Below, one piece after another: positions 1 through 64,000 of a stretch of DNA of 64,000 nucleotides. The stretch spans positions 124,001 to 188,000 of the forward strand of contig NZ_FXBM01000003.1 of assembly GCF_900177245.1 (NCBI RefSeq), read 5' to 3'. The notes beneath the pieces are model-generated. The model saw only the letters and a program-made list of their open reading frames with translations. It was not told the origin of the DNA and did no database searches. Made by a program: the position numbers and the translations under genes. Origin of the DNA: Rathayibacter oskolensis. Lineage in GTDB: Bacteria > Actinomycetota > Actinomycetes > Actinomycetales > Microbacteriaceae. Numbering within the stretch: position 1 is the stretch's first letter; each line of letters begins with the position of its first letter.

Positions 1-9
1 CATGGTCAT
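1..9 (-). CDS. Start of the next gene of the sugar-importer operon (cut by window edge)
   Basis: Only the first codons are present. An ATG at 9 overlaps the permease stop as ATGA, and a second in-frame ATG lies at 3. An AAAGGA ribosome site sits five bases before the ATG at 3, while GGAG sits seven bases before the ATG at 9, so the start cannot be decided. In importer operons of this layout the next gene is often a glycoside hydrolase, but nothing of this product can be seen. Confidence 0.45.
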
Positions 10-923
10 CCTTTCACTCCGGATCCGAGATCGGTCGAGACGAAGTAGCGCTGGAACACGATGAACAGCACCACGACGGGGGCTGCGAGCACGACGGCGC
101 CCGCGAGGATCGCCCCGAACGGGTTGTCGGTCGACGACGCGACGTTCGAGATGTAGTTGGCCAACGACACGGCGAGCGGCTGCAGCGACGCGTCCTTGGT
201 GATGAGGAAGGGCCAGAGGAACTCGTTCCACGGGCCGATGAAGGTCAGCAGCACGGCCGTGACCAGTGCGGGGCGCACCAGCGGCAGAGCGATGGTCCAC
301 AGCAGCTTGATCTCGCCGGCGCCGTCGATGCGAGCGGCCTCGAACAGCTCCTTGGGCAGCTGCAGGAAGTACTGCCGGAAGATGATCACCGCCGTGGAGT
401 TGATCGCGAACGGCAGGATCATGCCGAGGTGGCTGTCGGCGAGCCCGTAGTCGCGCGCGATCAGCACGTAGAGCGGGATCTGCAGCAGCTGGAACGGGAT
501 GACCTGCACCAGCAGGGCGAGCGCGAAGACCGCGTTCCGTCCGCGCCACTGCAGCATCGCCAGCGCGTACCCGGCGAGGACGCCGAACACGATGGTGCAC
601 AGCAGCACCCCGCCGGTGAAGATCCCGGAGTTGACGAGACCCGTGAGCAGGCTGATCCGCTCGTTGACGTTGACGTAGTTGTCGAGCGTCAGGTTCCCCG
701 GCTCGGGCAGTGCGCCCGCGAGGGTGGGATCGGGATCCGTCTGGAGTGACCCGATGACCATGTAGTAGAAGGGGAACAGGAAGACGATCGCTCCGAGCCC
801 CAGCACCGTGCCCCGCAGGATCACCTGGAATCGGCTCGTGCCGACGGGGCGGCGGCGACCCGCCTGCTTCTCGGTCTCGGCGACCAGAGGGGCGGCCCCT
901 CCGGCGCTCAGCTGCGCGGTCAT
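6..923 (-). CDS. Carbohydrate ABC transporter permease, MalG/CUT1 type
   Basis: This is one of the two membrane subunits of a sugar ABC importer (about 305 aa). It has an N-terminal membrane helix near residues 30-50, further hydrophobic helices, and the EAA loop (sequence EAARIDGAG) followed by IALPLVRPAL, which docks the ATPase. The C-terminus FVSTDLGSGVKG is typical of MalG-like proteins. The ATG at 923 overlaps the stop of the preceding permease by four bases (ATGA), so the two are translationally coupled. No ATPase gene is nearby; a shared MsiK-like ATPase, common in actinobacteria, is likely. Substrate unknown. Confidence 0.93.
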   Translation of the reverse strand: MTAQLSAGGAAPLVAETEKQAGRRRPVGTSRFQVILRGTVLGLGAIVFLFPFYYMVIGSLQTDPDPTLAGALPEPGNLTLDNYVNVNERISLLTGLVNSGIFTGGVLLCTIVFGVLAGYALAMLQWRGRNAVFALALLVQVIPFQLLQIPLYVLIARDYGLADSHLGMILPFAINSTAVIIFRQYFLQLPKELFEAARIDGAGEIKLLWTIALPLVRPALVTAVLLTFIGPWNEFLWPFLITKDASLQPLAVSLANYISNVASSTDNPFGAILAGAVVLAAPVVVLFIVFQRYFVSTDLGSGVKG

Positions 924-1879
924 GAGTTCCTCTCCCCGGCGAAGCGGTTCTGCAGGTAGGCGATGATCAGGACGCCGATGACCAGCACGACGCCGATCGC
1001 CGAGGCCACGTCGGGCTGCCCCTGCTGGATCCCCAGCTGGTACATCAGCAGCACGGGCGAGGCCGAGGCCCCGTTGGGTCCGCCGCCTCCGGTGAGGAGG
1101 TAGGGCTCGGTGAACAGGTTCGCGCCGGTCACCGTCGAGATCAGCAGCACCAGCAGCGTCGCCGGTCGCACGGTCGGCACGGTGACCGAGAGGAACTGCC
1201 GCACCTTCCCGGCTCCGTCCATCGACGCCGACTCGTACAGCTCCTTCGGCACGTTCTGCAGCGCGGCGAGGTACAGCAGGATGTAGAACCCGAGCTGCTT
1301 CCACGTCACGTAGATCGCGATGATCGGCATGGCGAGCTGGTCGTTGATCAGCCACGACGGGTTCGGCGCGAGCGGCCCGAGCAGGCTGTTGACCAGCCCG
1401 TTCCCGTTGAAGAGGAAGAGCCAGACCGCGACGACGGCGACGCTCGCCGAGACGTAGGGCACGTAGAAGCTCACCCGGAGGAACGTGCGCAGGTGCACGA
1501 CCTTGTCGAGCGCCGAGGCGAGCAGCAGCGCGAGGATCACGGTCAGCGGCACGTTGATCACCAGGAAGATCCCGATGTTGCCGAACGAGCGGATGACCTG
1601 CGGGTTCGAGAACGCGGTGACGAAGTTCTCGAAGCCCACGAAGGGGCGCTCGACCTGCACTCCGGGAGCGGCGAAGAAGAAGTCGTGGAAGGCGATGTAG
1701 ATCGAGTACCCGACCGGGAACGCGAAGACCGCGAGCACGAAGACCAGGTAGGGGCTCCCGAAGAGCAGCCCGAGCGGCTGGGGCCCGAGGACGCGGCGGA
1801 GCAGACTCCGCTTCGCGCCGGGCCCCGGGGCCCCGGCGCCGGTGGGCGTCGGGGCCTCGGAGGCGGTGACGGCGGTCAT
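920..1879 (-). CDS. Carbohydrate ABC transporter permease, MalF/CUT1 type
   Basis: This is the partner membrane subunit of the same importer (319 aa). It has about six hydrophobic helices after a polar N-terminal tail of about 35 residues. The EAA loop (YESASMDGAGKVRQF, then VPTVRPATL) marks it as the MalF-type member of a CUT1 system. It lies 7 bp downstream of the binding-protein gene and is coupled to the next permease by a four-base overlap. It acts in the cytoplasmic membrane. The sugar cannot be named from sequence. Confidence 0.93.
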   Translation of the reverse strand: MTAVTASEAPTPTGAGAPGPGAKRSLLRRVLGPQPLGLLFGSPYLVFVLAVFAFPVGYSIYIAFHDFFFAAPGVQVERPFVGFENFVTAFSNPQVIRSFGNIGIFLVINVPLTVILALLLASALDKVVHLRTFLRVSFYVPYVSASVAVVAVWLFLFNGNGLVNSLLGPLAPNPSWLINDQLAMPIIAIYVTWKQLGFYILLYLAALQNVPKELYESASMDGAGKVRQFLSVTVPTVRPATLLVLLISTVTGANLFTEPYLLTGGGGPNGASASPVLLMYQLGIQQGQPDVASAIGVVLVIGVLIIAYLQNRFAGERNS

Positions 1880-1886
1880 GTCAGGG

Positions 1887-3185
1887 TCACTGCTGGCCGG
1901 CGAGTCCGGTGACGGTCTCGGCCGCTCCGTCGAGGGCCGTCTTCACGTCGCCCTCGCCGAAGATCACGGTCTCGCCCCAGGCGTCGCGGATCGCCTGCAG
2001 CATCTGCACCGTGTTGGGTCCCGAGGGCACCTCGATGGTGCGGCTCGCCTGGTCGCCGAAGCGCTGGTAGGCGGGGTTGGCCTCGAAGTAGTCGGCGTAG
2101 GTGGTCTGCAGATCGGTGCGCAGCGGCATCTGGCCGGTGGTCTCGAGCAGCGAGCGGTCCTGCTCCTCGCTCGTGGCGAACTTCAGCACCTCCCAGGCGG
2201 TGCCCTTGTTCTCGCACGCGCTGTAGAGGCCGACGTTCTTCGCGTCGCTGAAGGTCCAGGTGTCCTCGGCGGGCGTGCCCTCGGGGGTCGGCACCGAGAC
2301 GGAGCCCCAGTTCAGGTCGGGGTACACCGAGACCGCCCACGGGCCGACGATCGACATGGCGGCCTGGCCGTCGGCGAAGGCGTCGCCCTGGTACTGCTCG
2401 CGTCCGGCGAGGCCCTGGTCGTAGAGGCTCTTCCAGAACTCCGCGACCTCGTAGCCGTCCTCGTCGGCGAAGGTGGCCTCGCCGTCCTCGACGAGCCCCT
2501 CGCCTCCGGTCGCCGCGGCGTAGAGCGGCATGAAGTCGAACTGGGTCTGGAAGAACTCGCTGGTGGGCGCGGGCTGGATGGCGGCGGGCGCCGCTCCGGA
2601 CTCGACCAGCGTCTTCGACGTGGCGAGGAACTCGTCGTAGGTGGCGAGCGAGGGGTTCTCGGGGTCGAGACCGGCCTGGGCGAAGATGTCCTTGTTGTAG
2701 AAGATGACGACCGGGTTGCTCTTCCACGGCATCTGGAAGTAGTCGCCGTCGGCGTTCTGGTACTGCTCGGCGAGGTCGCCGCTGCGGGTCTCGATGTAGT
2801 CCTCGCCGTCCTCGAACTCCGACAGGTCGACGAGGCCGCCCTGCCGCTCGAACTGTCCGACGGCGCTCGGGGCGGTGTTGAACACGAGGCACGGCGCGTT
2901 GCCGGCGGTGATCGCGGCTCCGATGACCTCCTCGCTGCTCTTGCCGGCGGGGATCTCCTGGCCGGTGATCTCCTGGTCGGGGTTCTCGGCGTTCCACGCC
3001 TCGACCATCGCCTTGCCCCAGGCGACCTCCTGCTCGTTGTTCGAGTACCAGATCGTGATCGGTCCGGTCGCGGTGAGGTCGGTGGAGGCGCCTCCCCCTC
3101 CGCCGCTGCAGGCGGTGAGTCCGAGGGTGGCCAGGGAGGCGATGCCGATCCCGGTGAGCAAGCGTCTCTTCAGCGAGGTGCCCAT
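1887..3185 (-). CDS. Sugar-binding lipoprotein of ABC importer
   Basis: This is an extracellular solute-binding protein of family 1 (432 aa) that captures the sugar and delivers it to the two permeases downstream. The start at 3185 gives a lipoprotein signal: MGTSLKRR, a hydrophobic core, then the lipobox LTAC before a glycine run, so the mature protein is anchored by its cysteine near residue 25. An AAGGAGAAC ribosome site precedes the ATG. The body has the SBP_1 pattern (ITIWYSNNEQEVAWGKAMVEAW; residues such as PWKSNPVVIFYNK). It is the first gene after the LacI gene and probably the most highly expressed. Confidence 0.93.
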   Translation of the reverse strand: MGTSLKRRLLTGIGIASLATLGLTACSGGGGGASTDLTATGPITIWYSNNEQEVAWGKAMVEAWNAENPDQEITGQEIPAGKSSEEVIGAAITAGNAPCLVFNTAPSAVGQFERQGGLVDLSEFEDGEDYIETRSGDLAEQYQNADGDYFQMPWKSNPVVIFYNKDIFAQAGLDPENPSLATYDEFLATSKTLVESGAAPAAIQPAPTSEFFQTQFDFMPLYAAATGGEGLVEDGEATFADEDGYEVAEFWKSLYDQGLAGREQYQGDAFADGQAAMSIVGPWAVSVYPDLNWGSVSVPTPEGTPAEDTWTFSDAKNVGLYSACENKGTAWEVLKFATSEEQDRSLLETTGQMPLRTDLQTTYADYFEANPAYQRFGDQASRTIEVPSGPNTVQMLQAIRDAWGETVIFGEGDVKTALDGAAETVTGLAGQQ

Positions 3186-3243
3186 GGTGTTCTCCTTCGT
3201 TCTGTCGTGCGCGTGCGCGGCGGTGCGCTCGCGTCTCGGGTGG

Positions 3244-4260
3244 TCACGACCGCGGCGGGGCGGTCGAGTGGCGCACCACGAGCCCTGCGGGCTCGAGGTC
3301 GGTGTCGTGGGCGCTCCCCTTCTCGATGAGCTCGAGGAGGGTGCGGGCGGCGGCCTCGCCCCAGCGCGCGGGGCGCGTGCGGGCGGAGGTGAGCGTGGGG
3401 TAGACGTGGGCGGCGATCTCGGAGTCGTCGAATCCGGTGATCGAGAGGTCGTCGGGCAGGCGCAGACCGCGGGTGTGCGCGACTCCGAGGCCGGCGATCG
3501 CCATCGGGTCGTTCGCGTAGACGATCGCGGTCGGCGTCTCGGCGAGATCGAGGAGCGTCTCGGTCGCGGCGGCGCCCTGGCCGGCACTGAAATCCGTGCG
3601 GACGACGGGGCCGGGCGTGAGGCCCGCCTCCGTGCAGGCCCGCTCGAACGCCTCGCGGCGGCGCAGGGAGTGCAGCAGGTGGTCGGGTCCCGCGACGTGG
3701 GCGATCCTCCGGTGCCCGAGGCCCGCGAGGTGCTGCACGGCGTCGGTGATCCCGGCCGTGTCGTCCATGACGACGGCGGGCGAGGCGGAGCCGTCGTAGC
3801 GGCCGAGCGTGACGGCGGGCATCCCGAGCTCGGCGAGGAGCCCGGGGCGGGCGTCGTCGCTGCGCAGGTCCGAGAGGAACACGCCGTCGACGCGACGGTC
3901 GGCGGCGAGGGTGCGGTAGACCGCCTCCTCGGAGGCGCCCGGCTCGACCACGCTCAGCACGAGCACCCGCCCGCGCTCGGCGAGCACCCGCTCGACACCC
4001 GAGATGAAGGAGGGGAAGAACGGGTCGGCCGCGATGACCTCGGGGTCTCGGGCGACGACCAGGCCGACGGCGAACGAGACGCTCGTCGAGAGGGAGCGGG
4101 CGGTGAGGCTCGGGCGGTAGCCGAGCTCGGAGGCGATGCGGAGGATGCGCTCGCGGGAGTCCGGCGAGACGCCGGGCCGGTCGTTGAGGGCGAACGACAC
4201 GAGGGCCTTGCTGACTCCGGCCTCACGGGCGACGTCGAGGATGGTCGGTCTGCTGGCCAT
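3244..4260 (-). CDS. LacI-family transcriptional regulator
   Basis: This is a 338-aa repressor with an N-terminal LacI helix-turn-helix (PTILDVAREAGVSKALVSFA, about residues 4-24) and the YRPSLTARSL hinge. A periplasmic-binding-protein-like sugar-sensing domain follows. The ATG at 4260 is chosen because AGGGAG lies six to seven bases upstream; an ATG at 4281 has no good ribosome site. It precedes the importer genes in the same direction, 58 bp from the binding-protein start. It probably represses itself and the operon through the perfect palindrome at 4305-4331. Confidence 0.93.
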   Translation of the reverse strand: MASRPTILDVAREAGVSKALVSFALNDRPGVSPDSRERILRIASELGYRPSLTARSLSTSVSFAVGLVVARDPEVIAADPFFPSFISGVERVLAERGRVLVLSVVEPGASEEAVYRTLAADRRVDGVFLSDLRSDDARPGLLAELGMPAVTLGRYDGSASPAVVMDDTAGITDAVQHLAGLGHRRIAHVAGPDHLLHSLRRREAFERACTEAGLTPGPVVRTDFSAGQGAAATETLLDLAETPTAIVYANDPMAIAGLGVAHTRGLRLPDDLSITGFDDSEIAAHVYPTLTSARTRPARWGEAAARTLLELIEKGSAHDTDLEPAGLVVRHSTAPPRS

Positions 4261-4304
4261 CGCGTGCTCCCTGCTCGTCATCGAGTGGTGTCGTCCGGGT
4301 CGAT

Positions 4305-4331
4305 CTGAACCGGTTTTGTAAACCGGTTCAG
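4305..4331. promoter_or_regulatory. LacI-type operator, perfect inverted repeat
   Basis: Twelve-base arms CTGAACCGGTTT (4305-4316) and AAACCGGTTCAG (4320-4331) are perfectly inverted around the three bases TGT. Each arm also contains the smaller palindrome AACCGGTT. It lies 45 bp upstream of the chosen LacI start, where autoregulation of the lacI-importer operon would be expected. The symmetry is seen directly; binding by the adjacent LacI protein is inferred. Confidence 0.8.
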
Positions 4332-4401
4332 GGCACGCTAACAGATCTGCCGCCCGAAGTGGGGCACGGGCCTTCGCCGATCAGCTCCGTCGGCCGTCGA
4401 T

Positions 4402-4441
4402 CGGCCGCGGCGCGACGGAAGCCATCGGCGCGCCGTGGCCG
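4402..4441 (-). terminator. Hairpin after the lipoprotein gene
   Basis: Arms CGGCCGCGGCGCG (4402-4414) and CGCGCCGTGGCCG (4429-4441) pair with a single mismatch around a 14-base loop. The hairpin lies 31 bp past the stop of the minus-strand lipoprotein gene. There is no clear U-tract, which is common for actinobacterial terminators. Confidence 0.45.
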
Positions 4442-4471
4442 TCCGCTCCGTCTCGCCCGATGGGTGCGCGC

Positions 4472-5215
4472 TCAGACGCCCCAGTTCACGAACGGGGCGC
4501 GGATGCTCGAGACCGCGATCTCGTCCTCCGCGAGCACGCCGACGGAGTTCGTCAGGTCACCGCCGTTCTGCGTTCCGATCACCGTCTCGTCGAATCGGAA
4601 GTACGCGAGGGAGACGCCGGCCCCGCTGTCGACCAGTCCCTCCGGATGCTCGGCCTGCACCTCGGCCGTGGTGTCGCCGACCGAGACGCCGCCCAGGGTG
4701 CTGATCGCGACGTCGCCGACGACCGGCGCGGTCGCCTCGAGCTGGAAGTCGGGCTCGGGGTAGGTCGACTCCGGCCCTCCGGCGTCGTAGACCTCGTAGT
4801 CGCGGTAGGCGAATCCCGGCCAGCTCGACTTGCGGCTGCTGTAGCCCTCGTACGGGATGTCGTCCGATTCGGTCGGAGCACTGCCGAACGCCTCCGTGAG
4901 GGCCGCCACCGCGCCGGTGCCGTTGCGGTACTCCCACGTTCCCAGCTCGACTCCGGAGTCGTCGACCAGCGTGAACGACGTCGGCCCCATCAGCAGGGCC
5001 GCCGCGTCCGCTACCGCGGGCGTCGCGGAGGCGGTGGGCGTCGCCGCCGCCGGATCGGTGGCGGTCGGCGTCGTGGAGGCGGTCGCCGCCGGCGCCGCAC
5101 TGCCCGCGGTCGTCGGGTCGGCGGTCGGATCGGCGCCGGGAACGCATCCGGCGAGGGAGGCGGCGACCGCGCCGGTCAGGAGGACGGCGACGAGCGCACG
5201 GGAACGGACGGACAT
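4472..5215 (-). CDS. Secreted lipoprotein of unknown function
   Basis: The predicted protein has 247 aa with a lipoprotein signal (MSVRSRALVAVLLTG, lipobox LAGC near residue 24). A low-complexity Ala/Thr/Pro linker of about 45 residues follows, then a globular domain of about 170 residues. Thr/Pro-rich linkers after a lipid anchor usually hold a domain away from the membrane. The domain starts near ALLMGPTSFTLVDDSGVELG and includes a repeated GGVSVGDTTAEV-like segment, but no family is recognised. It stands alone between the LacI promoter region and the amine gene cluster. Confidence 0.8.
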   Translation of the reverse strand: MSVRSRALVAVLLTGAVAASLAGCVPGADPTADPTTAGSAAPAATASTTPTATDPAAATPTASATPAVADAAALLMGPTSFTLVDDSGVELGTWEYRNGTGAVAALTEAFGSAPTESDDIPYEGYSSRKSSWPGFAYRDYEVYDAGGPESTYPEPDFQLEATAPVVGDVAISTLGGVSVGDTTAEVQAEHPEGLVDSGAGVSLAYFRFDETVIGTQNGGDLTNSVGVLAEDEIAVSSIRAPFVNWGV

Positions 5216-5331
5216 GGCGGTGGACCCCCGGAGAGCGGACAGCGGAAGCGCGACTCGCCCCCTCCGCACATCATCCGGCGGTGGAGCCCCGAGAAGGCGC
5301 CCTGCGCGATAACGATCGCGATACCGCCGCC

Positions 5332-6747
5332 TCAGAACGAGGGCGCCCGCGAGATCCAGCCCGTCGCCTCCTCGATCGCACGGGTGACGGCGAGCAGCTG
5401 CGCCTCGCGGCCGTGGCGACCGACGACCTGCACGCCGACGGGGAGGCCTCCGGCGGTGAAGCCGGCCGAGGTCACGACCACCGGATGCGCGGTGAGCGTC
5501 AGGCGGTTCGCGAGCATCTGCCAGGTGAAGTAGCGGTCGAAGCGCGCGCCGTCCACCTCCGGCACCCACTCGAGCTCGGCGGGCGGCGCCACCACCGGGG
5601 TCGCGGGCAGGATCAGCACGTCGTGCCGCTCGAGCAGCGCCGCGGTGTCGCGGAAGAGGCGCGTGCGGCGCTCGTAGGCGTCGGCCAGCTGCGTCGCCGT
5701 CGTCGCGCGACCCTGCGTCACGTTGCGGAGGTAGTCGGGCCGGAACCCGGTCGCGCCCGCGTCGACGGCGTGGCGGCCGCCGAGGAAGAACTCGAACGTC
5801 TCGATCGTCTCCCAGGCCTCGTCGGCGCCCGCGAAGTCCGGCTCGTCGAGCTCGATCAGCGCGCCGAGACCCTCGAGCTGCGAGGCGAACGCGGCGTGGG
5901 CGAGGCGCACCTCCGGGTCGATCGGCAGCCCTCCCGCGTCGGCGCTCCACGCGATGCGGAGGCCGGCGACCGACACGGGCCGCGCCTCGTGCACCGGCAG
6001 CGACGACAGCGGCCAGACGCTCTTCTCGACCGACAGCGCACCGAGGAACAGCGCCGCATCGGCGGAGTCGCGCGCCATCGGGCCGGTCACGCCGTGCGGG
6101 GTCCACGCATTGCCGGTGCGTCCGCTCGCGACGCGCCCCGGGCTCGGCCGCACGCCCACGACGTTGCAGAACGCGGCCGGGTAGCGCAGGCTGCCGCCGC
6201 TGTCGGAGCCGTCGGCGATCGGCAGCATCCGGGCGGCGAGCGCGGCGGCCGCGCCTCCGCTCGAGCCGCCCGCATGCCGGGAGGTGTCCCACGGGTTCAC
6301 CGTGGTGCCGAAGACCGGGTTGAAGGTCAGCACCCCCTGACCCATCTCGGGGGTGTTCGTCTTGCCGATGATGATCGCGCCGGCCTCGCGGAGGAGGGTC
6401 GCCAGCACGCTGTCGTGCGCGGCCGGCGCGGCGTCGGCGAAGGCCGCGGAGCCGTTGATCGTCGGGAAGCCGGCGACGTCCATCAGGTCCTTCACCGCAG
6501 TGGGCAGGCCGTGCAGCGGAGGGAGCGCCTCCCCCGCCGCGAGCGCCTCGGCGGTGCGCCGGTCGGCCGCCTCCGCAGCGGCGAGCGAGACCGAGTCGGG
6601 CTGCTGCGAGACGACGGCGCGGAGGGAGGGGTTCCGCTCCTCGATCCGCTCGAGGTGCGCGCGCATCACCTCGACCGCCGACACCTCGCGGGAGGCGACG
6701 GCCGCGGCGAGCGAGACGGCGCTGCGGTCGGCGAGATGCTCCGCCAT
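5332..6747 (-). CDS. Amidase (amidase-signature family)
   Basis: The 471-aa product belongs to the amidase-signature hydrolases, which cleave amides with a Ser-cisSer-Lys triad. The lysine lies in LPTAVKDLMDVAG and the glycine/serine motif is HAGGSSGGAAAALAAR followed by DGSDSGGSLRYPAAFC, which supplies the two serines. The length is normal for the family. The ATG at 6747 overlaps the copper amine oxidase stop by one base (TGATG), so it is the last gene of a coupled cluster. It may hydrolyse an amide made or released by the upstream enzymes; the substrate is unknown. Confidence 0.92.
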   Translation of the reverse strand: MAEHLADRSAVSLAAAVASREVSAVEVMRAHLERIEERNPSLRAVVSQQPDSVSLAAAEAADRRTAEALAAGEALPPLHGLPTAVKDLMDVAGFPTINGSAAFADAAPAAHDSVLATLLREAGAIIIGKTNTPEMGQGVLTFNPVFGTTVNPWDTSRHAGGSSGGAAAALAARMLPIADGSDSGGSLRYPAAFCNVVGVRPSPGRVASGRTGNAWTPHGVTGPMARDSADAALFLGALSVEKSVWPLSSLPVHEARPVSVAGLRIAWSADAGGLPIDPEVRLAHAAFASQLEGLGALIELDEPDFAGADEAWETIETFEFFLGGRHAVDAGATGFRPDYLRNVTQGRATTATQLADAYERRTRLFRDTAALLERHDVLILPATPVVAPPAELEWVPEVDGARFDRYFTWQMLANRLTLTAHPVVVTSAGFTAGGLPVGVQVVGRHGREAQLLAVTRAIEEATGWISRAPSF

Positions 6748-8762
6748 CAGCGGCCACCGTCGTGGTCGTGCTGCTGCGGTGCGTGCTCGTGGCCGGCGTG
6801 CGCATCGGAGGCGTGCGCCGCGTGCCCCGCGTGATCCCCGTGCCCCGCGTGATCCCCCGCCGGCATCGCGCAATGGTCCGACTCCGCCGACGCCGGCACG
6901 TCGAGCGAGGGGTTGCGGTCGAAGAAGCCGTCGGGCTCGAGGCGCAGGCTGATGCGGTCGACCGGCATGATCGGCCACTGCTCCGGGCGCGGGAAGTGGT
7001 GCACGCCGAGCACCGGCCAGAGCACGAGCCGCTCGTTCTCGAGCGAGCGGTCCTCCTGCTGCCACACGTGCACGCCGTCGTCGCCGAGCTCTCCCTGGTT
7101 GGGGTACTCGCCGGCGATGAAGCGCTGCTCGGGATCGAACGCGCTCGCCCAGAGGTGCTGCGCGACGAAGGGCGCCTTGCGCTCGACGACGCTGCCGGGG
7201 CGGGCGTAGAGCTGCGCGGTGTTCTGGATCGCGAGCCGGTAGGCGGTGCTCTCGCCGTAGCGGTTCTGCGCCGACTCGCTCTCGACGCGCCAGTGCAGGG
7301 CGCGCGCGGGGTCGGCTCGACGCGCGCCGAGCGCCTCCGTCGACAGCGGCGTCTCGACCGCGATGCAGGCGTTGCCGTAGGGGTTCGTCGTCTCGTCGGG
7401 GTCGGCCTCGGCGTGCACCTCGACGAGGCGGTTGAGCGGCCCGTCGATCGCGGTGTCGAGCCGCACCGCGAAGTAGTGCTGGTGGGTGGGCGCCTGCACG
7501 TTCGGCGCGACCAGCCGGCCCGAACGGGGCGTCTCGCCGTCGGCGATGCCGCTGACCGACATCAGCCCCGTGAGCTTCACCTCGAGCTCGATCGAGCCGT
7601 CCTGGTACAGCGACCAGTAGAAGCCGTAGTCGTAGTTCGCGACCGTCGCGAAGCTCGAGATCACCAGGCGGCGGCTGCGGCGCACCTCGGCGCTTCCCGT
7701 GCGCGTGTTGACGTGCTTCCAGAGGATGGAGTCGTCCTCCTCGTGCAGGCAGATGCCGTTGGCGATCGTCTGCGGCTCGCCGTGGCCGTCGAGGTACTCG
7801 ACGTCGAAGTAGCGGATCTCGCCGAGGCAGTCGCAGCCGAGCTCGAGGCTCGCCGTGAGCGGGCCCGCGCCGTACTCGCCCCAGTCGAAGAAGTTCTTGC
7901 GGTACGCGGTCGGGTCGCTGTCGAGATAGGGCACGTACATCTCGTTGACGGCGGCGCGCGCCAGCACGGGCCGCTCGACGCCGTGGTCGAGGTAGGTCAC
8001 CTCGTGCAGCACGAGCCCCTCGCGGTGGCTGAAGCCGACCCGGAACGACCAGTTCTGCCAGGTGACGCGATGCCCCTCGATCGCGAACCCCGGGCCGTCG
8101 GCCTGCACGATGTCGAGCGTCGAGACCTCGCGGTCCGGCCCCCAGGTGCCGGCGGTGTAGGTGCCGGTCTCGCTCGCCATCGGGATCACGCCGTGATCCT
8201 CGATGCGGATCACCTCGAGGGTGTCGAGGTCGAGGATGGGCACGAGCCCGGCGACCGGGCGCGCGTAGCCGTTGTCCTCGGGGAACTCGCGGTACCAGAC
8301 GGTGCCCCAGCTGAGGCGCCGGTCGGCGAGATCCTCGGGCACGAAGCCGGTGATCGACTCCGGATCGACCCAGACCAGCGACGTGTCGGTGATGCCGCGG
8401 AGCGCGAGCGCCTCCTTCAGCAGCGGCGACTCGCGGGCGGCGCGCGCGATCATGCGCGCCTCGTCGCTCGAGACACCGGGGCGGCGGTGATCGACGTCGG
8501 TCCAGACCTCGACGATCGCGGGGCTCGACGGGCCGGCGGTCCAGCCGCGCACCTCCCACGCCGCTCGGGCGTCGGGATCCATCACGACCAGGCGCACGGG
8601 GCGGGCGCCGCCGGGCTCGACGCCGCGCGCCTTCTCCTCGTCGAGCGAGATCCCCCAGAAGCGCGGGCGCTCGCCGATGCGGTCGCTGCTGCGCACCGCG
8701 GCGACGAAGGAGGCGATCTCGGCCGAGTCGAGCGGGTCGAGGACGTGGGCGGTGGAGCTCAT
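6747..8762 (-). CDS. Copper-containing primary-amine oxidase with His-rich tail
   Basis: This 671-aa enzyme oxidises primary amines to aldehydes, with release of ammonia and peroxide, using copper and topaquinone. The quinone precursor tyrosine is in ANYDYGFYW (Tyr near residue 377). The catalytic base aspartate is in FFDWGEYG (near 293). Copper histidines appear in THQHYF and in the late motif HHFPRPEQWPIMP. No signal peptide is seen, so it acts in the cytoplasm. After the catalytic domain ends near DVPASAE there is an extra tail of about 45 residues very rich in histidine, which could hold or deliver copper. It is flanked by GGT-like and amidase genes. Confidence 0.95.
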   Translation of the reverse strand: MSSTAHVLDPLDSAEIASFVAAVRSSDRIGERPRFWGISLDEEKARGVEPGGARPVRLVVMDPDARAAWEVRGWTAGPSSPAIVEVWTDVDHRRPGVSSDEARMIARAARESPLLKEALALRGITDTSLVWVDPESITGFVPEDLADRRLSWGTVWYREFPEDNGYARPVAGLVPILDLDTLEVIRIEDHGVIPMASETGTYTAGTWGPDREVSTLDIVQADGPGFAIEGHRVTWQNWSFRVGFSHREGLVLHEVTYLDHGVERPVLARAAVNEMYVPYLDSDPTAYRKNFFDWGEYGAGPLTASLELGCDCLGEIRYFDVEYLDGHGEPQTIANGICLHEEDDSILWKHVNTRTGSAEVRRSRRLVISSFATVANYDYGFYWSLYQDGSIELEVKLTGLMSVSGIADGETPRSGRLVAPNVQAPTHQHYFAVRLDTAIDGPLNRLVEVHAEADPDETTNPYGNACIAVETPLSTEALGARRADPARALHWRVESESAQNRYGESTAYRLAIQNTAQLYARPGSVVERKAPFVAQHLWASAFDPEQRFIAGEYPNQGELGDDGVHVWQQEDRSLENERLVLWPVLGVHHFPRPEQWPIMPVDRISLRLEPDGFFDRNPSLDVPASAESDHCAMPAGDHAGHGDHAGHAAHASDAHAGHEHAPQQHDHDGGR

Positions 8763-8801
8763 GGCGTTCCTTCGGGTCGGAGCTTCGGAGGTGTCGGAGG
8801 G

Positions 8802-10322
8802 TCAGGCGGGGAGCACGACGGCGCGGCCGTCGGCGCGCGGGTCGCTGGCCGCGTCGAGCCGGCCGTCGGCGTGGAGCCGCACGAGCTGCACGTGCCCCGC
8901 CTCGTCGATCTGCCCGTCGGCCAGGGCGACCGGGAGGCCGAGCGCGCCGGCCGCGGCGATCGCCTCGCCGACGCCGGGTTCGGCGACGAGCGTCAGCTCC
9001 TCGTGGCCGAGATCGCGCGCGCCGACGACGAAGCGCGGGCGGGCGAGCACCGAGGCGGGGTCGGCGGCCGGGTCGAGCAGTTCGTGGGCCAGCTGCGCGA
9101 GGATCCACGGCTGGGCGCTGCCGCCCTGGCAGCCGAGGCCGAGGGTGAGCTCGCCGGTCTCGGCGATCACCGGCAGGAGGGTGTGCGGCGGGCGGAGGCC
9201 GGGCCCGACGTGCGCGGGGTGCGCGGGGTCGGTGCTGAAGGCCGAGCCGCGGTTGTGCAGCACGATCCCGGTGGCGGGGTCGAGGATCCCCGAGCCGAAG
9301 AGCTGGTAGACGCTCTGGATCAGGGTGACGACGGTGCCGTCGGAGTCGGCGGCCGTCACCGCGACGGTGTCTCCCAGCGCGCGGCCCGCGCGGGGGAGCG
9401 CGCCCTCGCGGGAGGGTCCGCGCGGGTCGAGCATGGCGGCGACGTCGATGGCGCCTCCGCGCGGGTCGCCGAGCGCGGCCTGGCGCACCAGCGCGGCGTC
9501 GCGCACGGCCTCGACGAGCTGCGCGGTGTCGCCGCCGAGCGCCTCGGGGAGGATGCCCAGCAGCACCACTCCCTGGCTCGGCGGCGGCGCGACCCACCAG
9601 CGCACGCCTCCGACTCCCGAGGCGACCGGCTCGACCTTCTCGGCCCGGTGCGCGGCGAAGTCGGCGGCGGTGTGCGCCCCGCCGAGCTCGCGCAGCCGCG
9701 CGGCGAGCGAGCGGGCGATGCGGCCGCGGTAGAACGCGCCCGGGTCGTCGGCGAGCTCGGCGAGCGAGGCGGCGAGCGCCGGCTGGACGAGCGGATCGCC
9801 CTCGCCCAGCAGCCCGCCCGCGCCGTCTCCGAAGACTCCGCGCATGCCGCTGTCGGCCTGGAGCTCGTCGCTGCGGGCGCTGATCGCCCTGTCCAGCCCG
9901 GCCGAGACGGGGACTCCGTCGGCGGCGAGCCGAGCGGCGCGGCGGAGGGGAGCCTCGAGTCCCAGGAGCCCGCCGAGCTCCGAGAGCGCCCGCCAGCCGG
10001 CGACCACGCCCGGGATCGTGACGGTCTGCGCGCCCTGACGCGGCATCCGCTCCTCGCGGGCGAGCGCGGCGACGTCGATGCCCGCCGGCGCGGCTCCCGC
10101 CGAGATCACGGCCGTCACTCCGTCGCCGGGCGAGCGGACCAGGGCGATCAGGTCGCCTCCGAGCCCGCACTGGTGCGGGTAGACGACGGTCAGCGCGGTG
10201 GCCGCGGCGAGAGCGGCGTCGATCGCGTCGCCTCCGTCGGCCACCGCCTCGGCAGCGGCCGCGAGCGCGGCGGGGTGGGGCGCGGCGACGGCGACGCGGG
10301 AGGGAGGGAGGCAGGCGGTCAT
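8802..10322 (-). CDS. Gamma-glutamyltransferase-like Ntn hydrolase
   Basis: The 506-aa protein has the gamma-glutamyltranspeptidase fold: a large N-terminal part, a processing site, and a small subunit that would begin at Thr 319 in GDTVAVTAADSDGTVVT. The usual Thr-Thr-His at the nucleophile is replaced by Asp-Thr-Val, and the usual GSPGG oxyanion segment reads GCQGGSAQ, so it is a divergent member. No signal peptide is evident. The ATG at 10322 overlaps the preceding oxidase stop as ATGA. It may remove or transfer gamma-glutamyl groups on amines handled by the neighbouring oxidases; that role is inferred from context. Confidence 0.88.
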   Translation of the reverse strand: MTACLPPSRVAVAAPHPAALAAAAEAVADGGDAIDAALAAATALTVVYPHQCGLGGDLIALVRSPGDGVTAVISAGAAPAGIDVAALAREERMPRQGAQTVTIPGVVAGWRALSELGGLLGLEAPLRRAARLAADGVPVSAGLDRAISARSDELQADSGMRGVFGDGAGGLLGEGDPLVQPALAASLAELADDPGAFYRGRIARSLAARLRELGGAHTAADFAAHRAEKVEPVASGVGGVRWWVAPPPSQGVVLLGILPEALGGDTAQLVEAVRDAALVRQAALGDPRGGAIDVAAMLDPRGPSREGALPRAGRALGDTVAVTAADSDGTVVTLIQSVYQLFGSGILDPATGIVLHNRGSAFSTDPAHPAHVGPGLRPPHTLLPVIAETGELTLGLGCQGGSAQPWILAQLAHELLDPAADPASVLARPRFVVGARDLGHEELTLVAEPGVGEAIAAAGALGLPVALADGQIDEAGHVQLVRLHADGRLDAASDPRADGRAVVLPA

Positions 10323-11422
10323 GCGGTGGTCACCATCCGGGTGGGGCTGAGGAATGCGAGATCGGGGCGGTCGACGCCCTCGACGAGGTCGGCGAGCGCC
10401 TCCCCGATCGCGGGGCCGAACTTGAAGCCGTGGCCCGAGCAGGCGGCGGCGATCAGCACCTCGGGGTGCTCGGGGTGCTCGCCGACCACGAATCGCTTGT
10501 CGGGGGTCATCGTGTAGAGGCAGGCCACGGCCTCGGCGCCCGCGGTCCGGATGCCGGGGACGAAGCGGCCGAGGAGCTCCGCGAGGTGCGCGACCTCGGT
10601 CTCGGTCGGCGGGGCGACGGGGACCGCCGGATCCCAGACGGGGCCCGCGTCGATCCCGATCTTGGCCCCGGAGCCGGCCGCCTCGGGGAGGCCGAAGACC
10701 AGCCCCTCCGGCAGGTCGACCGAGAAGCAGCCGAGCGCCGGCGGCTGAGCGACCGGCTGCCCGGCGGGCGCGGTGAGGGTGAGGATGCGCTGCACCTCGA
10801 AGAAGCCCGCCGTCTCGGGCAGCAGGGCGGCGACCCAGGCGCCTCCGGAGACGATCAGCCGGCGGGCGCGCAGCTCGCCCGACCCGGTGCGCACGGTGAC
10901 GACGCCGTCGGCGACGCTCCAGTCGAGCACCGCCACGTCGAAGCGGAGGTCGGCTCCGGCCGCGACGGCGGCTCTCCGGGCGAAGGCGAGCGCTCGCGCG
11001 GCCTCGACCACTCCGGCGTCGGGATCGTGGACGACTCCGTAGCCCTCCGGCGTCCGGAGCGACGCGGCGATGCCGCCGGTGCGGGCGACCGGCCGGCTGC
11101 GCCCGCCCTGCAGGGAGGCGGCTCCGCGGTGCGCGTAGAGCCCGCCGGTCGGGTGCACGAAGGGCGCGCCGTCGGCGAGGCCCCAGCGCTCCCAGCCGCG
11201 GAAGGCGCGGTCGACGAGGTCGTTCCACACCGGGCTCGGGTAGGCGCGCCGGATCATCCGGGTCGCCCCGTGCGACGAGCCGCGGACGTGCCCGGGGCCG
11301 AACTGCTCCAGCCCGACGACGTCCCGGCCGCGGAGAGCGAGCTCGTACGCCGTCGCGGAGCCGTGGATCCCGAGGCCGAGGACGATCGCGTCGTGCACGG
11401 TGCTCGCGTCGTGCACGGTCAC
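10319..11422 (-). CDS. FAD-dependent amine oxidase, sarcosine/N-methyltryptophan oxidase type
   Basis: This 367-aa flavoenzyme is of the monomeric sarcosine oxidase (DAO) family, which oxidises secondary amines or N-methyl amino acids. The N-terminal dinucleotide fold is VLGLGIHGSATAYELALRG. The motif GSSHGATRMIR is diagnostic of the family. The cysteine that carries FAD covalently is Cys 301 in ACLYTMTPDKRF, and SGHGFKF follows. The GTG at 11422 overlaps the aminotransferase stop as GTGA. Together with the copper amine oxidase it gives the cluster two different amine-oxidising chemistries. Confidence 0.92.
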   Translation of the reverse strand: MTVHDASTVHDAIVLGLGIHGSATAYELALRGRDVVGLEQFGPGHVRGSSHGATRMIRRAYPSPVWNDLVDRAFRGWERWGLADGAPFVHPTGGLYAHRGAASLQGGRSRPVARTGGIAASLRTPEGYGVVHDPDAGVVEAARALAFARRAAVAAGADLRFDVAVLDWSVADGVVTVRTGSGELRARRLIVSGGAWVAALLPETAGFFEVQRILTLTAPAGQPVAQPPALGCFSVDLPEGLVFGLPEAAGSGAKIGIDAGPVWDPAVPVAPPTETEVAHLAELLGRFVPGIRTAGAEAVACLYTMTPDKRFVVGEHPEHPEVLIAAACSGHGFKFGPAIGEALADLVEGVDRPDLAFLSPTRMVTTA

Positions 11423-12657
11423 CGCGCGCCCTCCGCGATCGCCGAGACGCCCGCGAGCAGCGCCTCCACGTCGGAGTCGTCGGTGTAGACGTGCGGAGAG
11501 ACGCGGACGACGCTCGCGAGGCCGCGGGCGCCCAGATCCCACTGCGCGTGCGTGGCGGGGATGGCGAGCGAGTCGACCGCCGCCTCGCGCAGGGCGGCCG
11601 AGACCTGCTTGCCGGTCAGTCCCGCGACGGTGAAGGTGACGATGCAGGAGGGAGAGGTGGGCGGGTCCGTCACCGCGACTCCGCCGATGGCCGCGAGGCG
11701 CTCGCGCAGCCGGGCGCCGAGGGCGACCAGGTGCGCCTCGGTCGCCGCCATCCCGCGCTCGCGCGCCTGCCGCAGCGCGACGCCGAGGCCGAGGCGGGTG
11801 GCGACCGACGACTCCCAGGTCTCGAGGGCCCTCGCCGTGCCGTCCATCGTCCACTCCTCGCTGCCGGTCCACAGCGAGCCTCGCACGTCGGGCGCCCAGG
11901 CGCCGAGGCCGTCGAGCAGCCCGCGGCGGAGGTAGACCAGGCCGGTCCCGCGGGGCCCGCGGAGGAACTTGCGGCCCGTCGTGACGAGGGCGTCGCAGCC
12001 GATCGCCCGCACGTCGATGTCGAGCTGACCGACCGACTGGGTCGCGTCGAGCACGGTGATCGCTCCGTAGCGCCGCGCGAGCGCGCCGATCGCGGCCACC
12101 GGCTCGACGAGGCCGGACGAGGTGGGGATGTGCACGGCACTGACGACGGTGCGACCGCTCGCGGTGGCGAGCGCGCTCTCGAGCGCCTCCAGATCCATGC
12201 CGCCGGACTCGTCGTTGGGGAGCACCACCAGCTTCACGCCGTCGTGGCGCTGCAGGGCGAGCATCCGGAGCGCCTGGCTGACGTAGCTCGAGCGCGGGGC
12301 GAGCACGGTGTCGCCCGGGCCGAGGCGGAGCGCGTCGAACACCCCGCGGAGGCCCGACGTGGCGCTGTCGAAGAAGGCGATCTCGTCGGAGTCGGCGCCG
12401 AGCAGCGCGGCCGCCTCGGCGTAGGCCGCGTCGACGGCCGGGGAGGCGAGGTTCGCGGCCTCGTAGCCGCCCATCCGCTGCTCGAGCCGGAGGTGCGCGA
12501 CGACCGCCTCGAGGACGGCGTCGTCCATCAGACCCGAGCCCGCGGCGTTGAAGTAGTGCCGCCCCGCCGTGCCTGCGGTGCGGGCGCGCTCGGCAGCGAC
12601 GTCGAGAGACGCCACCGGGAGCGCGGCGGGGGCGCCGCCGTCGAGGCCGATCGTCAT
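11419..12657 (-). CDS. Class V PLP-dependent aminotransferase
   Basis: The 412-aa protein has a class V (cysteine-desulfurase-like) aminotransferase fold. The PLP lysine is Lys 230 in TTGRKFLRGPRGTGL and the cofactor-binding aspartate is in VLDATQSVGQ. The ATG at 12657 is used because AAGGA lies just upstream. It is the first gene of the amine cluster and has its own promoter region shared with the divergent RidA-like gene. It could act as an aminotransferase, lyase or epimerase; the family alone does not decide. Confidence 0.9.
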   Translation of the reverse strand: MTIGLDGGAPAALPVASLDVAAERARTAGTAGRHYFNAAGSGLMDDAVLEAVVAHLRLEQRMGGYEAANLASPAVDAAYAEAAALLGADSDEIAFFDSATSGLRGVFDALRLGPGDTVLAPRSSYVSQALRMLALQRHDGVKLVVLPNDESGGMDLEALESALATASGRTVVSAVHIPTSSGLVEPVAAIGALARRYGAITVLDATQSVGQLDIDVRAIGCDALVTTGRKFLRGPRGTGLVYLRRGLLDGLGAWAPDVRGSLWTGSEEWTMDGTARALETWESSVATRLGLGVALRQARERGMAATEAHLVALGARLRERLAAIGGVAVTDPPTSPSCIVTFTVAGLTGKQVSAALREAAVDSLAIPATHAQWDLGARGLASVVRVSPHVYTDDSDVEALLAGVSAIAEGAR

Positions 12658-12715
12658 CAGGCAGATCCTTCCCGGCGGCTGTGGTCCGCGTGTGTCGTCG
12701 CCCCGCAGAGCACGT

Positions 12716-12748
12716 AATGGATCCCATCCTAGACAGGTTGTATCCATT
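12716..12748. promoter_or_regulatory. Inverted repeat in divergent promoter of amine cluster and RidA-like gene
   Basis: AATGGAT (12716-12722) and ATCCATT (12742-12748) form a separated inverted repeat between the divergent aminotransferase (minus) and RidA-like (plus) genes. The segment is much richer in A/T than its surroundings, as expected for promoters. One arm extends to ATGGATCC, resembling the TGGATCCA repeats at 37463-37491. No regulator gene is adjacent, so the binding protein is unknown. Confidence 0.5.
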
Positions 12749-12817
12749 CTTGCTACCGCCGGATACGCTGTTGTCCGACGGCCTGGTCCCGCGGCCGCCG
12801 ACGCTCGAGAGGCCGCC

Positions 12818-13327
12818 ATGACCCACTCCCCCGAACAGCGCGCGAGTGAGCTCGGCCTCGCGATCCCCGACTACGCGAACCCGCCCTACGGCGGCCGCTA
12901 CGGCTCCGCCCTGCGGGCCTTCCACCGCACCGGCGACCTCCTCGAGCTGAGCGGCATCACACCGGAGTCGCGCGACGGCGCCCTGCTGCACCCCGGCTCC
13001 GTCGGCGTCGACATCACCGTGGAGCAGGCCCGGGAGGCGGCACGCTTCGCCGCGGTCAACGCGCTCGGCATGATCCGCCTCGCCCTCGGCTCCCTCGACG
13101 AGGTCGTCGCACTCTCGCGCGGACTCTGCTTCGTGCTCTGCCCGCCCGGCTTCGAGCGGCTCAACGAGGTCTCGAACGCGGCGAGCGACCTGCTGCTCGA
13201 CGTCTTCGGCCCCGACGCCGGCCGGATGGGCCGCGCCTCGATCGGCGCGACCGCGCTCTCGCGCAGCGCCTGCTTCGAGCTCTGGCTCAGCCTGGAGTGC
13301 CGCCCGCTCACCCTGCCGGTCGCGTAG
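12818..13327 (+). CDS. RidA/YjgF-family protein
   Basis: The product of 169 aa carries a RidA-type domain (LLELSGITPES near residue 45, then REAARFAAVNALGMIRLALGSLDEV, and a C-terminal FELWLSLEC). RidA proteins hydrolyse reactive enamine/imine intermediates released by PLP enzymes and amine oxidases. The ATG at 12818 is preceded by GAGAGG. It is longer at both ends than classical RidA (about 125 aa). The conserved arginine-containing CKVTV-like core is not clear, so enzymatic deaminase activity is uncertain. The divergent placement opposite an aminotransferase and two amine oxidases fits a clean-up role. Confidence 0.8.
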   Translation: MTHSPEQRASELGLAIPDYANPPYGGRYGSALRAFHRTGDLLELSGITPESRDGALLHPGSVGVDITVEQAREAARFAAVNALGMIRLALGSLDEVVALSRGLCFVLCPPGFERLNEVSNAASDLLLDVFGPDAGRMGRASIGATALSRSACFELWLSLECRPLTLPVA

Positions 13328-13471
13328 CCCGCGCAGCGCGCCCCCCGGAGCGGTGGGCCCGTGGTGCACCGCCTCACCCGGCACCGGTACCCCCTGTCGC
13401 GAGCGGCGTCCACGCGGTGGAATCGACTCCTGGGCGTGACGCCCGGATCCCGCAGAAGAGAAGGAACCCTT

Positions 13472-14308
13472 GTGACCACTTGGCTCATCACCGGATGCTC
13501 GACCGGCCTCGGCCGTGCCCTCGCGACCGCCGTCCTCGATCACGGCGACTCCGTGGTGGTCACCGCGCGCGACGTCGCCTCGGTGCAGGACATCGCCGAC
13601 CGCTACCCCGACACCACCCTCGCGCTGGCCCTCGACGTCACCGACGACGAGCAGGTCTCCTCGGTCGTCCGGGCGGCCGAGGAGCGCTTCGGCGCCGTCG
13701 ACGTGCTGGTGAACAACGCCGGCTACGGCTACCGCTCGGCCGTCGAGGAGGGGGAGGACGCCGACGTCCAGCGGCTCTTCGACACCCACCTCTTCGGCAG
13801 CGTCCGCACGATCAAGGCGGTGCTGCCGGCGATGCGGGCGCGCCGCAGCGGCACGATCGTGAACCTCTCCTCGATCGGCGCGCGCATCTCTCCGGAGGGG
13901 TCGGGCTACTACGCCGCCGTGAAGGCCGCGATCGAGGCGCTCACCGAGTCGCTCCGCAAGGAGGTCGCCCCGCTGGGCATCCGCGCCTTCTCGGTCGAGC
14001 CGGGCGGATTCCGCACCGACTTCGCCGGTCGCTCGCTGACGCAGTCCTCGGTGCCGATCGCCGACTACGCCGACACGGCGGGCAAGCGCCGCAAGGAGAA
14101 CGACACCGTGCACGGCACCCAGAAGGGCGACCCGGCCAAGGCGGCGGCCGCGCTGATCCAGGTCGTCGAGGCCGACGACTCGCCCTCGATCCTCCTGCTC
14201 GGCAACGACTCCTCCGATGCGTTCCGCGCCGCGCTCGACGCCCTGCGCGCCGACGTCGACGCCTGGGAGGAGCTCAGCCGGAGCACCGACTTCGCCGACG
14301 GCGAGTGA
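13472..14308 (+). CDS. Short-chain dehydrogenase/reductase
   Basis: This is a classical SDR of 278 aa. The NAD(P) motif is TGCSTGLG near residue 10, NNAG is near residue 90, the serine is in NLSSIGARIS, and the catalytic pair is YYAAVKAA. The GTG at 13472 is chosen over upstream starts because AAGGA lies six bases before it and the Rossmann strand then begins at residue 3, as is usual. It probably oxidises or reduces a small alcohol or ketone. It stands alone between the RidA-like gene and a convergent TetR gene. Confidence 0.9.
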   Translation: MTTWLITGCSTGLGRALATAVLDHGDSVVVTARDVASVQDIADRYPDTTLALALDVTDDEQVSSVVRAAEERFGAVDVLVNNAGYGYRSAVEEGEDADVQRLFDTHLFGSVRTIKAVLPAMRARRSGTIVNLSSIGARISPEGSGYYAAVKAAIEALTESLRKEVAPLGIRAFSVEPGGFRTDFAGRSLTQSSVPIADYADTAGKRRKENDTVHGTQKGDPAKAAAALIQVVEADDSPSILLLGNDSSDAFRAALDALRADVDAWEELSRSTDFADGE

Positions 14309-14322
14309 CGGGCGCCCCCGAT

Positions 14323-14340
14323 CCGCTGTGAGGGCAGCGG
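14323..14340. terminator. Short hairpin between convergent genes
   Basis: CCGCTG (14323-14328) and CAGCGG (14335-14340) pair around a six-base loop between the plus-strand SDR stop and the minus-strand TetR stop. The stem is only 6 bp and has no U-tract, so this is a weak bidirectional terminator candidate. Confidence 0.35.
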
Positions 14341-14354
14341 AGGCTCGCCCCGCC

Positions 14355-14969
14355 TCAGAGGGCGCGGGCAGCGACTCCGTGCAGTGGCGCGAGAGCACTG
14401 TCGAGTGCCGCTTCGAGGGGCCAGGCCGACCGCTCCGGCTGGCTCAGCACGAGGCCCCCCTGGATGGCCGCGAGGATCACGGCGGCGAGGCGATCCGGGT
14501 CCGCTGCTGGGTCGACCTCGCCGGCGGCCTGCATCCGGCGCACTCCGGCGGCGAGCAGGCCCCTCCAGTCGCGCATCGCGCCGGCGATCGCGCTCTCGAG
14601 CTCGGCGTCGATCATCGCCGCCTGGCTCGCCAGCGACCCGATCGGGCAGGCCCACCGGCCGCGGCCGATGTAGTAGTCGACCAGGCCGGTGCGCCAGCGC
14701 TCCCACGACGACCACGAGCCCAGGTCGTGGATCTCGGGCTCCTGGGCCTCGAGCAGCTGCGCGCCCTCCCACTGCGCGACCTCGCGGACGAGCTCGGCCT
14801 TGCCTCCGGGGAAGTAGTGGAAGAGCTGGCTCTTGCTGGTCAGCGTCGCCGCGCGCACCCCGTCGAGGGTCGTCCCGCCGATCCCCGACGCGAGGATCTG
14901 CTCGCCCGTCGCCTCGATGATGCGCTGGCGCGTCCGGCGTCCCCGTTCGGTCAGCGTCGCGTGCTCCAT
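14355..14969 (-). CDS. TetR-family transcriptional regulator
   Basis: The 204-aa protein has an N-terminal TetR DNA-binding domain (RQRIIEATGEQILASGIGGTT, then LDGVRAATLTSKSQLFHYFPGGK, residues about 13-57). The ligand-binding part has a CPIGSLASQ motif typical of TetR_C-type regulators of dehydrogenase or efflux genes. It is divergent from the SDR at 15025, with only 55 bp between the starts. A perfect 16-bp palindrome lies in that gap, so it very likely represses both genes and responds to a substrate of the SDR. Confidence 0.92.
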   Translation of the reverse strand: MEHATLTERGRRTRQRIIEATGEQILASGIGGTTLDGVRAATLTSKSQLFHYFPGGKAELVREVAQWEGAQLLEAQEPEIHDLGSWSSWERWRTGLVDYYIGRGRWACPIGSLASQAAMIDAELESAIAGAMRDWRGLLAAGVRRMQAAGEVDPAADPDRLAAVILAAIQGGLVLSQPERSAWPLEAALDSALAPLHGVAARAL

Positions 14970-14987
14970 CCCGTCAGCCTACTGGAG

Positions 14988-15034
14988 TGGACCGATCGGT
15001 CCATCGATGTGATACGAATGGACCATGCAGTCCA
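14988..15034. promoter_or_regulatory. Tandem TetR operator sites between divergent genes
   Basis: Site 1, TGGACCGATCGGTCCA (14988-15003), is a perfect palindrome. Site 2, TGGACCATGCAGTCCA (15019-15034), has the same length and the same outer bases TGGAC and GTCCA, and contains the ATG of the SDR (15025-15027). The two lie 31 bp apart, about three helical turns. A -10-like TACGAA at 15013-15018 would place the transcript start at or next to the ATG, so the SDR mRNA may be leaderless. Binding by the TetR protein is inferred. Confidence 0.7.
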
Positions 15035-15822
15035 ACACTGAGATCCTCCAGTCCCTCCCCACCGATACCCGCCTCGCCGGGCGCACCGCGATCGTCACCG
15101 GTTCGAGCAGCGGCATCGGCGAGGCGATCGCCCGCGTGCTCGCCGCCTCGGGCGCCGCCGTCGTCGTCACCGGCCGGAACGCCGACCGCGCCCGGGCGGT
15201 CGCCGAGTCGATCACCTCGGCGGGCGGCACCGCCCACGTCGTCACGGCCGACCTCTCCGCCGGCTACGACGACATCCGCGCCTTCGCCCGAGCCGCGACG
15301 CTGGCGCTCGGCGGACGCGTCGACATCCTCGTGAACAACGCCGGGGTGTACCCGGTGGGTCCGACCGCGGCCCTCTCCGACGACGATCTCGACTCGGTGC
15401 TGGCCACGAACATCCGCGTGCCCCACGTCCTCGTCGCCGAGCTGGCCCCGGGGATGGCCGAGCGCGGGTCGGGAGCGATCGTCAACATCGGCTCCTGGAT
15501 GTCGCGCGTGGGCATCCCGTTCGGAGCGGCGTACACCGCCTCGAAGGCGGCGATCGAGCAGATGACCCGCACCTGGGCCGCCGAGTTCGGGCCCCGCGGC
15601 GTGCGGGTGAACACGGTGTCGCCGGGCGCGACGTCGACGCCGGGCAACGCGGCCGACGCCGACGTCCTCGCGGCGATGACGGCGGGGACTCCGGCGGGGT
15701 CGCCCGTCCGACCGGTCGACATTGCCGTCGCCGTGCGCTTCCTGGCCTCCGACGAGGCGGCGTTCGCGCACGGCACCGTCCTCGACATCGACGGCGGCAT
15801 CGCGAGCACGCGGCTCGGCTGA
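15025..15822 (+). CDS. Short-chain dehydrogenase/reductase, TetR-controlled
   Basis: A classical SDR of 265 aa: [19 protein letters not shown] (NAD(P) binding, near residue 28), NNAGVYPVG (near 110), catalytic serine in NIGSWMS, and [11 protein letters not shown] (Tyr/Lys pair). The C-terminal [10 protein letters not shown] is typical of FabG-like members. No Shine-Dalgarno sequence precedes the ATG; the -10-like element seven bases upstream suggests a leaderless transcript. It is divergent from TetR, and an operator-like site overlaps its start codon. Substrate unknown. Confidence 0.92.
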
Positions 15823-15825
15823 GTC

Positions 15826-15862
15826 CCGGTGTGCCCGAGGAGAGCCTTCTCGGGCACCCCGG
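15826..15862 (+). terminator. Hairpin after SDR gene
   Basis: GTGCCCGAG (15831-15839) and CTCGGGCAC (15849-15857) form a perfect 9-bp stem. It is extended beyond one mismatch by CCGG/CCGG (15826-15829 with 15859-15862). It begins a few bases after the SDR stop and ends before the flavin monooxygenase gene. There is no U-tract. Confidence 0.65.
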
Positions 15863-15919
15863 CGGCGGGAGCGCGCCGGACGGGGGAACACGGACGGCCT
15901 CCCGCGCGTTCCCTCTGAC

Positions 15920-16927
15920 ATGACCGTTCCCCTCTCGATCCTCGACCTCGCCCCCATCGCCCCCGGAGAGACCGCGCGCGACAGCTTCGCGGCGTCGGTC
16001 GCGCTGGCGCAGCAGGCCGAGCGGAGCGGCTACCGCCGCGTCTGGTACGCCGAGCACCACAACATGGCCTCGATCGCCTCGAGCGCCACCGCCGTGCTCA
16101 TCGCGCACGTGGCCTCGCAGACCTCCACGATCCGGCTCGGCTCGGGCGGCGTGATGCTGCCCAACCACTCCCCGCTGACCATCGCCGAGCAGTTCGGCAC
16201 CCTCGAGACGCTCCACCCGGGGCGCATCGATCTCGGCCTCGGCCGCGCGCCCGGCAGCGACCAGGCCACGTTCCGCGCGATGCGCCGCGACCCGGAGTCG
16301 TCCGACCGCTTCCCGCAGGACGTCCTCGAGCTGCAGGCCTTCCTCGCCGGCGAGTCCCGCGTCCCCGGCGTGAGCGCCACCCCCGGAGCAGGCACCCGCG
16401 TCCCGCTCTACATCCTCGGCTCCTCGCTCTTCGGAGCGCAGCTCGCCGCGGCCCTCGGCCTGCCCTACGCCTTCGCCTCGCACTTCGCCCCCGACGCGCT
16501 GCACCAGGCCGTCGCCGAGTACCGCCGCGGCTTCCGCCCCTCCGAGCAGCTCGACGAGCCGTACGTGATCGCCGGCGTGAACGCCATCGCCGCCGACAGC
16601 GTCGACGACGCGCAGCAGCAGTTCGCCGAGATGAAGCGCGCGCGCCTCCTGATGCTGCTCCGCCAGAGCGGCCAGATCCCGCTCGACCGCGTCTTCGAGG
16701 CCGACGAGCTCGATCACCTGCTCAGCGCCCCCGTCGGCGCGCATGTGGCGAGCATGACCACCTACACCGGAGTCGGCACGGGCGAGCAGGTGGCCGACTA
16801 CGTCGCCGACTTCGCGCGCACCGCCGAGGCCGACGAGGTCATCGTCGCCCACGCCTCCCTCGGCACGGAGGCGCGACTGCGCTCGGTCGCGCTGCTCGCG
16901 GACGCGAACGACCGCGTCGCCGCCTGA
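15920..16927 (+). CDS. Luciferase-like (LLM class) flavin-dependent monooxygenase
   Basis: The 335-aa product belongs to the bacterial luciferase-like TIM-barrel oxidoreductases, subgroup MsnO8. Typical features are [19 protein letters not shown], the [13 protein letters not shown] segment, and [23 protein letters not shown], which bind reduced flavin or F420. The length is normal. It follows the hairpin at 15826-15862, so it probably has its own promoter. No strong ribosome site is seen before the ATG at 15920. The substrate cannot be predicted. Confidence 0.92.
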
Positions 16928-17057
16928 CACGAACTCCCCTTGAACGAGGGGCCCTCCGCGCCGATAATCGGGAACCGGAGGGCCGGCTCGCGACTCGCAG
17001 GACGCGGCGTCGGAGACGGCTCGACATCCCGATCGGGCGAGGCGGAGGAGCACGGCG

Positions 17058-17486
17058 ATGGTCGAGACGACGAGCCTGCGGGGAATGGCGACGGTCAGCT
17101 TCTGGGCCGACGACCTCGATGCGGCGAGGGCCTGGTACACCGAGCTCCTCGGGGTCGAGCCGTACTTCGTCCGACCGCCCGCACCGGCGCCGGCGGGGTA
17201 CATCGAGTTCCGGATCGGTGACCACCAGCACGAGCTCGGCATCATCGATCGCCGGTACGCGCCCCCCGGCTCGGCGTCCGGCCCCGGAGGCGCGGTCCTC
17301 TACTGGCACGTCGACGACCTCGCGGCCGTCTACGACACGGTGATCGCGATGGGCGCCGTCGAGTACCAGCCGCCGACCGACCGCGAGGACGGCTTCGTCA
17401 CCGCCGCGGTGGTCGATCCGTTCGGCAACGTGCTCGGGCTCATGCACAACCCGCACTACCTCGAGGTGCTCGAGAAGAGGCGATAG
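17058..17486 (+). CDS. VOC-family (glyoxalase-like) protein
   Basis: A 142-aa VOC protein made of the two paired beta-alpha-beta-beta-beta modules. Landmarks are ATVSFWADDLDAARAWYTELLGVEP in the first half and LYWHVDDLAAVYDTVIAMGA with VVDPFGNVLGLMHNPHY in the second. Family members are metal-dependent isomerases, dioxygenases or antibiotic-binding proteins. A GGAGGAG ribosome site precedes the ATG at 17058. It is a single gene between the monooxygenase and a convergent pair of small membrane proteins. Confidence 0.9.
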   Translation: MVETTSLRGMATVSFWADDLDAARAWYTELLGVEPYFVRPPAPAPAGYIEFRIGDHQHELGIIDRRYAPPGSASGPGGAVLYWHVDDLAAVYDTVIAMGAVEYQPPTDREDGFVTAAVVDPFGNVLGLMHNPHYLEVLEKRR

Positions 17487-17529
17487 CCCTGGCGGGAGCG
17501 GGCGGCGCCCACGGTCAGTGACGCGGCGG

Positions 17530-17871
17530 TCAGCCCGCCGCTCCGGAGCCGCCGCCGACCGGGTTCGCGGCGACGACCGCGGCGACCAGTGCCAGCGCGG
17601 CCAGGGTGAGCGCGATCTCGCGGAGGAGCACCGGGCGCCGCGAGCGGACGCTCAGCAGCAGGTGGACGGCCGAGCCGCCTCCGAGGAGCGCCGACCAGAC
17701 GACCAGCCCCCAGCCGAGGACGCCGACGAGCGGCAGGAGCACCTCCGCACCGAGCGTCGCGGAGGCCATCCGCGGAGCGACTCCGAGGGCCACCGCTGCA
17801 CCGCTGGCGAGCACGAGGGCCGCCGCGGGCACGGTCACCGCTTCCGGATCGGGATCCGTGAATCGCTCCAC
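17530..17871 (-). CDS. Small membrane protein, paralogue of the upstream gene
   Basis: The 113-aa protein has about three hydrophobic helices and no recognised family. It is clearly related to the next gene upstream (18029-18364): both start with a polar ER-rich segment, share GW..VVWS/AV.(I/L)GG and SRRPV.L.E.AL, and end with a small-residue tail (NPVGGGSGAAG versus HPLWGSGSSVA). The GTG at 17871 is chosen because it aligns with the ATG of the paralogue. The pair lies on the minus strand, probably from a local duplication. Confidence 0.72.
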   Translation of the reverse strand: MERFTDPDPEAVTVPAAALVLASGAAVALGVAPRMASATLGAEVLLPLVGVLGWGLVVWSALLGGGSAVHLLLSVRSRRPVLLREIALTLAALALVAAVVAANPVGGGSGAAG

Positions 17872-18028
17872 GCCGGAACGGTAAGCCTCCGCACCGTCTG
17901 CGCGGCGAACACCGAGCATCCGGACGGAGAACACGCCCCCTCCCGGCGCCATCGATCCGTCACGAACGGCCCGTCAGAACGCCCGGGACGGGCCGTCTCC
18001 GACCGATCGATCGCCGCGGAGACCGGGG

Positions 18029-18364
18029 TCAGGCGACCGAGGAGCCGCTGCCCCAGAGCGGGTGCGTCGTCACCACGACGACGACGAGCGCCAGTGCGCC
18101 CGCGACGAGTGCCGCCTCCGCCAGCGAGACGGGGCGTCGCGACACCGCTCGCCCGAACAGCAGGGCCGCGTGCACTCCGCCGATGACCACGGCCCAGACC
18201 AGGACCGCCCAGCCCAGGAGCGAGCTGAGCATGTAGAGGGTCTCGGCGTCGTCGTTCAGGGGGCCGATCACGCCGGCGACCCCGAAGCACGCGGCCGAGA
18301 ACGCGGCCAGGGCGAAGGAGGCGGCCGGTCCCGCCGGAGAGGTGCGCTCGTCGACTCGCTCCAT
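18029..18364 (-). CDS. Small membrane protein, paralogue of the downstream gene
   Basis: This 111-aa protein has a short charged N-terminus (MERVDERTS), then hydrophobic helices near residues 13-33, 44-66 and 85-103. It has no recognised domain. It is a tandem paralogue of the product at 17530-17871, 157 bp downstream on the same strand. The arrangement with a third small membrane protein on the other strand (18444-18764) suggests a local group of membrane proteins. The function is unknown. Confidence 0.72.
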   Translation of the reverse strand: MERVDERTSPAGPAASFALAAFSAACFGVAGVIGPLNDDAETLYMLSSLLGWAVLVWAVVIGGVHAALLFGRAVSRRPVSLAEAALVAGALALVVVVVTTHPLWGSGSSVA

Positions 18365-18443
18365 GCTGCGAATCTAACCCCGGGACCGCCCCGCCGTCAC
18401 GAGACGACGACGGATGTTCATCCGCGCGCGGGAGCATGGCGCC

Positions 18444-18764
18444 GTGACGAGCCGATCGCTTCGAGGCCCAGCCGTGATCGTGTGCGCGGCGGCGATCGGG
18501 ATCCTGGGCCTCGCGATCGGTCTCGACGGCGTCCACTACGCCTGCAACGAGTCGGATCCGGCCTGGTGCACGGGCTTCCACGTGCCGTGGCCGGCTCTGC
18601 TCGTCGTCCTCGGCGCGACGGTCGCCCTGGCGGTCCTCGCCGCTGTCCGATGGCCGCGCGGGCTCCGCGGTCGGCGCTACGACCTGCTGATGCTCTTCCT
18701 GTTCGCGGGGTGCGTCACCGGCTGCGTCCTCGTGCTGCGCTCGACCTCGGAGTGGGTGTCCTGA
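18444..18764 (+). CDS. Small membrane protein with cysteine pairs
   Basis: The 106-aa product has three predicted membrane helices (about residues 8-28, 44-66, 78-96). A short loop between helices one and two contains HYACNESDPAWCTGF, where two cysteines could form a disulfide outside the membrane. The GTG at 18444 is preferred because GGAG lies nine bases upstream; an ATG at 18414 has no ribosome site. It is divergent from the paralogous pair. No family is recognised. Confidence 0.6.
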   Translation: MTSRSLRGPAVIVCAAAIGILGLAIGLDGVHYACNESDPAWCTGFHVPWPALLVVLGATVALAVLAAVRWPRGLRGRRYDLLMLFLFAGCVTGCVLVLRSTSEWVS

Positions 18765-18837
18765 TCCGCGACTGTTGACCACCGCCTCCTGCACTGCGAA
18801 GCTGGCGGGCTTCGCCACTCGACCCGAGGAGCAGACC

Positions 18838-19665
18838 ATGACCGACGAGTTCGTCGAGGCCAACCGCGCCAACTGGGATGCGCGAGTGGCCGACCACGTC
18901 ATCGCCTATGCAGCGGAGGCGTTCGCCGACGACCCCGCGGCGAACCACGTGCTCACCGACCTCGCGCTGATGGCTCCGCACCTCCCGAACGGATCGGTCG
19001 AGGGTCTCGATCTCGTCCATCTGCAGTGCCACATCGGCACCGACTCCCTCAGCTGGGCGCGCCTGGGCGCCCGCGTCACGGGTACCGACTTCTCGGCGGA
19101 GGCGATCGCGGCGGCCCGCAGGCTCGCCGAGCGCGCGGGCGTCGACATCGACTTCGTGCAGACGCTCAACGACGACGCGCCGGCCGTGCTCGCCCGGCGG
19201 TTCGACGTGGTGTTCACCAGCGTCGGAGTGCTGGCCTGGCTGGCCGACCTCGACGCGTGGGCGCGCGCCGTCCACGCGCTGCTGCGGCCGGGCGGGCTGT
19301 TCTTCCTCCGGGAGGGGCACCCGATGATGAGCGCTCTGGCCTACGACCGCGACGACGACCTGGTCGTGGTCGACGAGCCCTACTTCCCGACGGGTGCCCC
19401 CCTGCGCTCCGACGACGGCGCCACGTACGCGAGCGACACGGTGCTCGAGGAGCACGCGACCACCTACCAGTGGCCGCACTCGCTCGCCGAGATCCTCGGG
19501 GCCGTCCTCGGCGCGGGGCTCACGATCGTCGCCTTCGACGAGCACACGACCCTGCCGTGGAAGGCCCTCCCCTCGCTCGTCCCGACGGCCGACGGATTCG
19601 CGCTGCCGAGCGGCCGTGAGCGCCTCCCCCTGATGTTCTCTCTGGCGGCCCGCCGCCCGGAGTGA
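18838..19665 (+). CDS. SAM-dependent methyltransferase (class I)
   Basis: The 275-aa protein is a Rossmann-like methyltransferase. The SAM-binding motif is in LDLVHLQCHIGTDSLSWARLGARVTGTDFS (starting near residue 61; usually ...CGxGxxS...), followed by AAARRLAERAG and the later LLRPGGLFFLREGHP. A GAGGAG ribosome site supports the ATG at 18838. The variant LQCHIGTDS is typical of a small actinobacterial subgroup of uncharacterised enzymes. It stands alone and convergent to the large catabolic operon. Confidence 0.9.
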   Translation: MTDEFVEANRANWDARVADHVIAYAAEAFADDPAANHVLTDLALMAPHLPNGSVEGLDLVHLQCHIGTDSLSWARLGARVTGTDFSAEAIAAARRLAERAGVDIDFVQTLNDDAPAVLARRFDVVFTSVGVLAWLADLDAWARAVHALLRPGGLFFLREGHPMMSALAYDRDDDLVVVDEPYFPTGAPLRSDDGATYASDTVLEEHATTYQWPHSLAEILGAVLGAGLTIVAFDEHTTLPWKALPSLVPTADGFALPSGRERLPLMFSLAARRPE

Positions 19666-19723
19666 CACCGGCCGGGGCGCCGGCGGATCTCCCCCTCCCC
19701 GAGACCCCCGGCCGCCCCCGCCG

Positions 19724-20794
19724 TCATACCGATGAGACGAGCGGCGCGAGGATCCCCTCCGCGACGAGGACGTCGTCGGCCCGCTGGACGATCTCCACCA
19801 CCTCCACCGCCTCGGCGAGACCCACCCGGGGCTCCCCGCCGCCTCGGATCGCGTCGACCAGGTCGACGTAGACCTCGTCGCCGAGCCGACCCGGCGGCTC
19901 CAGCCCGTCGACGACCCTCCGCCCGTCGCGGGTCGTGACCACCACTCGGGTGCCGTCATCGGCGACCGCCGTGCCCGCGCTGCCGAAGACGGTGAACCGC
20001 GGGGGCGCTGCCCAGCTCCGCCGGAAGACCTCGACCGTGGCGGTGACCCCCGACCCGAAGCCCAGGTCGACGGCGATCCAGCTCTCCACCTCGTCGCCCG
20101 GCTCCACCCGAGCACGGGCCGTCACGCTCTCGACCGGCTCCTCGATCAGGCGGAGCACCTGGTCGAGCGGGTGGGGGCCGATGACGCGTGCGACACCGCC
20201 TCCCGCGGCACGGCGGTGCGCCCACTCGAGAGGCGTCGCGCCGACGTGCGGAGCGCCCGGCGTGCTCGTCAGGTACCTGCCCTGGTGGCTCCTCGCGGCC
20301 ACGACCCGCCACACCTCGCCGATCGCGCCGCCGCGGACGAGCCCGCGGAGCACCGCGTAGTCGGCCTCGAAGCGGCGCTGCTGGAACACGGCGAGGACGA
20401 GCCCGCGCTCCTCGGCTGTCCTCGTGAGGTCGACGGCCTCGGCGCTCGTGAGCGTGAACGGCTTGTCGACGAGCACGTGCTTCCCAGAGGCGAGCGCCGC
20501 TGCGGCGATCCGGTGATGGAGGTGGTGCGGAGTCGCGACGACGACCAGCTCGATCCCCGCGGCCGTCACCGCGTCCTCCCACCCGCGCACGACGTCGACC
20601 TGGTCCGGCAGCGCCGGGCCGACCCGTCCGCTCGCCGTCGCGACGAGCCTCAGCGCGAGGCCTCGATTCCTCAGCAGCGCGGGGAGGTGGTAGTGACCGC
20701 CGCTGTTGCCGGCACCGATCAGGGCGGTGGTGATCGGCGCGGTGGAGATCGGCGCCACGGCCGTCGGCGCCGTACCGATCCGAGCGGACGTCAT
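19724..20794 (-). CDS. Gfo/Idh/MocA-family oxidoreductase (last gene of catabolic operon)
   Basis: The 356-aa NAD(P)-dependent dehydrogenase is of the glucose-fructose oxidoreductase / inositol dehydrogenase family. The Rossmann motif is TALIGAGNSGGHYHLPAL, and the family lysine is in GKHVLVDKPFTLT. The first 24 residues form an odd Ile-Ser-Thr-Ala-Pro run before the fold begins. The ATG at 20794 overlaps the previous gene as ATGA. It likely oxidises a sugar or cyclitol hydroxyl. It is the terminal gene of the operon starting at 32334. Confidence 0.9.
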   Translation of the reverse strand: MTSARIGTAPTAVAPISTAPITTALIGAGNSGGHYHLPALLRNRGLALRLVATASGRVGPALPDQVDVVRGWEDAVTAAGIELVVVATPHHLHHRIAAAALASGKHVLVDKPFTLTSAEAVDLTRTAEERGLVLAVFQQRRFEADYAVLRGLVRGGAIGEVWRVVAARSHQGRYLTSTPGAPHVGATPLEWAHRRAAGGGVARVIGPHPLDQVLRLIEEPVESVTARARVEPGDEVESWIAVDLGFGSGVTATVEVFRRSWAAPPRFTVFGSAGTAVADDGTRVVVTTRDGRRVVDGLEPPGRLGDEVYVDLVDAIRGGGEPRVGLAEAVEVVEIVQRADDVLVAEGILAPLVSSV

Positions 20795-21831
20795 CCGCCG
20801 AGCGCCTCGGCGACCGCGACCGGCCGCCCCTCTCGCGCGGCCGACAGGTAGGCGGCCTCCATGATCCCCATCGTCTTGAGGTTGTCGCGACCGCTGTGCA
20901 GCGGCTCGCGGCCCTCGAGCACCGCCTCGGCGAACTCCCGGCCGCTGTACCCGTAGCTCCTGGCCATCCACGGGTCGCGGACGTCGTCGGCGAACGTCGC
21001 GCTGTCGGAGCCGTCGACCAGTTCGGCGTCGCCTCGCGCCTCCCCCTCCATCGGGTTCGTGCGCGCCACCGTGAACGAGCCGCGATCGGTGTCCACCCGG
21101 GCGTCCTGCCGCGGGAGGCCGAGGCTCTTCCACGAGGAGGTCATCCGCGCGACGGAACCGTCGTCGAACTCGATCGAGAGGGTGGTGAACTGCTCGCCCG
21201 CGATGTCCTCGTCGCGACCGCGGCGGGTCACCGCGCCGACCGAGACCGGAGCCGCGCCGGCGAGCCACTGCAGCCGGTCGATGAGGTGGACGCTGTAGAT
21301 CGCCATCTCGAGCCTGCGCTCGGTGGCGCGCCAGACGCCTCCTGTCTGCGGCCGGTTCTGGAAGCTGCGGGCCTCGAGGTACTCGATGCGCCCCGCACCG
21401 GGCTCGCGGAGCCTCCGCTCCAGCCACTGGTACTCGGGGAACCACCTGAAGTTCTGACTCACGGCGAGCACGACGCCGGCCTCCTCCGCCGCCCGGACGT
21501 AGCCGACGGCAGCGGCGCCCGTGGCGGCGAAGGGCTTCTCGATGAGCAGCGGGAGCGCCGCGGCGAGCGCCGGGTCGATGATCTCGTCGCGGACGGCGGG
21601 AGGAGTGAGGAGGACCAGCGCGTCCACCTCGCCCGAGGTGATCAGGGCGCCGGCATCGGTGAACCGACCGGCGATCCCGTAGCGATCGGCGAAGTCGACC
21701 AGGACCTCCTCGCGCGGATCGCACACCGCCGCCACCTCGATCACGTCGGAGGCGACGGACCGGTAGCCCGCGACGTGCTGGTGCGCCACCCACCCCGCCC
21801 CGATCAGTCCCACTCGCAGTCGCGCGGTCAT
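20791..21831 (-). CDS. Gfo/Idh/MocA-family oxidoreductase
   Basis: This second dehydrogenase of the same family (346 aa) has RVGLIGAGWVAHQHVAGY (NAD(P) binding), the EKPFAATG lysine motif and a C-terminal substrate domain containing SVHLIDRLQWLAG. It is only distantly similar to the next gene, so the two probably act on different intermediates of one pathway. It has four-base overlaps on both sides (ATGA at 21828-21831 and 20791-20794). Confidence 0.92.
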   Translation of the reverse strand: MTARLRVGLIGAGWVAHQHVAGYRSVASDVIEVAAVCDPREEVLVDFADRYGIAGRFTDAGALITSGEVDALVLLTPPAVRDEIIDPALAAALPLLIEKPFAATGAAAVGYVRAAEEAGVVLAVSQNFRWFPEYQWLERRLREPGAGRIEYLEARSFQNRPQTGGVWRATERRLEMAIYSVHLIDRLQWLAGAAPVSVGAVTRRGRDEDIAGEQFTTLSIEFDDGSVARMTSSWKSLGLPRQDARVDTDRGSFTVARTNPMEGEARGDAELVDGSDSATFADDVRDPWMARSYGYSGREFAEAVLEGREPLHSGRDNLKTMGIMEAAYLSAAREGRPVAVAEALGG

Positions 21832-22703
21832 GGCGTCGTCCTCTCCAGTCGGTACCACTGCGTCGCGGTGCCGCCCAGCACCCGGTCGAGGTCGGAGCCG
21901 CTCACGAGCGCCTCGAGGACGCCGACCTGATCGCGCCAGGCGGTCGCATACGGAGCACGCAGCTCGACCACGGGCCAGTTGCTGCCGACCATGGCGCGGT
22001 CGGGTCCGAACGCGTCGAGTGCCAGCTCGAAGGCGCGCCGCACGAAGGCGACGTCCCACGACGGCAGGGCGTCGAGCACGGCCACTCCGACCGAGAGCTT
22101 GATCGCGACCTGCTCACCGGCCGCGAGCTCGCCGATCGCCGCCGCCCAGGCCTCCCAACGGCCGTCGACCGGGGGAGCGGCGAGGTGGTCGACGACGATC
22201 CGGAGCTCGGGCAGCGCCCGCTGGAGCTTCGCGACCGACGCCCGCTGCTGGGGGGTGATCGGGACCACGTCCCAGGCGAGCCCCCTCGCGGCGATCTCGC
22301 GGAAGAGCGCGAGCGACTCCGGCGAGAGCAGCCAGTCGAGATCCCCGCGCCCGATCAGGCATCTGACGCCCGCCAGCCGCTCGGCCACCCCCCGGTCCTC
22401 GGCTCGGAGGCTCAGCTCCTCGAGGTGCCGCCGGGCCGCCACCGGCTCGTTCAGCGGCAGCCAGGCGACGACACCGGCGATTCCGGAGTCGGCTGCGGCG
22501 TAGGCGAGCAGTCTCTCGTTCTCGTCGGCGGCGTCGACCGACTGCATCAGGACGCTCCCGTCGACTCCCGCGTCGGAACGGAGGGCGCGGAACTCCTCGC
22601 CCTCGAAGGCGCGGCGCAGGTTCGCGTCGTCGTCCGGCCGCCAGCCCTGATCCGCGATCGCGGACGCCGGCCACAGGTGGTGGTGCGCGTCGATCACGCT
22701 CAC
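21828..22703 (-). CDS. Amidohydrolase_2 family hydrolase, sugar-lactonase type
   Basis: The 291-aa TIM-barrel metal hydrolase resembles L-fuconolactonase / L-rhamnonolactonase. The metal motif DAHHHLWP is at residues 5-12, LRIVVDHLAAPP provides a later histidine, and the C-terminal MVGSNWPVVEL holds the usual SDWP-like active-site segment (here SNWP, with Asn where Asp is normal). A lactonase would open the lactone formed by a Gfo/Idh dehydrogenase, and two such genes follow. GTG at 22703 with GTGA overlap. Confidence 0.88.
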   Translation of the reverse strand: MSVIDAHHHLWPASAIADQGWRPDDDANLRRAFEGEEFRALRSDAGVDGSVLMQSVDAADENERLLAYAAADSGIAGVVAWLPLNEPVAARRHLEELSLRAEDRGVAERLAGVRCLIGRGDLDWLLSPESLALFREIAARGLAWDVVPITPQQRASVAKLQRALPELRIVVDHLAAPPVDGRWEAWAAAIGELAAGEQVAIKLSVGVAVLDALPSWDVAFVRRAFELALDAFGPDRAMVGSNWPVVELRAPYATAWRDQVGVLEALVSGSDLDRVLGGTATQWYRLERTTP

Positions 22704-23482
22704 GGCCGCTCCTCCTGACCGAAGCTCGGCGGGCGCTTCTCGAGGAAGGCGGCGACGCCCTCCCGGAAGTCCGCACCGCCGTAGACCTCTCGGTACACGT
22801 CGTCGACGTCGAGCTCCAGCAACCGCTGGTCGATGCGCCGCTCCATCTCCTTGAACGAGCGGAGGCTCGCCGGCGAGCAGGATCGGACGGCGGTCAGGAT
22901 CTCGGTCAGCCGCTCCTCCAGGGGTCCGCTGTCGAGGACCGCGGTGGTGAAGCCCGCCGCGGCGGCCTCGTCCGCGTCGAGGAGCCGCCCGGTGAGCAGC
23001 ATCTCCGCCGTCCGGCGCCGTCCGAAGCAGGCCTGCAGGCGAGCGAGCGACGACGCCGAGAGGGTGTTGCCGACGGTCCGCGCGATCGGGGTGCCGAAGC
23101 GGGCGTCGGGGGTGCAGAGCACGAGGTCGCTGATCGCCGCCAGCACGAGGCCCCCTCCCACGCACGCCCCCTCGACCACCGACACGACGGGGATGCGCAG
23201 GTCGAGCAGCGCGGTCTGCACCCGGCGCATCCGCGCCTCGTACAGCACTCCCGCCTCGCCTCCGTCGATGTCGGCGAGGTGACGGATGTCGGTGCCTCCT
23301 GCGAAGGCGCCTCCCGCTCCGCGGAGGACCAGCGCGCGCACGGAGGCGTCGACGGCGAGGCGACCCAGCTCCTCCTCCAGCGCGTCGTACATCGGGTAGT
23401 CGATCGCGTTGCGCCGCTCCGGCTGCGACAGGGTCAGCGTGACGACGTCCAGGTCGCGGTCGACGATGACGCGGCCGGTCAC
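22700..23482 (-). CDS. Enoyl-CoA hydratase/isomerase family protein (atypical active site)
   Basis: The crotonase-fold protein of 260 aa binds a CoA thioester. The first oxyanion segment is GGAFAGGTDIRHLAD and the second is GACVGGGLVLAA. In classical hydratases a catalytic Glu follows GGGC and another is in FGQPE; here these positions read Val (GGGLVL) and Ile (FGTPIA). It may therefore be an isomerase, lyase or other crotonase rather than a hydratase. GTG at 23482 overlaps the CoA-transferase stop as GTGA, and the two probably work on the same CoA ester. Confidence 0.88.
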   Translation of the reverse strand: MTGRVIVDRDLDVVTLTLSQPERRNAIDYPMYDALEEELGRLAVDASVRALVLRGAGGAFAGGTDIRHLADIDGGEAGVLYEARMRRVQTALLDLRIPVVSVVEGACVGGGLVLAAISDLVLCTPDARFGTPIARTVGNTLSASSLARLQACFGRRRTAEMLLTGRLLDADEAAAAGFTTAVLDSGPLEERLTEILTAVRSCSPASLRSFKEMERRIDQRLLELDVDDVYREVYGGADFREGVAAFLEKRPPSFGQEERP

Positions 23483-24657
23483 CGGTGCGCCCCGTGGTCG
23501 GCTCCCGACTCCGCTCGCGCCGGCAGGACCTCGTCCTGGTGCTCCGCGAGCAGCGGCGGGTGCCGGTAGGTGCGCGCAGGCGTGACGCTGAACTTCACCG
23601 GGAAGCCGAGCGTCTTGACCTCCCCTTCGACGGGGTGCGGGATGGTCTGGACCATCTCGCGGTACTGCGTGTGCGGGTCGTCGATCATCTGCGCGTAGTC
23701 GAGGATCGGTCCCGCCGGGACCCCTCCTGCGAGCAGCCGGTCGACCCAGCGGTCGGTGTCGTCGGCGGCGAACTCGCCCTCGAGGATCTCGGCCAGCTCG
23801 GCCCGGTTGCGCATCCGCAGCGGGTTGGTGGCGAAGCGCTCGTCGTGCTCGAGGTCGGGTCGCTCGAGCGCGGCGCAGAGGAAGCCCCAGAGGCGCTGGT
23901 TGTTGGCGCCGACCGTCATGTAGCCGTCCCGGGTCTTGAAGGCCTGGTACGGAGCCGACATGCGGTGGGAGGAGCCGGTCGCCTTCGGCACGGTGCCGCT
24001 GGCCCAGTACTCCGTCGCCTCCCAGACCGAGAGGGCGATCGCCGACTCGAAGAGGGAGGTCTCGAGGCGCTGACCCTCCCCCGTGCGCAGCTTGTAGACG
24101 TACGCGGCGAGGATGCCGTAGACCGAGAAGAGGCCCGAGCCGAGGTCGGCGACGGGCACTCCCGCCTTGACCGGCGCGCCCCCCGGGGTCCCCGTCACGC
24201 TCATCACTCCGGCCATGCCCTGGGCGATGAGGTCGTAGCCGGGCCGCTGCGCATACGGGCCGGAGTGGCCGAACCCCGAGATGCTGGCGTAGATGAGCCC
24301 CGGGTTCACGCGCTTCAGCGTCTCGTAGTCGATGCCGAGCCGCTCGGTCACTCCGGGCCGGTAGTTCTCGATCAGCAGGTCGGCCGACTCGACGAGCGTG
24401 ATCAGATCCTGCCGGCCCTGCTCGGAGCGCAGATCGAGCACGACGCTGCGCTTGTTGCGGTTGAGGGCGAAGAACGCCGGGCCGTCGTCCCCCTTGCCCG
24501 AGCGGCCCCAGGAGTGCCGCGTCTGGTCGCCGCCACCGGGTGGCTCGACCTTGATCACGTCCGCGCCGAGGTCGGCGAGGAGCATCGTCGTGAAGGGACC
24601 CGCCATGACCTGCGTGAGGTCGATGACGCGCATCCCTTCGAGGGCCTGTGGCTGCAT
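23479..24657 (-). CDS. CaiB/BaiF family III CoA-transferase
   Basis: A 392-aa CoA-transferase of family III, which moves CoA between carboxylic acids through an enzyme-bound anhydride. The N-terminus EGMRVIDLTQVMAGPFTTMLLADLGADVIKVE is typical. The catalytic aspartate is Asp 171 in GVPVADLGSG. It is 72 bp downstream of the binding-protein gene and is coupled to the crotonase. In this operon it would activate an acid formed by the aldehyde dehydrogenase; that is inferred from context. Confidence 0.93.
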   Translation of the reverse strand: MQPQALEGMRVIDLTQVMAGPFTTMLLADLGADVIKVEPPGGGDQTRHSWGRSGKGDDGPAFFALNRNKRSVVLDLRSEQGRQDLITLVESADLLIENYRPGVTERLGIDYETLKRVNPGLIYASISGFGHSGPYAQRPGYDLIAQGMAGVMSVTGTPGGAPVKAGVPVADLGSGLFSVYGILAAYVYKLRTGEGQRLETSLFESAIALSVWEATEYWASGTVPKATGSSHRMSAPYQAFKTRDGYMTVGANNQRLWGFLCAALERPDLEHDERFATNPLRMRNRAELAEILEGEFAADDTDRWVDRLLAGGVPAGPILDYAQMIDDPHTQYREMVQTIPHPVEGEVKTLGFPVKFSVTPARTYRHPPLLAEHQDEVLPARAESGADHGAHR

Positions 24658-24729
24658 GACTCGGTGTCCTTCGTTCGTGGGAGTGGCGGGCGGAGGTGAG
24701 ACGGGGCCGGCGGGCCCCGCCCCACGTCG

Positions 24730-26040
24730 TCACCCGAGCAGGCCTTCGGCCTCCTGCACGAACTGCTCCGCGGCCTCCTCGGCCGAGAGTTCGCCGAAGG
24801 AGACCTGCTGGTAGTAGCGCGTCAGGTTCTGCTGGAAGATGCTCGCGTAGCCCTTGCCGTAGACCGCGGGCGGCACGTCCTGAGCGGCGACCTGGGCGTA
24901 GAGCTCCAGCTCCGCCTTCTTCGCGGGGGAGGTCGCCGGGTCGTCGACGATCAGCTCCAGGTTCTCGGTGTTGACGGTGGCGCCGTTGTCCGAGGCGTAG
25001 GCGACCGCCGCATCCGGGTCGTTGACGAAGAAGTCGATGAAGGAGGCGGCCGTGGCGACGTTCTCGCAGTTGGCCGAGATCGAGAGGCCCGACACCCAGA
25101 AGGCGTTGCCGTAGCCGTCGGGTCCCGCGGGGAGCGGGAACGCCTGCAGCACGTTGCCGGGTGCGGCGACGTCGATCGTGGCCTGCGCGGTCCCGAGACC
25201 GTTCGCCGGCCAGAACACGGTCGCCTGACCGCCGGAGCTGAACGGGAGCTGCTCCAGCGGGAGCCCGGTCTGCTCGGAGGCGATCTCGGGCGAGACCGCG
25301 GCACCCGACTCCTGGAGCGCGTTCGCGTACTCCCAGAACTCGACCAGGTCCTCGGCCTCGAAGCCGAGACCGCCGTCCTCGTAGAGGTCGGTGCCGTGGC
25401 TGCGCAGCCACGCCTCGAGGACGTCCTGCTGATTGCCGATGATGCCCATCGCGGGCGAGCCGGTCCCCGCCGCGAGGTCGTTCGCCCAGTCGGCGACCCA
25501 CTCCCAGTCGTAGCCCTCCTCGGGCAGGTCGAGTCCCTGGGCCTGGACGAGGGTGGTGTTCACGAGCATGGAGCCGAAGGCGGCGCCGTAGGGGATCATG
25601 TAGAGCTTGCCGTCGCTCCCGCGACCGCTCTCGACGACGCTCTCCGGGATGTTCGAGACGTCGATGGCTCCGGAGTCGACGAGGTCGTCGAGGGGCATCA
25701 GGGCTCCGCGGTCGCTGAAGTCGGCCATGGTGCGGTTCTGCATCTGGGGGACGCACGGCATGTTCTTGCCGGCGGCCTGGACGGTCGCCTGCTCGAAGTA
25801 GGCGGCGAACTCGGCGGTCGTTCCCTGCACCGTGACCTCGGGGTTCGCCTCCTGGTAGAGGTCGATGACCGCCTGGGTCCTGTCGTTGCGGGCCGGGCCG
25901 CCCCACCAGGCGTACTGGATGTCGCCGGCGACCTCTCCGTCGGTGGCGGCGGGCTCGGTGCCACCGGCCTGGCAGGCCGTGAGGCCGAGCATCGCGGTGA
26001 GTGCCAGCGACGCCATCGTCAGCGAGCGTGATCTCTTCAT
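24730..26040 (-). CDS. Sugar-binding lipoprotein of ABC importer
   Basis: The 436-aa family 1 solute-binding protein has a lipoprotein signal (MKRSRSLTMASLALTAMLG, lipobox LTAC near residue 24). AAGGAGA precedes the ATG at 26040. The mature part begins with IQYAWWGGPARNDRTQAVIDL, typical of CUT1 binding proteins. In this operon it follows the two permeases instead of preceding them. It would bring the operon's substrate, probably a sugar or sugar derivative, to the membrane complex. Confidence 0.93.
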   Translation of the reverse strand: MKRSRSLTMASLALTAMLGLTACQAGGTEPAATDGEVAGDIQYAWWGGPARNDRTQAVIDLYQEANPEVTVQGTTAEFAAYFEQATVQAAGKNMPCVPQMQNRTMADFSDRGALMPLDDLVDSGAIDVSNIPESVVESGRGSDGKLYMIPYGAAFGSMLVNTTLVQAQGLDLPEEGYDWEWVADWANDLAAGTGSPAMGIIGNQQDVLEAWLRSHGTDLYEDGGLGFEAEDLVEFWEYANALQESGAAVSPEIASEQTGLPLEQLPFSSGGQATVFWPANGLGTAQATIDVAAPGNVLQAFPLPAGPDGYGNAFWVSGLSISANCENVATAASFIDFFVNDPDAAVAYASDNGATVNTENLELIVDDPATSPAKKAELELYAQVAAQDVPPAVYGKGYASIFQQNLTRYYQQVSFGELSAEEAAEQFVQEAEGLLG

Positions 26041-26078
26041 GTCGATCTCCTTGTGAATGGGGGTGCTGTGGTGGTGCG

Positions 26079-27011
26079 TCATTTGAGTCCGGTCGTCGCG
26101 ATGCCCTGGGTGAGCAGTCGCTGCGACGCGAGGAAGAAGGCGACGAGCGGAGTGATCGAGAGGGTCGCCATGGCGAACAGCGCCCCGATCGAGGACTGGC
26201 CCGTCGAGTCGACGAACTGCACGAGCCCCTGGGGGACCGTGTAGAGCGCCGTGTCGCTGATGTAGAGCCGCGGGCCGAGGAAGTCGTTCCAGGTCGCGAT
26301 GAAGGTGAACATCGCGGTCGTGGCGATCGCCGGCCCGAGCAGCGGCACGATCACGCGGCGGAAGATGCCCCAGTCGCCGCAGCCGTCCAGACGGGCCGCC
26401 TCGTCGAGCTCCCTCGGGAGCCCGCGGATGAACTGGACGGTGAGGAAGACGAAGAAGGCGTCGGTCGCGAGGAACTTCGGCACGACGAGCGGCAGGTAGC
26501 TGTTCAGCCATCCCAGCTCGTTGAAGAGGATGTACTGCGGCACGATCGTGACCTGGTAGGGCAGGAGCAGCGTCCCCATGAGCACCGCGAACAGGGTGCG
26601 CTTGAACGGGAACCGGAGCCGCGCGAAGGCGTACCCGGTCAGGGTGCAGGCGACGACGTTGCCGACGACGCACAGGATCGCCAGGACGAACGAGTTGAAG
26701 AAGAAGACGCCGAAGTTCAGCGTCGCGGTCGACGTCAGCCCGGCAGAGTAGTTCTCGAGCGTGAAGTCGCCGGTGAACGGCAGCAGGCTCGACCCGATCT
26801 GGGCGTTCGGCTTGAAGGACGCGTCGACCATCCAGATGACGGGGTAGAGCATCACGACGAGCACCGCGATGGTCACCGCGTGCCGCGCCCAGCCGGCGAG
26901 CAGGCGGTTGCCCGTCGGGCGTCGAGCGAGGAGCGGGCTCCGGCGGCGCGGGGCATCGTCCGGTCCGTCCGGCTGCGCCGGACGAGCATCGAGGGATGGT
27001 GAGACGGTCAC
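26079..27011 (-). CDS. Carbohydrate ABC transporter permease, MalG type
   Basis: The 310-aa permease has a polar N-terminal tail, then six predicted helices starting near residue 45. The EAA loop is ELDEAARLDGCGDWGIF followed by IVPLLGPAIAT. The C-terminus LLTQGIATTGLK is typical of MalG-like subunits. The start is the GTG at 27011, which overlaps the preceding permease stop as GTGA. No ATPase gene is present in the operon. Confidence 0.93.
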   Translation of the reverse strand: MTVSPSLDARPAQPDGPDDAPRRRSPLLARRPTGNRLLAGWARHAVTIAVLVVMLYPVIWMVDASFKPNAQIGSSLLPFTGDFTLENYSAGLTSTATLNFGVFFFNSFVLAILCVVGNVVACTLTGYAFARLRFPFKRTLFAVLMGTLLLPYQVTIVPQYILFNELGWLNSYLPLVVPKFLATDAFFVFLTVQFIRGLPRELDEAARLDGCGDWGIFRRVIVPLLGPAIATTAMFTFIATWNDFLGPRLYISDTALYTVPQGLVQFVDSTGQSSIGALFAMATLSITPLVAFFLASQRLLTQGIATTGLK

Positions 27012-27988
27012 GAGTCCTCCCCGTAGAAAACCCAGTAGCGGGTGCTCCAGAACAGGACCGCCGTGATGGCGGCGAGGCCGAGCAGGAGCGCCCAGGCGAG
27101 TGCGGAGGCGTAGCCCATCTGGAAGTCGACGAAGCCGCGCAGGTAGAGGTAGACGGTGTAGAGCAGCAGCGAGTCGGCCGGTTGGCCGGTGCCGCCGCTG
27201 ATCACGTAGGCCGGCGTGAACGACTGCAGAGCGTTCACGATGGTGAGCAGGCCGTTGAAGAAGATGACCGGCGTGAGGTGCGGCAGCGTGATCGTCGTGA
27301 ACCGCTGCAGCCTGGATGCGCCGTCGAGCTGGGCGGCCTCGTAGTAGGCGTCCGGGATCTGCCGCAGACCGGCGAGGAAGATCACCATCGTGCTGCCGAA
27401 GGTCCAGATGCTGAGGGCGATGACCGTGATCAGGGCCGTCGACGGATTGCCGACCCAGCTCGGCCCGTCGATGCCGACGAGCCCGAGGACGGCGTTCACG
27501 ATGCCCTCCGACCCGAACACCTGGATCCAGAGCACGGCGATCGCGACGCTGCCGCCGAGGAGGGACGGCAGGTAGAAGAGGGCCCGGTAGATCCCGAGGA
27601 AGCGCATGCCCCGGTTGAGGAACATCGCGAGGAGCAGCGAGAAGACCAGGATCCCCGGGACCGAGATCGCGGTGTAGAGCGCGGTGACCCCGACCGTCTT
27701 CAGGAACCTCGGGTCGGCCGTCAGCATCCGCTCGTAGTTGTCGAGCCCGATGAACTCCGGCGTCCCGATCAGGTCGTAGCGGGTGAACGAGAGGTAGAGG
27801 GAGGCGATCATCGGACCGAGCACGATCACGACGAGACCGATCAGCCAGGGGCTGAGGAACGCGTAGGCCGAGAGCGCCTCGCGACGGCGCTGCCGCTTCT
27901 GCATCGCGTTGCGCGGCGGGACAGGCTTCGGGCCGTGGTCGGCCTCGCCCGGGTCGACCGGGACGAGGTCGGCGACCAGCCCGCTCAT
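27008..27988 (-). CDS. Carbohydrate ABC transporter permease, MalF type
   Basis: The partner permease (326 aa) has helices starting near residue 40 and an EAA loop YYEAAQLDGASRLQRF followed by TLPHLTPVIFF. The segment FTRYDLIGTPEFIGLDNYERML is typical of the first periplasmic loop of MalF-type subunits. It has ATGA overlap with the upstream dehydrogenase gene and GTGA overlap with the next permease. Confidence 0.93.
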   Translation of the reverse strand: MSGLVADLVPVDPGEADHGPKPVPPRNAMQKRQRRREALSAYAFLSPWLIGLVVIVLGPMIASLYLSFTRYDLIGTPEFIGLDNYERMLTADPRFLKTVGVTALYTAISVPGILVFSLLLAMFLNRGMRFLGIYRALFYLPSLLGGSVAIAVLWIQVFGSEGIVNAVLGLVGIDGPSWVGNPSTALITVIALSIWTFGSTMVIFLAGLRQIPDAYYEAAQLDGASRLQRFTTITLPHLTPVIFFNGLLTIVNALQSFTPAYVISGGTGQPADSLLLYTVYLYLRGFVDFQMGYASALAWALLLGLAAITAVLFWSTRYWVFYGEDS

Positions 27989-28827
27989 GCCGCCACCTCC
28001 GTGGAGTCGCGGTGGGCCCGCTCCTCCACAGACGTCGCGAGGATCTGCGACAGCAGGGCGGCGAGGGGCAGCGACAGCTTCGACTGACGCCCTGTCGCGA
28101 CGATGTCCCACAGGTCCTTGCTCCAGGGCCGGTACTCGACCGGGGTCCCGCTGCGGTCGTAGTCGAGGGCGAGCTTGTCGAAGAAGCCCCAGTTGCGAGC
28201 GACCCAGCTGTCTCCGGTGGCACCCTCCAGTGTCGAGAGCGCGACCGACCGGTCGACGCCGAACTCCTCCGCGAGGGCGAGTCCCTCGTAGAGCGCCTGG
28301 AGGGCGGCGAGCATCGAGAGCTGGTTCGCGAGCTTGAGGGCGGCGCCGGCGCCGACCGGGCCGGCCGCGACGACCGAGCCGAGCGCCTCGAGCACGGTCC
28401 TGCCGGAGGGACCGGCGTCGCCGCCGAGCATGATCGTCAGCTCGCCCTTCCGAGCCCGCGCTGCTCCCCCGCTCACCGGCGCGTCGTGGAGGGACACCCC
28501 GCGAGCGGAGGCCTCCTCCGCGAGGCGGATCACCGTCGGGGGCAGGAGCGTGCTGTGCAGGAGCACGTGCGTCCCCGACTCCAGCTCGTCGATCAGGCCC
28601 GAGCCGAACAGGACGGACTCGACGGCGTCGTCGTCGGGAACGGCGACGCACACGACCTCGCACGACGCGAGGTCACGGGGCTGGGCGACCCCCTCGCCCC
28701 CGGCCTCGCGCAGGCGCTGCACGGGCCGGTCGTCGAGGTCTGCGCCCGAGACCCGGAAGCCGGCGTCTCTGAGACTGAGTGCCATCGGCAGTCCGATGTC
28801 GCCGAGTCCGATGAAGGCCACTTGCAT
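27985..28827 (-). CDS. 3-Hydroxyisobutyrate-dehydrogenase-family NAD(P) oxidoreductase
   Basis: The 280-aa beta-hydroxyacid dehydrogenase has the N-terminal AFIGLGDIGLPMALSLRDAGF, the substrate motif DAPVSGGAARARKGELTIMLGG, and the catalytic lysine in ALKLANQLSM. Family members oxidise beta-hydroxy acids such as tartronate semialdehyde or hydroxyisobutyrate. An AAAGGAGAGAG ribosome site precedes the ATG at 28827. In the operon it lies between the aldolase and the importer genes. Confidence 0.92.
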   Translation of the reverse strand: MQVAFIGLGDIGLPMALSLRDAGFRVSGADLDDRPVQRLREAGGEGVAQPRDLASCEVVCVAVPDDDAVESVLFGSGLIDELESGTHVLLHSTLLPPTVIRLAEEASARGVSLHDAPVSGGAARARKGELTIMLGGDAGPSGRTVLEALGSVVAAGPVGAGAALKLANQLSMLAALQALYEGLALAEEFGVDRSVALSTLEGATGDSWVARNWGFFDKLALDYDRSGTPVEYRPWSKDLWDIVATGRQSKLSLPLAALLSQILATSVEERAHRDSTEVAA

Positions 28828-28871
28828 GCTCTCTCTCCTTTGAAAGGCGCCGGCTCCCGAGGGGCGGCTGG

Positions 28872-29567
28872 TCAGTCGATCTGGACGGTGTCGTCGAGCG
28901 ACCAGCCGAGCTGCTCGTACATGCGTCGGCGACCGCGCTTGTCGTTGTCCGACTCCTGGCGCGCGTACTTCACGACGTCCTCGACGTGCTCGAGCGGGAC
29001 GACGATCACGCCGTCGCCGTCGCCGACGACGATGTCGCCGGGCTTGACCAGCTGGTTGCCGACGGTGATGGCGACGTTGTGCTCGAGGTACTCGATGCGG
29101 CCCTGGGTCATCGTCTGGTTGATGTACTGCGCGAAGACCGGCACCTTCTGGATGCGGCACTCGTCCACGTCGCGGACGCCGCCGGAGCTGACGACGCCCT
29201 GCGCCCCCTTGAGGTGGAAGTTCAGCGTGTTCCACGAGCCGAGCTGGCCGACTCCCTGGTCGGGAGCCTCGATGACCACCACGTCCCCCTTGGTGATCTC
29301 CTCGGCGTAGGGCTCGATGTGGACCTCCTTGTACCAGTAGTCGCGCGCCCAGGCGGTGTACTCGTCGGGCGTCATGAACGGCGCCTGGCGCTGGCTCGCG
29401 GTCAGGCGGACGGTCAGCGCCGGTCCGGCGAGACGTGCTCCCTCGAAGAGCGGCCGGATGTCGCGGTGCATCGAGCCCTTGCTGAACAGACCGATCCAGT
29501 CCATCCCGTCGCGGACGTCGGAGACCCGCAGGCCGTCGAAGAGCTTCTCGATCTCGGCGTATTCCAT
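28872..29567 (-). CDS. RraA-family protein, probable oxo-acid aldolase
   Basis: The 231-aa RraA-like fold protein has the metal/substrate motif GVVSSGGVRDVDECR and the late GDIVVGDGDGVIVVP. In this family the glycine-rich RD motif marks HMG/CHA-type aldolases that release pyruvate, whereas true RraA inhibits RNase E. In a catabolic operon, aldolase activity is the better guess. ATG at 29567 has AAAGGAAG seven bases upstream; the ATG at 29582 lacks one. Confidence 0.85.
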   Translation of the reverse strand: MEYAEIEKLFDGLRVSDVRDGMDWIGLFSKGSMHRDIRPLFEGARLAGPALTVRLTASQRQAPFMTPDEYTAWARDYWYKEVHIEPYAEEITKGDVVVIEAPDQGVGQLGSWNTLNFHLKGAQGVVSSGGVRDVDECRIQKVPVFAQYINQTMTQGRIEYLEHNVAITVGNQLVKPGDIVVGDGDGVIVVPLEHVEDVVKYARQESDNDKRGRRRMYEQLGWSLDDTVQID

Positions 29568-29599
29568 GGTGCTTCCTTTCATCGGTGGTTCTCGTCGCG

Positions 29600-31033
29600 T
29601 CACCACGTCGTGGCGACGTACTTCGTCTCGACGTACTCGTGGATCCCCTCGTGCGAGCCCTCGCGGCCGAGGCCGCTCTGCTTCACGCCGCCGAAGGGAG
29701 CGGCCGGATCCGAGACCAGGCCGCGGTTGAGCGCGATCATCCCGGCCTGGAGTCGTCCTGCCAGTCGCAGTCCTCGGCCCAGGTCGGAGGTGTAGAGGTA
29801 GGACACGAGCCCGTGCTCGGTGTCGTTGGCGGCGGCGACCGCCTCCTGCTCGCTGTCGAAGCGCACGACAGGGGCGACCGGGCCGAAGACCTCCTCGCGC
29901 AGGATGCGGGCGTCCGCGGGCACATCGACGAGGACCGTCGGCGGGTAGAAGTGCCCGGGCCCGGCCGAGGCGGCGCCCCCCGTCACCACGCGTGCCCCCC
30001 GGGCGACCGCGTCGTCGACGAGCGACCGCACCTTCTCCACGGCCTCGGCCGTGATGAGCGGACCGCACTCGGTTCCCGCATCGGCCGCGTCTCCGACCAC
30101 GACCTCCGCCATGCGGGCGCTGAGCGCCTCGACGAAGCGGTCGTGGACACGGGAGTCGACGTAGAACCGGTTGGCCGCGGTGCAGGCCTGCCCGCCGTTG
30201 CGCATCTTGGCGATCATCGCGCCGTCGACGGCCGCGTCGACGTCCGCGTCGTCGAAGACCAGGAACGGGGCGTTCCCACCGAGCTCCATGGTGGTCTTGA
30301 CGACGCGGCGCGCGGCCTGCGCGAGCAGGATGCGGCCCACCTCGGTCGAGCCGGTGAACGAGAGGAGCGCGACGCGCTCGTCCTCGAGGAGCGCCGAGAC
30401 GACCTCGGGCGCGCGGTCGGTCACCACGACCTCGAGGACCCCGGCGGGCAGACCCGCCTCGGTCAGGATGTCGGCGATCGCGAGAGCCGTCAGCGGTGTC
30501 TCGGCGGCGGGCTTGAGGATCGCCGAGCACCCCGCCGCGAGAGCCGGTCCGATCTTGCGCGTGGCCATGGCCGCCGGGAAGTTCCAGGGGGTGACGAGCA
30601 GGCACAGGCCGATCGGTTCGTGACTGACGAGCACCCGATTGGTCCCGCCCGGGTTCTCGAACAGCTCCCCGCGCAGTCGCACGGCCTCCTCGGCGTACCA
30701 GCGGAAGTACTCCGCCGCGTAGGCGACCTCGGCGAGGGCGTCGGCGCGCGACTTGCCGTTCTCGAGGGAGATGAGCGCGGCGAGCGCCTCCCGTCTCTCG
30801 GTCATGATCCGGAAGGTGCTCATCAGCACGTCGCTCCGGCGCCTCGCGGAGCTCGACGCCCACTCGACTCCGGCAGCGGCCGCGCGATCGGCCGCCTCGA
30901 GCGCCTCGGCGACGCCGGCGGAGGCGAGACGCGCGAGCACCTGCCCGGTGGCGGGGTTCTCGACCGCGAGGGTCGGCCCGCCGCTCTCCTGCTGCTCCAC
31001 TCCGGACAGCCAGTCCTCGACTCCGATGCTCAT
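29600..31033 (-). CDS. NAD(P)-dependent aldehyde dehydrogenase, succinate-semialdehyde type
   Basis: The 477-aa enzyme oxidises an aldehyde to an acid. It shows TPWNFPAAMATRKIGPALAAGC (NAD binding), SFTGSTEVGR, the general-base glutamate in MELGGNAPF and the nucleophile cysteine in GGQACTAANRF. The pattern is closest to succinate-semialdehyde dehydrogenases. The ATG at 31033 overlaps the alcohol dehydrogenase stop by one base (TGATG), so alcohol and aldehyde oxidation are coupled. Confidence 0.93.
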   Translation of the reverse strand: MSIGVEDWLSGVEQQESGGPTLAVENPATGQVLARLASAGVAEALEAADRAAAAGVEWASSSARRRSDVLMSTFRIMTERREALAALISLENGKSRADALAEVAYAAEYFRWYAEEAVRLRGELFENPGGTNRVLVSHEPIGLCLLVTPWNFPAAMATRKIGPALAAGCSAILKPAAETPLTALAIADILTEAGLPAGVLEVVVTDRAPEVVSALLEDERVALLSFTGSTEVGRILLAQAARRVVKTTMELGGNAPFLVFDDADVDAAVDGAMIAKMRNGGQACTAANRFYVDSRVHDRFVEALSARMAEVVVGDAADAGTECGPLITAEAVEKVRSLVDDAVARGARVVTGGAASAGPGHFYPPTVLVDVPADARILREEVFGPVAPVVRFDSEQEAVAAANDTEHGLVSYLYTSDLGRGLRLAGRLQAGMIALNRGLVSDPAAPFGGVKQSGLGREGSHEGIHEYVETKYVATTW

Positions 31034-32334
31034 CAGGCGCGGTTCCCTTCGCTCGTGCCGCCGACGGTCGACAGCGTTCCGGCTTCCGCGCCACGCAGGA
31101 TCGATCCGGCGGAGTCGTCCATCGCTCGCGGGTTGTTCTCGCTCAGGCGGACGGCCGCGCGTCCCTGCTCGAGGGCCCAGTCGAGACGGGAGGGATCGAA
31201 TCCGATCTGCCCCAGCTCGGTCGGGACGCCGACGCGGGCGAGGAACTCCTGCACCAGGCGCGGAGCGGCCTCGGCGAGCTCGCCCTCGTCGTCCCCCTCC
31301 CCGCCGAAGCGGCGGGCGATCTCGGCGAACTCCGCCACCCGGTGGGCCCGGTTGAACTCCATGACGTAGGGCAGGAGCAGCCCCACGCCGACTCCGTGCG
31401 GAGTCCCCGTCAGCGCGCCGATCGGGTACTGCAGCGCGTGGGCCGCAGCGGTCCCGGCCGTCCCGAAGGCGAGGCCGCCCATCAGCGATCCGTACATGAC
31501 GAGGGCACGCGCGTGGATGTCGTCCGGCGTCGTATAGGCGCGGAGGAGGCCGGCTGCGATGGCGCTGATCCCCTGGAGGCAGAAGGCGTCCGTGATCTCG
31601 CCGCGCCCCACGAAGACGCGCGAGCCGGCCAGATCGGCGTCGGGCGCACGCCGGACGGAGGTGTAGGCCTCGATGCAGTGGGCCAGGGCGTCCGCTCCCG
31701 CGCTCGCCGTCACCCCCGGCGGGCAGCTCACGGTGAGCTCGGGATCGCAGATCGCGGCGACCGGGATGAGGTGCGGGCTCGAGATGCCGACCTTGGTCGC
31801 CCGCTCCGGATCGGTGAGCACGGCGACCGGAGTGACTTCCGATCCGGTTCCGGCGGTCGTGGGCACCGCGATGAGGGGGAGGATCGGCCCCGGGACCTTG
31901 AACTCGCCGTAGTAGTCGCGGGGTTCGCCGCCGTGGGCGGCGATGCAGGCCACGACCTTGGCGAGATCGATGCACGACCCGCCGCCGACCGCGATGAAGA
32001 GGTCCGAACCCGCTGCCCGCGCCGCGTCGACCGCCGCCATGATCGACGCCGTCGGCAGCTCGGGGACCACGCCCGAGAAGGTCGTGTGGGCGACTCCGGC
32101 GCGGTCCAGCAGCGCCAGCAGGGCGGTGAACTCGGGGTCGGTCTCGAAGAAGGGGTCGACGCAGACGAAGGCGCGGCCGCCGAGCCGGGGAGCGATCCAC
32201 TCGAGAGCGGCGCGCTGGCCGGCTCCGAAGACGAGCTCGCGCGGCGCACGGAGGGCGGCGAAGAGAGGGGGACTCGCGTCGATGGTCGGTGCGGAGTTCT
32301 GGCGAGCAGCGTGCGTCGACAACGAGGGCCCCAA
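31033..32334 (-). CDS. Iron-containing alcohol dehydrogenase (first gene of catabolic operon)
   Basis: A group III (iron) alcohol dehydrogenase of about 433 aa. The NAD motif is AVGGGSCIDLAKV, and PTTAGTGSEVTPVAVLTD follows. The metal ligands are in SAGADALAHCIEAY and AHALQYPIGALTGTPHGVGVGLLLP. The start is uncertain: TTG at 32334 is the longest frame and a TTG at 32322 is also possible; neither has a good ribosome site. It is transcribed from the promoter at 32395-32423 and opposite the GntR gene. Confidence 0.9.
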   Translation of the reverse strand: MGPSLSTHAARQNSAPTIDASPPLFAALRAPRELVFGAGQRAALEWIAPRLGGRAFVCVDPFFETDPEFTALLALLDRAGVAHTTFSGVVPELPTASIMAAVDAARAAGSDLFIAVGGGSCIDLAKVVACIAAHGGEPRDYYGEFKVPGPILPLIAVPTTAGTGSEVTPVAVLTDPERATKVGISSPHLIPVAAICDPELTVSCPPGVTASAGADALAHCIEAYTSVRRAPDADLAGSRVFVGRGEITDAFCLQGISAIAAGLLRAYTTPDDIHARALVMYGSLMGGLAFGTAGTAAAHALQYPIGALTGTPHGVGVGLLLPYVMEFNRAHRVAEFAEIARRFGGEGDDEGELAEAAPRLVQEFLARVGVPTELGQIGFDPSRLDWALEQGRAAVRLSENNPRAMDDSAGSILRGAEAGTLSTVGGTSEGNRA

Positions 32335-32366
32335 ACGTCGGTGGTCGGGTGGAAGAAGAGATTGAA

Positions 32367-32423
32367 TCCGATCGGATCGGATCCGACAGGGACGACATTA
32401 CGAGGGCGGGGATTCGGTGTCAA
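32367..32423 (-). promoter_or_regulatory. Promoter of the twelve-gene operon with two abutting palindromes
   Basis: On the minus strand TTGACA (32423-32418) and TAATGT (32400-32395) are 17 bases apart, a near-consensus sigma-70 promoter. Directly downstream, covering about +2 to +21, are two adjoining 10-bp palindromes, TCCGATCGGA (32367-32376) and TCGGATCCGA (32377-32386). This is a suitable position for a repressor to block transcription. The divergent GntR protein (32559-33263) is the likely binder. Confidence 0.75.
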
Positions 32424-32558
32424 GCACCACAAATTCGCCATTCCTCCCTTCGGAGGTGCATGACGGCCGTCGTAAAGCGACGCTCTGCGGTCATCTCCTT
32501 CGACGAGAGTGCCCCGATACGATAGGATCCGCGGGAGTTGCGAAAAGAGGAGGCGGCC

Positions 32559-33263
32559 GTGGAGAACACCGCGATCCCAGTCGACCCGGGGCTCGCCCTC
32601 CGAGAGGCGTCGGGCCGCGCCCCCGTCGGGGACTCCGTCTACCAGGAGCTGCTGGCCCGAGTGCTCTCCGCCGAGCTCGGAGCCGGGGACCGCATCACGA
32701 TCGACGCTCTGGTGCGCGAGATGGGGGTCTCGCAGACCCCCATCCGAGAGGCGCTGCACCGTCTGGCCGCCGATGGCATCGTGGTGCGGAACCACCATGC
32801 CGGCTACCGCGTCGCTCCCGAGCTCAGTCGCGAGCAGTTCGAGGAGCTGATCGTCATCCGCCAGCTCCTCGAGCCGGCAGCCGCGCGGGGGGCGGCGCAC
32901 ATCCTCACCGTCGACGAGCTGGACGAGCTCGCGGGCATCGCCACCCGGATGAGCACGCTCCTGACGGAGGCGGGCCGCGGGTACGCCGAGTTCTCGCGTC
33001 TCGACGCCGAGTTCCACGACGTGATCGCGAGGTCGTGCGGCAACCGCTTCATCCACGACTCGCTCGCGCGGCTGCACACGCACGCCCACCTGTTCAGACT
33101 CTCGAAGGACAGCCTGATCACCAGCCTCGCCCTCGACGAGCACGCCGCGATCCTCGACGCACTCCGGCTCCGCGACGCGGGCGAGGCGTCCTTCGCGATG
33201 CGCCGTCACATCGACGCGTCCGCCGACCGCTTCCGCGGCAGCTTCACCGACTCCGCACGCTGA
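32559..33263 (+). CDS. GntR-family regulator, FCD domain
   Basis: The 234-aa protein has an N-terminal winged helix (VYQELLARVLSAELGAGDRI, then MGVSQTPIREALHRLAADGIV, residues about 28-75). An all-helical FCD ligand domain follows, with the metal-site pattern DAEFHDVIARSCGN and a later H residue in DEHAAILDAL. GTG at 32559 has AGAGGAGG five bases upstream. A -10 TAGGAT (32523-32528) with -35-like TTCGAC 18 bases before it lies upstream. It likely controls the divergent catabolic operon in response to an acidic intermediate. Confidence 0.92.
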   Translation: MENTAIPVDPGLALREASGRAPVGDSVYQELLARVLSAELGAGDRITIDALVREMGVSQTPIREALHRLAADGIVVRNHHAGYRVAPELSREQFEELIVIRQLLEPAAARGAAHILTVDELDELAGIATRMSTLLTEAGRGYAEFSRLDAEFHDVIARSCGNRFIHDSLARLHTHAHLFRLSKDSLITSLALDEHAAILDALRLRDAGEASFAMRRHIDASADRFRGSFTDSAR

Positions 33264-33300
33264 CGCGATGGCCGTTCACAGGGAGGTCGGCCCGCGGCCG

Positions 33301-33879
33301 TCAGTCGAGCTGCGCCGCGCGGCGGGCCGTCGCGACGAACACCGGCCGCACCCGCTCCCACCCGTCGAGATAGCCGCCGACCATCGCCGCATCCCGGAGG
33401 AGCACCAGCTGCGCCGCCGCGGCCGCCGGCTCGTCGACATCGGCGGCTGCCAGCAGGCTCTCGAGCGTCGAGCGGAACCACTCCCGGTGGACCGTCACGT
33501 CGCGCCGCACGGCGCTGCCCGGATCGGGGTACTCGGCCGCCGCGTTGATGAACGGGCAGCCCCTCGTGTGCAGCCGGGCGATGTCGTCGCTGAGTCCGTC
33601 GATCACCAGCCCGAGCAGCACCTTCGGATCCTCCGACTGCTCCCCCGCGCGCTCGAAGGCACCGCGGATCGTCGCGTCCTCGACTCCGAGATAGGCCCTG
33701 ACCAGGTCCTCCTTGCCCGGGAAGTAGCGATAGAAGGTCGCTCTGGTGACCCCCGCCTCCGTCAGCACCCGATCGACTCCGACCGCATGGATGCCCTCGC
33801 GGTAGAACAGCTCGACCGCTGTTCCCAGCAGCCGCTCTCGCGCGACCGACTCGCCCGCCTCCGTCGTCCTCTTCACCAC
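33301..33879 (-). CDS. TetR-family transcriptional regulator
   Basis: The 192-aa TetR protein has the DNA-binding domain AVELFYREGIHAVGVDRVLTEAGVTRATFYRYFPGKEDL (residues about 21-58) and the ligand-domain motif GCPFINAAAEYPDPGS. GTG start at 33879. It is divergent from the alpha/beta hydrolase gene, and two AGAACGATC-type palindromes lie between the two genes, so it very likely represses both. Confidence 0.92.
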   Translation of the reverse strand: MVKRTTEAGESVARERLLGTAVELFYREGIHAVGVDRVLTEAGVTRATFYRYFPGKEDLVRAYLGVEDATIRGAFERAGEQSEDPKVLLGLVIDGLSDDIARLHTRGCPFINAAAEYPDPGSAVRRDVTVHREWFRSTLESLLAAADVDEPAAAAAQLVLLRDAAMVGGYLDGWERVRPVFVATARRAAQLD

Positions 33880-33890
33880 GGAGCCAGTAT

Positions 33891-33967
33891 AGAACGATCA
33901 TTCTGTTTTTCTTGACACCGTCAGGCTCCGGGGTCTAGCTTCTCCAACAAGCAGAACGATCGTTCTG
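33891..33967. promoter_or_regulatory. Divergent TetR/hydrolase promoter with two operators
   Basis: CAGAACGATCGTTCTG (33952-33967) is a perfect 16-bp palindrome, and AGAACGATCATTCT (33891-33904) is a near-perfect second copy. Between them the plus strand carries TTGACA (33912-33917) and TAGCTT (33936-33941), 18 bases apart. The first operator lies just upstream of the -35 and the second covers the region after the -10. This is a typical TetR switch; binding by the adjacent protein is inferred. Confidence 0.8.
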
Positions 33968-34001
33968 TTCATCGGCAGCACGACCTGCAGGAGACGCGAC
34001 C

Positions 34002-34817
34002 ATGACCGAAGAACCGACCCCCATCGTCCTCATCCACGGCCTCTGGATGACCCCGAAGAGCTGGGACACCTGGGCCGAGTACTTCCGCAGCCGCGGGCAC
34101 GAGGTCATCGTCCCCGGCTGGCCCGGCATCGACGACCGCGAGGTCGCCGACATCCGCTCGAACCCGGAGGCCCTCAAGGGGATCGGCATCACCCGCATCG
34201 TCGACCACTACGACCGCATCATCCGCGCACTGCCCCGGAAGCCGATCATCATGGGCCACTCCTTCGGCGGCCTCTTCACCCAGATGCTCGCCGATCGCGG
34301 CCTCGGCGCCGCCTACGTCGGCGTCACGCCCGGGCAGCCCGCCGGCATCACCACCCTGCCCCTCTCGACACTCCGCACCGGGTTCCCGATCCTCCGGAAC
34401 CCCTTCGCGAAGGGCGACGCCTCGCCGATCTCGCGCGCGCACTTCCACTTCACCTTCGGCAACGACCTCTCGCGCGAGGCGTCCGACCGCATCTGGGACG
34501 AGTACGCGGTCAACTCCTACAACACCGTCTTCTTCGAGGGAGTCGCCGCGGCCTTCGACGAGAAGAACGGGGCGAGCCACGTCGACTACGCCCGTGCCGA
34601 CCGCGCCCCGCTGCTGATCATCACGGGAGGGATCGACCACGTCGTCCCGCCGAGCATCGGCCGTGCGATCGTCGCGAAGTACACGGGCACGGGAAGCCCG
34701 GCGACCGTCGACTACCGCGAGTTCCCCGGGCGCACGCACCGCATCGTCAGCCAGGACGGCTGGCAGGAGGTCGCCGAGTACGCGCTCGACTGGGCGGTCG
34801 AGCACTCCGCGCGCTGA
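34002..34817 (+). CDS. Alpha/beta hydrolase, TetR-controlled
   Basis: The 271-aa hydrolase has an alpha/beta fold: oxyanion region IVLIHGLWMTPKSW near residue 10, nucleophile serine in MGHSFGG near residue 87, an acid in TGGIDHVVPP and the catalytic histidine in PGRTHRIV. No signal peptide is seen. It could be an esterase, lactonase or C-C hydrolase. It is the only gene after the TTGACA promoter and is followed by a strong palindrome shared with a convergent gene. Confidence 0.92.
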   Translation: MTEEPTPIVLIHGLWMTPKSWDTWAEYFRSRGHEVIVPGWPGIDDREVADIRSNPEALKGIGITRIVDHYDRIIRALPRKPIIMGHSFGGLFTQMLADRGLGAAYVGVTPGQPAGITTLPLSTLRTGFPILRNPFAKGDASPISRAHFHFTFGNDLSREASDRIWDEYAVNSYNTVFFEGVAAAFDEKNGASHVDYARADRAPLLIITGGIDHVVPPSIGRAIVAKYTGTGSPATVDYREFPGRTHRIVSQDGWQEVAEYALDWAVEHSAR

Positions 34818-34825
34818 CCACCCCA

Positions 34826-34894
34826 CCGAGGGAACCCGTTCCCGCCGAGACACCGTCGCGCACGGGCTCCCTCGGCGAGAACGGGTTCCCTCGG
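34826..34894. repeat. Palindromic element, copy 1, between convergent genes
   Basis: Arms CCGAGGGAACCCGTTC (34826-34841) and GAACGGGTTCCCTCGG (34879-34894) form a perfect 16-bp inverted repeat. It lies between the convergent hydrolase and aldehyde dehydrogenase genes and could terminate transcription from both sides. A second copy with the same arms, similar inner sequence (CGAGACACCG) and the same following GCAGCGGCAG lies at 56037-56104. Confidence 0.85.
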
Positions 34895-34911
34895 CGGGCA
34901 GCGGCAGCGCC

Positions 34912-36366
34912 TCAGAGCGCGATGACCACGCTCTTCGTCTCGCAGAACGAGCGCAGCGCCTCCTCGCCCAGGTCGCGGCCCAGCCCCGACTCCCCCACGC
35001 CGCCGAACGACAGCGCCGGGTCGAAGAGGTTGTACGTGTTGACCCAGACGGTCCCCGCCCGGAGGCGCCGCCCCATGCGGTGCGCCCGCGACAGATCCCG
35101 CGTCCACACCCCCGCGGCGAGGCCGTAGCTCTGGTCGTTCGCGATCCGCACCGCGTCGTCCTCGTCGTCGAACGGGATGATGCCGACGACCGGGCCGAAG
35201 ATCTCCTCGCGCGCGATGGTCATCGAGTTCGTGACCCCGGTGAACAGCGTGGGCTCGACGTAGTAGCCCGGGCGATCGGGCACACCGCCGCCGACGGCGA
35301 CCACCGCGCCCTCCGCCTCGCCCTTCGCGATGTAGCCGAGAACCTGCTGGCGCTGCTCCTCCGACACCAGCGGCCCGACGGTCACTCCCCCGGCGAGTCC
35401 GTCGCCGAGCGAGACCCGGCGCACCGCCGAGGCCAGCCGCTCCGTCGCCTCCTTCAGGATCGAGCGCTGCACCAGCAGTCGACTGCCCGCCGTGCACATC
35501 TGGCCCAAGTGCCCGAAGGAGGCGCGCATCGCGGTGAGCACCGCCGCGTCGAGGTCCGCGTCCTCGAACACGATGTTCGGGCTCTTGCCGCCGAGCTCGA
35601 GGGTCAGGCGCTTGAAGTCGGCCGACGCGGCGGTCATCACCCGGCGTCCGACCTCGGTGCTGCCGGTGAACGAGACCTTGTCGACGTCGGGGTGCACGGT
35701 CAGCGCGGCGCCGACGCGACCGTCGCCGGTGAGCACGTTGACGACTCCGGAGGGGACGCCCGCCTCCTCGCACAGCGCCGCCAGGCGCAGCATCGTCAGC
35801 GGAGTCTGCTCGGCCGGCTTCACGATGACGGTGCAGCCCGCGGCGAGCGCCGGCGCGAGCTTGAAGCTCGCCGTCATGATCGGGAAGTTCCACGGGAGGA
35901 TCAGCGCCGCGACGCCGACGGGCTCGAGCGTCGTGTAGACGTGGTGCTGCCCGCCGTCGACGGGGACGACGGTGCCGGTGAGGCGCGACGGAGCGCCCGC
36001 GTAGTAGCGGAACACGCGCGCCGAGGTCGCCGTGTCGGCGCGGGATCGCTCGATCGGCTTGCCGTTGTCGCGGGTCTCGAGCACCGCGAGCTCCTCGAGC
36101 CGATCCTCGATCAGATCGGCGACGCGGTTCAGGATCCGGCTGCGGTCGTGCGGGTTCATCCCGCTCCAGCGCGCGTCCTCGTGAGCGCGGCGGGCGGAGG
36201 CGACGGCCGCGTCGATCTCGGCGGGGCCGGCCTGCGGGACCCGCGTGAGCAGCTCCTCCGTGGCGGGGTCGATGATGTCGAGCAGCTCGGCGCCGTCGGG
36301 CGCGATCCACGCGCCGTCGACGAGGAAGGGCTCGATCGGCTCGAGGGGGGCGAGCGTGTCTCTCAT
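34912..36366 (-). CDS. NAD(P)-dependent aldehyde dehydrogenase
   Basis: The 484-aa enzyme shows LPWNFPIMTASFKLAPALAAGC, SFTGSTEVGR, the glutamate in LELGGKSPNI and the nucleophile cysteine in GQMCTAGSRL. The pattern is that of betaine-aldehyde or phenylacetaldehyde type dehydrogenases. A GGAGGAAT ribosome site precedes the ATG at 36366. It is 44 bp downstream of the phosphotriesterase-family gene and probably cotranscribed with it. Confidence 0.93.
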   Translation of the reverse strand: MRDTLAPLEPIEPFLVDGAWIAPDGAELLDIIDPATEELLTRVPQAGPAEIDAAVASARRAHEDARWSGMNPHDRSRILNRVADLIEDRLEELAVLETRDNGKPIERSRADTATSARVFRYYAGAPSRLTGTVVPVDGGQHHVYTTLEPVGVAALILPWNFPIMTASFKLAPALAAGCTVIVKPAEQTPLTMLRLAALCEEAGVPSGVVNVLTGDGRVGAALTVHPDVDKVSFTGSTEVGRRVMTAASADFKRLTLELGGKSPNIVFEDADLDAAVLTAMRASFGHLGQMCTAGSRLLVQRSILKEATERLASAVRRVSLGDGLAGGVTVGPLVSEEQRQQVLGYIAKGEAEGAVVAVGGGVPDRPGYYVEPTLFTGVTNSMTIAREEIFGPVVGIIPFDDEDDAVRIANDQSYGLAAGVWTRDLSRAHRMGRRLRAGTVWVNTYNLFDPALSFGGVGESGLGRDLGEEALRSFCETKSVVIAL

Positions 36367-36410
36367 GGGATTCCTCCGGTGCGGGGTGGGTCGGGCTGCG
36401 CGTCGCCGCG

Positions 36411-37433
36411 TCAGGGGCGCTCGAGCAGGCGGGCCGGCTCGACGACGCTGATGCGGTGCAGCACGTCGTCGGCGATACCGGAGTGGCGGAGCGCCGGCAG
36501 GACGCGCGCGGTCAGGTGGTCGAGGCCGTGTCCGCCGAAGCGGCGCAGCTGGCCCTTGGTCCAGGTGCTGTGGCCGAGCACCCAGCGGATGCCGGGATCG
36601 GTGCCGAGCAGCTCGAGCAGCGCGTCGAGGCGCTGCGGGTCGCTGGCGTTCCGGATGCGGCCGACGTGCGCGCCCTCGTTGCCGAAGCACATCTCGAGCA
36701 CGGCGCCCGCCCGGCCGAGGTCGCGGAGGTAGGGCAGGTCGAGGAACTCGTCGACGGTGCTGAAGACGACACGGGAGGCGTCGACTCCCTCGGCGAGAAC
36801 GTGCTCGAGCACCGCGAGCCCGTTGCGGGCATCGGCGGCGAGGCGCACGGTGATCGCCGAGCCGGTGGCGGCGGCAGCGCGGGCGGCCGCGGTGAGGCTG
36901 ATCCGCTCCTGCTCGCCGGCCGGAGTCGCGAACGCGCCGGTCGTGCCCATCAGTCCGAGGATCCCGGCGCGGTAGTCGGTGCCGGGGATCGCGTCGGTGA
37001 GCGCGCGCTCGAAGAGGGCGGTGCGTCCGTCGACGTCGAGGGCGAGGTACCACTCGGGCAGGAGTCTCGGGAGGTAGGCGCCATAACCGGCTACGACGGT
37101 TACTCCTCCTGCGCGCGCCAGGGCGGGGAGGCGCTGGTGATCGGGGCCGAAGCCCAGCGAGCTGAGATCGACGGCGGCGCGGAGGCCGGCGGCCGAGCCT
37201 GCGCGCAGCTCGTCGGCGAGCAGCTCGGGGTCGTCGAGGCGGAGGTTGTCGGCGAGCGCGAGCTGACTCCAGCGGAGGGCGGCCGCGAGCTCGGCGGTGA
37301 CGAGCCGGTCGGGGTCGAGCGCCTCGGCTCCGGGGCGCTGCAGAGCACTCGCGTCGGTGAGCAGGTGCTCGTGCATCGACACGGCGCCGAGGCTCGCGGA
37401 CTCGACCGGACCGAGGACCGTCTGGATCGCCAT
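36411..37433 (-). CDS. Phosphotriesterase-family protein lacking several metal ligands
   Basis: The 340-aa protein follows the phosphotriesterase/lactonase TIM-barrel pattern, with HEH at residues 21-23 (MHEHLL). The next metal ligands look lost: the bridging Lys/Glu segment reads GILGLMGTTG, the first histidine site reads SAITVRLAAD, and the second reads VVFSTVDEF. The C-terminal LGHSTW also lacks the usual Asp. It is probably not a canonical binuclear hydrolase. The ATG at 37433 lies near the TGGATCCA repeats. It forms an operon with the aldehyde dehydrogenase. Confidence 0.75.
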   Translation of the reverse strand: MAIQTVLGPVESASLGAVSMHEHLLTDASALQRPGAEALDPDRLVTAELAAALRWSQLALADNLRLDDPELLADELRAGSAAGLRAAVDLSSLGFGPDHQRLPALARAGGVTVVAGYGAYLPRLLPEWYLALDVDGRTALFERALTDAIPGTDYRAGILGLMGTTGAFATPAGEQERISLTAAARAAAATGSAITVRLAADARNGLAVLEHVLAEGVDASRVVFSTVDEFLDLPYLRDLGRAGAVLEMCFGNEGAHVGRIRNASDPQRLDALLELLGTDPGIRWVLGHSTWTKGQLRRFGGHGLDHLTARVLPALRHSGIADDVLHRISVVEPARLLERP

Positions 37434-37462
37434 CCCTCACCTTCCCCGCGACCTCGTGCCGC

Positions 37463-37491
37463 TGGATCCAATATACAGGCGCTTGGATCCA
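37463..37491 (-). promoter_or_regulatory. Two TGGATCCA sites flanking a -10 element
   Basis: The palindrome TGGATCCA occurs at 37463-37470 and 37484-37491, exactly 21 bp apart, two turns of the helix. Between them the minus strand has a -10-like TATATT (37475-37470), which touches the first site. This is a likely promoter/operator for the phosphotriesterase-family operon. The regulator is unknown. Confidence 0.6.
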
Positions 37492-37582
37492 TGGGCCTGA
37501 CGACCGGCGCAGTCTGGTCGGCCGAGAGCGCGATCTCGGCCTTCTCCCAGACGAAGGGTCCGCCTCCCTGAGTAAACTCGAT

Positions 37583-37706
37583 GCCAGCAAGGGGAGTACT
37601 CCCGACTGCGGTGAGCCCGTCACTACGGACGCGACAGAGCGTCCCGGGCCATCGGCTCCGCCACGAACCTCCGAGAGGTCGACGGCCGGAGTGGAGGAGA
37701 CCTTGG
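37583..37706 (+). ncRNA. yybP-ykoY manganese riboswitch
   Basis: The leader upstream of a TerC-family gene holds the conserved landmarks of the yybP-ykoY class in order: GGGGAGTACTCCC (37591-37603), GAGCCCGTCACTACGG, GCCACGAACCTC, and GGAGGAGACCTTGG near 37692-37705. A -10-like TAAACT at 37573-37578 would start transcription close to the leader's 5' end. Members of this class bind Mn2+ and raise expression of Mn exporters. Boundaries are estimated. The remaining bases of 37434-37582 hold only the upstream promoter elements. Confidence 0.85.
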
Positions 37707-37737
37707 TCCCGTCTCGACCACCCCTTGGAGTACCCCC

Positions 37738-38769
37738 GTGCAGGTCACCCCCGCCATCTGGCTGATCACCATCGCCGTGACGATCGCCTTCTTCGTCTAC
37801 GAGTTCTTCGCTCACGTGCGCAAGCCCCACGAACCGACCATCGGTGAATCCGCTCGCTGGTCGGCGTTCTACATCGGTCTCGCGCTGCTCTTCGGCGTCG
37901 GGATCGGTCTCGTCTCCGACTGGCGCTACGGCGGCGAGTACTTCGCCGGCTACCTCACCGAGAAGGCGCTGTCGCTCGACAACCTGTTCATCTTCCTCAT
38001 CATCATGAGCGGCTTCGCGGTGCCGAAGAAGTACCAGCAGAAGGTGCTGATGATCGGCATCGTCATCGCCCTGGTCATGCGCGGCGCCTTCATTGCCGTC
38101 GGCGCGGCGCTGATCGAGAACTTCTCGTGGGTCTTCTACCTGTTCGGCGCGCTGCTCTTCGTCCTCGCGTACCAGCAGATCAAGGGCGACCACGGCGATC
38201 CGTCGAACAACGCCTTCATGCGCCTCGTGCGCCGCGTCCTCCCCGTCACCGACGAGTACCACGGCGACAGGCTCACCGTGAAGAAGGACGGCCGCCGCTT
38301 CGTCACTCCGATGCTGCTGACCATCGTCGCCATCGGCTTCATCGACCTGGTCTTCGCGCTCGACTCGATCCCGGCCATCTACGGACTGACCAACGAGGCC
38401 TACATCGTCTTCACCGCCAACGCCTTCGCCCTCATGGGGCTGCGCCAGCTGTTCTTCCTCATCGGCGGCCTCCTCGAGCGCCTCGTCTACCTCAGCCAGG
38501 GCCTGGCCGTGATCCTCGGCTTCATCGCCGTCAAGCTCGTGCTCCACGCCCTGCACGTCAACGAGGTCCCCTTCATCAACGGCGGCGAGCCGCTGCTGTG
38601 GGTGCCCGAGATCCCGATCTGGTTCTCGCTGACCTTCATCGGGGCGACGATCGCGGTCGCGACGACCGCGAGCCTCCTGAAGACCCGCGGCGACCGCGGC
38701 AGGTCCGACCGCGCCACGGTCGAGGGCGAGCCGATCGAGACGGCGGCGGAGTCGCGCTCGGACGCGTAG
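37738..38769 (+). CDS. TerC-family integral membrane protein, probable Mn2+ exporter
   Basis: The 343-aa membrane protein has about eight or nine helices. The TerC-family motifs are EKALSLDNLFIFLIIM (near residue 80) and IDLVFALDSIPAIYGLT (near residue 203), whose acidic residues sit within the membrane and are thought to bind metal. GTG at 37738 is preceded by TTGGAG with seven bases spacing. The riboswitch in its leader supports a role in manganese efflux, as for other TerC proteins with this leader. Confidence 0.93.
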   Translation: MQVTPAIWLITIAVTIAFFVYEFFAHVRKPHEPTIGESARWSAFYIGLALLFGVGIGLVSDWRYGGEYFAGYLTEKALSLDNLFIFLIIMSGFAVPKKYQQKVLMIGIVIALVMRGAFIAVGAALIENFSWVFYLFGALLFVLAYQQIKGDHGDPSNNAFMRLVRRVLPVTDEYHGDRLTVKKDGRRFVTPMLLTIVAIGFIDLVFALDSIPAIYGLTNEAYIVFTANAFALMGLRQLFFLIGGLLERLVYLSQGLAVILGFIAVKLVLHALHVNEVPFINGGEPLLWVPEIPIWFSLTFIGATIAVATTASLLKTRGDRGRSDRATVEGEPIETAAESRSDA

Positions 38770-38780
38770 TCCGCCCGCCC

Positions 38781-38902
38781 GTTGATCGAGTAGCCCGCGC
38801 AGCGGGCGTGCCGAGATCCACCAGCATCGGAAGGCCGAGTCAGAAGGCCGATCCACGGAAGCTGGCGGGTCTCGATACGCCCGTGCGGGCTACTCGACCA
38901 GC
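38781..38902. repeat. Large imperfect palindrome after terC-family gene
   Basis: The left arm (38781-38819, containing GATCGAGTAGCCCGCGCAGC) and the right arm (38868-38902, containing GTGCGGGCTACTCGACC) are imperfect inverted copies. Inner bases CCAGC/GCTGG extend the stem. The element is about 120 bp, lies between genes, and looks like a mobile or dispersed palindrome. A short match, TAGCCCGCGCAGCG, is at 13325-13338 over the RidA-like stop codon. Confidence 0.7.
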
Positions 38903-38994
38903 AGGCTTCTCAGTCGAACTCAGCGGCGGAGGATCTCGTCGCCGGCTCGTGTTGCGGACATGTCCCCAGTGAGCCCCCCTTGATTGGAGAAATC

Positions 38995-39662
38995 TTGAGC
39001 AAGGACATCCAGACCCTCATCTCCAAGGTCGCCCCGCGCATCACCCAGGAGCCGGAAGCGTTCCTGGCCGCTCTCGCGGTCAGCGAGGAAGCCTCTCGCA
39101 GCGGCAGAGGTCGTGCGCGCCGCCTCCGGCGTCTCGGCGTGACGGTGGGAGCAGCAATGCTCATCGCCGCCGGCGGCACGGCCGCAGCGGCCGCAGTGAC
39201 GCAGTCGCTGCGGTGGCAGGCGCCGCAGTGACGCAGTCGCTGCGGTGGCAGGCGCCGAACAGTGTGGTGGCCGAAGCGGTCGACGCGACCGGTGCGGCCG
39301 GCCGAGCCGTCTCGGTGACGTTCATCCCGTCAGCCGTCTACGCTCCCGGTGTCGACGCAGCGACGCCAGGAGCCACCGAGGCGTTCCAGATCGCGCAGCA
39401 GTGGCTCACCGAGCACGCCTTCACCCTTCCGGTTCCCTCGGACGCGCAGACGCTCAGCGACGACCGCGCCGTGGAACTCGACGAGGCAGGGTCGCCGCCG
39501 AGGGTCGCGCTCGAACAGCAGGCGATCGCGGCGACCTCTTCCGGACTCTCCAGCGCGATCGGTGAGGGTCTGCCCGAGCTCGAAGCAGACCTCGCCGCCT
39601 ACCTCGCCGACCAGGAGATCGGCCCGTCGCTGATCGTCATCGAGGTCAGCTCGGGCGTGTAA
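38995..39662 (+). pseudogene. Membrane protein gene frameshifted by a 32-bp tandem duplication
   Basis: The frame starts at TTG 38995 (GGAGA upstream). It encodes a cytoplasmic segment (SKDIQTLISKVAP...), a basic stretch and one membrane helix (about residues 52-70), then reaches TGA at 39229-39231 inside the second copy of a 32-bp repeat. The other frame continues from the repeat (QSLRWQAPNSVV) to TAA at 39660-39662. Removing one repeat copy gives 636 nt, exactly 212 codons, i.e. an intact 211-aa protein. The topology resembles an anti-sigma or sensor protein, and a sigma-factor gene starts 12 bp downstream. As read it is broken; the duplication may be reversible. Confidence 0.85.
39191..39254 (+). 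repeat. 32-bp exact tandem duplication causing a frameshift
   Basis: Bases 39191-39222 and 39223-39254 are identical (each starts CCGCAGTGACGCAG and ends GGTGGCAGGCG). Because 32 is not a multiple of three, reading frame shifts at the junction. It is the only such exact duplication I noticed within a gene in the window. Confidence 0.95.
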
Positions 39663-39673
39663 GAGGTTCAGCA

Positions 39674-40219
39674 GTGACGCCCGAGTCCGATGCGTCCGAG
39701 CGGATGCGTGCCGCGTTCGAAGCGAACGCGATCGATCTGCTCGCCTACCTCGAACGGCGCATCGAACCCCGCACCGCAGCCGCGGACGTCCTCGGCGACG
39801 CGGTGGAGGTCGCGTGGAAGAAGGTCCGAGCCCTGCCCCGAGAACCGGAGCAGGCGAGGATGTGGCTGTTCACCGTCGCGAAGAACACTCTCGCGAATCA
39901 TCGGCGCGGGCTCGGCCGGCACCGCGCCGCCGTCGAGAAGCTCCGTGAAGTGCTGATCGTCGACCAGGCAGCGCACGGCGCCGACGATGTCGATCAGGCG
40001 GAGACTCGGATGATCGTGCAGCGCGCACTGGCATCACTGCGCCCGCAGGACGCAGAGCTGGTGCGGTTGGTCCACTGGGACGGATTCGCCCTCGCCGAAG
40101 TCGCAGCACTCGAGAGCCTGCCTGCGTCGACGGTCCGCTCCCGGTACGCGGTCGTGCTGCGGCACCTCGAGACCGTGCTCACCGCCGACTCCGAGAGGAC
40201 AGCCCCCCACGATGCCTGA
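39674..40219 (+). CDS. ECF-like RNA polymerase sigma factor
   Basis: The 181-aa protein has a sigma-70 region 2 (DVLGDAVEVAWKKVRALP, then ARMWLFTVAKNTLANHRRG, residues about 37-78) and a region 4 helix-turn-helix (LRPQDAELVRLVHWDGFALAEVAALESLPASTVRSRY, about 120-160). GTG start at 39674 with AAGAGG upstream. It follows the frameshifted membrane-protein gene by 12 bp, so the two form one unit. If that partner normally restrains the sigma factor, the duplication could leave it uncontrolled. Confidence 0.9.
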   Translation: MTPESDASERMRAAFEANAIDLLAYLERRIEPRTAAADVLGDAVEVAWKKVRALPREPEQARMWLFTVAKNTLANHRRGLGRHRAAVEKLREVLIVDQAAHGADDVDQAETRMIVQRALASLRPQDAELVRLVHWDGFALAEVAALESLPASTVRSRYAVVLRHLETVLTADSERTAPHDA

Positions 40220-40369
40220 GCCGAGGATCCGCACCCCCGGCACCCTCGGCCTCATGACCCAGCTCCAGGTGAGCGCCTGACATCGCCCCAGGCGGTGGAG
40301 CGGTTTCCACCGAGCGCGCCACGACGCGCCGGCGGGAGGCCCCGGCCGGCGCGACGCGGTGTCGGTGAC

Positions 40370-40999
40370 CTACTCGAACAGGGAGAGCGTCACGACGGAG
40401 GAGTAGTCGCCGGGCTCCACGTCGGGCTCCGTCTTGAGCGTGAGATCGGCGTCAGCGGTCCACGAGCCCTCGGGGTTCACGGCCTGCGAGTCCACGGCGA
40501 GGGCCAGGAGCTCCTGGTCGACGAGGCCGACCGCGTTCGGTCCGGAGTCGAGGACGGTGTCGACCTGGTCCCCTTCTGCGACGAGGCCCGAGGCGCCGCC
40601 GTCGATCAGGTGGGGCGTCCAGCCGAGGTGGTCCGCTCCGATCGAGGGCTGTCCGGAGTCGCCGGTGAACTCGGTCGTGGAGCCGAGCACGTACCAGCCG
40701 GCACCCTGAGGGATCTCGTCCGGGGCGCGGGTGTCGGTGATCGTGACGGTCGGCAGGGATCCTGTGAACCGGCGGACGGTCGGGGTGGAGCCGTTCTCGG
40801 TCAGGATGGCCGAGCTCCCCGCGACGGACATGGCGAGTACGCCGGGTGTCTCGATGGCGGGGATCGAGACGCTGACGTCGACGTCGTCGCTGCCGCGCTC
40901 GGTGTCGGCCGAGGCCGTGGCGGCGGCGACGGTGGTGAGGAGCAGTCCTCCGATCACTGCGGCCGCCGTGCGGCCCAGGAGAGCGGATGTGCATCGCAT
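40370..40999 (-). CDS. Secreted protein, WxL-domain-like
   Basis: The 209-aa protein has a signal peptide (MRCTSALLGRTAAAVIGGLLLTTVAAATASA, cleavage near residue 31). A beta-rich domain follows, ending in PGDYSSVVTLSLFE. Such C-termini are found in WxL-like surface proteins of actinobacteria that bind cell wall or associate with other surface proteins. It lies downstream of the secreted glycosidase gene but beyond a strong hairpin, so it may be transcribed separately or at lower level. The 150 bp between it and the sigma gene hold only hairpin-prone GC-rich sequence. Confidence 0.75.
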   Translation of the reverse strand: MRCTSALLGRTAAAVIGGLLLTTVAAATASADTERGSDDVDVSVSIPAIETPGVLAMSVAGSSAILTENGSTPTVRRFTGSLPTVTITDTRAPDEIPQGAGWYVLGSTTEFTGDSGQPSIGADHLGWTPHLIDGGASGLVAEGDQVDTVLDSGPNAVGLVDQELLALAVDSQAVNPEGSWTADADLTLKTEPDVEPGDYSSVVTLSLFE

Positions 41000-41055
41000 G
41001 GTGTGCTTCTTCCTCCGGCCGCGGTCGGCCGGGAGTCGTGCGGAACGAGGAGGAG

Positions 41056-41092
41056 GGGGGTGCCGGGTCGGGGAGATCGACCCAGCACCCCC
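41056..41092 (-). terminator. Strong hairpin after secreted glycosidase gene
   Basis: GGGGGTGC and GGGTCG (41056-41063, 41065-41070) pair with CGACCC and GCACCCCC (41078-41083, 41085-41092), giving a 14-bp stem with one mismatch. It starts 7 bp past the minus-strand stop at 41099. No U-tract is present. Confidence 0.7.
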
Positions 41093-41098
41093 TCGCGA

Positions 41099-44029
41099 TC
41101 AGCAGGTGAGGGCGGGGTAGGCGGCGGTGATCGTGCCTGTCCGGTTGCTGGGGGCCCCCGAGGTCACCGTGACGGTCCCGGCGGCGATGCTCGTCGCGCG
41201 GGTCGTCTGAGCGGTCGTCGTGCTCTGACCCGGCGTGACCGACTTGGCGCTCTTGGAGCCCCAGGCCGACGTCGTGGTGATGTCGACGGGAATGGAGTCG
41301 CCGTTGGTCGCGACGGTGGTCAGCGTGACCTTTCCGGCGATGCAGCGCGGGGTCGCCTTCGCTGTGACCTTGAGCGAGGGCTGGGCGGTCTGGACGTTGC
41401 TGGTCGCGGTGACCAGCGGCGAGAGGGCGATCCAGTCGACGTTGGGCGCGGCCTTCGTGGCGTTGCCCAGGGTGAGGTTCCCGGTGCTCGTCGTGAGGTC
41501 GAGCGGGATGGTGTGCGTCCAGTAGCCCTTCCAGGAGTAGTTGTGCCGGAACGCTCCGCGCGACGTCGCCCCGCCCGCCTCGCTGATGTCGAGGAAGCGG
41601 GTGATGATGTCGGCGTTGTACTCGTGGCCCGTGTTCTTCTCGGCGTTGGAGTAGCGCACATCGAGGTCGTACGCGCCCGCTCCCGTGTTCGCCGGGCGGC
41701 TCACCTCCATCGTGCTCGACGCGTTCCCGCCGAGGTAGCCGACCTGCGTGCCCGACACGTTCGTGGGCTGGGCGACGGAGGAGACGCTCGCGCCTCCGCG
41801 GAGGGTCACCTTCGAGGAGTCCTCCGCCTCGATGCGCACCGTCCTGCTGTCGCCGTCCGCAGCGCGGACGGTCGTGAGCCCGGCGAGGTTCAGCGCTGCG
41901 GAGGAGCCGACCGTGATCTCGCTGATGCCCTTGGCGAGGTGCACGCGAGCGGTCGAGGTCCAGGTGCCCTGCTTGTCGGCGGAGAGCCCGAAGACCGGCC
42001 GGTCGTTGACGGCCAGCTTCAGAGCGGCGGCACCGGGGGTGGTGTAGTCCGCCTTGAGGTCGTAGTAGCCCGCGTCCCTGGCCGAGACGTAGAACGTCGC
42101 GGTCGAGCTGCTCGAGAGCGCCACGCTGCCGGCGGGTGCCGCGGTGCCGTACTGAGCGGTCGCGCCGTCGAGGCGAGCGAGGTTCGCGGGGTACGAGACG
42201 GTCTCGGATCCGCTCACGCGGGTGAGGTCGAACTTGTCGAGGGAGATGTCGGATCCGGGGAGCAGCGTGGTGCCGTCGGAGCTCATCCGTATGGAGAGCT
42301 GGTGGGCTCCCGCAGTGAGGTCGAGGAGCTTCTCGGCGCGCCCGCGGTAGGTCCAGCCGAAGCCGGCCTCGTACTCGATCAGCCCGGCGGAGGTGCCGTC
42401 GACGAAGAGGGCGTGGCGTCCGGGTCCGATGTTCGTCCCGTTGACGCCGGCGGTGACGCCGAGCCGGTACGTGCCGTTCTCGGGGACGGTGACGTTCCAG
42501 GTGAGGGAGGAGTTCGCCCTGTTCGTGCTGCCGACGTCGCGCTGACCGGAGGCCGCGAAGGACCACGCGTCGCTCATCGGCTGGTTGTAGGCGGTGACGT
42601 TGGCGAGGGTGGTGTTCTCGGCCTCGATGCTGGTGGACCAGGTGCCGTCGACCACGGGCTGAGCGGCCTGGGCGGGCGTGACGACGAGCTGGTACGCCGA
42701 GAGGCGGTCGTCGTTGGGGACGGTGATGTCGATCGCGCCGCTGCCGAGCGTGACGCGCTGGGAGGCGACGACCTTCGGGCTCTGCGCGGCGCCCTCCTGG
42801 CCCGTCCACTCCGCCTCGCGGACCTGGACGTCGACGGTGCTTCCGAAGACGGAGGTCGGCAGGTTGGCGAGGTCGAGGTGCACGTTCTTGGAGCCGCCGC
42901 CGAAGACGACCTCCGCCTCCTTCTTGGCGGTGTCGACGGTCGCGATGCCCTGCACGGTGTCGGCGACGTTGAGGCTCGGAGGCGTCAGCGCGACGGTGTT
43001 CCCGCTCATGTCGGCGTACCACTTCAGCATCCACCAGGCGCCGTTGGCGTCGTTGTTCTTCGCCATGTTGTCGTTGAGGTTGCCGGCGAAGGTCCAGTAG
43101 GCGGTCTGCGCGTCGACCTTCTTGTCCTCGAACATCGCGAGCCACTGCACGATCTGGCCCGGGACGGACATGTCGCGGCGCATGGCGTACTCGGTGATGT
43201 TGACGGGCAGCGTCGGGATGCCGAGGTCGCGCTCGATCTGCCGGTACTCGTCGAAGTGCGAGCGGAAGGTGGCGAGGTTGTCGATCCCGAGCTCGTGCCA
43301 GGTGAACATGTCGGGGAGCACGTTGTTGGCCTTGGCGTACGCGAGGATGTCGCGCGTGCGCTGGGGCTGCCACCTCGTGTCGCCCATGCCGGCGATCCTC
43401 GCCTCGGGGTAGACCGACTTGATGGTCTGGTAGACGGCCTTCCAGTCGGCGAGGTAGGTGTCCTTCATCGCTCCCCAGTCGGCATACCAGTTGCCGCCGT
43501 CGGGCTCGTTGAAGGGCGTGAAGATGTACTTCTCCGGGTGGTCCGACTCGGTCTTGATGCTGGTGACGACCGTGCGGACGATGTCGAGGTAGGTGGTGAA
43601 GTCGGTGGGGCGCTTGCCGCCGTTGTAGGCCCAGTCGGGGTAGTAGTCCTGGATGTTGGTCATGATGTACTGCCCGCCGGACTCGAAGAACTGGTCCTCG
43701 ATCTCGAGCGGGTCGCCGTTGGGGTGCTGGGCTCCGTGCGGCGCCTTCTGGGTGACGTTCGTCGGATGAGCGCCCTCGGTGATGGCGTCGGTCGGGACTC
43801 CGTCGTCGCTGAGTCCGTAGAGCATGCCCGACGCGCCGCCCCTGAACGTTCCCGTGGAGGAGGCGAAGTCAACCGTGATGAGGTCCTCGTCGGCGGCGAA
43901 GGCGGGCGAGGCGAGGCCGGCACCGGTGGCGATCAGTGCAACGGTCGTCGCGAGGGCGAGTGGGCGTCCGAGGCGGGAACGGCCGGGGAGGCGTCCCTGC
44001 TGAGACGCTCGGAATCGGGGGAACGGCAT
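41099..44029 (-). CDS. Secreted multidomain glycoside hydrolase (clan GH-A, GH39-like)
   Basis: The 976-aa protein has a signal peptide (RPLALATTVALIATGAGLASPAFA, cleavage near residue 45). An N-terminal catalytic barrel follows, with the acid/base Glu 175 in FNEPDGGN and the nucleophile Glu 280 in NITEYAM. Their spacing of about 105 residues fits clan GH-A. Several beta-sandwich modules of the carbohydrate-binding CBM6/35 type come next (EAENTTLANV, EAEDSSKVTLRGGASV), then a short C-terminal domain with a cysteine pair. GGAG seven bases before ATG 44029 sets the start. It would cut a polysaccharide outside the cell and feed the importer upstream. Confidence 0.88.
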   Translation of the reverse strand: MPFPRFRASQQGRLPGRSRLGRPLALATTVALIATGAGLASPAFAADEDLITVDFASSTGTFRGGASGMLYGLSDDGVPTDAITEGAHPTNVTQKAPHGAQHPNGDPLEIEDQFFESGGQYIMTNIQDYYPDWAYNGGKRPTDFTTYLDIVRTVVTSIKTESDHPEKYIFTPFNEPDGGNWYADWGAMKDTYLADWKAVYQTIKSVYPEARIAGMGDTRWQPQRTRDILAYAKANNVLPDMFTWHELGIDNLATFRSHFDEYRQIERDLGIPTLPVNITEYAMRRDMSVPGQIVQWLAMFEDKKVDAQTAYWTFAGNLNDNMAKNNDANGAWWMLKWYADMSGNTVALTPPSLNVADTVQGIATVDTAKKEAEVVFGGGSKNVHLDLANLPTSVFGSTVDVQVREAEWTGQEGAAQSPKVVASQRVTLGSGAIDITVPNDDRLSAYQLVVTPAQAAQPVVDGTWSTSIEAENTTLANVTAYNQPMSDAWSFAASGQRDVGSTNRANSSLTWNVTVPENGTYRLGVTAGVNGTNIGPGRHALFVDGTSAGLIEYEAGFGWTYRGRAEKLLDLTAGAHQLSIRMSSDGTTLLPGSDISLDKFDLTRVSGSETVSYPANLARLDGATAQYGTAAPAGSVALSSSSTATFYVSARDAGYYDLKADYTTPGAAALKLAVNDRPVFGLSADKQGTWTSTARVHLAKGISEITVGSSAALNLAGLTTVRAADGDSRTVRIEAEDSSKVTLRGGASVSSVAQPTNVSGTQVGYLGGNASSTMEVSRPANTGAGAYDLDVRYSNAEKNTGHEYNADIITRFLDISEAGGATSRGAFRHNYSWKGYWTHTIPLDLTTSTGNLTLGNATKAAPNVDWIALSPLVTATSNVQTAQPSLKVTAKATPRCIAGKVTLTTVATNGDSIPVDITTTSAWGSKSAKSVTPGQSTTTAQTTRATSIAAGTVTVTSGAPSNRTGTITAAYPALTC

Positions 44030-44090
44030 GTGTGCACTCCTTCGTGCGGGCGGGGCGGCGCGGAGACCGGGGATGGTCTCGCGGTGGGGT

Positions 44091-44173
44091 GGGTCCGGGG
44101 GCATCCCTGCGGTGGATGACCCCGGACCCGTCAGAGAAGGCGACCGGGGGGAGCTCAGCGCTCCCGGCCGGTC
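44091..44173 (-). terminator. Two consecutive hairpins between binding-protein and glycosidase genes
   Basis: First hairpin (minus direction): GACCGG/GGGAGC (44142-44154) pair with GCTCCC/CCGGTC (44160-44173). Second: GGGTCCGGGG and CATC (44091-44105) pair with GATG and CCCCGGACCC (44115-44129). Both are GC-rich without U-tracts. They would reduce transcription of the glycosidase relative to the importer, or end the importer operon. Confidence 0.65.
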
Positions 44174-44194
44174 AGGATGCCTCGGTCGGAGGAA

Positions 44195-45556
44195 TCACTC
44201 GAAGAGTGCGTTGATCTGGTCGTTCGCGGTCGCGAACGCGTCGGTCTCGGCGCTCCCCTTCAGGTAGGACTCGATGGTGGCGGTCAGGGTGTCGTTGACG
44301 TCGGACCAGTGATCGGCGATCGGGAGCAGCTTCGTCGTGCCCTGGTCGACCTGCTCCGTGAACGCCGAGACGTCCCAGCCCTTCTCGGTGAAAGCGGTGG
44401 TCGCCTTCTCGGTGGACGTCTTGATCGCGGGGAACACGACCGCCTCCGAGGCGACGACGTCCTGGCAGGCCGTCGAGCCGAGGTACTTGACCCAGCTCCA
44501 CGCGGCGTCGGCCTTCTTCGTGCCCGACCAGATGCCGTCCGAGAGGCCGTTGAAGACACTCGCGCGCTCACCCGATGGGCCGACCGGTGTGGGTGCGACC
44601 TTGGTTGTGACGTCGCTCTGGCCGAGGTAGGAGGAGTTCATCCAGCTGCCGTCGGTGACCAGGGCGTACCGACCGGCGAGGTAGCCGTTCAGCGGGTCCT
44701 GCTCCGAGAGGGCGACGTCGAGGGTGGGCATGTAGCCCTTGTCCTCGAGGCTCTTGTACCAGGTCATCGTCTCGACGAACTTCGGGTCGTCGAAGTTCCA
44801 CGAGCTCGTCCACGGCGTCTTGTCGCCGAAGTACCAGTCGTTCGAGAGCGCGTACGGCGCCCACGTCTGCTGGCCGGAGGCGTTGAGTCCGCCACCCGAG
44901 AGGGCGAGGCCGTAGACGGCGACGTTGCTCTTGTCGAAGCCGGGCTGGTCGCCGTGCACGCCGTTCTTGTCGACGGTCAGCGACGCGATGAGCTTCTCGT
45001 ACGAGCCGCCGTCGGCCGGGTTCCACTCGAGATCCGACAGCTGATCGGCCGAGTAGCCGGCATCCGTCACCATCTGCTCGTTGTAGAACAGCCCGACGGT
45101 GTCGAAGTCCTTCGGGAGGCCGTAGCGCTTGCCGTCCTGGTCCTGCCACAGGTCGGCGAGTCCGTCCTGGTACTGGTCGAGGTCGACGCCGTCCTCCTCG
45201 ATGCGGTCGGTGATGTCGAGCAGCTGGCCCTGCGACACGAACTGCGGGTAGTAGGAGAGGTGGTCGGCGAACACGTCCGGGGCCGTGCCCGAGGCGAACC
45301 CGGTGGTGAGGTTCTGCCAGTAGTCCGACCAGCCGTACTGCTCGATCTTGACCGTCGTGCCGGTCTCCTTCTGGAAGTCGTCGGCGCACTGCTGGTAGGC
45401 CGGCTGCTGATTCGAGTCCCAGAGCCAGTACGAGATGGTGGACGCGTCGGCGTCGCCACCGCTGCCCGAGGCGGAGCAGCCGCTCAGCAGGAGCGCCGAC
45501 GAGGCGAGGACGGATGCGATCCCGATCAGGGAGCGTCTGGTGCGTGTGTGCGTCAT
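44195..45556 (-). CDS. Sugar-binding lipoprotein of ABC importer
   Basis: The 453-aa family 1 binding protein has a lipoprotein signal (RRSLIGIASVLASSALLL, lipobox LSGC near residue 27). Its body is typical of CUT1 oligosaccharide-binding proteins (ISYWLWDSNQQPAYQQCADDF; later FADHLSYYPQFV and GLFYNEQMVTDAG). It is part of the alpha-galactosidase operon, so the ligand is probably an alpha-galactoside or a fragment released by the secreted glycosidase. Confidence 0.93.
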   Translation of the reverse strand: MTHTRTRRSLIGIASVLASSALLLSGCSASGSGGDADASTISYWLWDSNQQPAYQQCADDFQKETGTTVKIEQYGWSDYWQNLTTGFASGTAPDVFADHLSYYPQFVSQGQLLDITDRIEEDGVDLDQYQDGLADLWQDQDGKRYGLPKDFDTVGLFYNEQMVTDAGYSADQLSDLEWNPADGGSYEKLIASLTVDKNGVHGDQPGFDKSNVAVYGLALSGGGLNASGQQTWAPYALSNDWYFGDKTPWTSSWNFDDPKFVETMTWYKSLEDKGYMPTLDVALSEQDPLNGYLAGRYALVTDGSWMNSSYLGQSDVTTKVAPTPVGPSGERASVFNGLSDGIWSGTKKADAAWSWVKYLGSTACQDVVASEAVVFPAIKTSTEKATTAFTEKGWDVSAFTEQVDQGTTKLLPIADHWSDVNDTLTATIESYLKGSAETDAFATANDQINALFE

Positions 45557-45603
45557 TGCAGGGTTCTTTCGTGTGAGGTGGGTGTGGGGAGGTCCGGGCG
45601 GCG

Positions 45604-46560
45604 CTACTTGATGCCGGAGTAGCCGAGGTTGTTGACGAGGCGCCGTCCGAAGACGAGGAAGAGCAGGAGTACGGGGAGTGCGGCGACGAGCGTCCCGGCC
45701 ATCAGCCCGGCCCAGTCGGGGCCGGTCTGCGGGGTCTGCGAGCGGAAGATGCCCAGGGCGACCGTCAGCACGCGTGAATCGTCGGCGCGACCGACGAGGA
45801 GGGGCCAGAAGTACTCGCCCCACGCCGTTATGTAGGTGAGCAGCGAGAGGGTCGCGATCGGCGTGGACGACATCGGGAGGATGACGCGGAAGAAGACCCG
45901 GATACGTCCGGCGCCGTCGATCATCGCCGCCTCCTCGATCTCGTGGCTGATGCCGAGGAAGAACTGGCGCATGAAGAACACGGCGAACGGCGTCATGAAG
46001 AAGAACGGGAGGATGATGCCCGCGAGCGTGTTCAGCAGCCCGAGATCGCGGATCAGGATGAAGTTGGGCAGCTGGACGAAGATCGGCGGGATCATCAGCG
46101 CGGTGAGGAAGAGGAAGAAGACGGCGTCGCGCCCCTTCCACTGCAGGCGGGCGAAGGCGTAGGCGGCCATCGACGAGAAGAACACCTGTCCCGCGGTGAT
46201 CGCGGTCGCCACGATGACGGAGTTGCGCAGGTACAGCCAGAAGTTGATCGAGCCCGTGCTGCCGCCGTCGGCTGCCGCCTCCGCGGGGGAGGCGAGGCCG
46301 AGCACGCGGCGGAAGCCGCCCCAGCTGAACTCGACCGGCAGCAGGTTGCCGGGGTCCTGGAACAGGGCGCTGTTGGTGGACAGCGCCGTGCGGAGCATCC
46401 AGTAGAAGGGGAACAGCGTGATGAGGAGGATCACCGTGAGCGACGCCCAGGCGAGGAAGCGTCCCCAGGAGAAGGGGCGACGGCGGCGGGCTCGCTCGGC
46501 GGAGGCCGGAGCGGCCGCATCGGGTCCGGCGGACACGGAGGGGGTGAGTGTCGAAGTCAT
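45604..46560 (-). CDS. Carbohydrate ABC transporter permease, MalG type
   Basis: The 318-aa permease has a polar N-terminal tail of about 35 residues, then six helices. The EAA loop is EIEEAAMIDGAGRIRVFF followed by ILPMSSTPIATLS. The C-terminal RRLVNNLGYSGIK is typical. The ATG at 46560 is 13 bp downstream of the partner permease stop. No ATPase gene is in the operon, as with the other importers in this window. Confidence 0.93.
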   Translation of the reverse strand: MTSTLTPSVSAGPDAAAPASAERARRRRPFSWGRFLAWASLTVILLITLFPFYWMLRTALSTNSALFQDPGNLLPVEFSWGGFRRVLGLASPAEAAADGGSTGSINFWLYLRNSVIVATAITAGQVFFSSMAAYAFARLQWKGRDAVFFLFLTALMIPPIFVQLPNFILIRDLGLLNTLAGIILPFFFMTPFAVFFMRQFFLGISHEIEEAAMIDGAGRIRVFFRVILPMSSTPIATLSLLTYITAWGEYFWPLLVGRADDSRVLTVALGIFRSQTPQTGPDWAGLMAGTLVAALPVLLLFLVFGRRLVNNLGYSGIK

Positions 46561-46573
46561 GTCGGGCTCCCGG

Positions 46574-47485
46574 TCAGGCGAGGTCGGATGAGTCGGAGCG
46601 CATGATCTTCAGCTGGAAGTACGCGACGACGGAGAGGACGATCACGAGGAACACGGCCATCGCGCTGGCGTAGCCGAGATCGAACCGCTCGAAGGCCTGC
46701 TGGTAGATGTAGTAGTAGATGACCCGGGTCGCGTTGACCGGTCCGCCCTCGGTCGTGACGGCGACGGTGTCGAAGATCTGGAACGAGCCGACGATGGTGA
46801 TCACCAGCACCAGTGCGAGCACGGGGCGCAGCAGCGGGAGCGTGATCGTCCGGAACATCCGCCACTCGGAGGCGCCGTCGAGTGACGCCGCCTCGTAGTA
46901 GGACTCGGGGATCGTCTGCAGCCCGGCGAAGATGAGCAGCGCGGTGTAGCCGAGGAACCGCCACACGTTGATGAGTGCGATGGTGGGGATCGCCGTGGCC
47001 TCGTTGCCGAAGAACGCGACCCGGTCGGTGCCGAGCCACTCGAGAGCGACGTTGATGATGCCGGTGGAGTAGTCGGTCATCCAGAACCAGACCAGGGCGA
47101 CGACCACGTTCGCCACGAGGTAGGGCAGCAGCACGATGCCGCGGATCATCACCGAGCGGGTCAGCCGGTGCAGGAGCACGGCGACTCCGAGGGCGAGCAC
47201 CGTCTGCACGCCGATGTTGATGACGACGTACTGCAGGGTGACCCAGAGCGCGTTCCAGAACAGCGGATCGGCGAGCATCCGCGTGTAGTTGTCGATGCCG
47301 ATGAACTCGCCTCCGCCGACGAGGTTCTGGTCGGTGAAGCTGAACCAGAAGCCGCGGAGTGAAGGCACCAGGTAGAAGGCCAGGTAGCCCACTGCGGCGG
47401 GAGCGATGAAGAACAGCGCGACGGGGAGTTGCGAGTGCCGGCGACGCTGTCCCTCCCGTGAGGCGGGTCGGGTGATGGTGCTCAT
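46574..47485 (-). CDS. Carbohydrate ABC transporter permease, MalF type
   Basis: The 303-aa permease has six helices, starting near residue 20. The EAA loop is YYEAASLDGASEWRMF followed by TLPLLRPVLAL, and the first periplasmic loop contains GGGEFIGIDNYTRML. It lies 82 bp downstream of the alpha-galactosidase gene on the same strand. Confidence 0.93.
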   Translation of the reverse strand: MSTITRPASREGQRRRHSQLPVALFFIAPAAVGYLAFYLVPSLRGFWFSFTDQNLVGGGEFIGIDNYTRMLADPLFWNALWVTLQYVVINIGVQTVLALGVAVLLHRLTRSVMIRGIVLLPYLVANVVVALVWFWMTDYSTGIINVALEWLGTDRVAFFGNEATAIPTIALINVWRFLGYTALLIFAGLQTIPESYYEAASLDGASEWRMFRTITLPLLRPVLALVLVITIVGSFQIFDTVAVTTEGGPVNATRVIYYYIYQQAFERFDLGYASAMAVFLVIVLSVVAYFQLKIMRSDSSDLA

Positions 47486-47567
47486 GACAGCGCCTCCAGT
47501 GGAGCGGCAGGAAGGGGAGAGGTGTCCGCGGCGATCGGACGGAGGAGGGCCGAGGCGGTGCGCGGGG

Positions 47568-49763
47568 TCATCGGACGGCGGTCACGTGCACGAGAGCGGA
47601 GTGATCCGGGTCCAGGGCAGGGACCTCGATCCCGATGGTGCCGAGCAGCGCTCCCCGCAGGGTCACGCCCTCCGCGGACCACCAGGCCGGATGCACTCGG
47701 GCGTCGAACGGAGCCTGCGCCCCCGGCCCCGCCGGAGTGACGCGGTACCGCGTGCCCGCATCGAGACCGGGGAGGCGGATACGCCGAGCCGGCCAGGTGA
47801 CGGTGCGCTCGAGGAGGGTCACCGCGTAGAGCGCCTCGTGCCTGTCGGCACTGACGGCTCCGTGGAGCCAGAGGGCGTCGTCCTCGGACGAGTCGCGGAT
47901 GACGGTACCCGCGTGCAGGAGGCTGCGGTGGCGCTTGTAGAGCGCGACCCACTCGGCGAGAGCCTCGCGCTCCTGCTCGGTCGCGGCCCCGAGGTCCCAC
48001 TCGATGCCGAAGTGCCCGAAGAGCGCGGTGGCGGCGCGGAAGTCGAGGTCGAGCCGTCGTCCGGTCGTGTGAGCCTGCAGAGAGCCGACGTGGCTGCCGA
48101 CGAGCTCGGGCGGGAGCAGCTGCTGCGTCCACCGCTGGATGTGCTGGCGCTCGTGCGCATCGATGCAGTCGGAGGCCCAGACGCGGTCGGTCCGCTCCAG
48201 GATCTCGAGGTCGACGCGTGCGCCGCCCGACGAGCAGGACTCGATCTCGAGGCCGGGCAGCGTGGCACGGAGCTCGTCGAGAAGCCGGTAGGTCGCGAGT
48301 GTCTGCTCGTGCACGCCCGGACGACCGGTGCGGGTCGACCCGGCGTCGATGAGGTCGCGGTTGTGGTCCCACTTGAGGAAGGAGATCCCGTACTCGCGGA
48401 CGAGCGCCGAGATGCTGTGGCGCACGTGCCGGAACGCGCCCTCGTGCGTGAGGTCGAGGACCTGCTGGTGCCGGGCCTCGACGGGGAGGCGTCCAGCGAC
48501 CTGGAGCAGCCACTCAGGGTGGGCCCGGGCCAGATCGGAGTCGAGGTTGACCATCTCGGGCTCGACCCAGAGCCCGAACTGCATGCCGAGCGACTGCACG
48601 TGATCGACGAGAGCGCGGAACCTGCCTCCACCCCACACCTCCTCGGCGAGGACCCAGTCGCCGAGGCCGGCCGTGTCGTCGCGACGCGCGCCGAACCAGC
48701 CGTCGTCGAGGACGAACCGCTCGACTCCCACCTGTGCGGCGAGGTCGGCGAGACCGGTGAGCCGGTCGAGATCGTGGTCGAAGTAGACGGCCTCCCAGAC
48801 GTTCATGACGACAGGGCGGGGCGACGTCGGATGGGTGTCTCGGGCCCGGAGATGACCGTGCACCCGTGCAGCGGCGTCGTCGAGGCCGACGCCGTAGACG
48901 CCGTAGATCCAGGGAGCCGTGTAGGTCTCGTCCTGCTGCAGGACGATCTCGCCCGGCAGGAGCGACTCGCCGCCGAGCAGCAGGCGCTCGCCGGTGAAGA
49001 TGCGCTCGGCGACGGAGCGGTGGTTGCCGCTGAAGGCGACGTGCAGTCCCCACACCTCGCCGCCGCGGAAGTCGAAGCCGGGCTCGCCCGCCGTCAGCAG
49101 GAAGGCGGCGTCGGCGCCTGTGCGTCCGTGCCTGCCCTCGCGGGTGCGGGCCCCGACCTGGAACGCCGAGCGCTGCGGGATCCGCTCCTTCGACCAGCGG
49201 CCGGCGAAGTCGAGCAGCTCGTCGGCATTGCCGGGCACAGGGAGTGCGACATCGAGGCCGTCGACGATGTAGGGGCTGGCTGCGAGGTTCGTCACGGCGG
49301 CACGGGCCCTCAGGAGCCCCGTCGCGAGGAGCTCGAGCCGGAGCGTCAGGCTCAAGTCGGTGGCCTGATCTATCGACTCGACGACGAGGACGCCACCGCC
49401 CGCCGGGAGGTCGTCGTTCTCGACGCTCGTCGGGACGAACCGGGGCGACCAGCCCTCGCCCAGGCGGTGACCGCGGAGGCCGGGGGTGCCGGTCCATCCC
49501 GTCCACGCCTCGGGAACGAGCGCGACCTTCGGAGCGACGTCGACGCCGTTCGCGGCGTTCGGACCGTCGACGGCACGCGCGAAGTCGCGCAGCTCGTCGT
49601 CGGCGAGATCGCCCGCGTCCGCTCCCCAGTGCACGATCCGGGGGAGCGAGTCCCGCGGGATCTCGACGATCACGCTCACTCCCCCGGCGGCGAGGCGCAC
49701 CAGCCGGGGCGCCGTCGTCGGTGCGATCGACGGTTCTTCCTGTCGCGGTGGTGTCATCACCAT
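47568..49763 (-). CDS. Alpha-galactosidase, GH36 family
   Basis: The 731-aa enzyme removes terminal alpha-galactose from oligosaccharides such as melibiose, raffinose or galactomannan fragments. The catalytic nucleophile is Asp 466 in KWDHNRD and the acid/base is Asp 532 in ASDCIDAHER. The motif ESCSSGGARVD is also diagnostic. There is no signal peptide, so it acts in the cytoplasm on imported sugar. Start at ATG 49763; the in-frame ATG at 49757 is also possible. It is the first gene after the LacI-controlled promoter at 49813-49871. Confidence 0.95.
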   Translation of the reverse strand: MVMTPPRQEEPSIAPTTAPRLVRLAAGGVSVIVEIPRDSLPRIVHWGADAGDLADDELRDFARAVDGPNAANGVDVAPKVALVPEAWTGWTGTPGLRGHRLGEGWSPRFVPTSVENDDLPAGGGVLVVESIDQATDLSLTLRLELLATGLLRARAAVTNLAASPYIVDGLDVALPVPGNADELLDFAGRWSKERIPQRSAFQVGARTREGRHGRTGADAAFLLTAGEPGFDFRGGEVWGLHVAFSGNHRSVAERIFTGERLLLGGESLLPGEIVLQQDETYTAPWIYGVYGVGLDDAAARVHGHLRARDTHPTSPRPVVMNVWEAVYFDHDLDRLTGLADLAAQVGVERFVLDDGWFGARRDDTAGLGDWVLAEEVWGGGRFRALVDHVQSLGMQFGLWVEPEMVNLDSDLARAHPEWLLQVAGRLPVEARHQQVLDLTHEGAFRHVRHSISALVREYGISFLKWDHNRDLIDAGSTRTGRPGVHEQTLATYRLLDELRATLPGLEIESCSSGGARVDLEILERTDRVWASDCIDAHERQHIQRWTQQLLPPELVGSHVGSLQAHTTGRRLDLDFRAATALFGHFGIEWDLGAATEQEREALAEWVALYKRHRSLLHAGTVIRDSSEDDALWLHGAVSADRHEALYAVTLLERTVTWPARRIRLPGLDAGTRYRVTPAGPGAQAPFDARVHPAWWSAEGVTLRGALLGTIGIEVPALDPDHSALVHVTAVR

Positions 49764-49812
49764 GCGTCCTACTCCCTTGTACGAACAGACGTCCGTCGCG
49801 AGCCGGATTCGC

Positions 49813-49871
49813 TCTGCAAACGTTGGTCAGGAAAGTAGCACGGGGATGAGCAGGTCTGCAAACGTACGTCA
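49813..49871 (-). promoter_or_regulatory. Alpha-galactosidase promoter with two LacI operators
   Basis: TCTGCAAACGTTGGTCA (49813-49829) and TCTGCAAACGTACGTCA (49855-49871) are near-identical direct copies 42 bp apart, four helical turns. Each is centred on an ACGT core typical of LacI/GalR sites. Between and over them, the minus strand has a -35-like TTGCAG (49861-49856) and a -10-like TACTTT (49837-49832), 18 bases apart. The adjacent LacI protein is the likely repressor, possibly by looping or double block. Confidence 0.75.
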
Positions 49872-49927
49872 AGTGGTCGGCAGCTGTGGGCGACCAGGTG
49901 CCGGGAGCGCAGTGAACCTGAGGACGA

Positions 49928-50938
49928 TCAGGGCGCGGGAGGGGGCGCGGTGCTCTCGCGGATCACGATCTCGGCGGTCGCGATGCTGTCGCGGGGGCGC
50001 ACGCCCGTCTCGATCCACTCCTGCAGCAGGGCGAAGGTGCGCCGTCCGAGGTCCGAGAAGTCCTGACGGACGGTCGACAGTGCGGGCGACCACATCGCTG
50101 CGAACGACTGGTCGTCGAAGCCCATCACGCTGACGTCGGCCGGCACCCGCACACCCCGCTCGGTGAGCTCCCTGATGACTCCGATCGCGACCTCGTCGTT
50201 GCCGCAGAGGATCGCCGTCGCTCCCGCCGGCACCAGCTTCGCGGCCCGGTAGCCGGAGGAGGGGTCGTAGTCGGCACTGACGACCGCCGGCACGGGCGCT
50301 CCGGCCTCCTCGAGCGCCTGCCGCCAGCCCCACTCGCGACCACTCCGCTCCCGAGTGGAGGGGATGGCGACGTGATGGACGGTCTGGTGCCCGAGGGAGA
50401 GCAGGTACTCGGTCGCGCGCCGGCCGCCCTCGAAGTCGTCGAGGTAGGCGTGAGGAAGGTCCTCCCCCTGCTTGACGGCGCCGGCCGAGGCGACGACGGG
50501 CACCGATCGCGGCAGCGCGGCCAGGGTCTGGGATCCGACGGCGTCGAAGTCGATGACGACCGCACCCGCGATCGACCGCGTCGCGACGCTGTCGACCGCG
50601 CGCTCGAGGTCGGCCGGGTCGGCCGACTCGACCACGGTGATCATGACCACGTAGCCCGCGGCGCGTGCGGCCTCCTCGATGCCCTGCAGCGTCGCCGCGT
50701 AGCCCCAGCGGAGGGTGTTCTTCGCGATCACGGACACGACGGACGATCTGCCGCTGACCAGTGCTTGAGCCGCGGCGTTGGGGCGGTAGCTGAGCTCGGC
50801 GATGGCCTTCTCGACACGCTCGCGCGTTCGCGAGCTGACCGGGGTCCGGCCGGTGATCACCCGCGACACCGTCGACAGACTGACTCCGGCCTGTGCCGCC
50901 ACGTCAGCGAGCACCGGTACCGGAGTCAAGTCGTCCAT
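49928..50938 (-). CDS. LacI-family transcriptional regulator of alpha-galactoside cluster
   Basis: The 336-aa repressor has the LacI helix-turn-helix VLADVAAQAGVSLSTVSRVI (residues about 9-28) with the hinge YRPNAAAQALVSGRSS. A sugar-sensing domain follows, with NDEVAIGVIRELTERGVRVP and the VMGFDDQ motif. Start at ATG 50938. It precedes the alpha-galactosidase gene, 164 bp away, in the same direction, and likely binds the two operators in that gap. Confidence 0.93.
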   Translation of the reverse strand: MDDLTPVPVLADVAAQAGVSLSTVSRVITGRTPVSSRTRERVEKAIAELSYRPNAAAQALVSGRSSVVSVIAKNTLRWGYAATLQGIEEAARAAGYVVMITVVESADPADLERAVDSVATRSIAGAVVIDFDAVGSQTLAALPRSVPVVASAGAVKQGEDLPHAYLDDFEGGRRATEYLLSLGHQTVHHVAIPSTRERSGREWGWRQALEEAGAPVPAVVSADYDPSSGYRAAKLVPAGATAILCGNDEVAIGVIRELTERGVRVPADVSVMGFDDQSFAAMWSPALSTVRQDFSDLGRRTFALLQEWIETGVRPRDSIATAEIVIRESTAPPPAP

Positions 50939-51145
50939 CCACCGAGAGTATCCCGCGTGCCGCCGACCCGACCGCGGCGAGACAGGCGCGAGCGGCGCGC
51001 ACCGCGACCGAGCAGCCCGTCGAGCGATAGAGGCTCCCGACCTCGCTGCCGGACGCGAGAGCACCGCCGTCCTCGGCGGGTCTTCCCCTCCAGCCGCCGC
51101 CCCTCACCCGCCGACCGACCGTCGAACAGGAAAGAAGCCCGATGA

Positions 51146-51371
51146 TCAGCACCCCCGCCCTCGCATCCCTGGGCCGACCGCCGTCGAAGCGCGATGGATC
51201 TCGAGGCGCTTACCGGTCGGACGGTTGCTGATGGCGAAACCGCCTCCGGGGTACGGTGCGATGACCCACGGGTGGTCGAGCGCTCCGTTGTCGGTCCACA
51301 GCACCGCGCGGGCGCCCACGGAGGCCGAGGCGTCCCAGATGCCGACGGCCGAGGAGACGTCGCCGGTGCGG
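51146..51371 (-). pseudogene. Remnant of a RICIN (beta-trefoil lectin) domain gene
   Basis: In one minus-strand frame the bases encode a single lectin-like repeat: GIWDASASVGARAVLWTDNG, then PYPGGGFAISNRPTGKRLEI, and a TGA stop at 51148-51146. The QxW-type pattern (here HPW) and NxxTGKxLxI are typical of RICIN/CBM13 repeats. The frame has no start codon and abuts the end of the next gene, so only the last part of a former secreted enzyme gene remains. The rest of 50939-51145 shows nothing coding. Confidence 0.55.
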
Positions 51372-52334
51372 TCAGCCGGCCCGCAGGGCCAGCAGCCAGG
51401 CGTAGAGCGCCATCGACAGGAGGTAGCAGCCGGCGATGATCGCGTAGCCCGCGACGTACACGCGTGCAGGGCGGCCCCGCGCGGTCCACCAGCTGAACCT
51501 CCGGAACGCCCAGGGGACGAAGATCCAGCCGAGGAGCTGCGTCGACACGACGTTCCCGATGAACAGCGACAGCCAGAACGGCACGCCGTGTGCGGCGAAC
51601 AGCGGATCCGCGATGAAGTAGCTCCAGAGGAACACGATCGGGTACAGCATCAGCAGTACCAGCAGATTGCTCTTGAACACCGGATCCGGCACCGGCTTGT
51701 CGCGACCGGCCCAGAAGCCGAAGCCGTAGCTCGCCCGGGTCAGCGAGAGCTGCTGGTTGTAGGCCGAGCCGTCGGCGAGCAGCGCCGTCCGCTCCGGCGA
51801 CTCGATCCAGCGGTCCAGGTCGGCCTCGGTGTCGAAGCTCAGCACGACGACCCAGTCGTCCTGCACGCCCGGTATCGGGCGCTCGACCCTGTGCCCGACG
51901 AAGCCCTCGAAGTGCGACTCCGCCGCCGAGATGCGACGCTGCCAGGCCAGGAAGGCGGCCTCGTCCTCCGGTGCCACCCGGCTCGTGATCAGCACCGATG
52001 CCGCCTCGGAGGGGTGCTTCGCCTCCTCGGTGAACAGGTGCACCGAGTCGTTGCCGACGAGCACCCCCTCCATCTCCTCGAGTAGCGTCGCGCGCTCGGG
52101 GCTCTGGAGCCAGCTGCGCGCGGCGTCGCGGTCGCGGAATCGCTCGACGACGATCCAGTCGACCTGGTGCGGAGGATCGGGGCGGAGGACCTCGCGGCCG
52201 AGGAAGCCGGGCCGGCCCTCGAGCCGCTCGCCGACCGCCTCCTGCCAGGCCTCGTACCGGGCGTAGTCCGACTCGGCGAGGCGTCGATGCGCGACCAGCG
52301 ACACAGGAGCCGAGACGGCGGTGGCGTCGGCCAC
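51372..52334 (-). CDS. Two-domain ABM/EthD-like protein with C-terminal membrane part
   Basis: The 320-aa protein has two antibiotic-biosynthesis-monooxygenase (ABM) ferredoxin-like domains in tandem (about residues 8-100 and 108-200). Marks are VERFRDRDAARSWLQSPER and LSFDTEADLDRWIESPER. Three membrane helices follow (about 225-245, 250-275, 290-315). ABM domains can be heme-degrading or quinone-forming oxygenases; the membrane-linked double form is unassigned. GTG at 52334 lies two bases after the guanine deaminase stop, so translation is probably coupled. Confidence 0.82.
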   Translation of the reverse strand: MADATAVSAPVSLVAHRRLAESDYARYEAWQEAVGERLEGRPGFLGREVLRPDPPHQVDWIVVERFRDRDAARSWLQSPERATLLEEMEGVLVGNDSVHLFTEEAKHPSEAASVLITSRVAPEDEAAFLAWQRRISAAESHFEGFVGHRVERPIPGVQDDWVVVLSFDTEADLDRWIESPERTALLADGSAYNQQLSLTRASYGFGFWAGRDKPVPDPVFKSNLLVLLMLYPIVFLWSYFIADPLFAAHGVPFWLSLFIGNVVSTQLLGWIFVPWAFRRFSWWTARGRPARVYVAGYAIIAGCYLLSMALYAWLLALRAG

Positions 52335-52336
52335 CG

Positions 52337-53731
52337 TCAGGCCTTCTTGTAGGCGAGCTCGCCCATCACCCAGGTCTGATCGACGGCGCGCTCGTCGCCG
52401 ACCATCATGATGCCGAACAGCAGCTCGCGGACCACGTCCTGGGTCAGCTCGCCGCCGTCGTGGGCGAGGCTCTGGTGCCAGGAGGCGGCGGGGGGCCCGG
52501 CCGTCCAGTCCAGCGCGACGAAGTCGGCCTCCTTGCCGATGTCGAAGCTGCCGACGAGGTCGTCGATGTACAGCGCCTCCGCACCGCCCTTCGTGACGGA
52601 GTAGAAGGCGCGGTAGGGCGAGAGCTTGTTGCGCTCGGACTCCGCGAGGTCCATCTCGCTCGGAACGATGCTGCCGTCGAGGATCGTGTTGTTGAGCATG
52701 CCCACCTTGTAGGCGTCCTCGAGCGTGTTGAGGAGACTGAAGCGGTTGCCGCCGCCCATGTCGGTGCCGAAGCTGAGCAGCACCCGGTGCTCGGGGTCCG
52801 TCGCCCGGCCCAGACGGAACAGACCGGAGCCGAGGTAGAGGTTCGACGACGGGCAGAACGCGACGGCCGCTCCCGACTGCGAGAAGCGCCGGAACTCGTC
52901 GTTCGAGAGCCAGACACCGTGCCCGCCGGTGAACTTCGGGCCGACGAGGTCGTACTTCTCGTAGACGGCGAGGTAGTCGTGGCAGTCCTGGTGCAGCGCG
53001 AGCACGCCGTGGATCTCGGCCGGGTTCTCGGAGATGTGGGTGTTGATCCAGACGTCGGGGTGCTCCTCCTTCAGCCGTCGGCAGGCGTCGAGCAGCTCCT
53101 CGGAGGCGCCGAAGGCGAAGCGGGGCGTGATCGCGTAGAGGTTGCGGCCGACCCGGTGGTGCTTCTCGATGAGGGCACTGCTGTCGGCGTAGAACTGCTC
53201 GGGAGTGTTCGCGAAGTAGTCGGGCACGTGGCGGTCGATACCCGTGAGGCCGCCGATCATCCGCATGTTCCGCCTGGCCGCCTCCTCGAAGAAGACCTCG
53301 TTGCAGGTGAGGCTGCCCGTGGTGAACGCCTGAGCCGTGGTCGTTCCCGAGGCGAGCAGGTTGTCGAAGAAGTGCGTCGTGCCCTCGAGTGCGTAGTCGC
53401 GGTCGGCGTACTTGTGCTCCTCGGGGAACACCCACTTCTGCAGCCACGGCAGCAGCTGCTCGCCGTACGCCCCGAGCACCCGGGTCTGCGGCAGGTGGAT
53501 GTGGCCGTCGATGAAGCCCGGCACGATGATCCGGTCGGCGATCTCGGTGACCGGCACGTCCGGGTGCTTCTCCGAGAGCTCGGAGTACGGGCCGAAGTCG
53601 ACGATGATGCCGTCCTCGAGGACGAGCAGCCCGTCGGAGTGGAACCTGGTCGCCGCCTCCTCGTCGCCCACATGCTTCCACGGGTCGTCGATGAAGTCGA
53701 GGAAGGTGCCGCGGATCGCCGTCAAGGCCAC
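52337..53731 (-). CDS. guaD: Guanine deaminase
   Basis: The 464-aa amidohydrolase converts guanine to xanthine. The zinc motif is PGFIDGHIHLPQT (residues about 70-82), typical of guanine deaminase, followed by HISENPAEI, GHGVWLSNDE and the metal aspartate in SFGTDMGGGN. GTG at 53731 has GGAG upstream. It heads a two-gene unit with the ABM membrane protein, an unusual partner for purine salvage. No purine transporter is adjacent. Confidence 0.9.
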   Translation of the reverse strand: MALTAIRGTFLDFIDDPWKHVGDEEAATRFHSDGLLVLEDGIIVDFGPYSELSEKHPDVPVTEIADRIIVPGFIDGHIHLPQTRVLGAYGEQLLPWLQKWVFPEEHKYADRDYALEGTTHFFDNLLASGTTTAQAFTTGSLTCNEVFFEEAARRNMRMIGGLTGIDRHVPDYFANTPEQFYADSSALIEKHHRVGRNLYAITPRFAFGASEELLDACRRLKEEHPDVWINTHISENPAEIHGVLALHQDCHDYLAVYEKYDLVGPKFTGGHGVWLSNDEFRRFSQSGAAVAFCPSSNLYLGSGLFRLGRATDPEHRVLLSFGTDMGGGNRFSLLNTLEDAYKVGMLNNTILDGSIVPSEMDLAESERNKLSPYRAFYSVTKGGAEALYIDDLVGSFDIGKEADFVALDWTAGPPAASWHQSLAHDGGELTQDVVRELLFGIMMVGDERAVDQTWVMGELAYKKA

Positions 53732-53899
53732 TGTGTACTCCTGGGGAGGTGCTCCCGCGCGAGGGCACGGGGTATCTGGCTCAGCGTGGCAGGGAGGGGC
53801 GGGGCGGGGCGATCCCCCGTTAAGGCTTGCCGCCTCCGCTGCGCACCCTTCTGAGAGTGGCAGCAGTGGAAGCAACCACCTCGTCCGCAGGAGGGTACC

Positions 53900-54463
53900 T
53901 CACCCGGAGAGAGGCCAGGGCCCGGTCGTCCCGCCGATACTGCGAACAGCGGCTTCGATATCCGCTTGGATTCGGAGGATGCTCCCGGACCATTTGAAGT
54001 TCGTCTGGTCGGGTATGGTGCCTTCGACTTCGCCATCGGCAGGGAGTGAGCCGGTGAGAGAGATGGTGAGAGTCCAGAAGATGGCAACGCGATTACCCGC
54101 AGTCAGAGTGATCGCTCTTTCGCTGAGCGACGAGATATAGATTGATTCCACCAGTCGAGGAGCCGCTGGGTCGGTTCCGGCGTTGATGCAGGTGTCGTAG
54201 TCACTCTTGAAGGTCGCGAATTGCCTGTTGCCGCCGAAGCTGTTCACTCCGGAGAACAGAACCAGGAAGAACTCAGCGGGGGTGGCCGGGACTGAGAAGG
54301 ATCTCGGTTGCAGGTAGCCCGGAAGATGTACCGGCGTATTCCGTCGACGCACGACTGCTCCGTCGTCGCTGGCACCACTCCCAGCCCGCTTCCTTCTGCC
54401 ACGCACGAAGAAGACGATCGCGACGACGAGAATCGCGAGCACAAGAAAGATTGTGGGATCCAT
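53900..54463 (-). CDS. Membrane-anchored protein of unknown function
   Basis: The 187-aa product starts with a single helix (PTIFLVLAILVVAIVFFVR, residues 3-21) and a basic stretch RGRRKR. A globular part follows that would be cytoplasmic by the positive-inside rule. It contains FFLVLFSGVNSFGGNRQFATF and repeated Ile/Ser-rich strands; no family is recognised. Its codons use more A and T at third positions than neighbours, hinting at separate origin. No strong ribosome site is visible before the ATG at 54463. Confidence 0.7.
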   Translation of the reverse strand: MDPTIFLVLAILVVAIVFFVRGRRKRAGSGASDDGAVVRRRNTPVHLPGYLQPRSFSVPATPAEFFLVLFSGVNSFGGNRQFATFKSDYDTCINAGTDPAAPRLVESIYISSLSERAITLTAGNRVAIFWTLTISLTGSLPADGEVEGTIPDQTNFKWSGSILRIQADIEAAVRSIGGTTGPWPLSG

Positions 54464-54522
54464 GCGATGAGAGTATCCCGCAGACGAGCCCTTGCATCCT
54501 CTTCATCCGGAGACGATGCCTT

Positions 54523-55977
54523 TCACGGGTGGTGATCGAGCGTGCTCTTGGCAGTTCTTTTCTCCGTTGCGGACTCGAGAGCATCACCGCCGACGACCCC
54601 GGAGGTCCCGGTCTCCGCGGCGTCCTTCGAGGCCGACTCCCCCTTCAGGTACTCCGCCGAGATCACCCGGTACGACCGCGTGAGCATCGCCGCTCCGGCC
54701 GCGACCACCATGATGATCCCTCCGATGAGGAACACGAGCGCGATGCCCCGCCCGATGCCGTCGCCGAGGAGCCAGCCGAAGGTCGACCGCCCGGCCGACG
54801 ACTCCATGTAGGGGATGAGGGCGAACTCGGCGATCGGGGCGATGAGGAACGAGGTGACCGGCGCCGCCGCCGACTCGAACGCGGCGGCGAAGCCGAAGAC
54901 CCGGCCCTGGGTCTCGAACGGGACGACCTTCTGGATGACCGTCTGCTCGGAGGCCTCGACCGCGGGGATCAGCGTCATGTAGATCCAGATGCCGCCGGCG
55001 TAGAGCCACCACCAGTCGCGGAGGGTGAACAGCGCGCCGATCAGCCCCATCGCCATCACGAGCAGCAGCATCGTGCGGATCGGGTTCTTCCCGAGGCCGA
55101 ACTTGGCGACCAGCAGACCGCCGATGATGAAGCCCGTCGCGGTCACGCCGAGCACGACTCCCCACAGTTCGACCGGGAACAGCTCGAGCCCGTACGGATC
55201 CATCAGCGCCATGTAGACGCCGCCGATCAGGTTGTTGAACGTCGAGAACACGATGAGCGCGAACAGGCCGGTCGCCGCTCGGACCGCCGTGATGCTGCCG
55301 CGCAGATCGATGAGCGGGGCCCGGTCGCCGACGACAGGCGCGTCTTCGGGGATGCGCAGGAAGAACAGGTGCAGAAGGGCCGCTGCGGAGGCGACGATCG
55401 CGATGAGCATCGTCCAGCCCATCCCGAGCAAGCCGATCGACAGCCCGCTGAAGACGCTCGTGACCACGAACGCGAGCCCCTGCACGGTGCCGACCAGGCC
55501 GTTCGCGTTGGCGTGGCGTTCGGTCGGAACGAGCAGGGTCACCGTCGTGGACAGGGCGATGTTGCGCATGTTCTCGATGACCGCGCCGAACAGGATCACG
55601 CCCGAGAACAGCCAGAACCACGGGCCGCCGAGATCCAGCAGCGCCGACTCCGGAAGCGCCAGGTAGAGGCCGCCGGCGACGCCGAACGACACCAGCGTGA
55701 CCGCGCCCGCGAACACCATCACCCGGTACTTGCGGTGCCGGTCGACGATGGTGCCGAAGGCCATCGAGAAGATCGCGACGAGCAGCATGTAGGCGCCGCC
55801 GATGATGCCGGTGGCGAGCACCGACCGCGTCTCGAGGTACACCCAGAAGGTGAGTGCGAACCAGAGGAAGCTCGTCGTCACGTTCGCGACGGCCGTGTTC
55901 ACGAGGATCTGGTGGAAGGTCCGGAGTTTCGCGGCGCCGGGATCGGCGGTCGCGGAGGCGGGAGCGGTCTGGGACAT
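54523..55977 (-). CDS. MFS transporter
   Basis: The 484-aa major facilitator has about twelve membrane helices, with the inter-helix motif GTIVDRHRKYRVMVFAG (motif A) near residue 75. It resembles the enterobactin-exporter/macrolide-efflux branch of the family (MFS_3). A GGAAG ribosome site precedes the ATG at 55977. The C-terminal 45 residues are hydrophilic. It is a single gene, with the second palindromic element upstream. Substrate unknown; drug or siderophore export is a guess. Confidence 0.9.
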   Translation of the reverse strand: MSQTAPASATADPGAAKLRTFHQILVNTAVANVTTSFLWFALTFWVYLETRSVLATGIIGGAYMLLVAIFSMAFGTIVDRHRKYRVMVFAGAVTLVSFGVAGGLYLALPESALLDLGGPWFWLFSGVILFGAVIENMRNIALSTTVTLLVPTERHANANGLVGTVQGLAFVVTSVFSGLSIGLLGMGWTMLIAIVASAAALLHLFFLRIPEDAPVVGDRAPLIDLRGSITAVRAATGLFALIVFSTFNNLIGGVYMALMDPYGLELFPVELWGVVLGVTATGFIIGGLLVAKFGLGKNPIRTMLLLVMAMGLIGALFTLRDWWWLYAGGIWIYMTLIPAVEASEQTVIQKVVPFETQGRVFGFAAAFESAAAPVTSFLIAPIAEFALIPYMESSAGRSTFGWLLGDGIGRGIALVFLIGGIIMVVAAGAAMLTRSYRVISAEYLKGESASKDAAETGTSGVVGGDALESATEKRTAKSTLDHHP

Positions 55978-56036
55978 GACTTCCTTCCGCTCGAGGACGG
56001 CACCGCCGTCGCAGCCACTGTAAGAGGACTTACCGG

Positions 56037-56104
56037 CCGAGGGAACCCGTTCTCGGCGAGACACCGCGCTGAACGCGGCATCTCGGCGCGAACGGGTTCC
56101 CTCG
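56037..56104. repeat. Palindromic element, copy 2
   Basis: Arms CCGAGGGAACCCGTTC (56037-56052) and GAACGGGTTCCCTCG (56090-56104) match those at 34826-34894. The bases after the left arm (CGAGACACCG) and after the right arm (GCAGCGGCAG) also match, while the loop differs. Here it lies between the stop of the cupin gene and the start of the MFS gene, both on the minus strand, where it could terminate the ECF operon. Confidence 0.85.
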
Positions 56105-56115
56105 CAGCGGCAGCC

Positions 56116-56613
56116 CTACTCCGGCATCGAGAAGTCGGCGAAGTCGAACCCCGGCGACACCAGGCAGCTCACCACCGAGTCGTCGCCCGAGGGCAGCGTC
56201 CGCTGCCACACGTCCGCCGGCACGACCGCCTGCACCGGGAGCCCCTCGACAGCCGAGCCGAGCACCACGGTCTCGCCCTCGTCCGGAGCCTCGCCGAGCC
56301 CTCCGTACTGCAGCGCCACCCGGCCGGGCCCGTTCCAGATCCACGTCTCGGTCGACGACACCCGGTGCCACGCCGAGCACTCGCCCGCCGGCAGCAGGAA
56401 CACGATCAGAGTCGCCGCCGGCCGCTCGCGCACCGACCCGTCGGCCGACCGCAGCACCACCTGCTCCGGCGACGTCCACGTGCGCCGGTACCAGCCCCCC
56501 TCCGGATGCGGCTCGAGCCCCATCGACACCGCGAGGGCCGGACGTCGGACGCTCTCGAGCACCCGCCCGTCGACGCTCAGACGGTCGACCACCTCGTTCG
56601 TCAGCTCTGCCAT
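56116..56613 (-). CDS. Cupin_5 (DUF985) family protein
   Basis: The 165-aa beta-barrel protein matches the DUF985 cupin pattern: LEPHPEGGWYRRTW near residue 33, TLIVFLLPAGECSAWHRVSSTETWIWNGPG in the middle and LVSPGFDFADFSM at the end. Family members are small single-domain proteins of unknown activity, some linked to sugar or nucleotide-sugar metabolism. ATG 56613 has GGGGAGG upstream and overlaps the amidohydrolase gene by 13 bp. It is the last gene of the ECF operon. Confidence 0.9.
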   Translation of the reverse strand: MAELTNEVVDRLSVDGRVLESVRRPALAVSMGLEPHPEGGWYRRTWTSPEQVVLRSADGSVRERPAATLIVFLLPAGECSAWHRVSSTETWIWNGPGRVALQYGGLGEAPDEGETVVLGSAVEGLPVQAVVPADVWQRTLPSGDDSVVSCLVSPGFDFADFSMPE

Positions 56614-57857
56614 CGGACCTCCCCGGAGATGATCGTGGCGAGGGCGGTCCCCTCGCCGGCTTCGACGATCGCGGCGACCACGTCGTCGGCGGAGGATCCC
56701 GCGACGTCCAGCACCGCGAGATCGGCCAGCGACCCCGGCGACAGCGTGCCGAACGACTCCGCCGCCCCCATGGCCACGGCCCCACCGAGCGTCGCCGCCG
56801 CGAGCAGCCGACGGTGCAGATCGGGGGCCGCGTACCCCTGGGCGCGCGCGATCCGGTACAGCTCGGCCACGTCGCCGAGCAGGTCGAGCGACGGCGTCGA
56901 CGACAGCGAGTCGGTGCCGACGGCGATCGCGTTGCCCTCGCGCAGGTAGTCGGCCACCGGCGCCTCGTCGAGCCCGATCACCGCGTTCGAGCGCGGGCAA
57001 AGCGCGACCGAGGTGCCGCTGCGTCGCAGGGTCGCGCGGTCGTCCGCGTCGACGTAGATGCCGTGCGCGATGTGCACGTCGTCGCCCAGCGCTCCGATGG
57101 TCTCGGCGTAGGCGACCGGCCGCAGGGCGCTGCCGCCGTTGCGCAGCAGGTGGAACCCGTCGTACCCCCAGCGCCGCCACTGCTCGGCGAGGTCGCCGCG
57201 GCCGTGCATCGTGTACTCCGCCTCCCACGCCGATTCGGCCAGGTGCAGGTGCCGGCGCACGCCGAGCTCCTGCGACAGCGGAGTCAGGTCGCTCAGCACG
57301 GGGGTGTCGAGCGAATAGGGGGCGTGCGGCGAGAGCCCGATGCGGGTAACTCCGGAGGTGCGCACCAGCTCCGCGGTGATCGCGCGGCCGCTCCCGCGCC
57401 AGTCGTCCTCGAGGAGGCTCATCAGCTCCCAGTAGGCGATCCCGTGCACGCGGCCCGCCTCGAGCACGCCCAGCGCGTCGAGGTCGGTGACGATGTCGGC
57501 GATGGCGGTGGTGCCGGTCGAGACGGCGATCTCGAGCCCGGCGGCGGCGGAGGCGCCCCAGTCGTGCGGCTCCTCGTAGACCACCTGGAACGCCCGCGAC
57601 CAGTCCTCGAACCCGTCGTAGCGACCGGCGCCCACCGAGGCCATGCAGGTGTACTGGAGGTGCGAGTGCGCGTTCACGAGGCCCGGCACGATCGCGCCGT
57701 CCCACTCCGTCACCGCCGCGCCCTCGTCGAGTGCGCGCAGCTCGTCGCCCGTGCCGACCGCGACGATCCGCTCGTCGCGCACGAGCACGCCTCCGCGGCG
57801 GATCGGCTCGCCGGCCACCGGCAGCACCCACGGGGCGAGGTGCAGCGTCGCGCTCAC
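56601..57857 (-). CDS. Amidohydrolase, TRZ/ATZ (adenosine-type deaminase) family
   Basis: The 418-aa metal-dependent hydrolase is of the TRZ/ATZ family, which includes MTA/SAH deaminase and aminodeoxyfutalosine deaminase. Metal and substrate motifs are PGLVNAHSHLQYTCM, GLSPHAPYSL, HLAESAWEAEY, VHIAHGIYVD and VGTDSLSSTPSLDL. GTG at 57857 forms a GTGA overlap with the EcfT gene; a GTG at 57866 is also possible. In this operon it may deaminate a purine-containing compound brought in by the ECF transporter; that is inference. Confidence 0.88.
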   Translation of the reverse strand: MSATLHLAPWVLPVAGEPIRRGGVLVRDERIVAVGTGDELRALDEGAAVTEWDGAIVPGLVNAHSHLQYTCMASVGAGRYDGFEDWSRAFQVVYEEPHDWGASAAAGLEIAVSTGTTAIADIVTDLDALGVLEAGRVHGIAYWELMSLLEDDWRGSGRAITAELVRTSGVTRIGLSPHAPYSLDTPVLSDLTPLSQELGVRRHLHLAESAWEAEYTMHGRGDLAEQWRRWGYDGFHLLRNGGSALRPVAYAETIGALGDDVHIAHGIYVDADDRATLRRSGTSVALCPRSNAVIGLDEAPVADYLREGNAIAVGTDSLSSTPSLDLLGDVAELYRIARAQGYAAPDLHRRLLAAATLGGAVAMGAAESFGTLSPGSLADLAVLDVAGSSADDVVAAIVEAGEGTALATIISGEVRWQS

Positions 57858-58678
57858 GGGATCCACGCCGAGGGCATGACTCCGGCGATGCTCGCGACGC
57901 TCGCCGCCACGGCCAGCAGGACCGCGACGCCGGTCACCGCCCAGTCGGCCGGCGTGTAGCGGATCTCGCGCAGCCAGGTGCGCTTGCGCGTCCCGAAGCC
58001 GCGCAGATCGAGCGCGTCGACCGTGTCCTCCGCGTCGACGAAGGAGGTGATCGTCACCGGCACCAGGAGCGGCGTCACCTCGCGCAGGCGCCGCACCGGA
58101 TTGCGGGTCGACGACCTCTCGTAGCCGCGGAGCCGCTGGGCCGCCGCGGTCTCGCTCAGGTTCGCCGCGGCGCTCGGCAGGAACTTGAAGGTGAGGTCGA
58201 TGCCGTAGGCGAAGCGCGCCGGCAGTCCGAGCCGCGCGAATGCGACCGCGAGATCGCCGGGGCGGATCGCGAAGGCCAGGGGGAACCCGACCGCGACCAG
58301 CGCGACGAAGCGCAGCAGCATGTTGACCGCGTACGAGACCGCCCCCTCGGTGATCGGCAGACCGATCACCGGCACGGTGAAGAGCGTGGCGCCCGACTCA
58401 GGTTCGCCCGAGCTCGTCGCGCCGACGATCAGCCCGTTGATCCCCGCGAAGACCACGACGAACACGGCGACGACCGCCCAGTTGGAGCGGACCTCGCGGA
58501 ACGGGATCCGCGCGCTGAGGTAGTAGGCGAGCGCCACGGCGAGCAGCGCCGCCATCCACCGCAGATCGCGCACCTGGGTCGCGGCGATGACGAACATCAC
58601 CGGGACCAGGATCAGCACGCGCGGATCCCGACGACCGAGGAAGGAGTCACCGCCGAGATAGCGAGGCGATACCTCCAT
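57854..58678 (-). CDS. ecfT: ECF transporter T component (EcfT)
   Basis: The 274-aa transmembrane coupling subunit of an energy-coupling-factor importer. Five to six helices are predicted, with the cytoplasmic coupling region LPARFAYGIDLTFKFLPSAAANLSETAAAQRLRG, then RGFGTRKR. These Arg-Gly motifs dock into the two ATPase domains. It lies 12 bp downstream of the S component and overlaps the amidohydrolase start. Confidence 0.9.
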   Translation of the reverse strand: MEVSPRYLGGDSFLGRRDPRVLILVPVMFVIAATQVRDLRWMAALLAVALAYYLSARIPFREVRSNWAVVAVFVVVFAGINGLIVGATSSGEPESGATLFTVPVIGLPITEGAVSYAVNMLLRFVALVAVGFPLAFAIRPGDLAVAFARLGLPARFAYGIDLTFKFLPSAAANLSETAAAQRLRGYERSSTRNPVRRLREVTPLLVPVTITSFVDAEDTVDALDLRGFGTRKRTWLREIRYTPADWAVTGVAVLLAVAASVASIAGVMPSAWIP

Positions 58679-58690
58679 CTCGCGCGCCCG

Positions 58691-59247
58691 TCAGCGTCCG
58701 GCGAGGTTCTGGAGCGGCTTCCAGACCCGGTCGAGCACAGGGACGAGGATGATCGCGGTGATGCCCGTCGCGAGGATCGCGAGGAGGTAGGAGCCGAAGA
58801 ACCAGTACTCGAAGGTCGCGCCCAGCAGCAGGTCGGTGACCGTGAAGAGCAGCCCGACGACGACTGCGGCGACCGCGATCGCGGCGGCCCAGACGAGCTG
58901 GCGGCCGGTCGTGCGCGGCTCCTTCGCGTAGTAGCCGATCAGCCCGGCGAGCAGGCCCACGAGGCCGTTCGCGATGCTCCAGTTCCAGTAGGTGAGGAAC
59001 CCGTAGCCCAGGATCTGGTCGACGATCGCGTTGCCGACTGCGCCGGTGAAGAAGCCGGCGACCGGTCCGAAGCGCAGGCCCACGAAGGGGATGATCGCGA
59101 TCGCTGGGCGGATCGAGATCATCGTGCCGGGGATCACGAAGCTCAGGGCGCCGAGCGCGCCGTAGAGCGCGGCGCCGACGGCGCCGAAGACGATGGTGCG
59201 CGACGAGACGGCCCAGGGGCCCGTCTTCGCGGCGGTGGAGGAGGCGG

Positions 59248-59251
<4 letters not shown>
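58691..59251 (-). CDS. ECF transporter S (substrate-binding) component
   Basis: The 186-aa membrane protein has about five or six helices. The N-terminal helix motif FGAVGAALYGALGALSF and the following SIRPAIAIIPFVGLRFGPVAGFFTGAVGNAIVDQ resemble small-molecule S components. It would bind the substrate outside and hand it to the T and A subunits. The specific ligand is not known; its operon neighbours suggest a nucleoside-like or sulfur-containing compound. GTG 59251 overlaps the ATPase stop as GTGA. Confidence 0.88.
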
Positions 59252-60929
<1,678 letters not shown>

Positions 60930-60933
<4 letters not shown>

Positions 60934-62210
60934 GAGCGTGCTCCGTCCCGCTGCGGCGCGGCGCGGCGGCCGGTCGACGTCCAGCTGCCGAGGAACTCCT
61001 GCTGCGCGAGGCTCGGCCGGTCGATGCCGATGCCCAGCGCCGCGAGCTTGGCGCGCGCGACGCGGTCGTCGACCTCCGGAGGCAGCAGGTGCACCGCGGG
61101 CACGAGGGTCTCGCGCGCCAGCACGTCGATCGCTGCCGCCTGCACGCCGAACGAGAGGTCCATGATCTCGATCGGGTTGCCCTCGCCCGCCGTGCAGTTG
61201 ATGCAGCCGCCGTCATCGAGCACGACGATCGAGCGACCGGTGGGGAGCACGAAGCGCTCGAGTGCGTGCCCGACGCTCTCGCGGGTGGCACCGGCGGCGA
61301 GCGCCGCGTCGATCGCGATCTCTTGCGCGACGCCTCCCGAGACCGCGACCGCCGCGCCGTCGGGCAGCGCCAGGAGGTGCTCCACGTCGATGGTGTGCGC
61401 GATGCCGGTCGCCGAGACGAGCAGGTCGGCGGTCGCGGCCGCCGCCTCGAGCTCGGCGACGTCGTAGCCGGCGAAGACCGCCTCGAGCGCCCGGACCGGG
61501 TCGACCTCTGCGATCGTGACGCGGGCGCCGAGCGCGCGGGCGTGCTGCGCGACTCCCCGGCCGACCGGCCCGAAGCCGGCGACGACGACGTGCGCGCGGT
61601 CGAGCGGGGTCGCGAGCAGGTCGAGCATCGTCAGCAGCGTCGACTGGCCGGTGCCGTGCCGGTTGTCGAACAGCGTCTTGCAGCGGGCGTCGTTGACGGC
61701 GAGCACCGGGATCCGCAGGGCGCCCTCGCGCTCCATGACCCGCAGCGGGCGGAGTCCGCTCGTGGTCTCCTCCGTCGCCCCGCGGAGGGTCTCGAGGGCC
61801 TCGGGGCGCTCGGTGTGCGCGAGGCGGGTGACCGAGGAGCCGTCGTCGACCAGGATGTCGAGCCTCCGGTCGAGGAGGTCGAGCGCGAAGGCCCGGTCGT
61901 CGGCCGCCGTCGCGTCGGACCGCGCGAAGACCGCGACCCCCGCGTGCTGGAGGGCGGCGGCCGTGTCGTCGTGCGTGTTGGAGGCGCCGCACATCACGCT
62001 CACCTCGGCGCCCGCCGCCGCGAGCTCCAGCGCCAGAGTCGCCGTCTTGGGCTCCAGGACGAGCACCAGGCCGATGCGCAGCCCCCGCACGCTGCCGCTC
62101 TCGCGCAGCTGACCGACGACACCGCGGGTGACCGGCATGAACCGCGCGGCCCAGTCGATCTTGTCCTGCCCCTGCTGCCAGAGCGAGGCGTCGCGGATGG
62201 AGGCGCTCAC
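60930..62210 (-). CDS. Adenosylhomocysteinase-like protein without two catalytic histidines
   Basis: The 426-aa protein has the SAH hydrolase fold. Conserved are Asp 122/123 (VDDGSS), Glu 148 (TEETTSG), Lys 178 and Asp 182 (NDARCKTLFDN), the NAD motif GFGPVGRG (212-219) and EVDPVRALEA. The C-terminus ends LAQQEFLGSW as in archaeal/Thermotoga enzymes. The catalytic histidine of the CLHLEAKTA motif is Val 51 here (VLVLEPKTA), and the histidine of NAGHFDVEI is Gly 293 (VSGGVAQEI). It therefore probably binds NAD but uses another substrate or chemistry. GTG start at 62210, overlapped with the gene before and the ECF ATPase after. Confidence 0.9.
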
Positions 62211-62923
62211 GCGAGCAGCTCCAGAGCGAGCGCGCGATCGGCGCGGGCGTGAAGTTCGTGAAGGGGCGCGGCGGGATCGGCGGCCGTCGCGTCGCGGAGC
62301 GCGAGCGCGAAGCGGGCGCGGAGGCTCTCTCCGGTGCGCCGCGTCGACGCGTCGGCGACCTCGCGCGCCACCAGGAGGAAGGCCTCGCGGTCGGCAGTCA
62401 TCAGCCGAGCGATACCGGGCCGGCCGGAGGCGGGGTCGGTCGGCGCGATGACGGTCGGAGGCTCCTCCTGCTCGCCGGCGTCGACGAGGAGGAGGGGACC
62501 GCCGCCTCCGAGCGCACCGGGCGTCACCGGGTCGGCGAGCTCGCCGGTCGCGAAGGCGATCACCGCGTCGCCCAGCCGGGCGGACTCCGTGGTCGCGACG
62601 TCGAGGCCCTGCTGGGCCAGCTCGACGAGAGCGACGGGGTCGTCTCCGACCACGACGACGCGGGCACCCATGGCCGCCGTGCGGGTCGCCAGCTCGGCGG
62701 CGAGCCGACCCGAGCCGAGCACGGCGACGCGGGTGTGGGCGAAGGAGAGGTTGCTCGCGCTCGCCGCCGCGCGCAGGACGGCCTGGGCCCAGGCGGAGCG
62801 GGTGAGCGCCGCGACCACTCGCGAGGCTTCCGTCGGTGCAGCGGCGGCGTCGGCGTCGGCCAGCCGCTCGAGCAGGAGGGATCGTTCGTGCTCGCGACGC
62901 AGCGGAGTGAGGGTGGCGGACAT
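62207..62923 (-). CDS. Rossmann-fold protein, first gene of ECF operon
   Basis: The 238-aa protein has a central NAD-type motif, VAVLGSGRLAAELATRTAAMGARVVVVGDDP, near residue 67. The pattern resembles the NAD domain of the adenosylhomocysteinase-like protein encoded next (GxGxxG, GARV, DDP.AL). It lacks the substrate domain and the SAHH catalytic motifs. It may be a partner subunit of that protein, or an independent reductase. The stop overlaps the next start as GTGA. Function unknown. Confidence 0.7.
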   Translation of the reverse strand: MSATLTPLRREHERSLLLERLADADAAAAPTEASRVVAALTRSAWAQAVLRAAASASNLSFAHTRVAVLGSGRLAAELATRTAAMGARVVVVGDDPVALVELAQQGLDVATTESARLGDAVIAFATGELADPVTPGALGGGGPLLLVDAGEQEEPPTVIAPTDPASGRPGIARLMTADREAFLLVAREVADASTRRTGESLRARFALALRDATAADPAAPLHELHARADRALALELLA

Positions 62924-63050
62924 CGGGAGCTCCAGGTGGTGGCGATCGCGCCGGGGCGGGGCCGGCGGCGGAGCGCTTCTAAGCGGTTAGCGTGTGACCA
63001 TAGTCGCGCCGTATTTCGACCGACCGCTCGTTTATTACGACGACGTGAAA
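62924..63050 (-). promoter_or_regulatory. Probable promoter region of the ECF operon
   Basis: The stretch 63011-63050 is unusually A/T-rich for this genome (contains CGTTTATTACGA). The minus strand has -10-like TATGGT (63002-62997), and a 12-bp palindrome CGCTTCTAAGCG lies at 62974-62985. No -35 can be fixed and no riboswitch class was recognised. The exact promoter is not determined. Confidence 0.35.
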
Positions 63051-63146
63051 CATTCGCCCGTGCCGGTCGAGCAGCTGCCGAAGGCGGCGTGCCGAGACCC
63101 ACCTCGCGACGACCTCCGCCGATGCACTCCCCCTCACCCGCACGCA

Positions 63147-63182
63147 GCGATGCACCGGACCCCTGGGGATCCGGTGCATCGC
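63147..63182 (-). terminator. Strong hairpin after the repeat surface-protein gene
   Basis: GCGATGCACCGGA (63147-63159) and TCCGGTGCATCGC (63170-63182) form a perfect 13-bp stem with a 10-base loop that can itself pair partly. It lies 17 bp past the stop of the minus-strand surface protein gene. No U-tract follows. Confidence 0.75.
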
Positions 63183-63199
63183 TGTCGTCAGGAGTTCGG

Positions 63200-64000
63200 T
63201 CAGCCCTTCAGGTGCTTCTCACGTCCTCGGCGCTGGGCGAGCATCAGGAGTGCAGCACCGCCGAGCAGGACGAGCATCGCGACCGATGCCGTCACGGCCA
63301 TCGACGTGCCGTCGGTGCCCGTCGAGGCGAGTCCGACCTGGGGTCCCTGCGGTCCCCGGGGTCCGGCGACGGGGACCGTCGTCGAGTCGGAGGCGGAGGG
63401 TCGCGGTCCGGCCACCGGCGGCACGGCCGTCGGCGTGCTGGTCGGCGTCACCGTCGGGGTGACCGTCGGGGTCGGCGTGGCCGTCGGCGTCACCGTCGGG
63501 GTGACCGTCGGAGTCGGCGTAGCCGTCGGGGTGACCGTCGGAGTCGGCGTAGCCGTCGGCGTCACCGTGGGCGTCGGCGTGACCGTCGGAGTCCCCGTCG
63601 GCGTGACCGTCGGCGTCGGCGTGACCGTCGGAGTCACCGTCGGCGTCACCGTCGGGGTGACCGTCGGGGTGACCGTCGGAGTCGGCGTGACCGTCGGCGT
63701 CGGCGTGGGCGTCACGGTCGGAGTCGGCGTGGGACTCGGCGTCACGGTCGGAGTCGGCGTCGGCGTCACCGTCGGTGTGACGGTCGGAGTCGGCGTCGGG
63801 GTCACCGTCGGTGTGCCCGTCGGTGTGACGGTCGGAGTCGGCGTCGGGGTCACCGTGGGCGTGACCGTCGGGGTCACCGTGGGCGTGACCGTCGGGGTCA
63901 CCGTGGGCGTGACCGTCGGGGTCACCGTGGGCGTCACCGTCGGAGTCACAGTAGGCGTCACCGTCGGGGTCACCGTGGGCGTCACCGTCGGAGTCACAGT
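63200..64000 (-). CDS. Cell-wall-anchored protein with Thr-Pro-Val repeats (C-terminal part)
   Basis: Only the C-terminal part lies in the window. It consists of about 185 residues of TVTP-type repeats, a linker ([12 protein letters not shown]) and a sortase signal. That signal is LASTG, a hydrophobic helix [21 protein letters not shown] and a basic tail [10 protein letters not shown]. LAxTG motifs are recognised by class E sortases common in high-GC actinobacteria. The repeats would form an extended stalk that lifts an N-terminal domain (outside the window) off the cell wall. No sortase gene is in the window. Confidence 0.88.
63430..64000. repeat. Tandem repeat coding for Thr-Val-Thr-Pro units
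   Basis: Bases up to the window edge are built from repeats of about 6 and 12 bp (GTCACCGTCGGG and variants GTGACCGTCGGC), coding for TPTV and TPTP units. Runs of identical units at 63655-63680 and 63855-64000 could misalign during replication, so stalk length may vary between strains. The array continues beyond the window. Confidence 0.9.

What the first reader, a model, noticed from the sequence alone, without database searches (positions are those of the whole stretch)
38995..39662. 32-bp tandem duplication switches off a putative partner of an adjacent sigma factor
Bases 39191-39222 and 39223-39254 are identical. The duplication breaks the frame of a one-helix membrane protein gene, and removing one copy restores exactly 212 codons. 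The gene lies 12 bp upstream of an ECF-like sigma factor and has the topology of an anti-sigma factor or signal sensor. Such duplications can be lost again at high rate, so this may be an ON/OFF contingency switch, or a recent loss-of-function that frees the sigma factor. That the protein controls the sigma factor is inference.
Basis: partly seen in the sequence, partly recalled or inferred. Interest (0 to 1): 0.75.

Follow-up and report, generated by a model that had tools for sequence, protein, structure and literature searches.

The report
Duplication-split partner of a sigma factor
In an actinobacterium, a 32-base tandem duplication has cut in two the gene of a membrane protein that probably restrains the gene switch encoded next to it, most likely an ordinary loss-of-function mutation in a widespread but unstudied pair of regulators.

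Summary
In detail: 39191-39222 and 39223-39254 are identical. The gene is split into an N piece (cytoplasmic part and membrane helix) and an out-of-frame C piece (ectodomain). The neighbour is an ECF sigma factor. The pair belongs to an uncharacterised Microbacteriaceae family: 90 of 92 evaluable related loci carry the same order with one uninterrupted partner gene, and 81 of the 92 have a shared promoter-like motif that the window keeps in weaker form. The nearest relative, L078, is itself frame-broken near the same place by a different lesion without a repeat; so is L079. None of the 92 carries this duplication, so a conserved ON/OFF switch is not supported; recent loss of function is. That the partner is an anti-sigma factor is inferred from anatomy (an intact relative is modelled with two N-terminal helices, as in class II anti-sigmas). 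The lesion removes the sensor domain but leaves the presumed sigma-binding part, so the sigma may be freed (as after cnrY or mucA lesions) or locked. Small duplications in anti-sigma genes are known (PMC4803752).

The parts
38932..38977 (+). promoter-like motif shared by the family (core GACATGT 38957-38963)
   Evidence: Profile from 40 relatives, window and L078 left out of training: score 14.1, above the highest of the reversed and shuffled controls (10.7) and the best site on both strands of the 64-kb window (next 12.8), but only 73rd of 93 regions; 82 of 93 regions exceed the controls, the 40 training regions among the 93. No sigma-70-type promoter in 38760-40420, where shuffles give 0.1 on average, so that says little.
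38995..39231 (+). N piece of the split partner gene: cytoplasmic part and membrane helix, 78 aa from TTG 38995, ends at TGA 39229-39231
   Evidence: matches the profile of 79 intact relatives, E 4.5e-9; two helices before the membrane segment are inferred from the model of relative L080
39139..39195 (+). predicted membrane helix of the N piece
   Evidence: hydropathy 1.69 over 19 residues
39191..39222 (+). first copy of the 32-base tandem duplication
39223..39254 (+). second copy of the 32-base tandem duplication
39228..39662 (+). C piece of the split partner gene: ectodomain, now in another frame and without a membrane helix; GTG 39228 overlaps the N stop
   Evidence: 41% identical (60 of 146) to the L078 C piece, E 6e-27 in a two-sequence comparison; modelled (mean pLDDT 76.5, first 30 residues under 60) with a strand/helix order like the relative's ectodomain
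39674..40219 (+). ECF sigma factor, 181 aa, intact
   Evidence: Pfam Sigma70_r2 1.1e-5 and Sigma70_r4_2 3.7e-7, both above gathering; 63% identical to L078; keeps 25 of 28 columns that are at least 90% conserved
37738..38769 (+). upstream flank: terC-family gene, not part of the system; conserved in relatives while the sequence after it is not
   Evidence: in 13 of 13 close loci compared, similarity ends at or just after terC apart from a short repeat element in three

Best explanation
A two-gene operon, [one-helix membrane partner]-[ECF sigma], of a family widespread in Microbacteriaceae and probably read from its own sigma's promoter, has suffered a recent 32-base tandem duplication (short-homology or slippage type, 4 bases of extra identity). 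It splits the partner gene just after the membrane helix. Shown: the duplication, the split, homology of the N piece to the family and of both pieces to the nearest relative, the intact sigma, and a promoter-like motif. Inferred: the partner is a membrane anti-sigma factor/sensor of class II (CnrY-like) anatomy; the split removes its sensor domain; the sigma is thereby uncoupled from its signal, somewhat more likely left active than permanently held. It is an ordinary loss-of-function lesion, not a conserved switch.
For: Exact duplication and frame change. Sigma domains. 90 of 92 evaluable related loci have one uninterrupted partner gene in the same place and order. N pieces of window, L078 and L079 match the intact-family profile (4.5e-9, 3.8e-7, 3.7e-14). 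Window C piece vs L078 C piece 41%, 6e-27. Relative L080 is modelled with two N-terminal helices (3-13, 22-36) before the membrane segment and an ectodomain mostly above pLDDT 90. Class II anti-sigma CnrY embraces sigma2 and sigma4 with two helices (PMC7406223 and PMC4598750, passages). Precedents: a 5-bp duplication in cnrY went with 6-fold cnrH and about 18-fold cnrCBAT expression (PMC4803752, passages); stop mutations of mucA lie 84-100% in the periplasmic coding region (PMC2781719, section 7).
Against: No binding or activity test. No Pfam or NCBIfam family covers the partner. The C pieces of window (i-E 16) and L078 (0.075) do not match the intact-family profile significantly; the best unrelated row among the 482 sequences searched had E 0.0042, better than both. 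They also lack the cysteines that all 90 intact partners have (seen), so this subfamily differs. In the L080 model the membrane segment is poorly predicted (pLDDT 46-56 over residues 41-70). The N piece keeps the presumed sigma-binding part, so loss of function is not certain. Assembly error not excluded.
Confidence: 0.6

Rival explanations
1. Reversible contingency switch: the two-copy repeat is gained and lost at high rate and turns the partner off and on.
For: Tandem copies of 32 bases with 36 positions of identity can recombine (general knowledge); three broken alleles lie near the same border.
Against: None of 92 relatives has the duplication; the nearest relative L078 has no tandem repeat. 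Only two copies, no repeat array.
Confidence: 0.08
2. Super-repressor or truncated-but-working anti-sigma: the N piece, like the small CnrY (size recalled), still holds the sigma, but the sensor is gone, so the sigma is locked off. Rho-dependent polarity over the untranslated stretch could lower the sigma further.
For: N piece retains the whole part that matches the family profile before the ectodomain, including both helices inferred from the relative's model.
Against: mucA truncations in the periplasmic part are those found in mucoid isolates (PMC2781719); the sigma gene has kept an intact frame.
Confidence: 0.22
3. Sequencing or assembly artefact in the window.
For: Single record, no reads; the L078 and L079 breaks could be one-base errors.
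Against: An exact 32-base tandem duplication is a typical real mutation and short enough to be spanned by ordinary reads (general knowledge).
Confidence: 0.1
4. Programmed frameshifting: the ectodomain is normally made by a frame shift, since window and L078 share the same frame relation.
For: The C frame is offset from the N frame by the same phase in window and L078.
Against: The same phase is expected by chance in one of two cases; L079 has the other phase; 90 relatives need no shift; I saw no classical slippery heptamer by eye (no search was run).
Confidence: 0.03

Closest known systems
CnrY-CnrH (class II anti-sigma with ECF sigma, Cupriavidus metallidurans)
   Same: Anti-sigma gene before the sigma gene (operon written cnrYXHCBAT in PMC4803752); cytoplasmic part with two helices; a frameshift by a small duplication is known and goes with derepression
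   Different: Here an ectodomain of about 75-180 residues follows the membrane helix in the same protein and no separate CnrX gene lies between partner and sigma; no sequence match to a solved anti-sigma; binding untested; Actinobacteria
MucA-AlgU (mucA22 and other truncations)
   Same: A frame break beyond the membrane helix removes extracytoplasmic sequence of a one-helix regulator
   Different: MucA is encoded after its sigma and has a class I domain (both recalled); the main mucA lesion is a one-base deletion in a G run, not a 32-base duplication
CU044_5270 family proteins (NCBIfam NF038083)
   Same: Weak similarity: window N piece residues 24-70, E 0.14; 3 of 28 relatives, best 0.011
   Different: Far below the curated cut-off (11.9 vs 100 bits); not a member by that test
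Unnamed pair on plasmid pCP of Clavibacter phaseoli (NZ_CP040787.1)
   Different: Partner gene intact; sigma 42.8% identical to the window's over 76% of its length

Membership tests
ECF sigma factor | sigma region 2 and region 4 domains, no region 3 | tested here: met
   Pfam r2 15-82 and r4_2 113-163 in 181 aa, above gathering, no region 3 hit; TIGR02937 55.7 bits, above its cut-off of 42.9
Class II (CnrY-like) anti-sigma factor | short cytoplasmic domain of two helices before a single membrane helix | tested here: inconclusive
   model of intact relative L080: helices 3-13 and 22-36 (pLDDT 90 falling to 66), membrane segment at pLDDT 46-56. The window N piece aligns to the family profile but was not modelled itself
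Class II (CnrY-like) anti-sigma factor | the two helices bind sigma2 and sigma4 and inhibit the sigma | not testable with these tools
   no complex prediction or binding assay
Class II (CnrY-like) anti-sigma factor | sequence similarity to CnrY or another solved anti-sigma | tested here: inconclusive
   profile A1 against PDB sequences up to E 1: 2 unrelated rows, best 0.59
Class I anti-sigma factor (zf-HC2, RskA and similar Pfam families) | match to a curated anti-sigma domain | tested here: not met
   no such Pfam family among the hits of the window pieces or of 28 relatives; 1 of 28 relatives hit NCBIfam 'antisigma' NF052375 at 0.011
Phase-variable (contingency) locus | repeat retained at the same place in relatives | tested here: not met
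   0 of 92 relatives with this or any out-of-frame exact tandem duplication of unit 8-79; L078 none by TRF. Strains of the same species not available
Phase-variable (contingency) locus | both states present in one population | not testable with these tools
   no reads

The most novel reading that the evidence does not exclude
In this branch of the family the partner gene is repeatedly broken at one spot, the border between membrane helix and ectodomain, by different lesions, while the sigma gene and promoter-like motif stay: a mutational hot spot by which lineages uncouple the sigma from its sensor, possibly reversibly in the tandem-repeat allele.
Probability: 0.12. Interest if true: 0.6.

Novelty: new member of a known kind. 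Interest (0 to 1): 0.38.

Why it matters
It points to a large family of membrane partner-ECF sigma pairs in Microbacteriaceae whose partner has no curated family, with a shared promoter-like motif that could make regulons predictable. It also gives natural truncation alleles in which the sensor is removed but the presumed sigma-binding part stays. If the parallel breaks are real mutations, they are natural experiments on what the ectodomain does.

Tried and rejected
Duplication conserved in relatives: rejected for the 92 loci judged. Programmed frameshift: not supported (L079 has the other phase). L005 first looked broken; inspection shows a sigma without this partner gene, so it is not counted. 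Clade enrichment of breaks: the first tree put window, L078 and L079 in one clade of 7 (support 0.955). After more loci were added (11 intact, 1 at a locus edge) the enclosing clade is 13 with support 0.775 and inner nodes of 0.762 and 0.603; leaving out the window, 2 of 12 inside against 0 of 80 outside (hand-computed hypergeometric 0.016). The clade was picked after the fact, so this is weak.

Rows dropped before the census: of 85 sigma hits (81 passed the intact rule), L045 (partner not of the family), L103_632 (same gene as L105_1947), L105_3292 (locus edge) and L005 (no partner) were left out, giving 79 intact and 2 broken. Of 12 hits, L152_3258 (edge) was left out, giving 11 intact. The distant sigmas among L046-L056 did not reach the E-value limit (L053 did and is counted). 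L003 and L004 repeat L002 and L001. One listed sigma hit (G368) was not fetched.

Full report
Observation. Tandem Repeats Finder gives 39190-39257, period 32, 100%, and a direct comparison shows 36 matched positions at that period, 4 more than the unit. Of six exact head-to-tail duplications with units of 10-200 bases in the window, it is the only one whose unit is not divisible by three. Both pieces have coding-like GC by codon position; block by block the C phase is clear after the duplication (6 of 7 blocks), the N phase before it is not (1 of 3). The N frame (TTG 38995, with GGAG before it; the ORF tool starts at 38980) stops at TGA 39229-39231 inside the second copy; the C frame runs to 39662, and a GTG at 39228 overlaps that stop.

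The neighbour. The gene at 39674-40219 has both ECF sigma domains above Pfam's thresholds. It keeps 25 of 28 columns that are at least 90% conserved in its family, so it looks functional.

The partner family. The pieces match no Pfam or NCBIfam model above cut-off. Relatives found through the sigma (more loci fetched) nearly all carry, directly before the sigma gene, one gene for a protein of about 140-250 residues with one membrane helix. After dropping the rows named under Tried and rejected, 92 loci could be judged: 90 uninterrupted, 2 broken (L078, L079). All 90 intact ectodomains have 2 (88) or 4 (2) cysteines; in an alignment of 28 of them the first cysteine is invariant and the last at least 90% conserved. 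A profile of 79 intact partners finds the N pieces of window, L078 and L079 (4.5e-9, 3.8e-7, 3.7e-14) and the C piece of L079 (3e-7), but not the C pieces of the window (i-E 16) or L078 (0.075); the best unrelated row had 0.0042. Those two C pieces match each other (41%, 6e-27 in a two-sequence comparison) and lack the cysteines, so window and L078 form a diverged subfamily; their sigmas are sisters with support 1.0. The model of the window C piece has a similar order of strands and helices to the relative's ectodomain, but the alignment used contained relatives, so this is not independent.

Breaks in relatives. In L078 (63% identical sigma) the N and C pieces also lie in different frames, meeting near the end of the membrane helix, without any tandem repeat. 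In L079 the same holds with the other phase. These look like one-base-scale changes and may be mutations or sequencing errors; I could not tell. Three different lesions near one border is suggestive, but the rate outside the window is 2 of 92 and the clade statistic is weak.

Promoter. Many relatives share a two-part motif before the partner gene: exact GACATGT in 39 of 82 upstream stretches of 190 bases (35 of them as GGACATGT; the other 4 lie close to the gene start), against 46 occurrences on the same strand in all 292,266 bases of those loci. A profile trained on 40 relatives scores 82 of 93 regions (window included) above all reversed and shuffled controls; the 40 training regions are among the 93. 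The window (14.1, 73rd of 93) and L078 (23.7), both left out of training, also pass, and the window's site at 38932-38977 is its best in 64 kb (next 12.8). No sigma-70-type promoter was found, but chance would give 0.1. Autoregulation by the ECF sigma is inferred.

How it may work. An intact relative is modelled with two helices in its cytoplasmic part, then a poorly predicted membrane segment, then the ectodomain. That resembles class II anti-sigma factors, whose two helices hold sigma2 and sigma4 (PMC7406223, PMC4598750; passages seen). Partner = anti-sigma/sensor is therefore likely but untested. The duplication removes the sensor and leaves the presumed holding part. Precedents point to release: a strain with a 5-bp duplication in cnrY derepressed the cnr genes (PMC4803752; passages), and mucA stop mutations lie 84-100% in the periplasmic coding part (PMC2781719; section 7 read). 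A locked state remains possible because the N piece is complete.

Host. Window GC is 71%. The terC gene before the locus is 95% identical to that of G302. G359, of the same genus, carries a 150,009-base contig that is 98.8% identical over the 3,471 bases compared to a Rathayibacter festucae plasmid; the same stretch is 93% identical to a Clavibacter plasmid, so such DNA moves between genera, and two further attempts to name the genus found nothing. The genus is therefore probably, not surely, Rathayibacter, which includes a listed species; that species' GC is lower (both recalled), so the window is probably not it. In 13 of 13 close loci compared, similarity ends at or just after terC apart from a short repeat element, so the operon sits at a variable place. 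The 15 held species of that genus show no closely similar copy, though six related pairs in five of them (L037, L039, L040, L041, L043, L053) are intact.

Verdict. A real, ordinary lesion in a member of an uncharacterised but common regulator pair. The contingency-switch reading is not supported by relatives; loss of function is.

Noticed in passing
window 38777-38906: Inverted repeat (22-nt arms, 86% complementary, 86 nt apart) between terC and the operon; L008 and L011 of the same genus have GGGCTACTCGA in both orientations about 100 bases apart next to terC (2 of 161 loci). Looks like a dispersed palindromic element.
   Followed up: partly
upstream of 81 of 92 related loci, e.g. L080, L082, L101, L107: Conserved two-part motif, about tggACGttt-N10-CGGACATGTac-N-gggTga, before the partner-sigma operons: a candidate promoter code for the whole ECF group.
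   Followed up: yes
L119; L053 with L040; L103 with L105: Some genomes carry two such partner-sigma pairs in tandem or within 3 kb.
   Followed up: no
L162 1791-2956 (Clavibacter phaseoli plasmid pCP): A pair of the family lies on a plasmid, partner annotated as hypothetical protein, stop and start overlapping by 4 bases.
   Followed up: partly
window 63441-63997: Long degenerate array of a 12-base unit (GTCGGCGTCACC) at the window's end.
   Followed up: no
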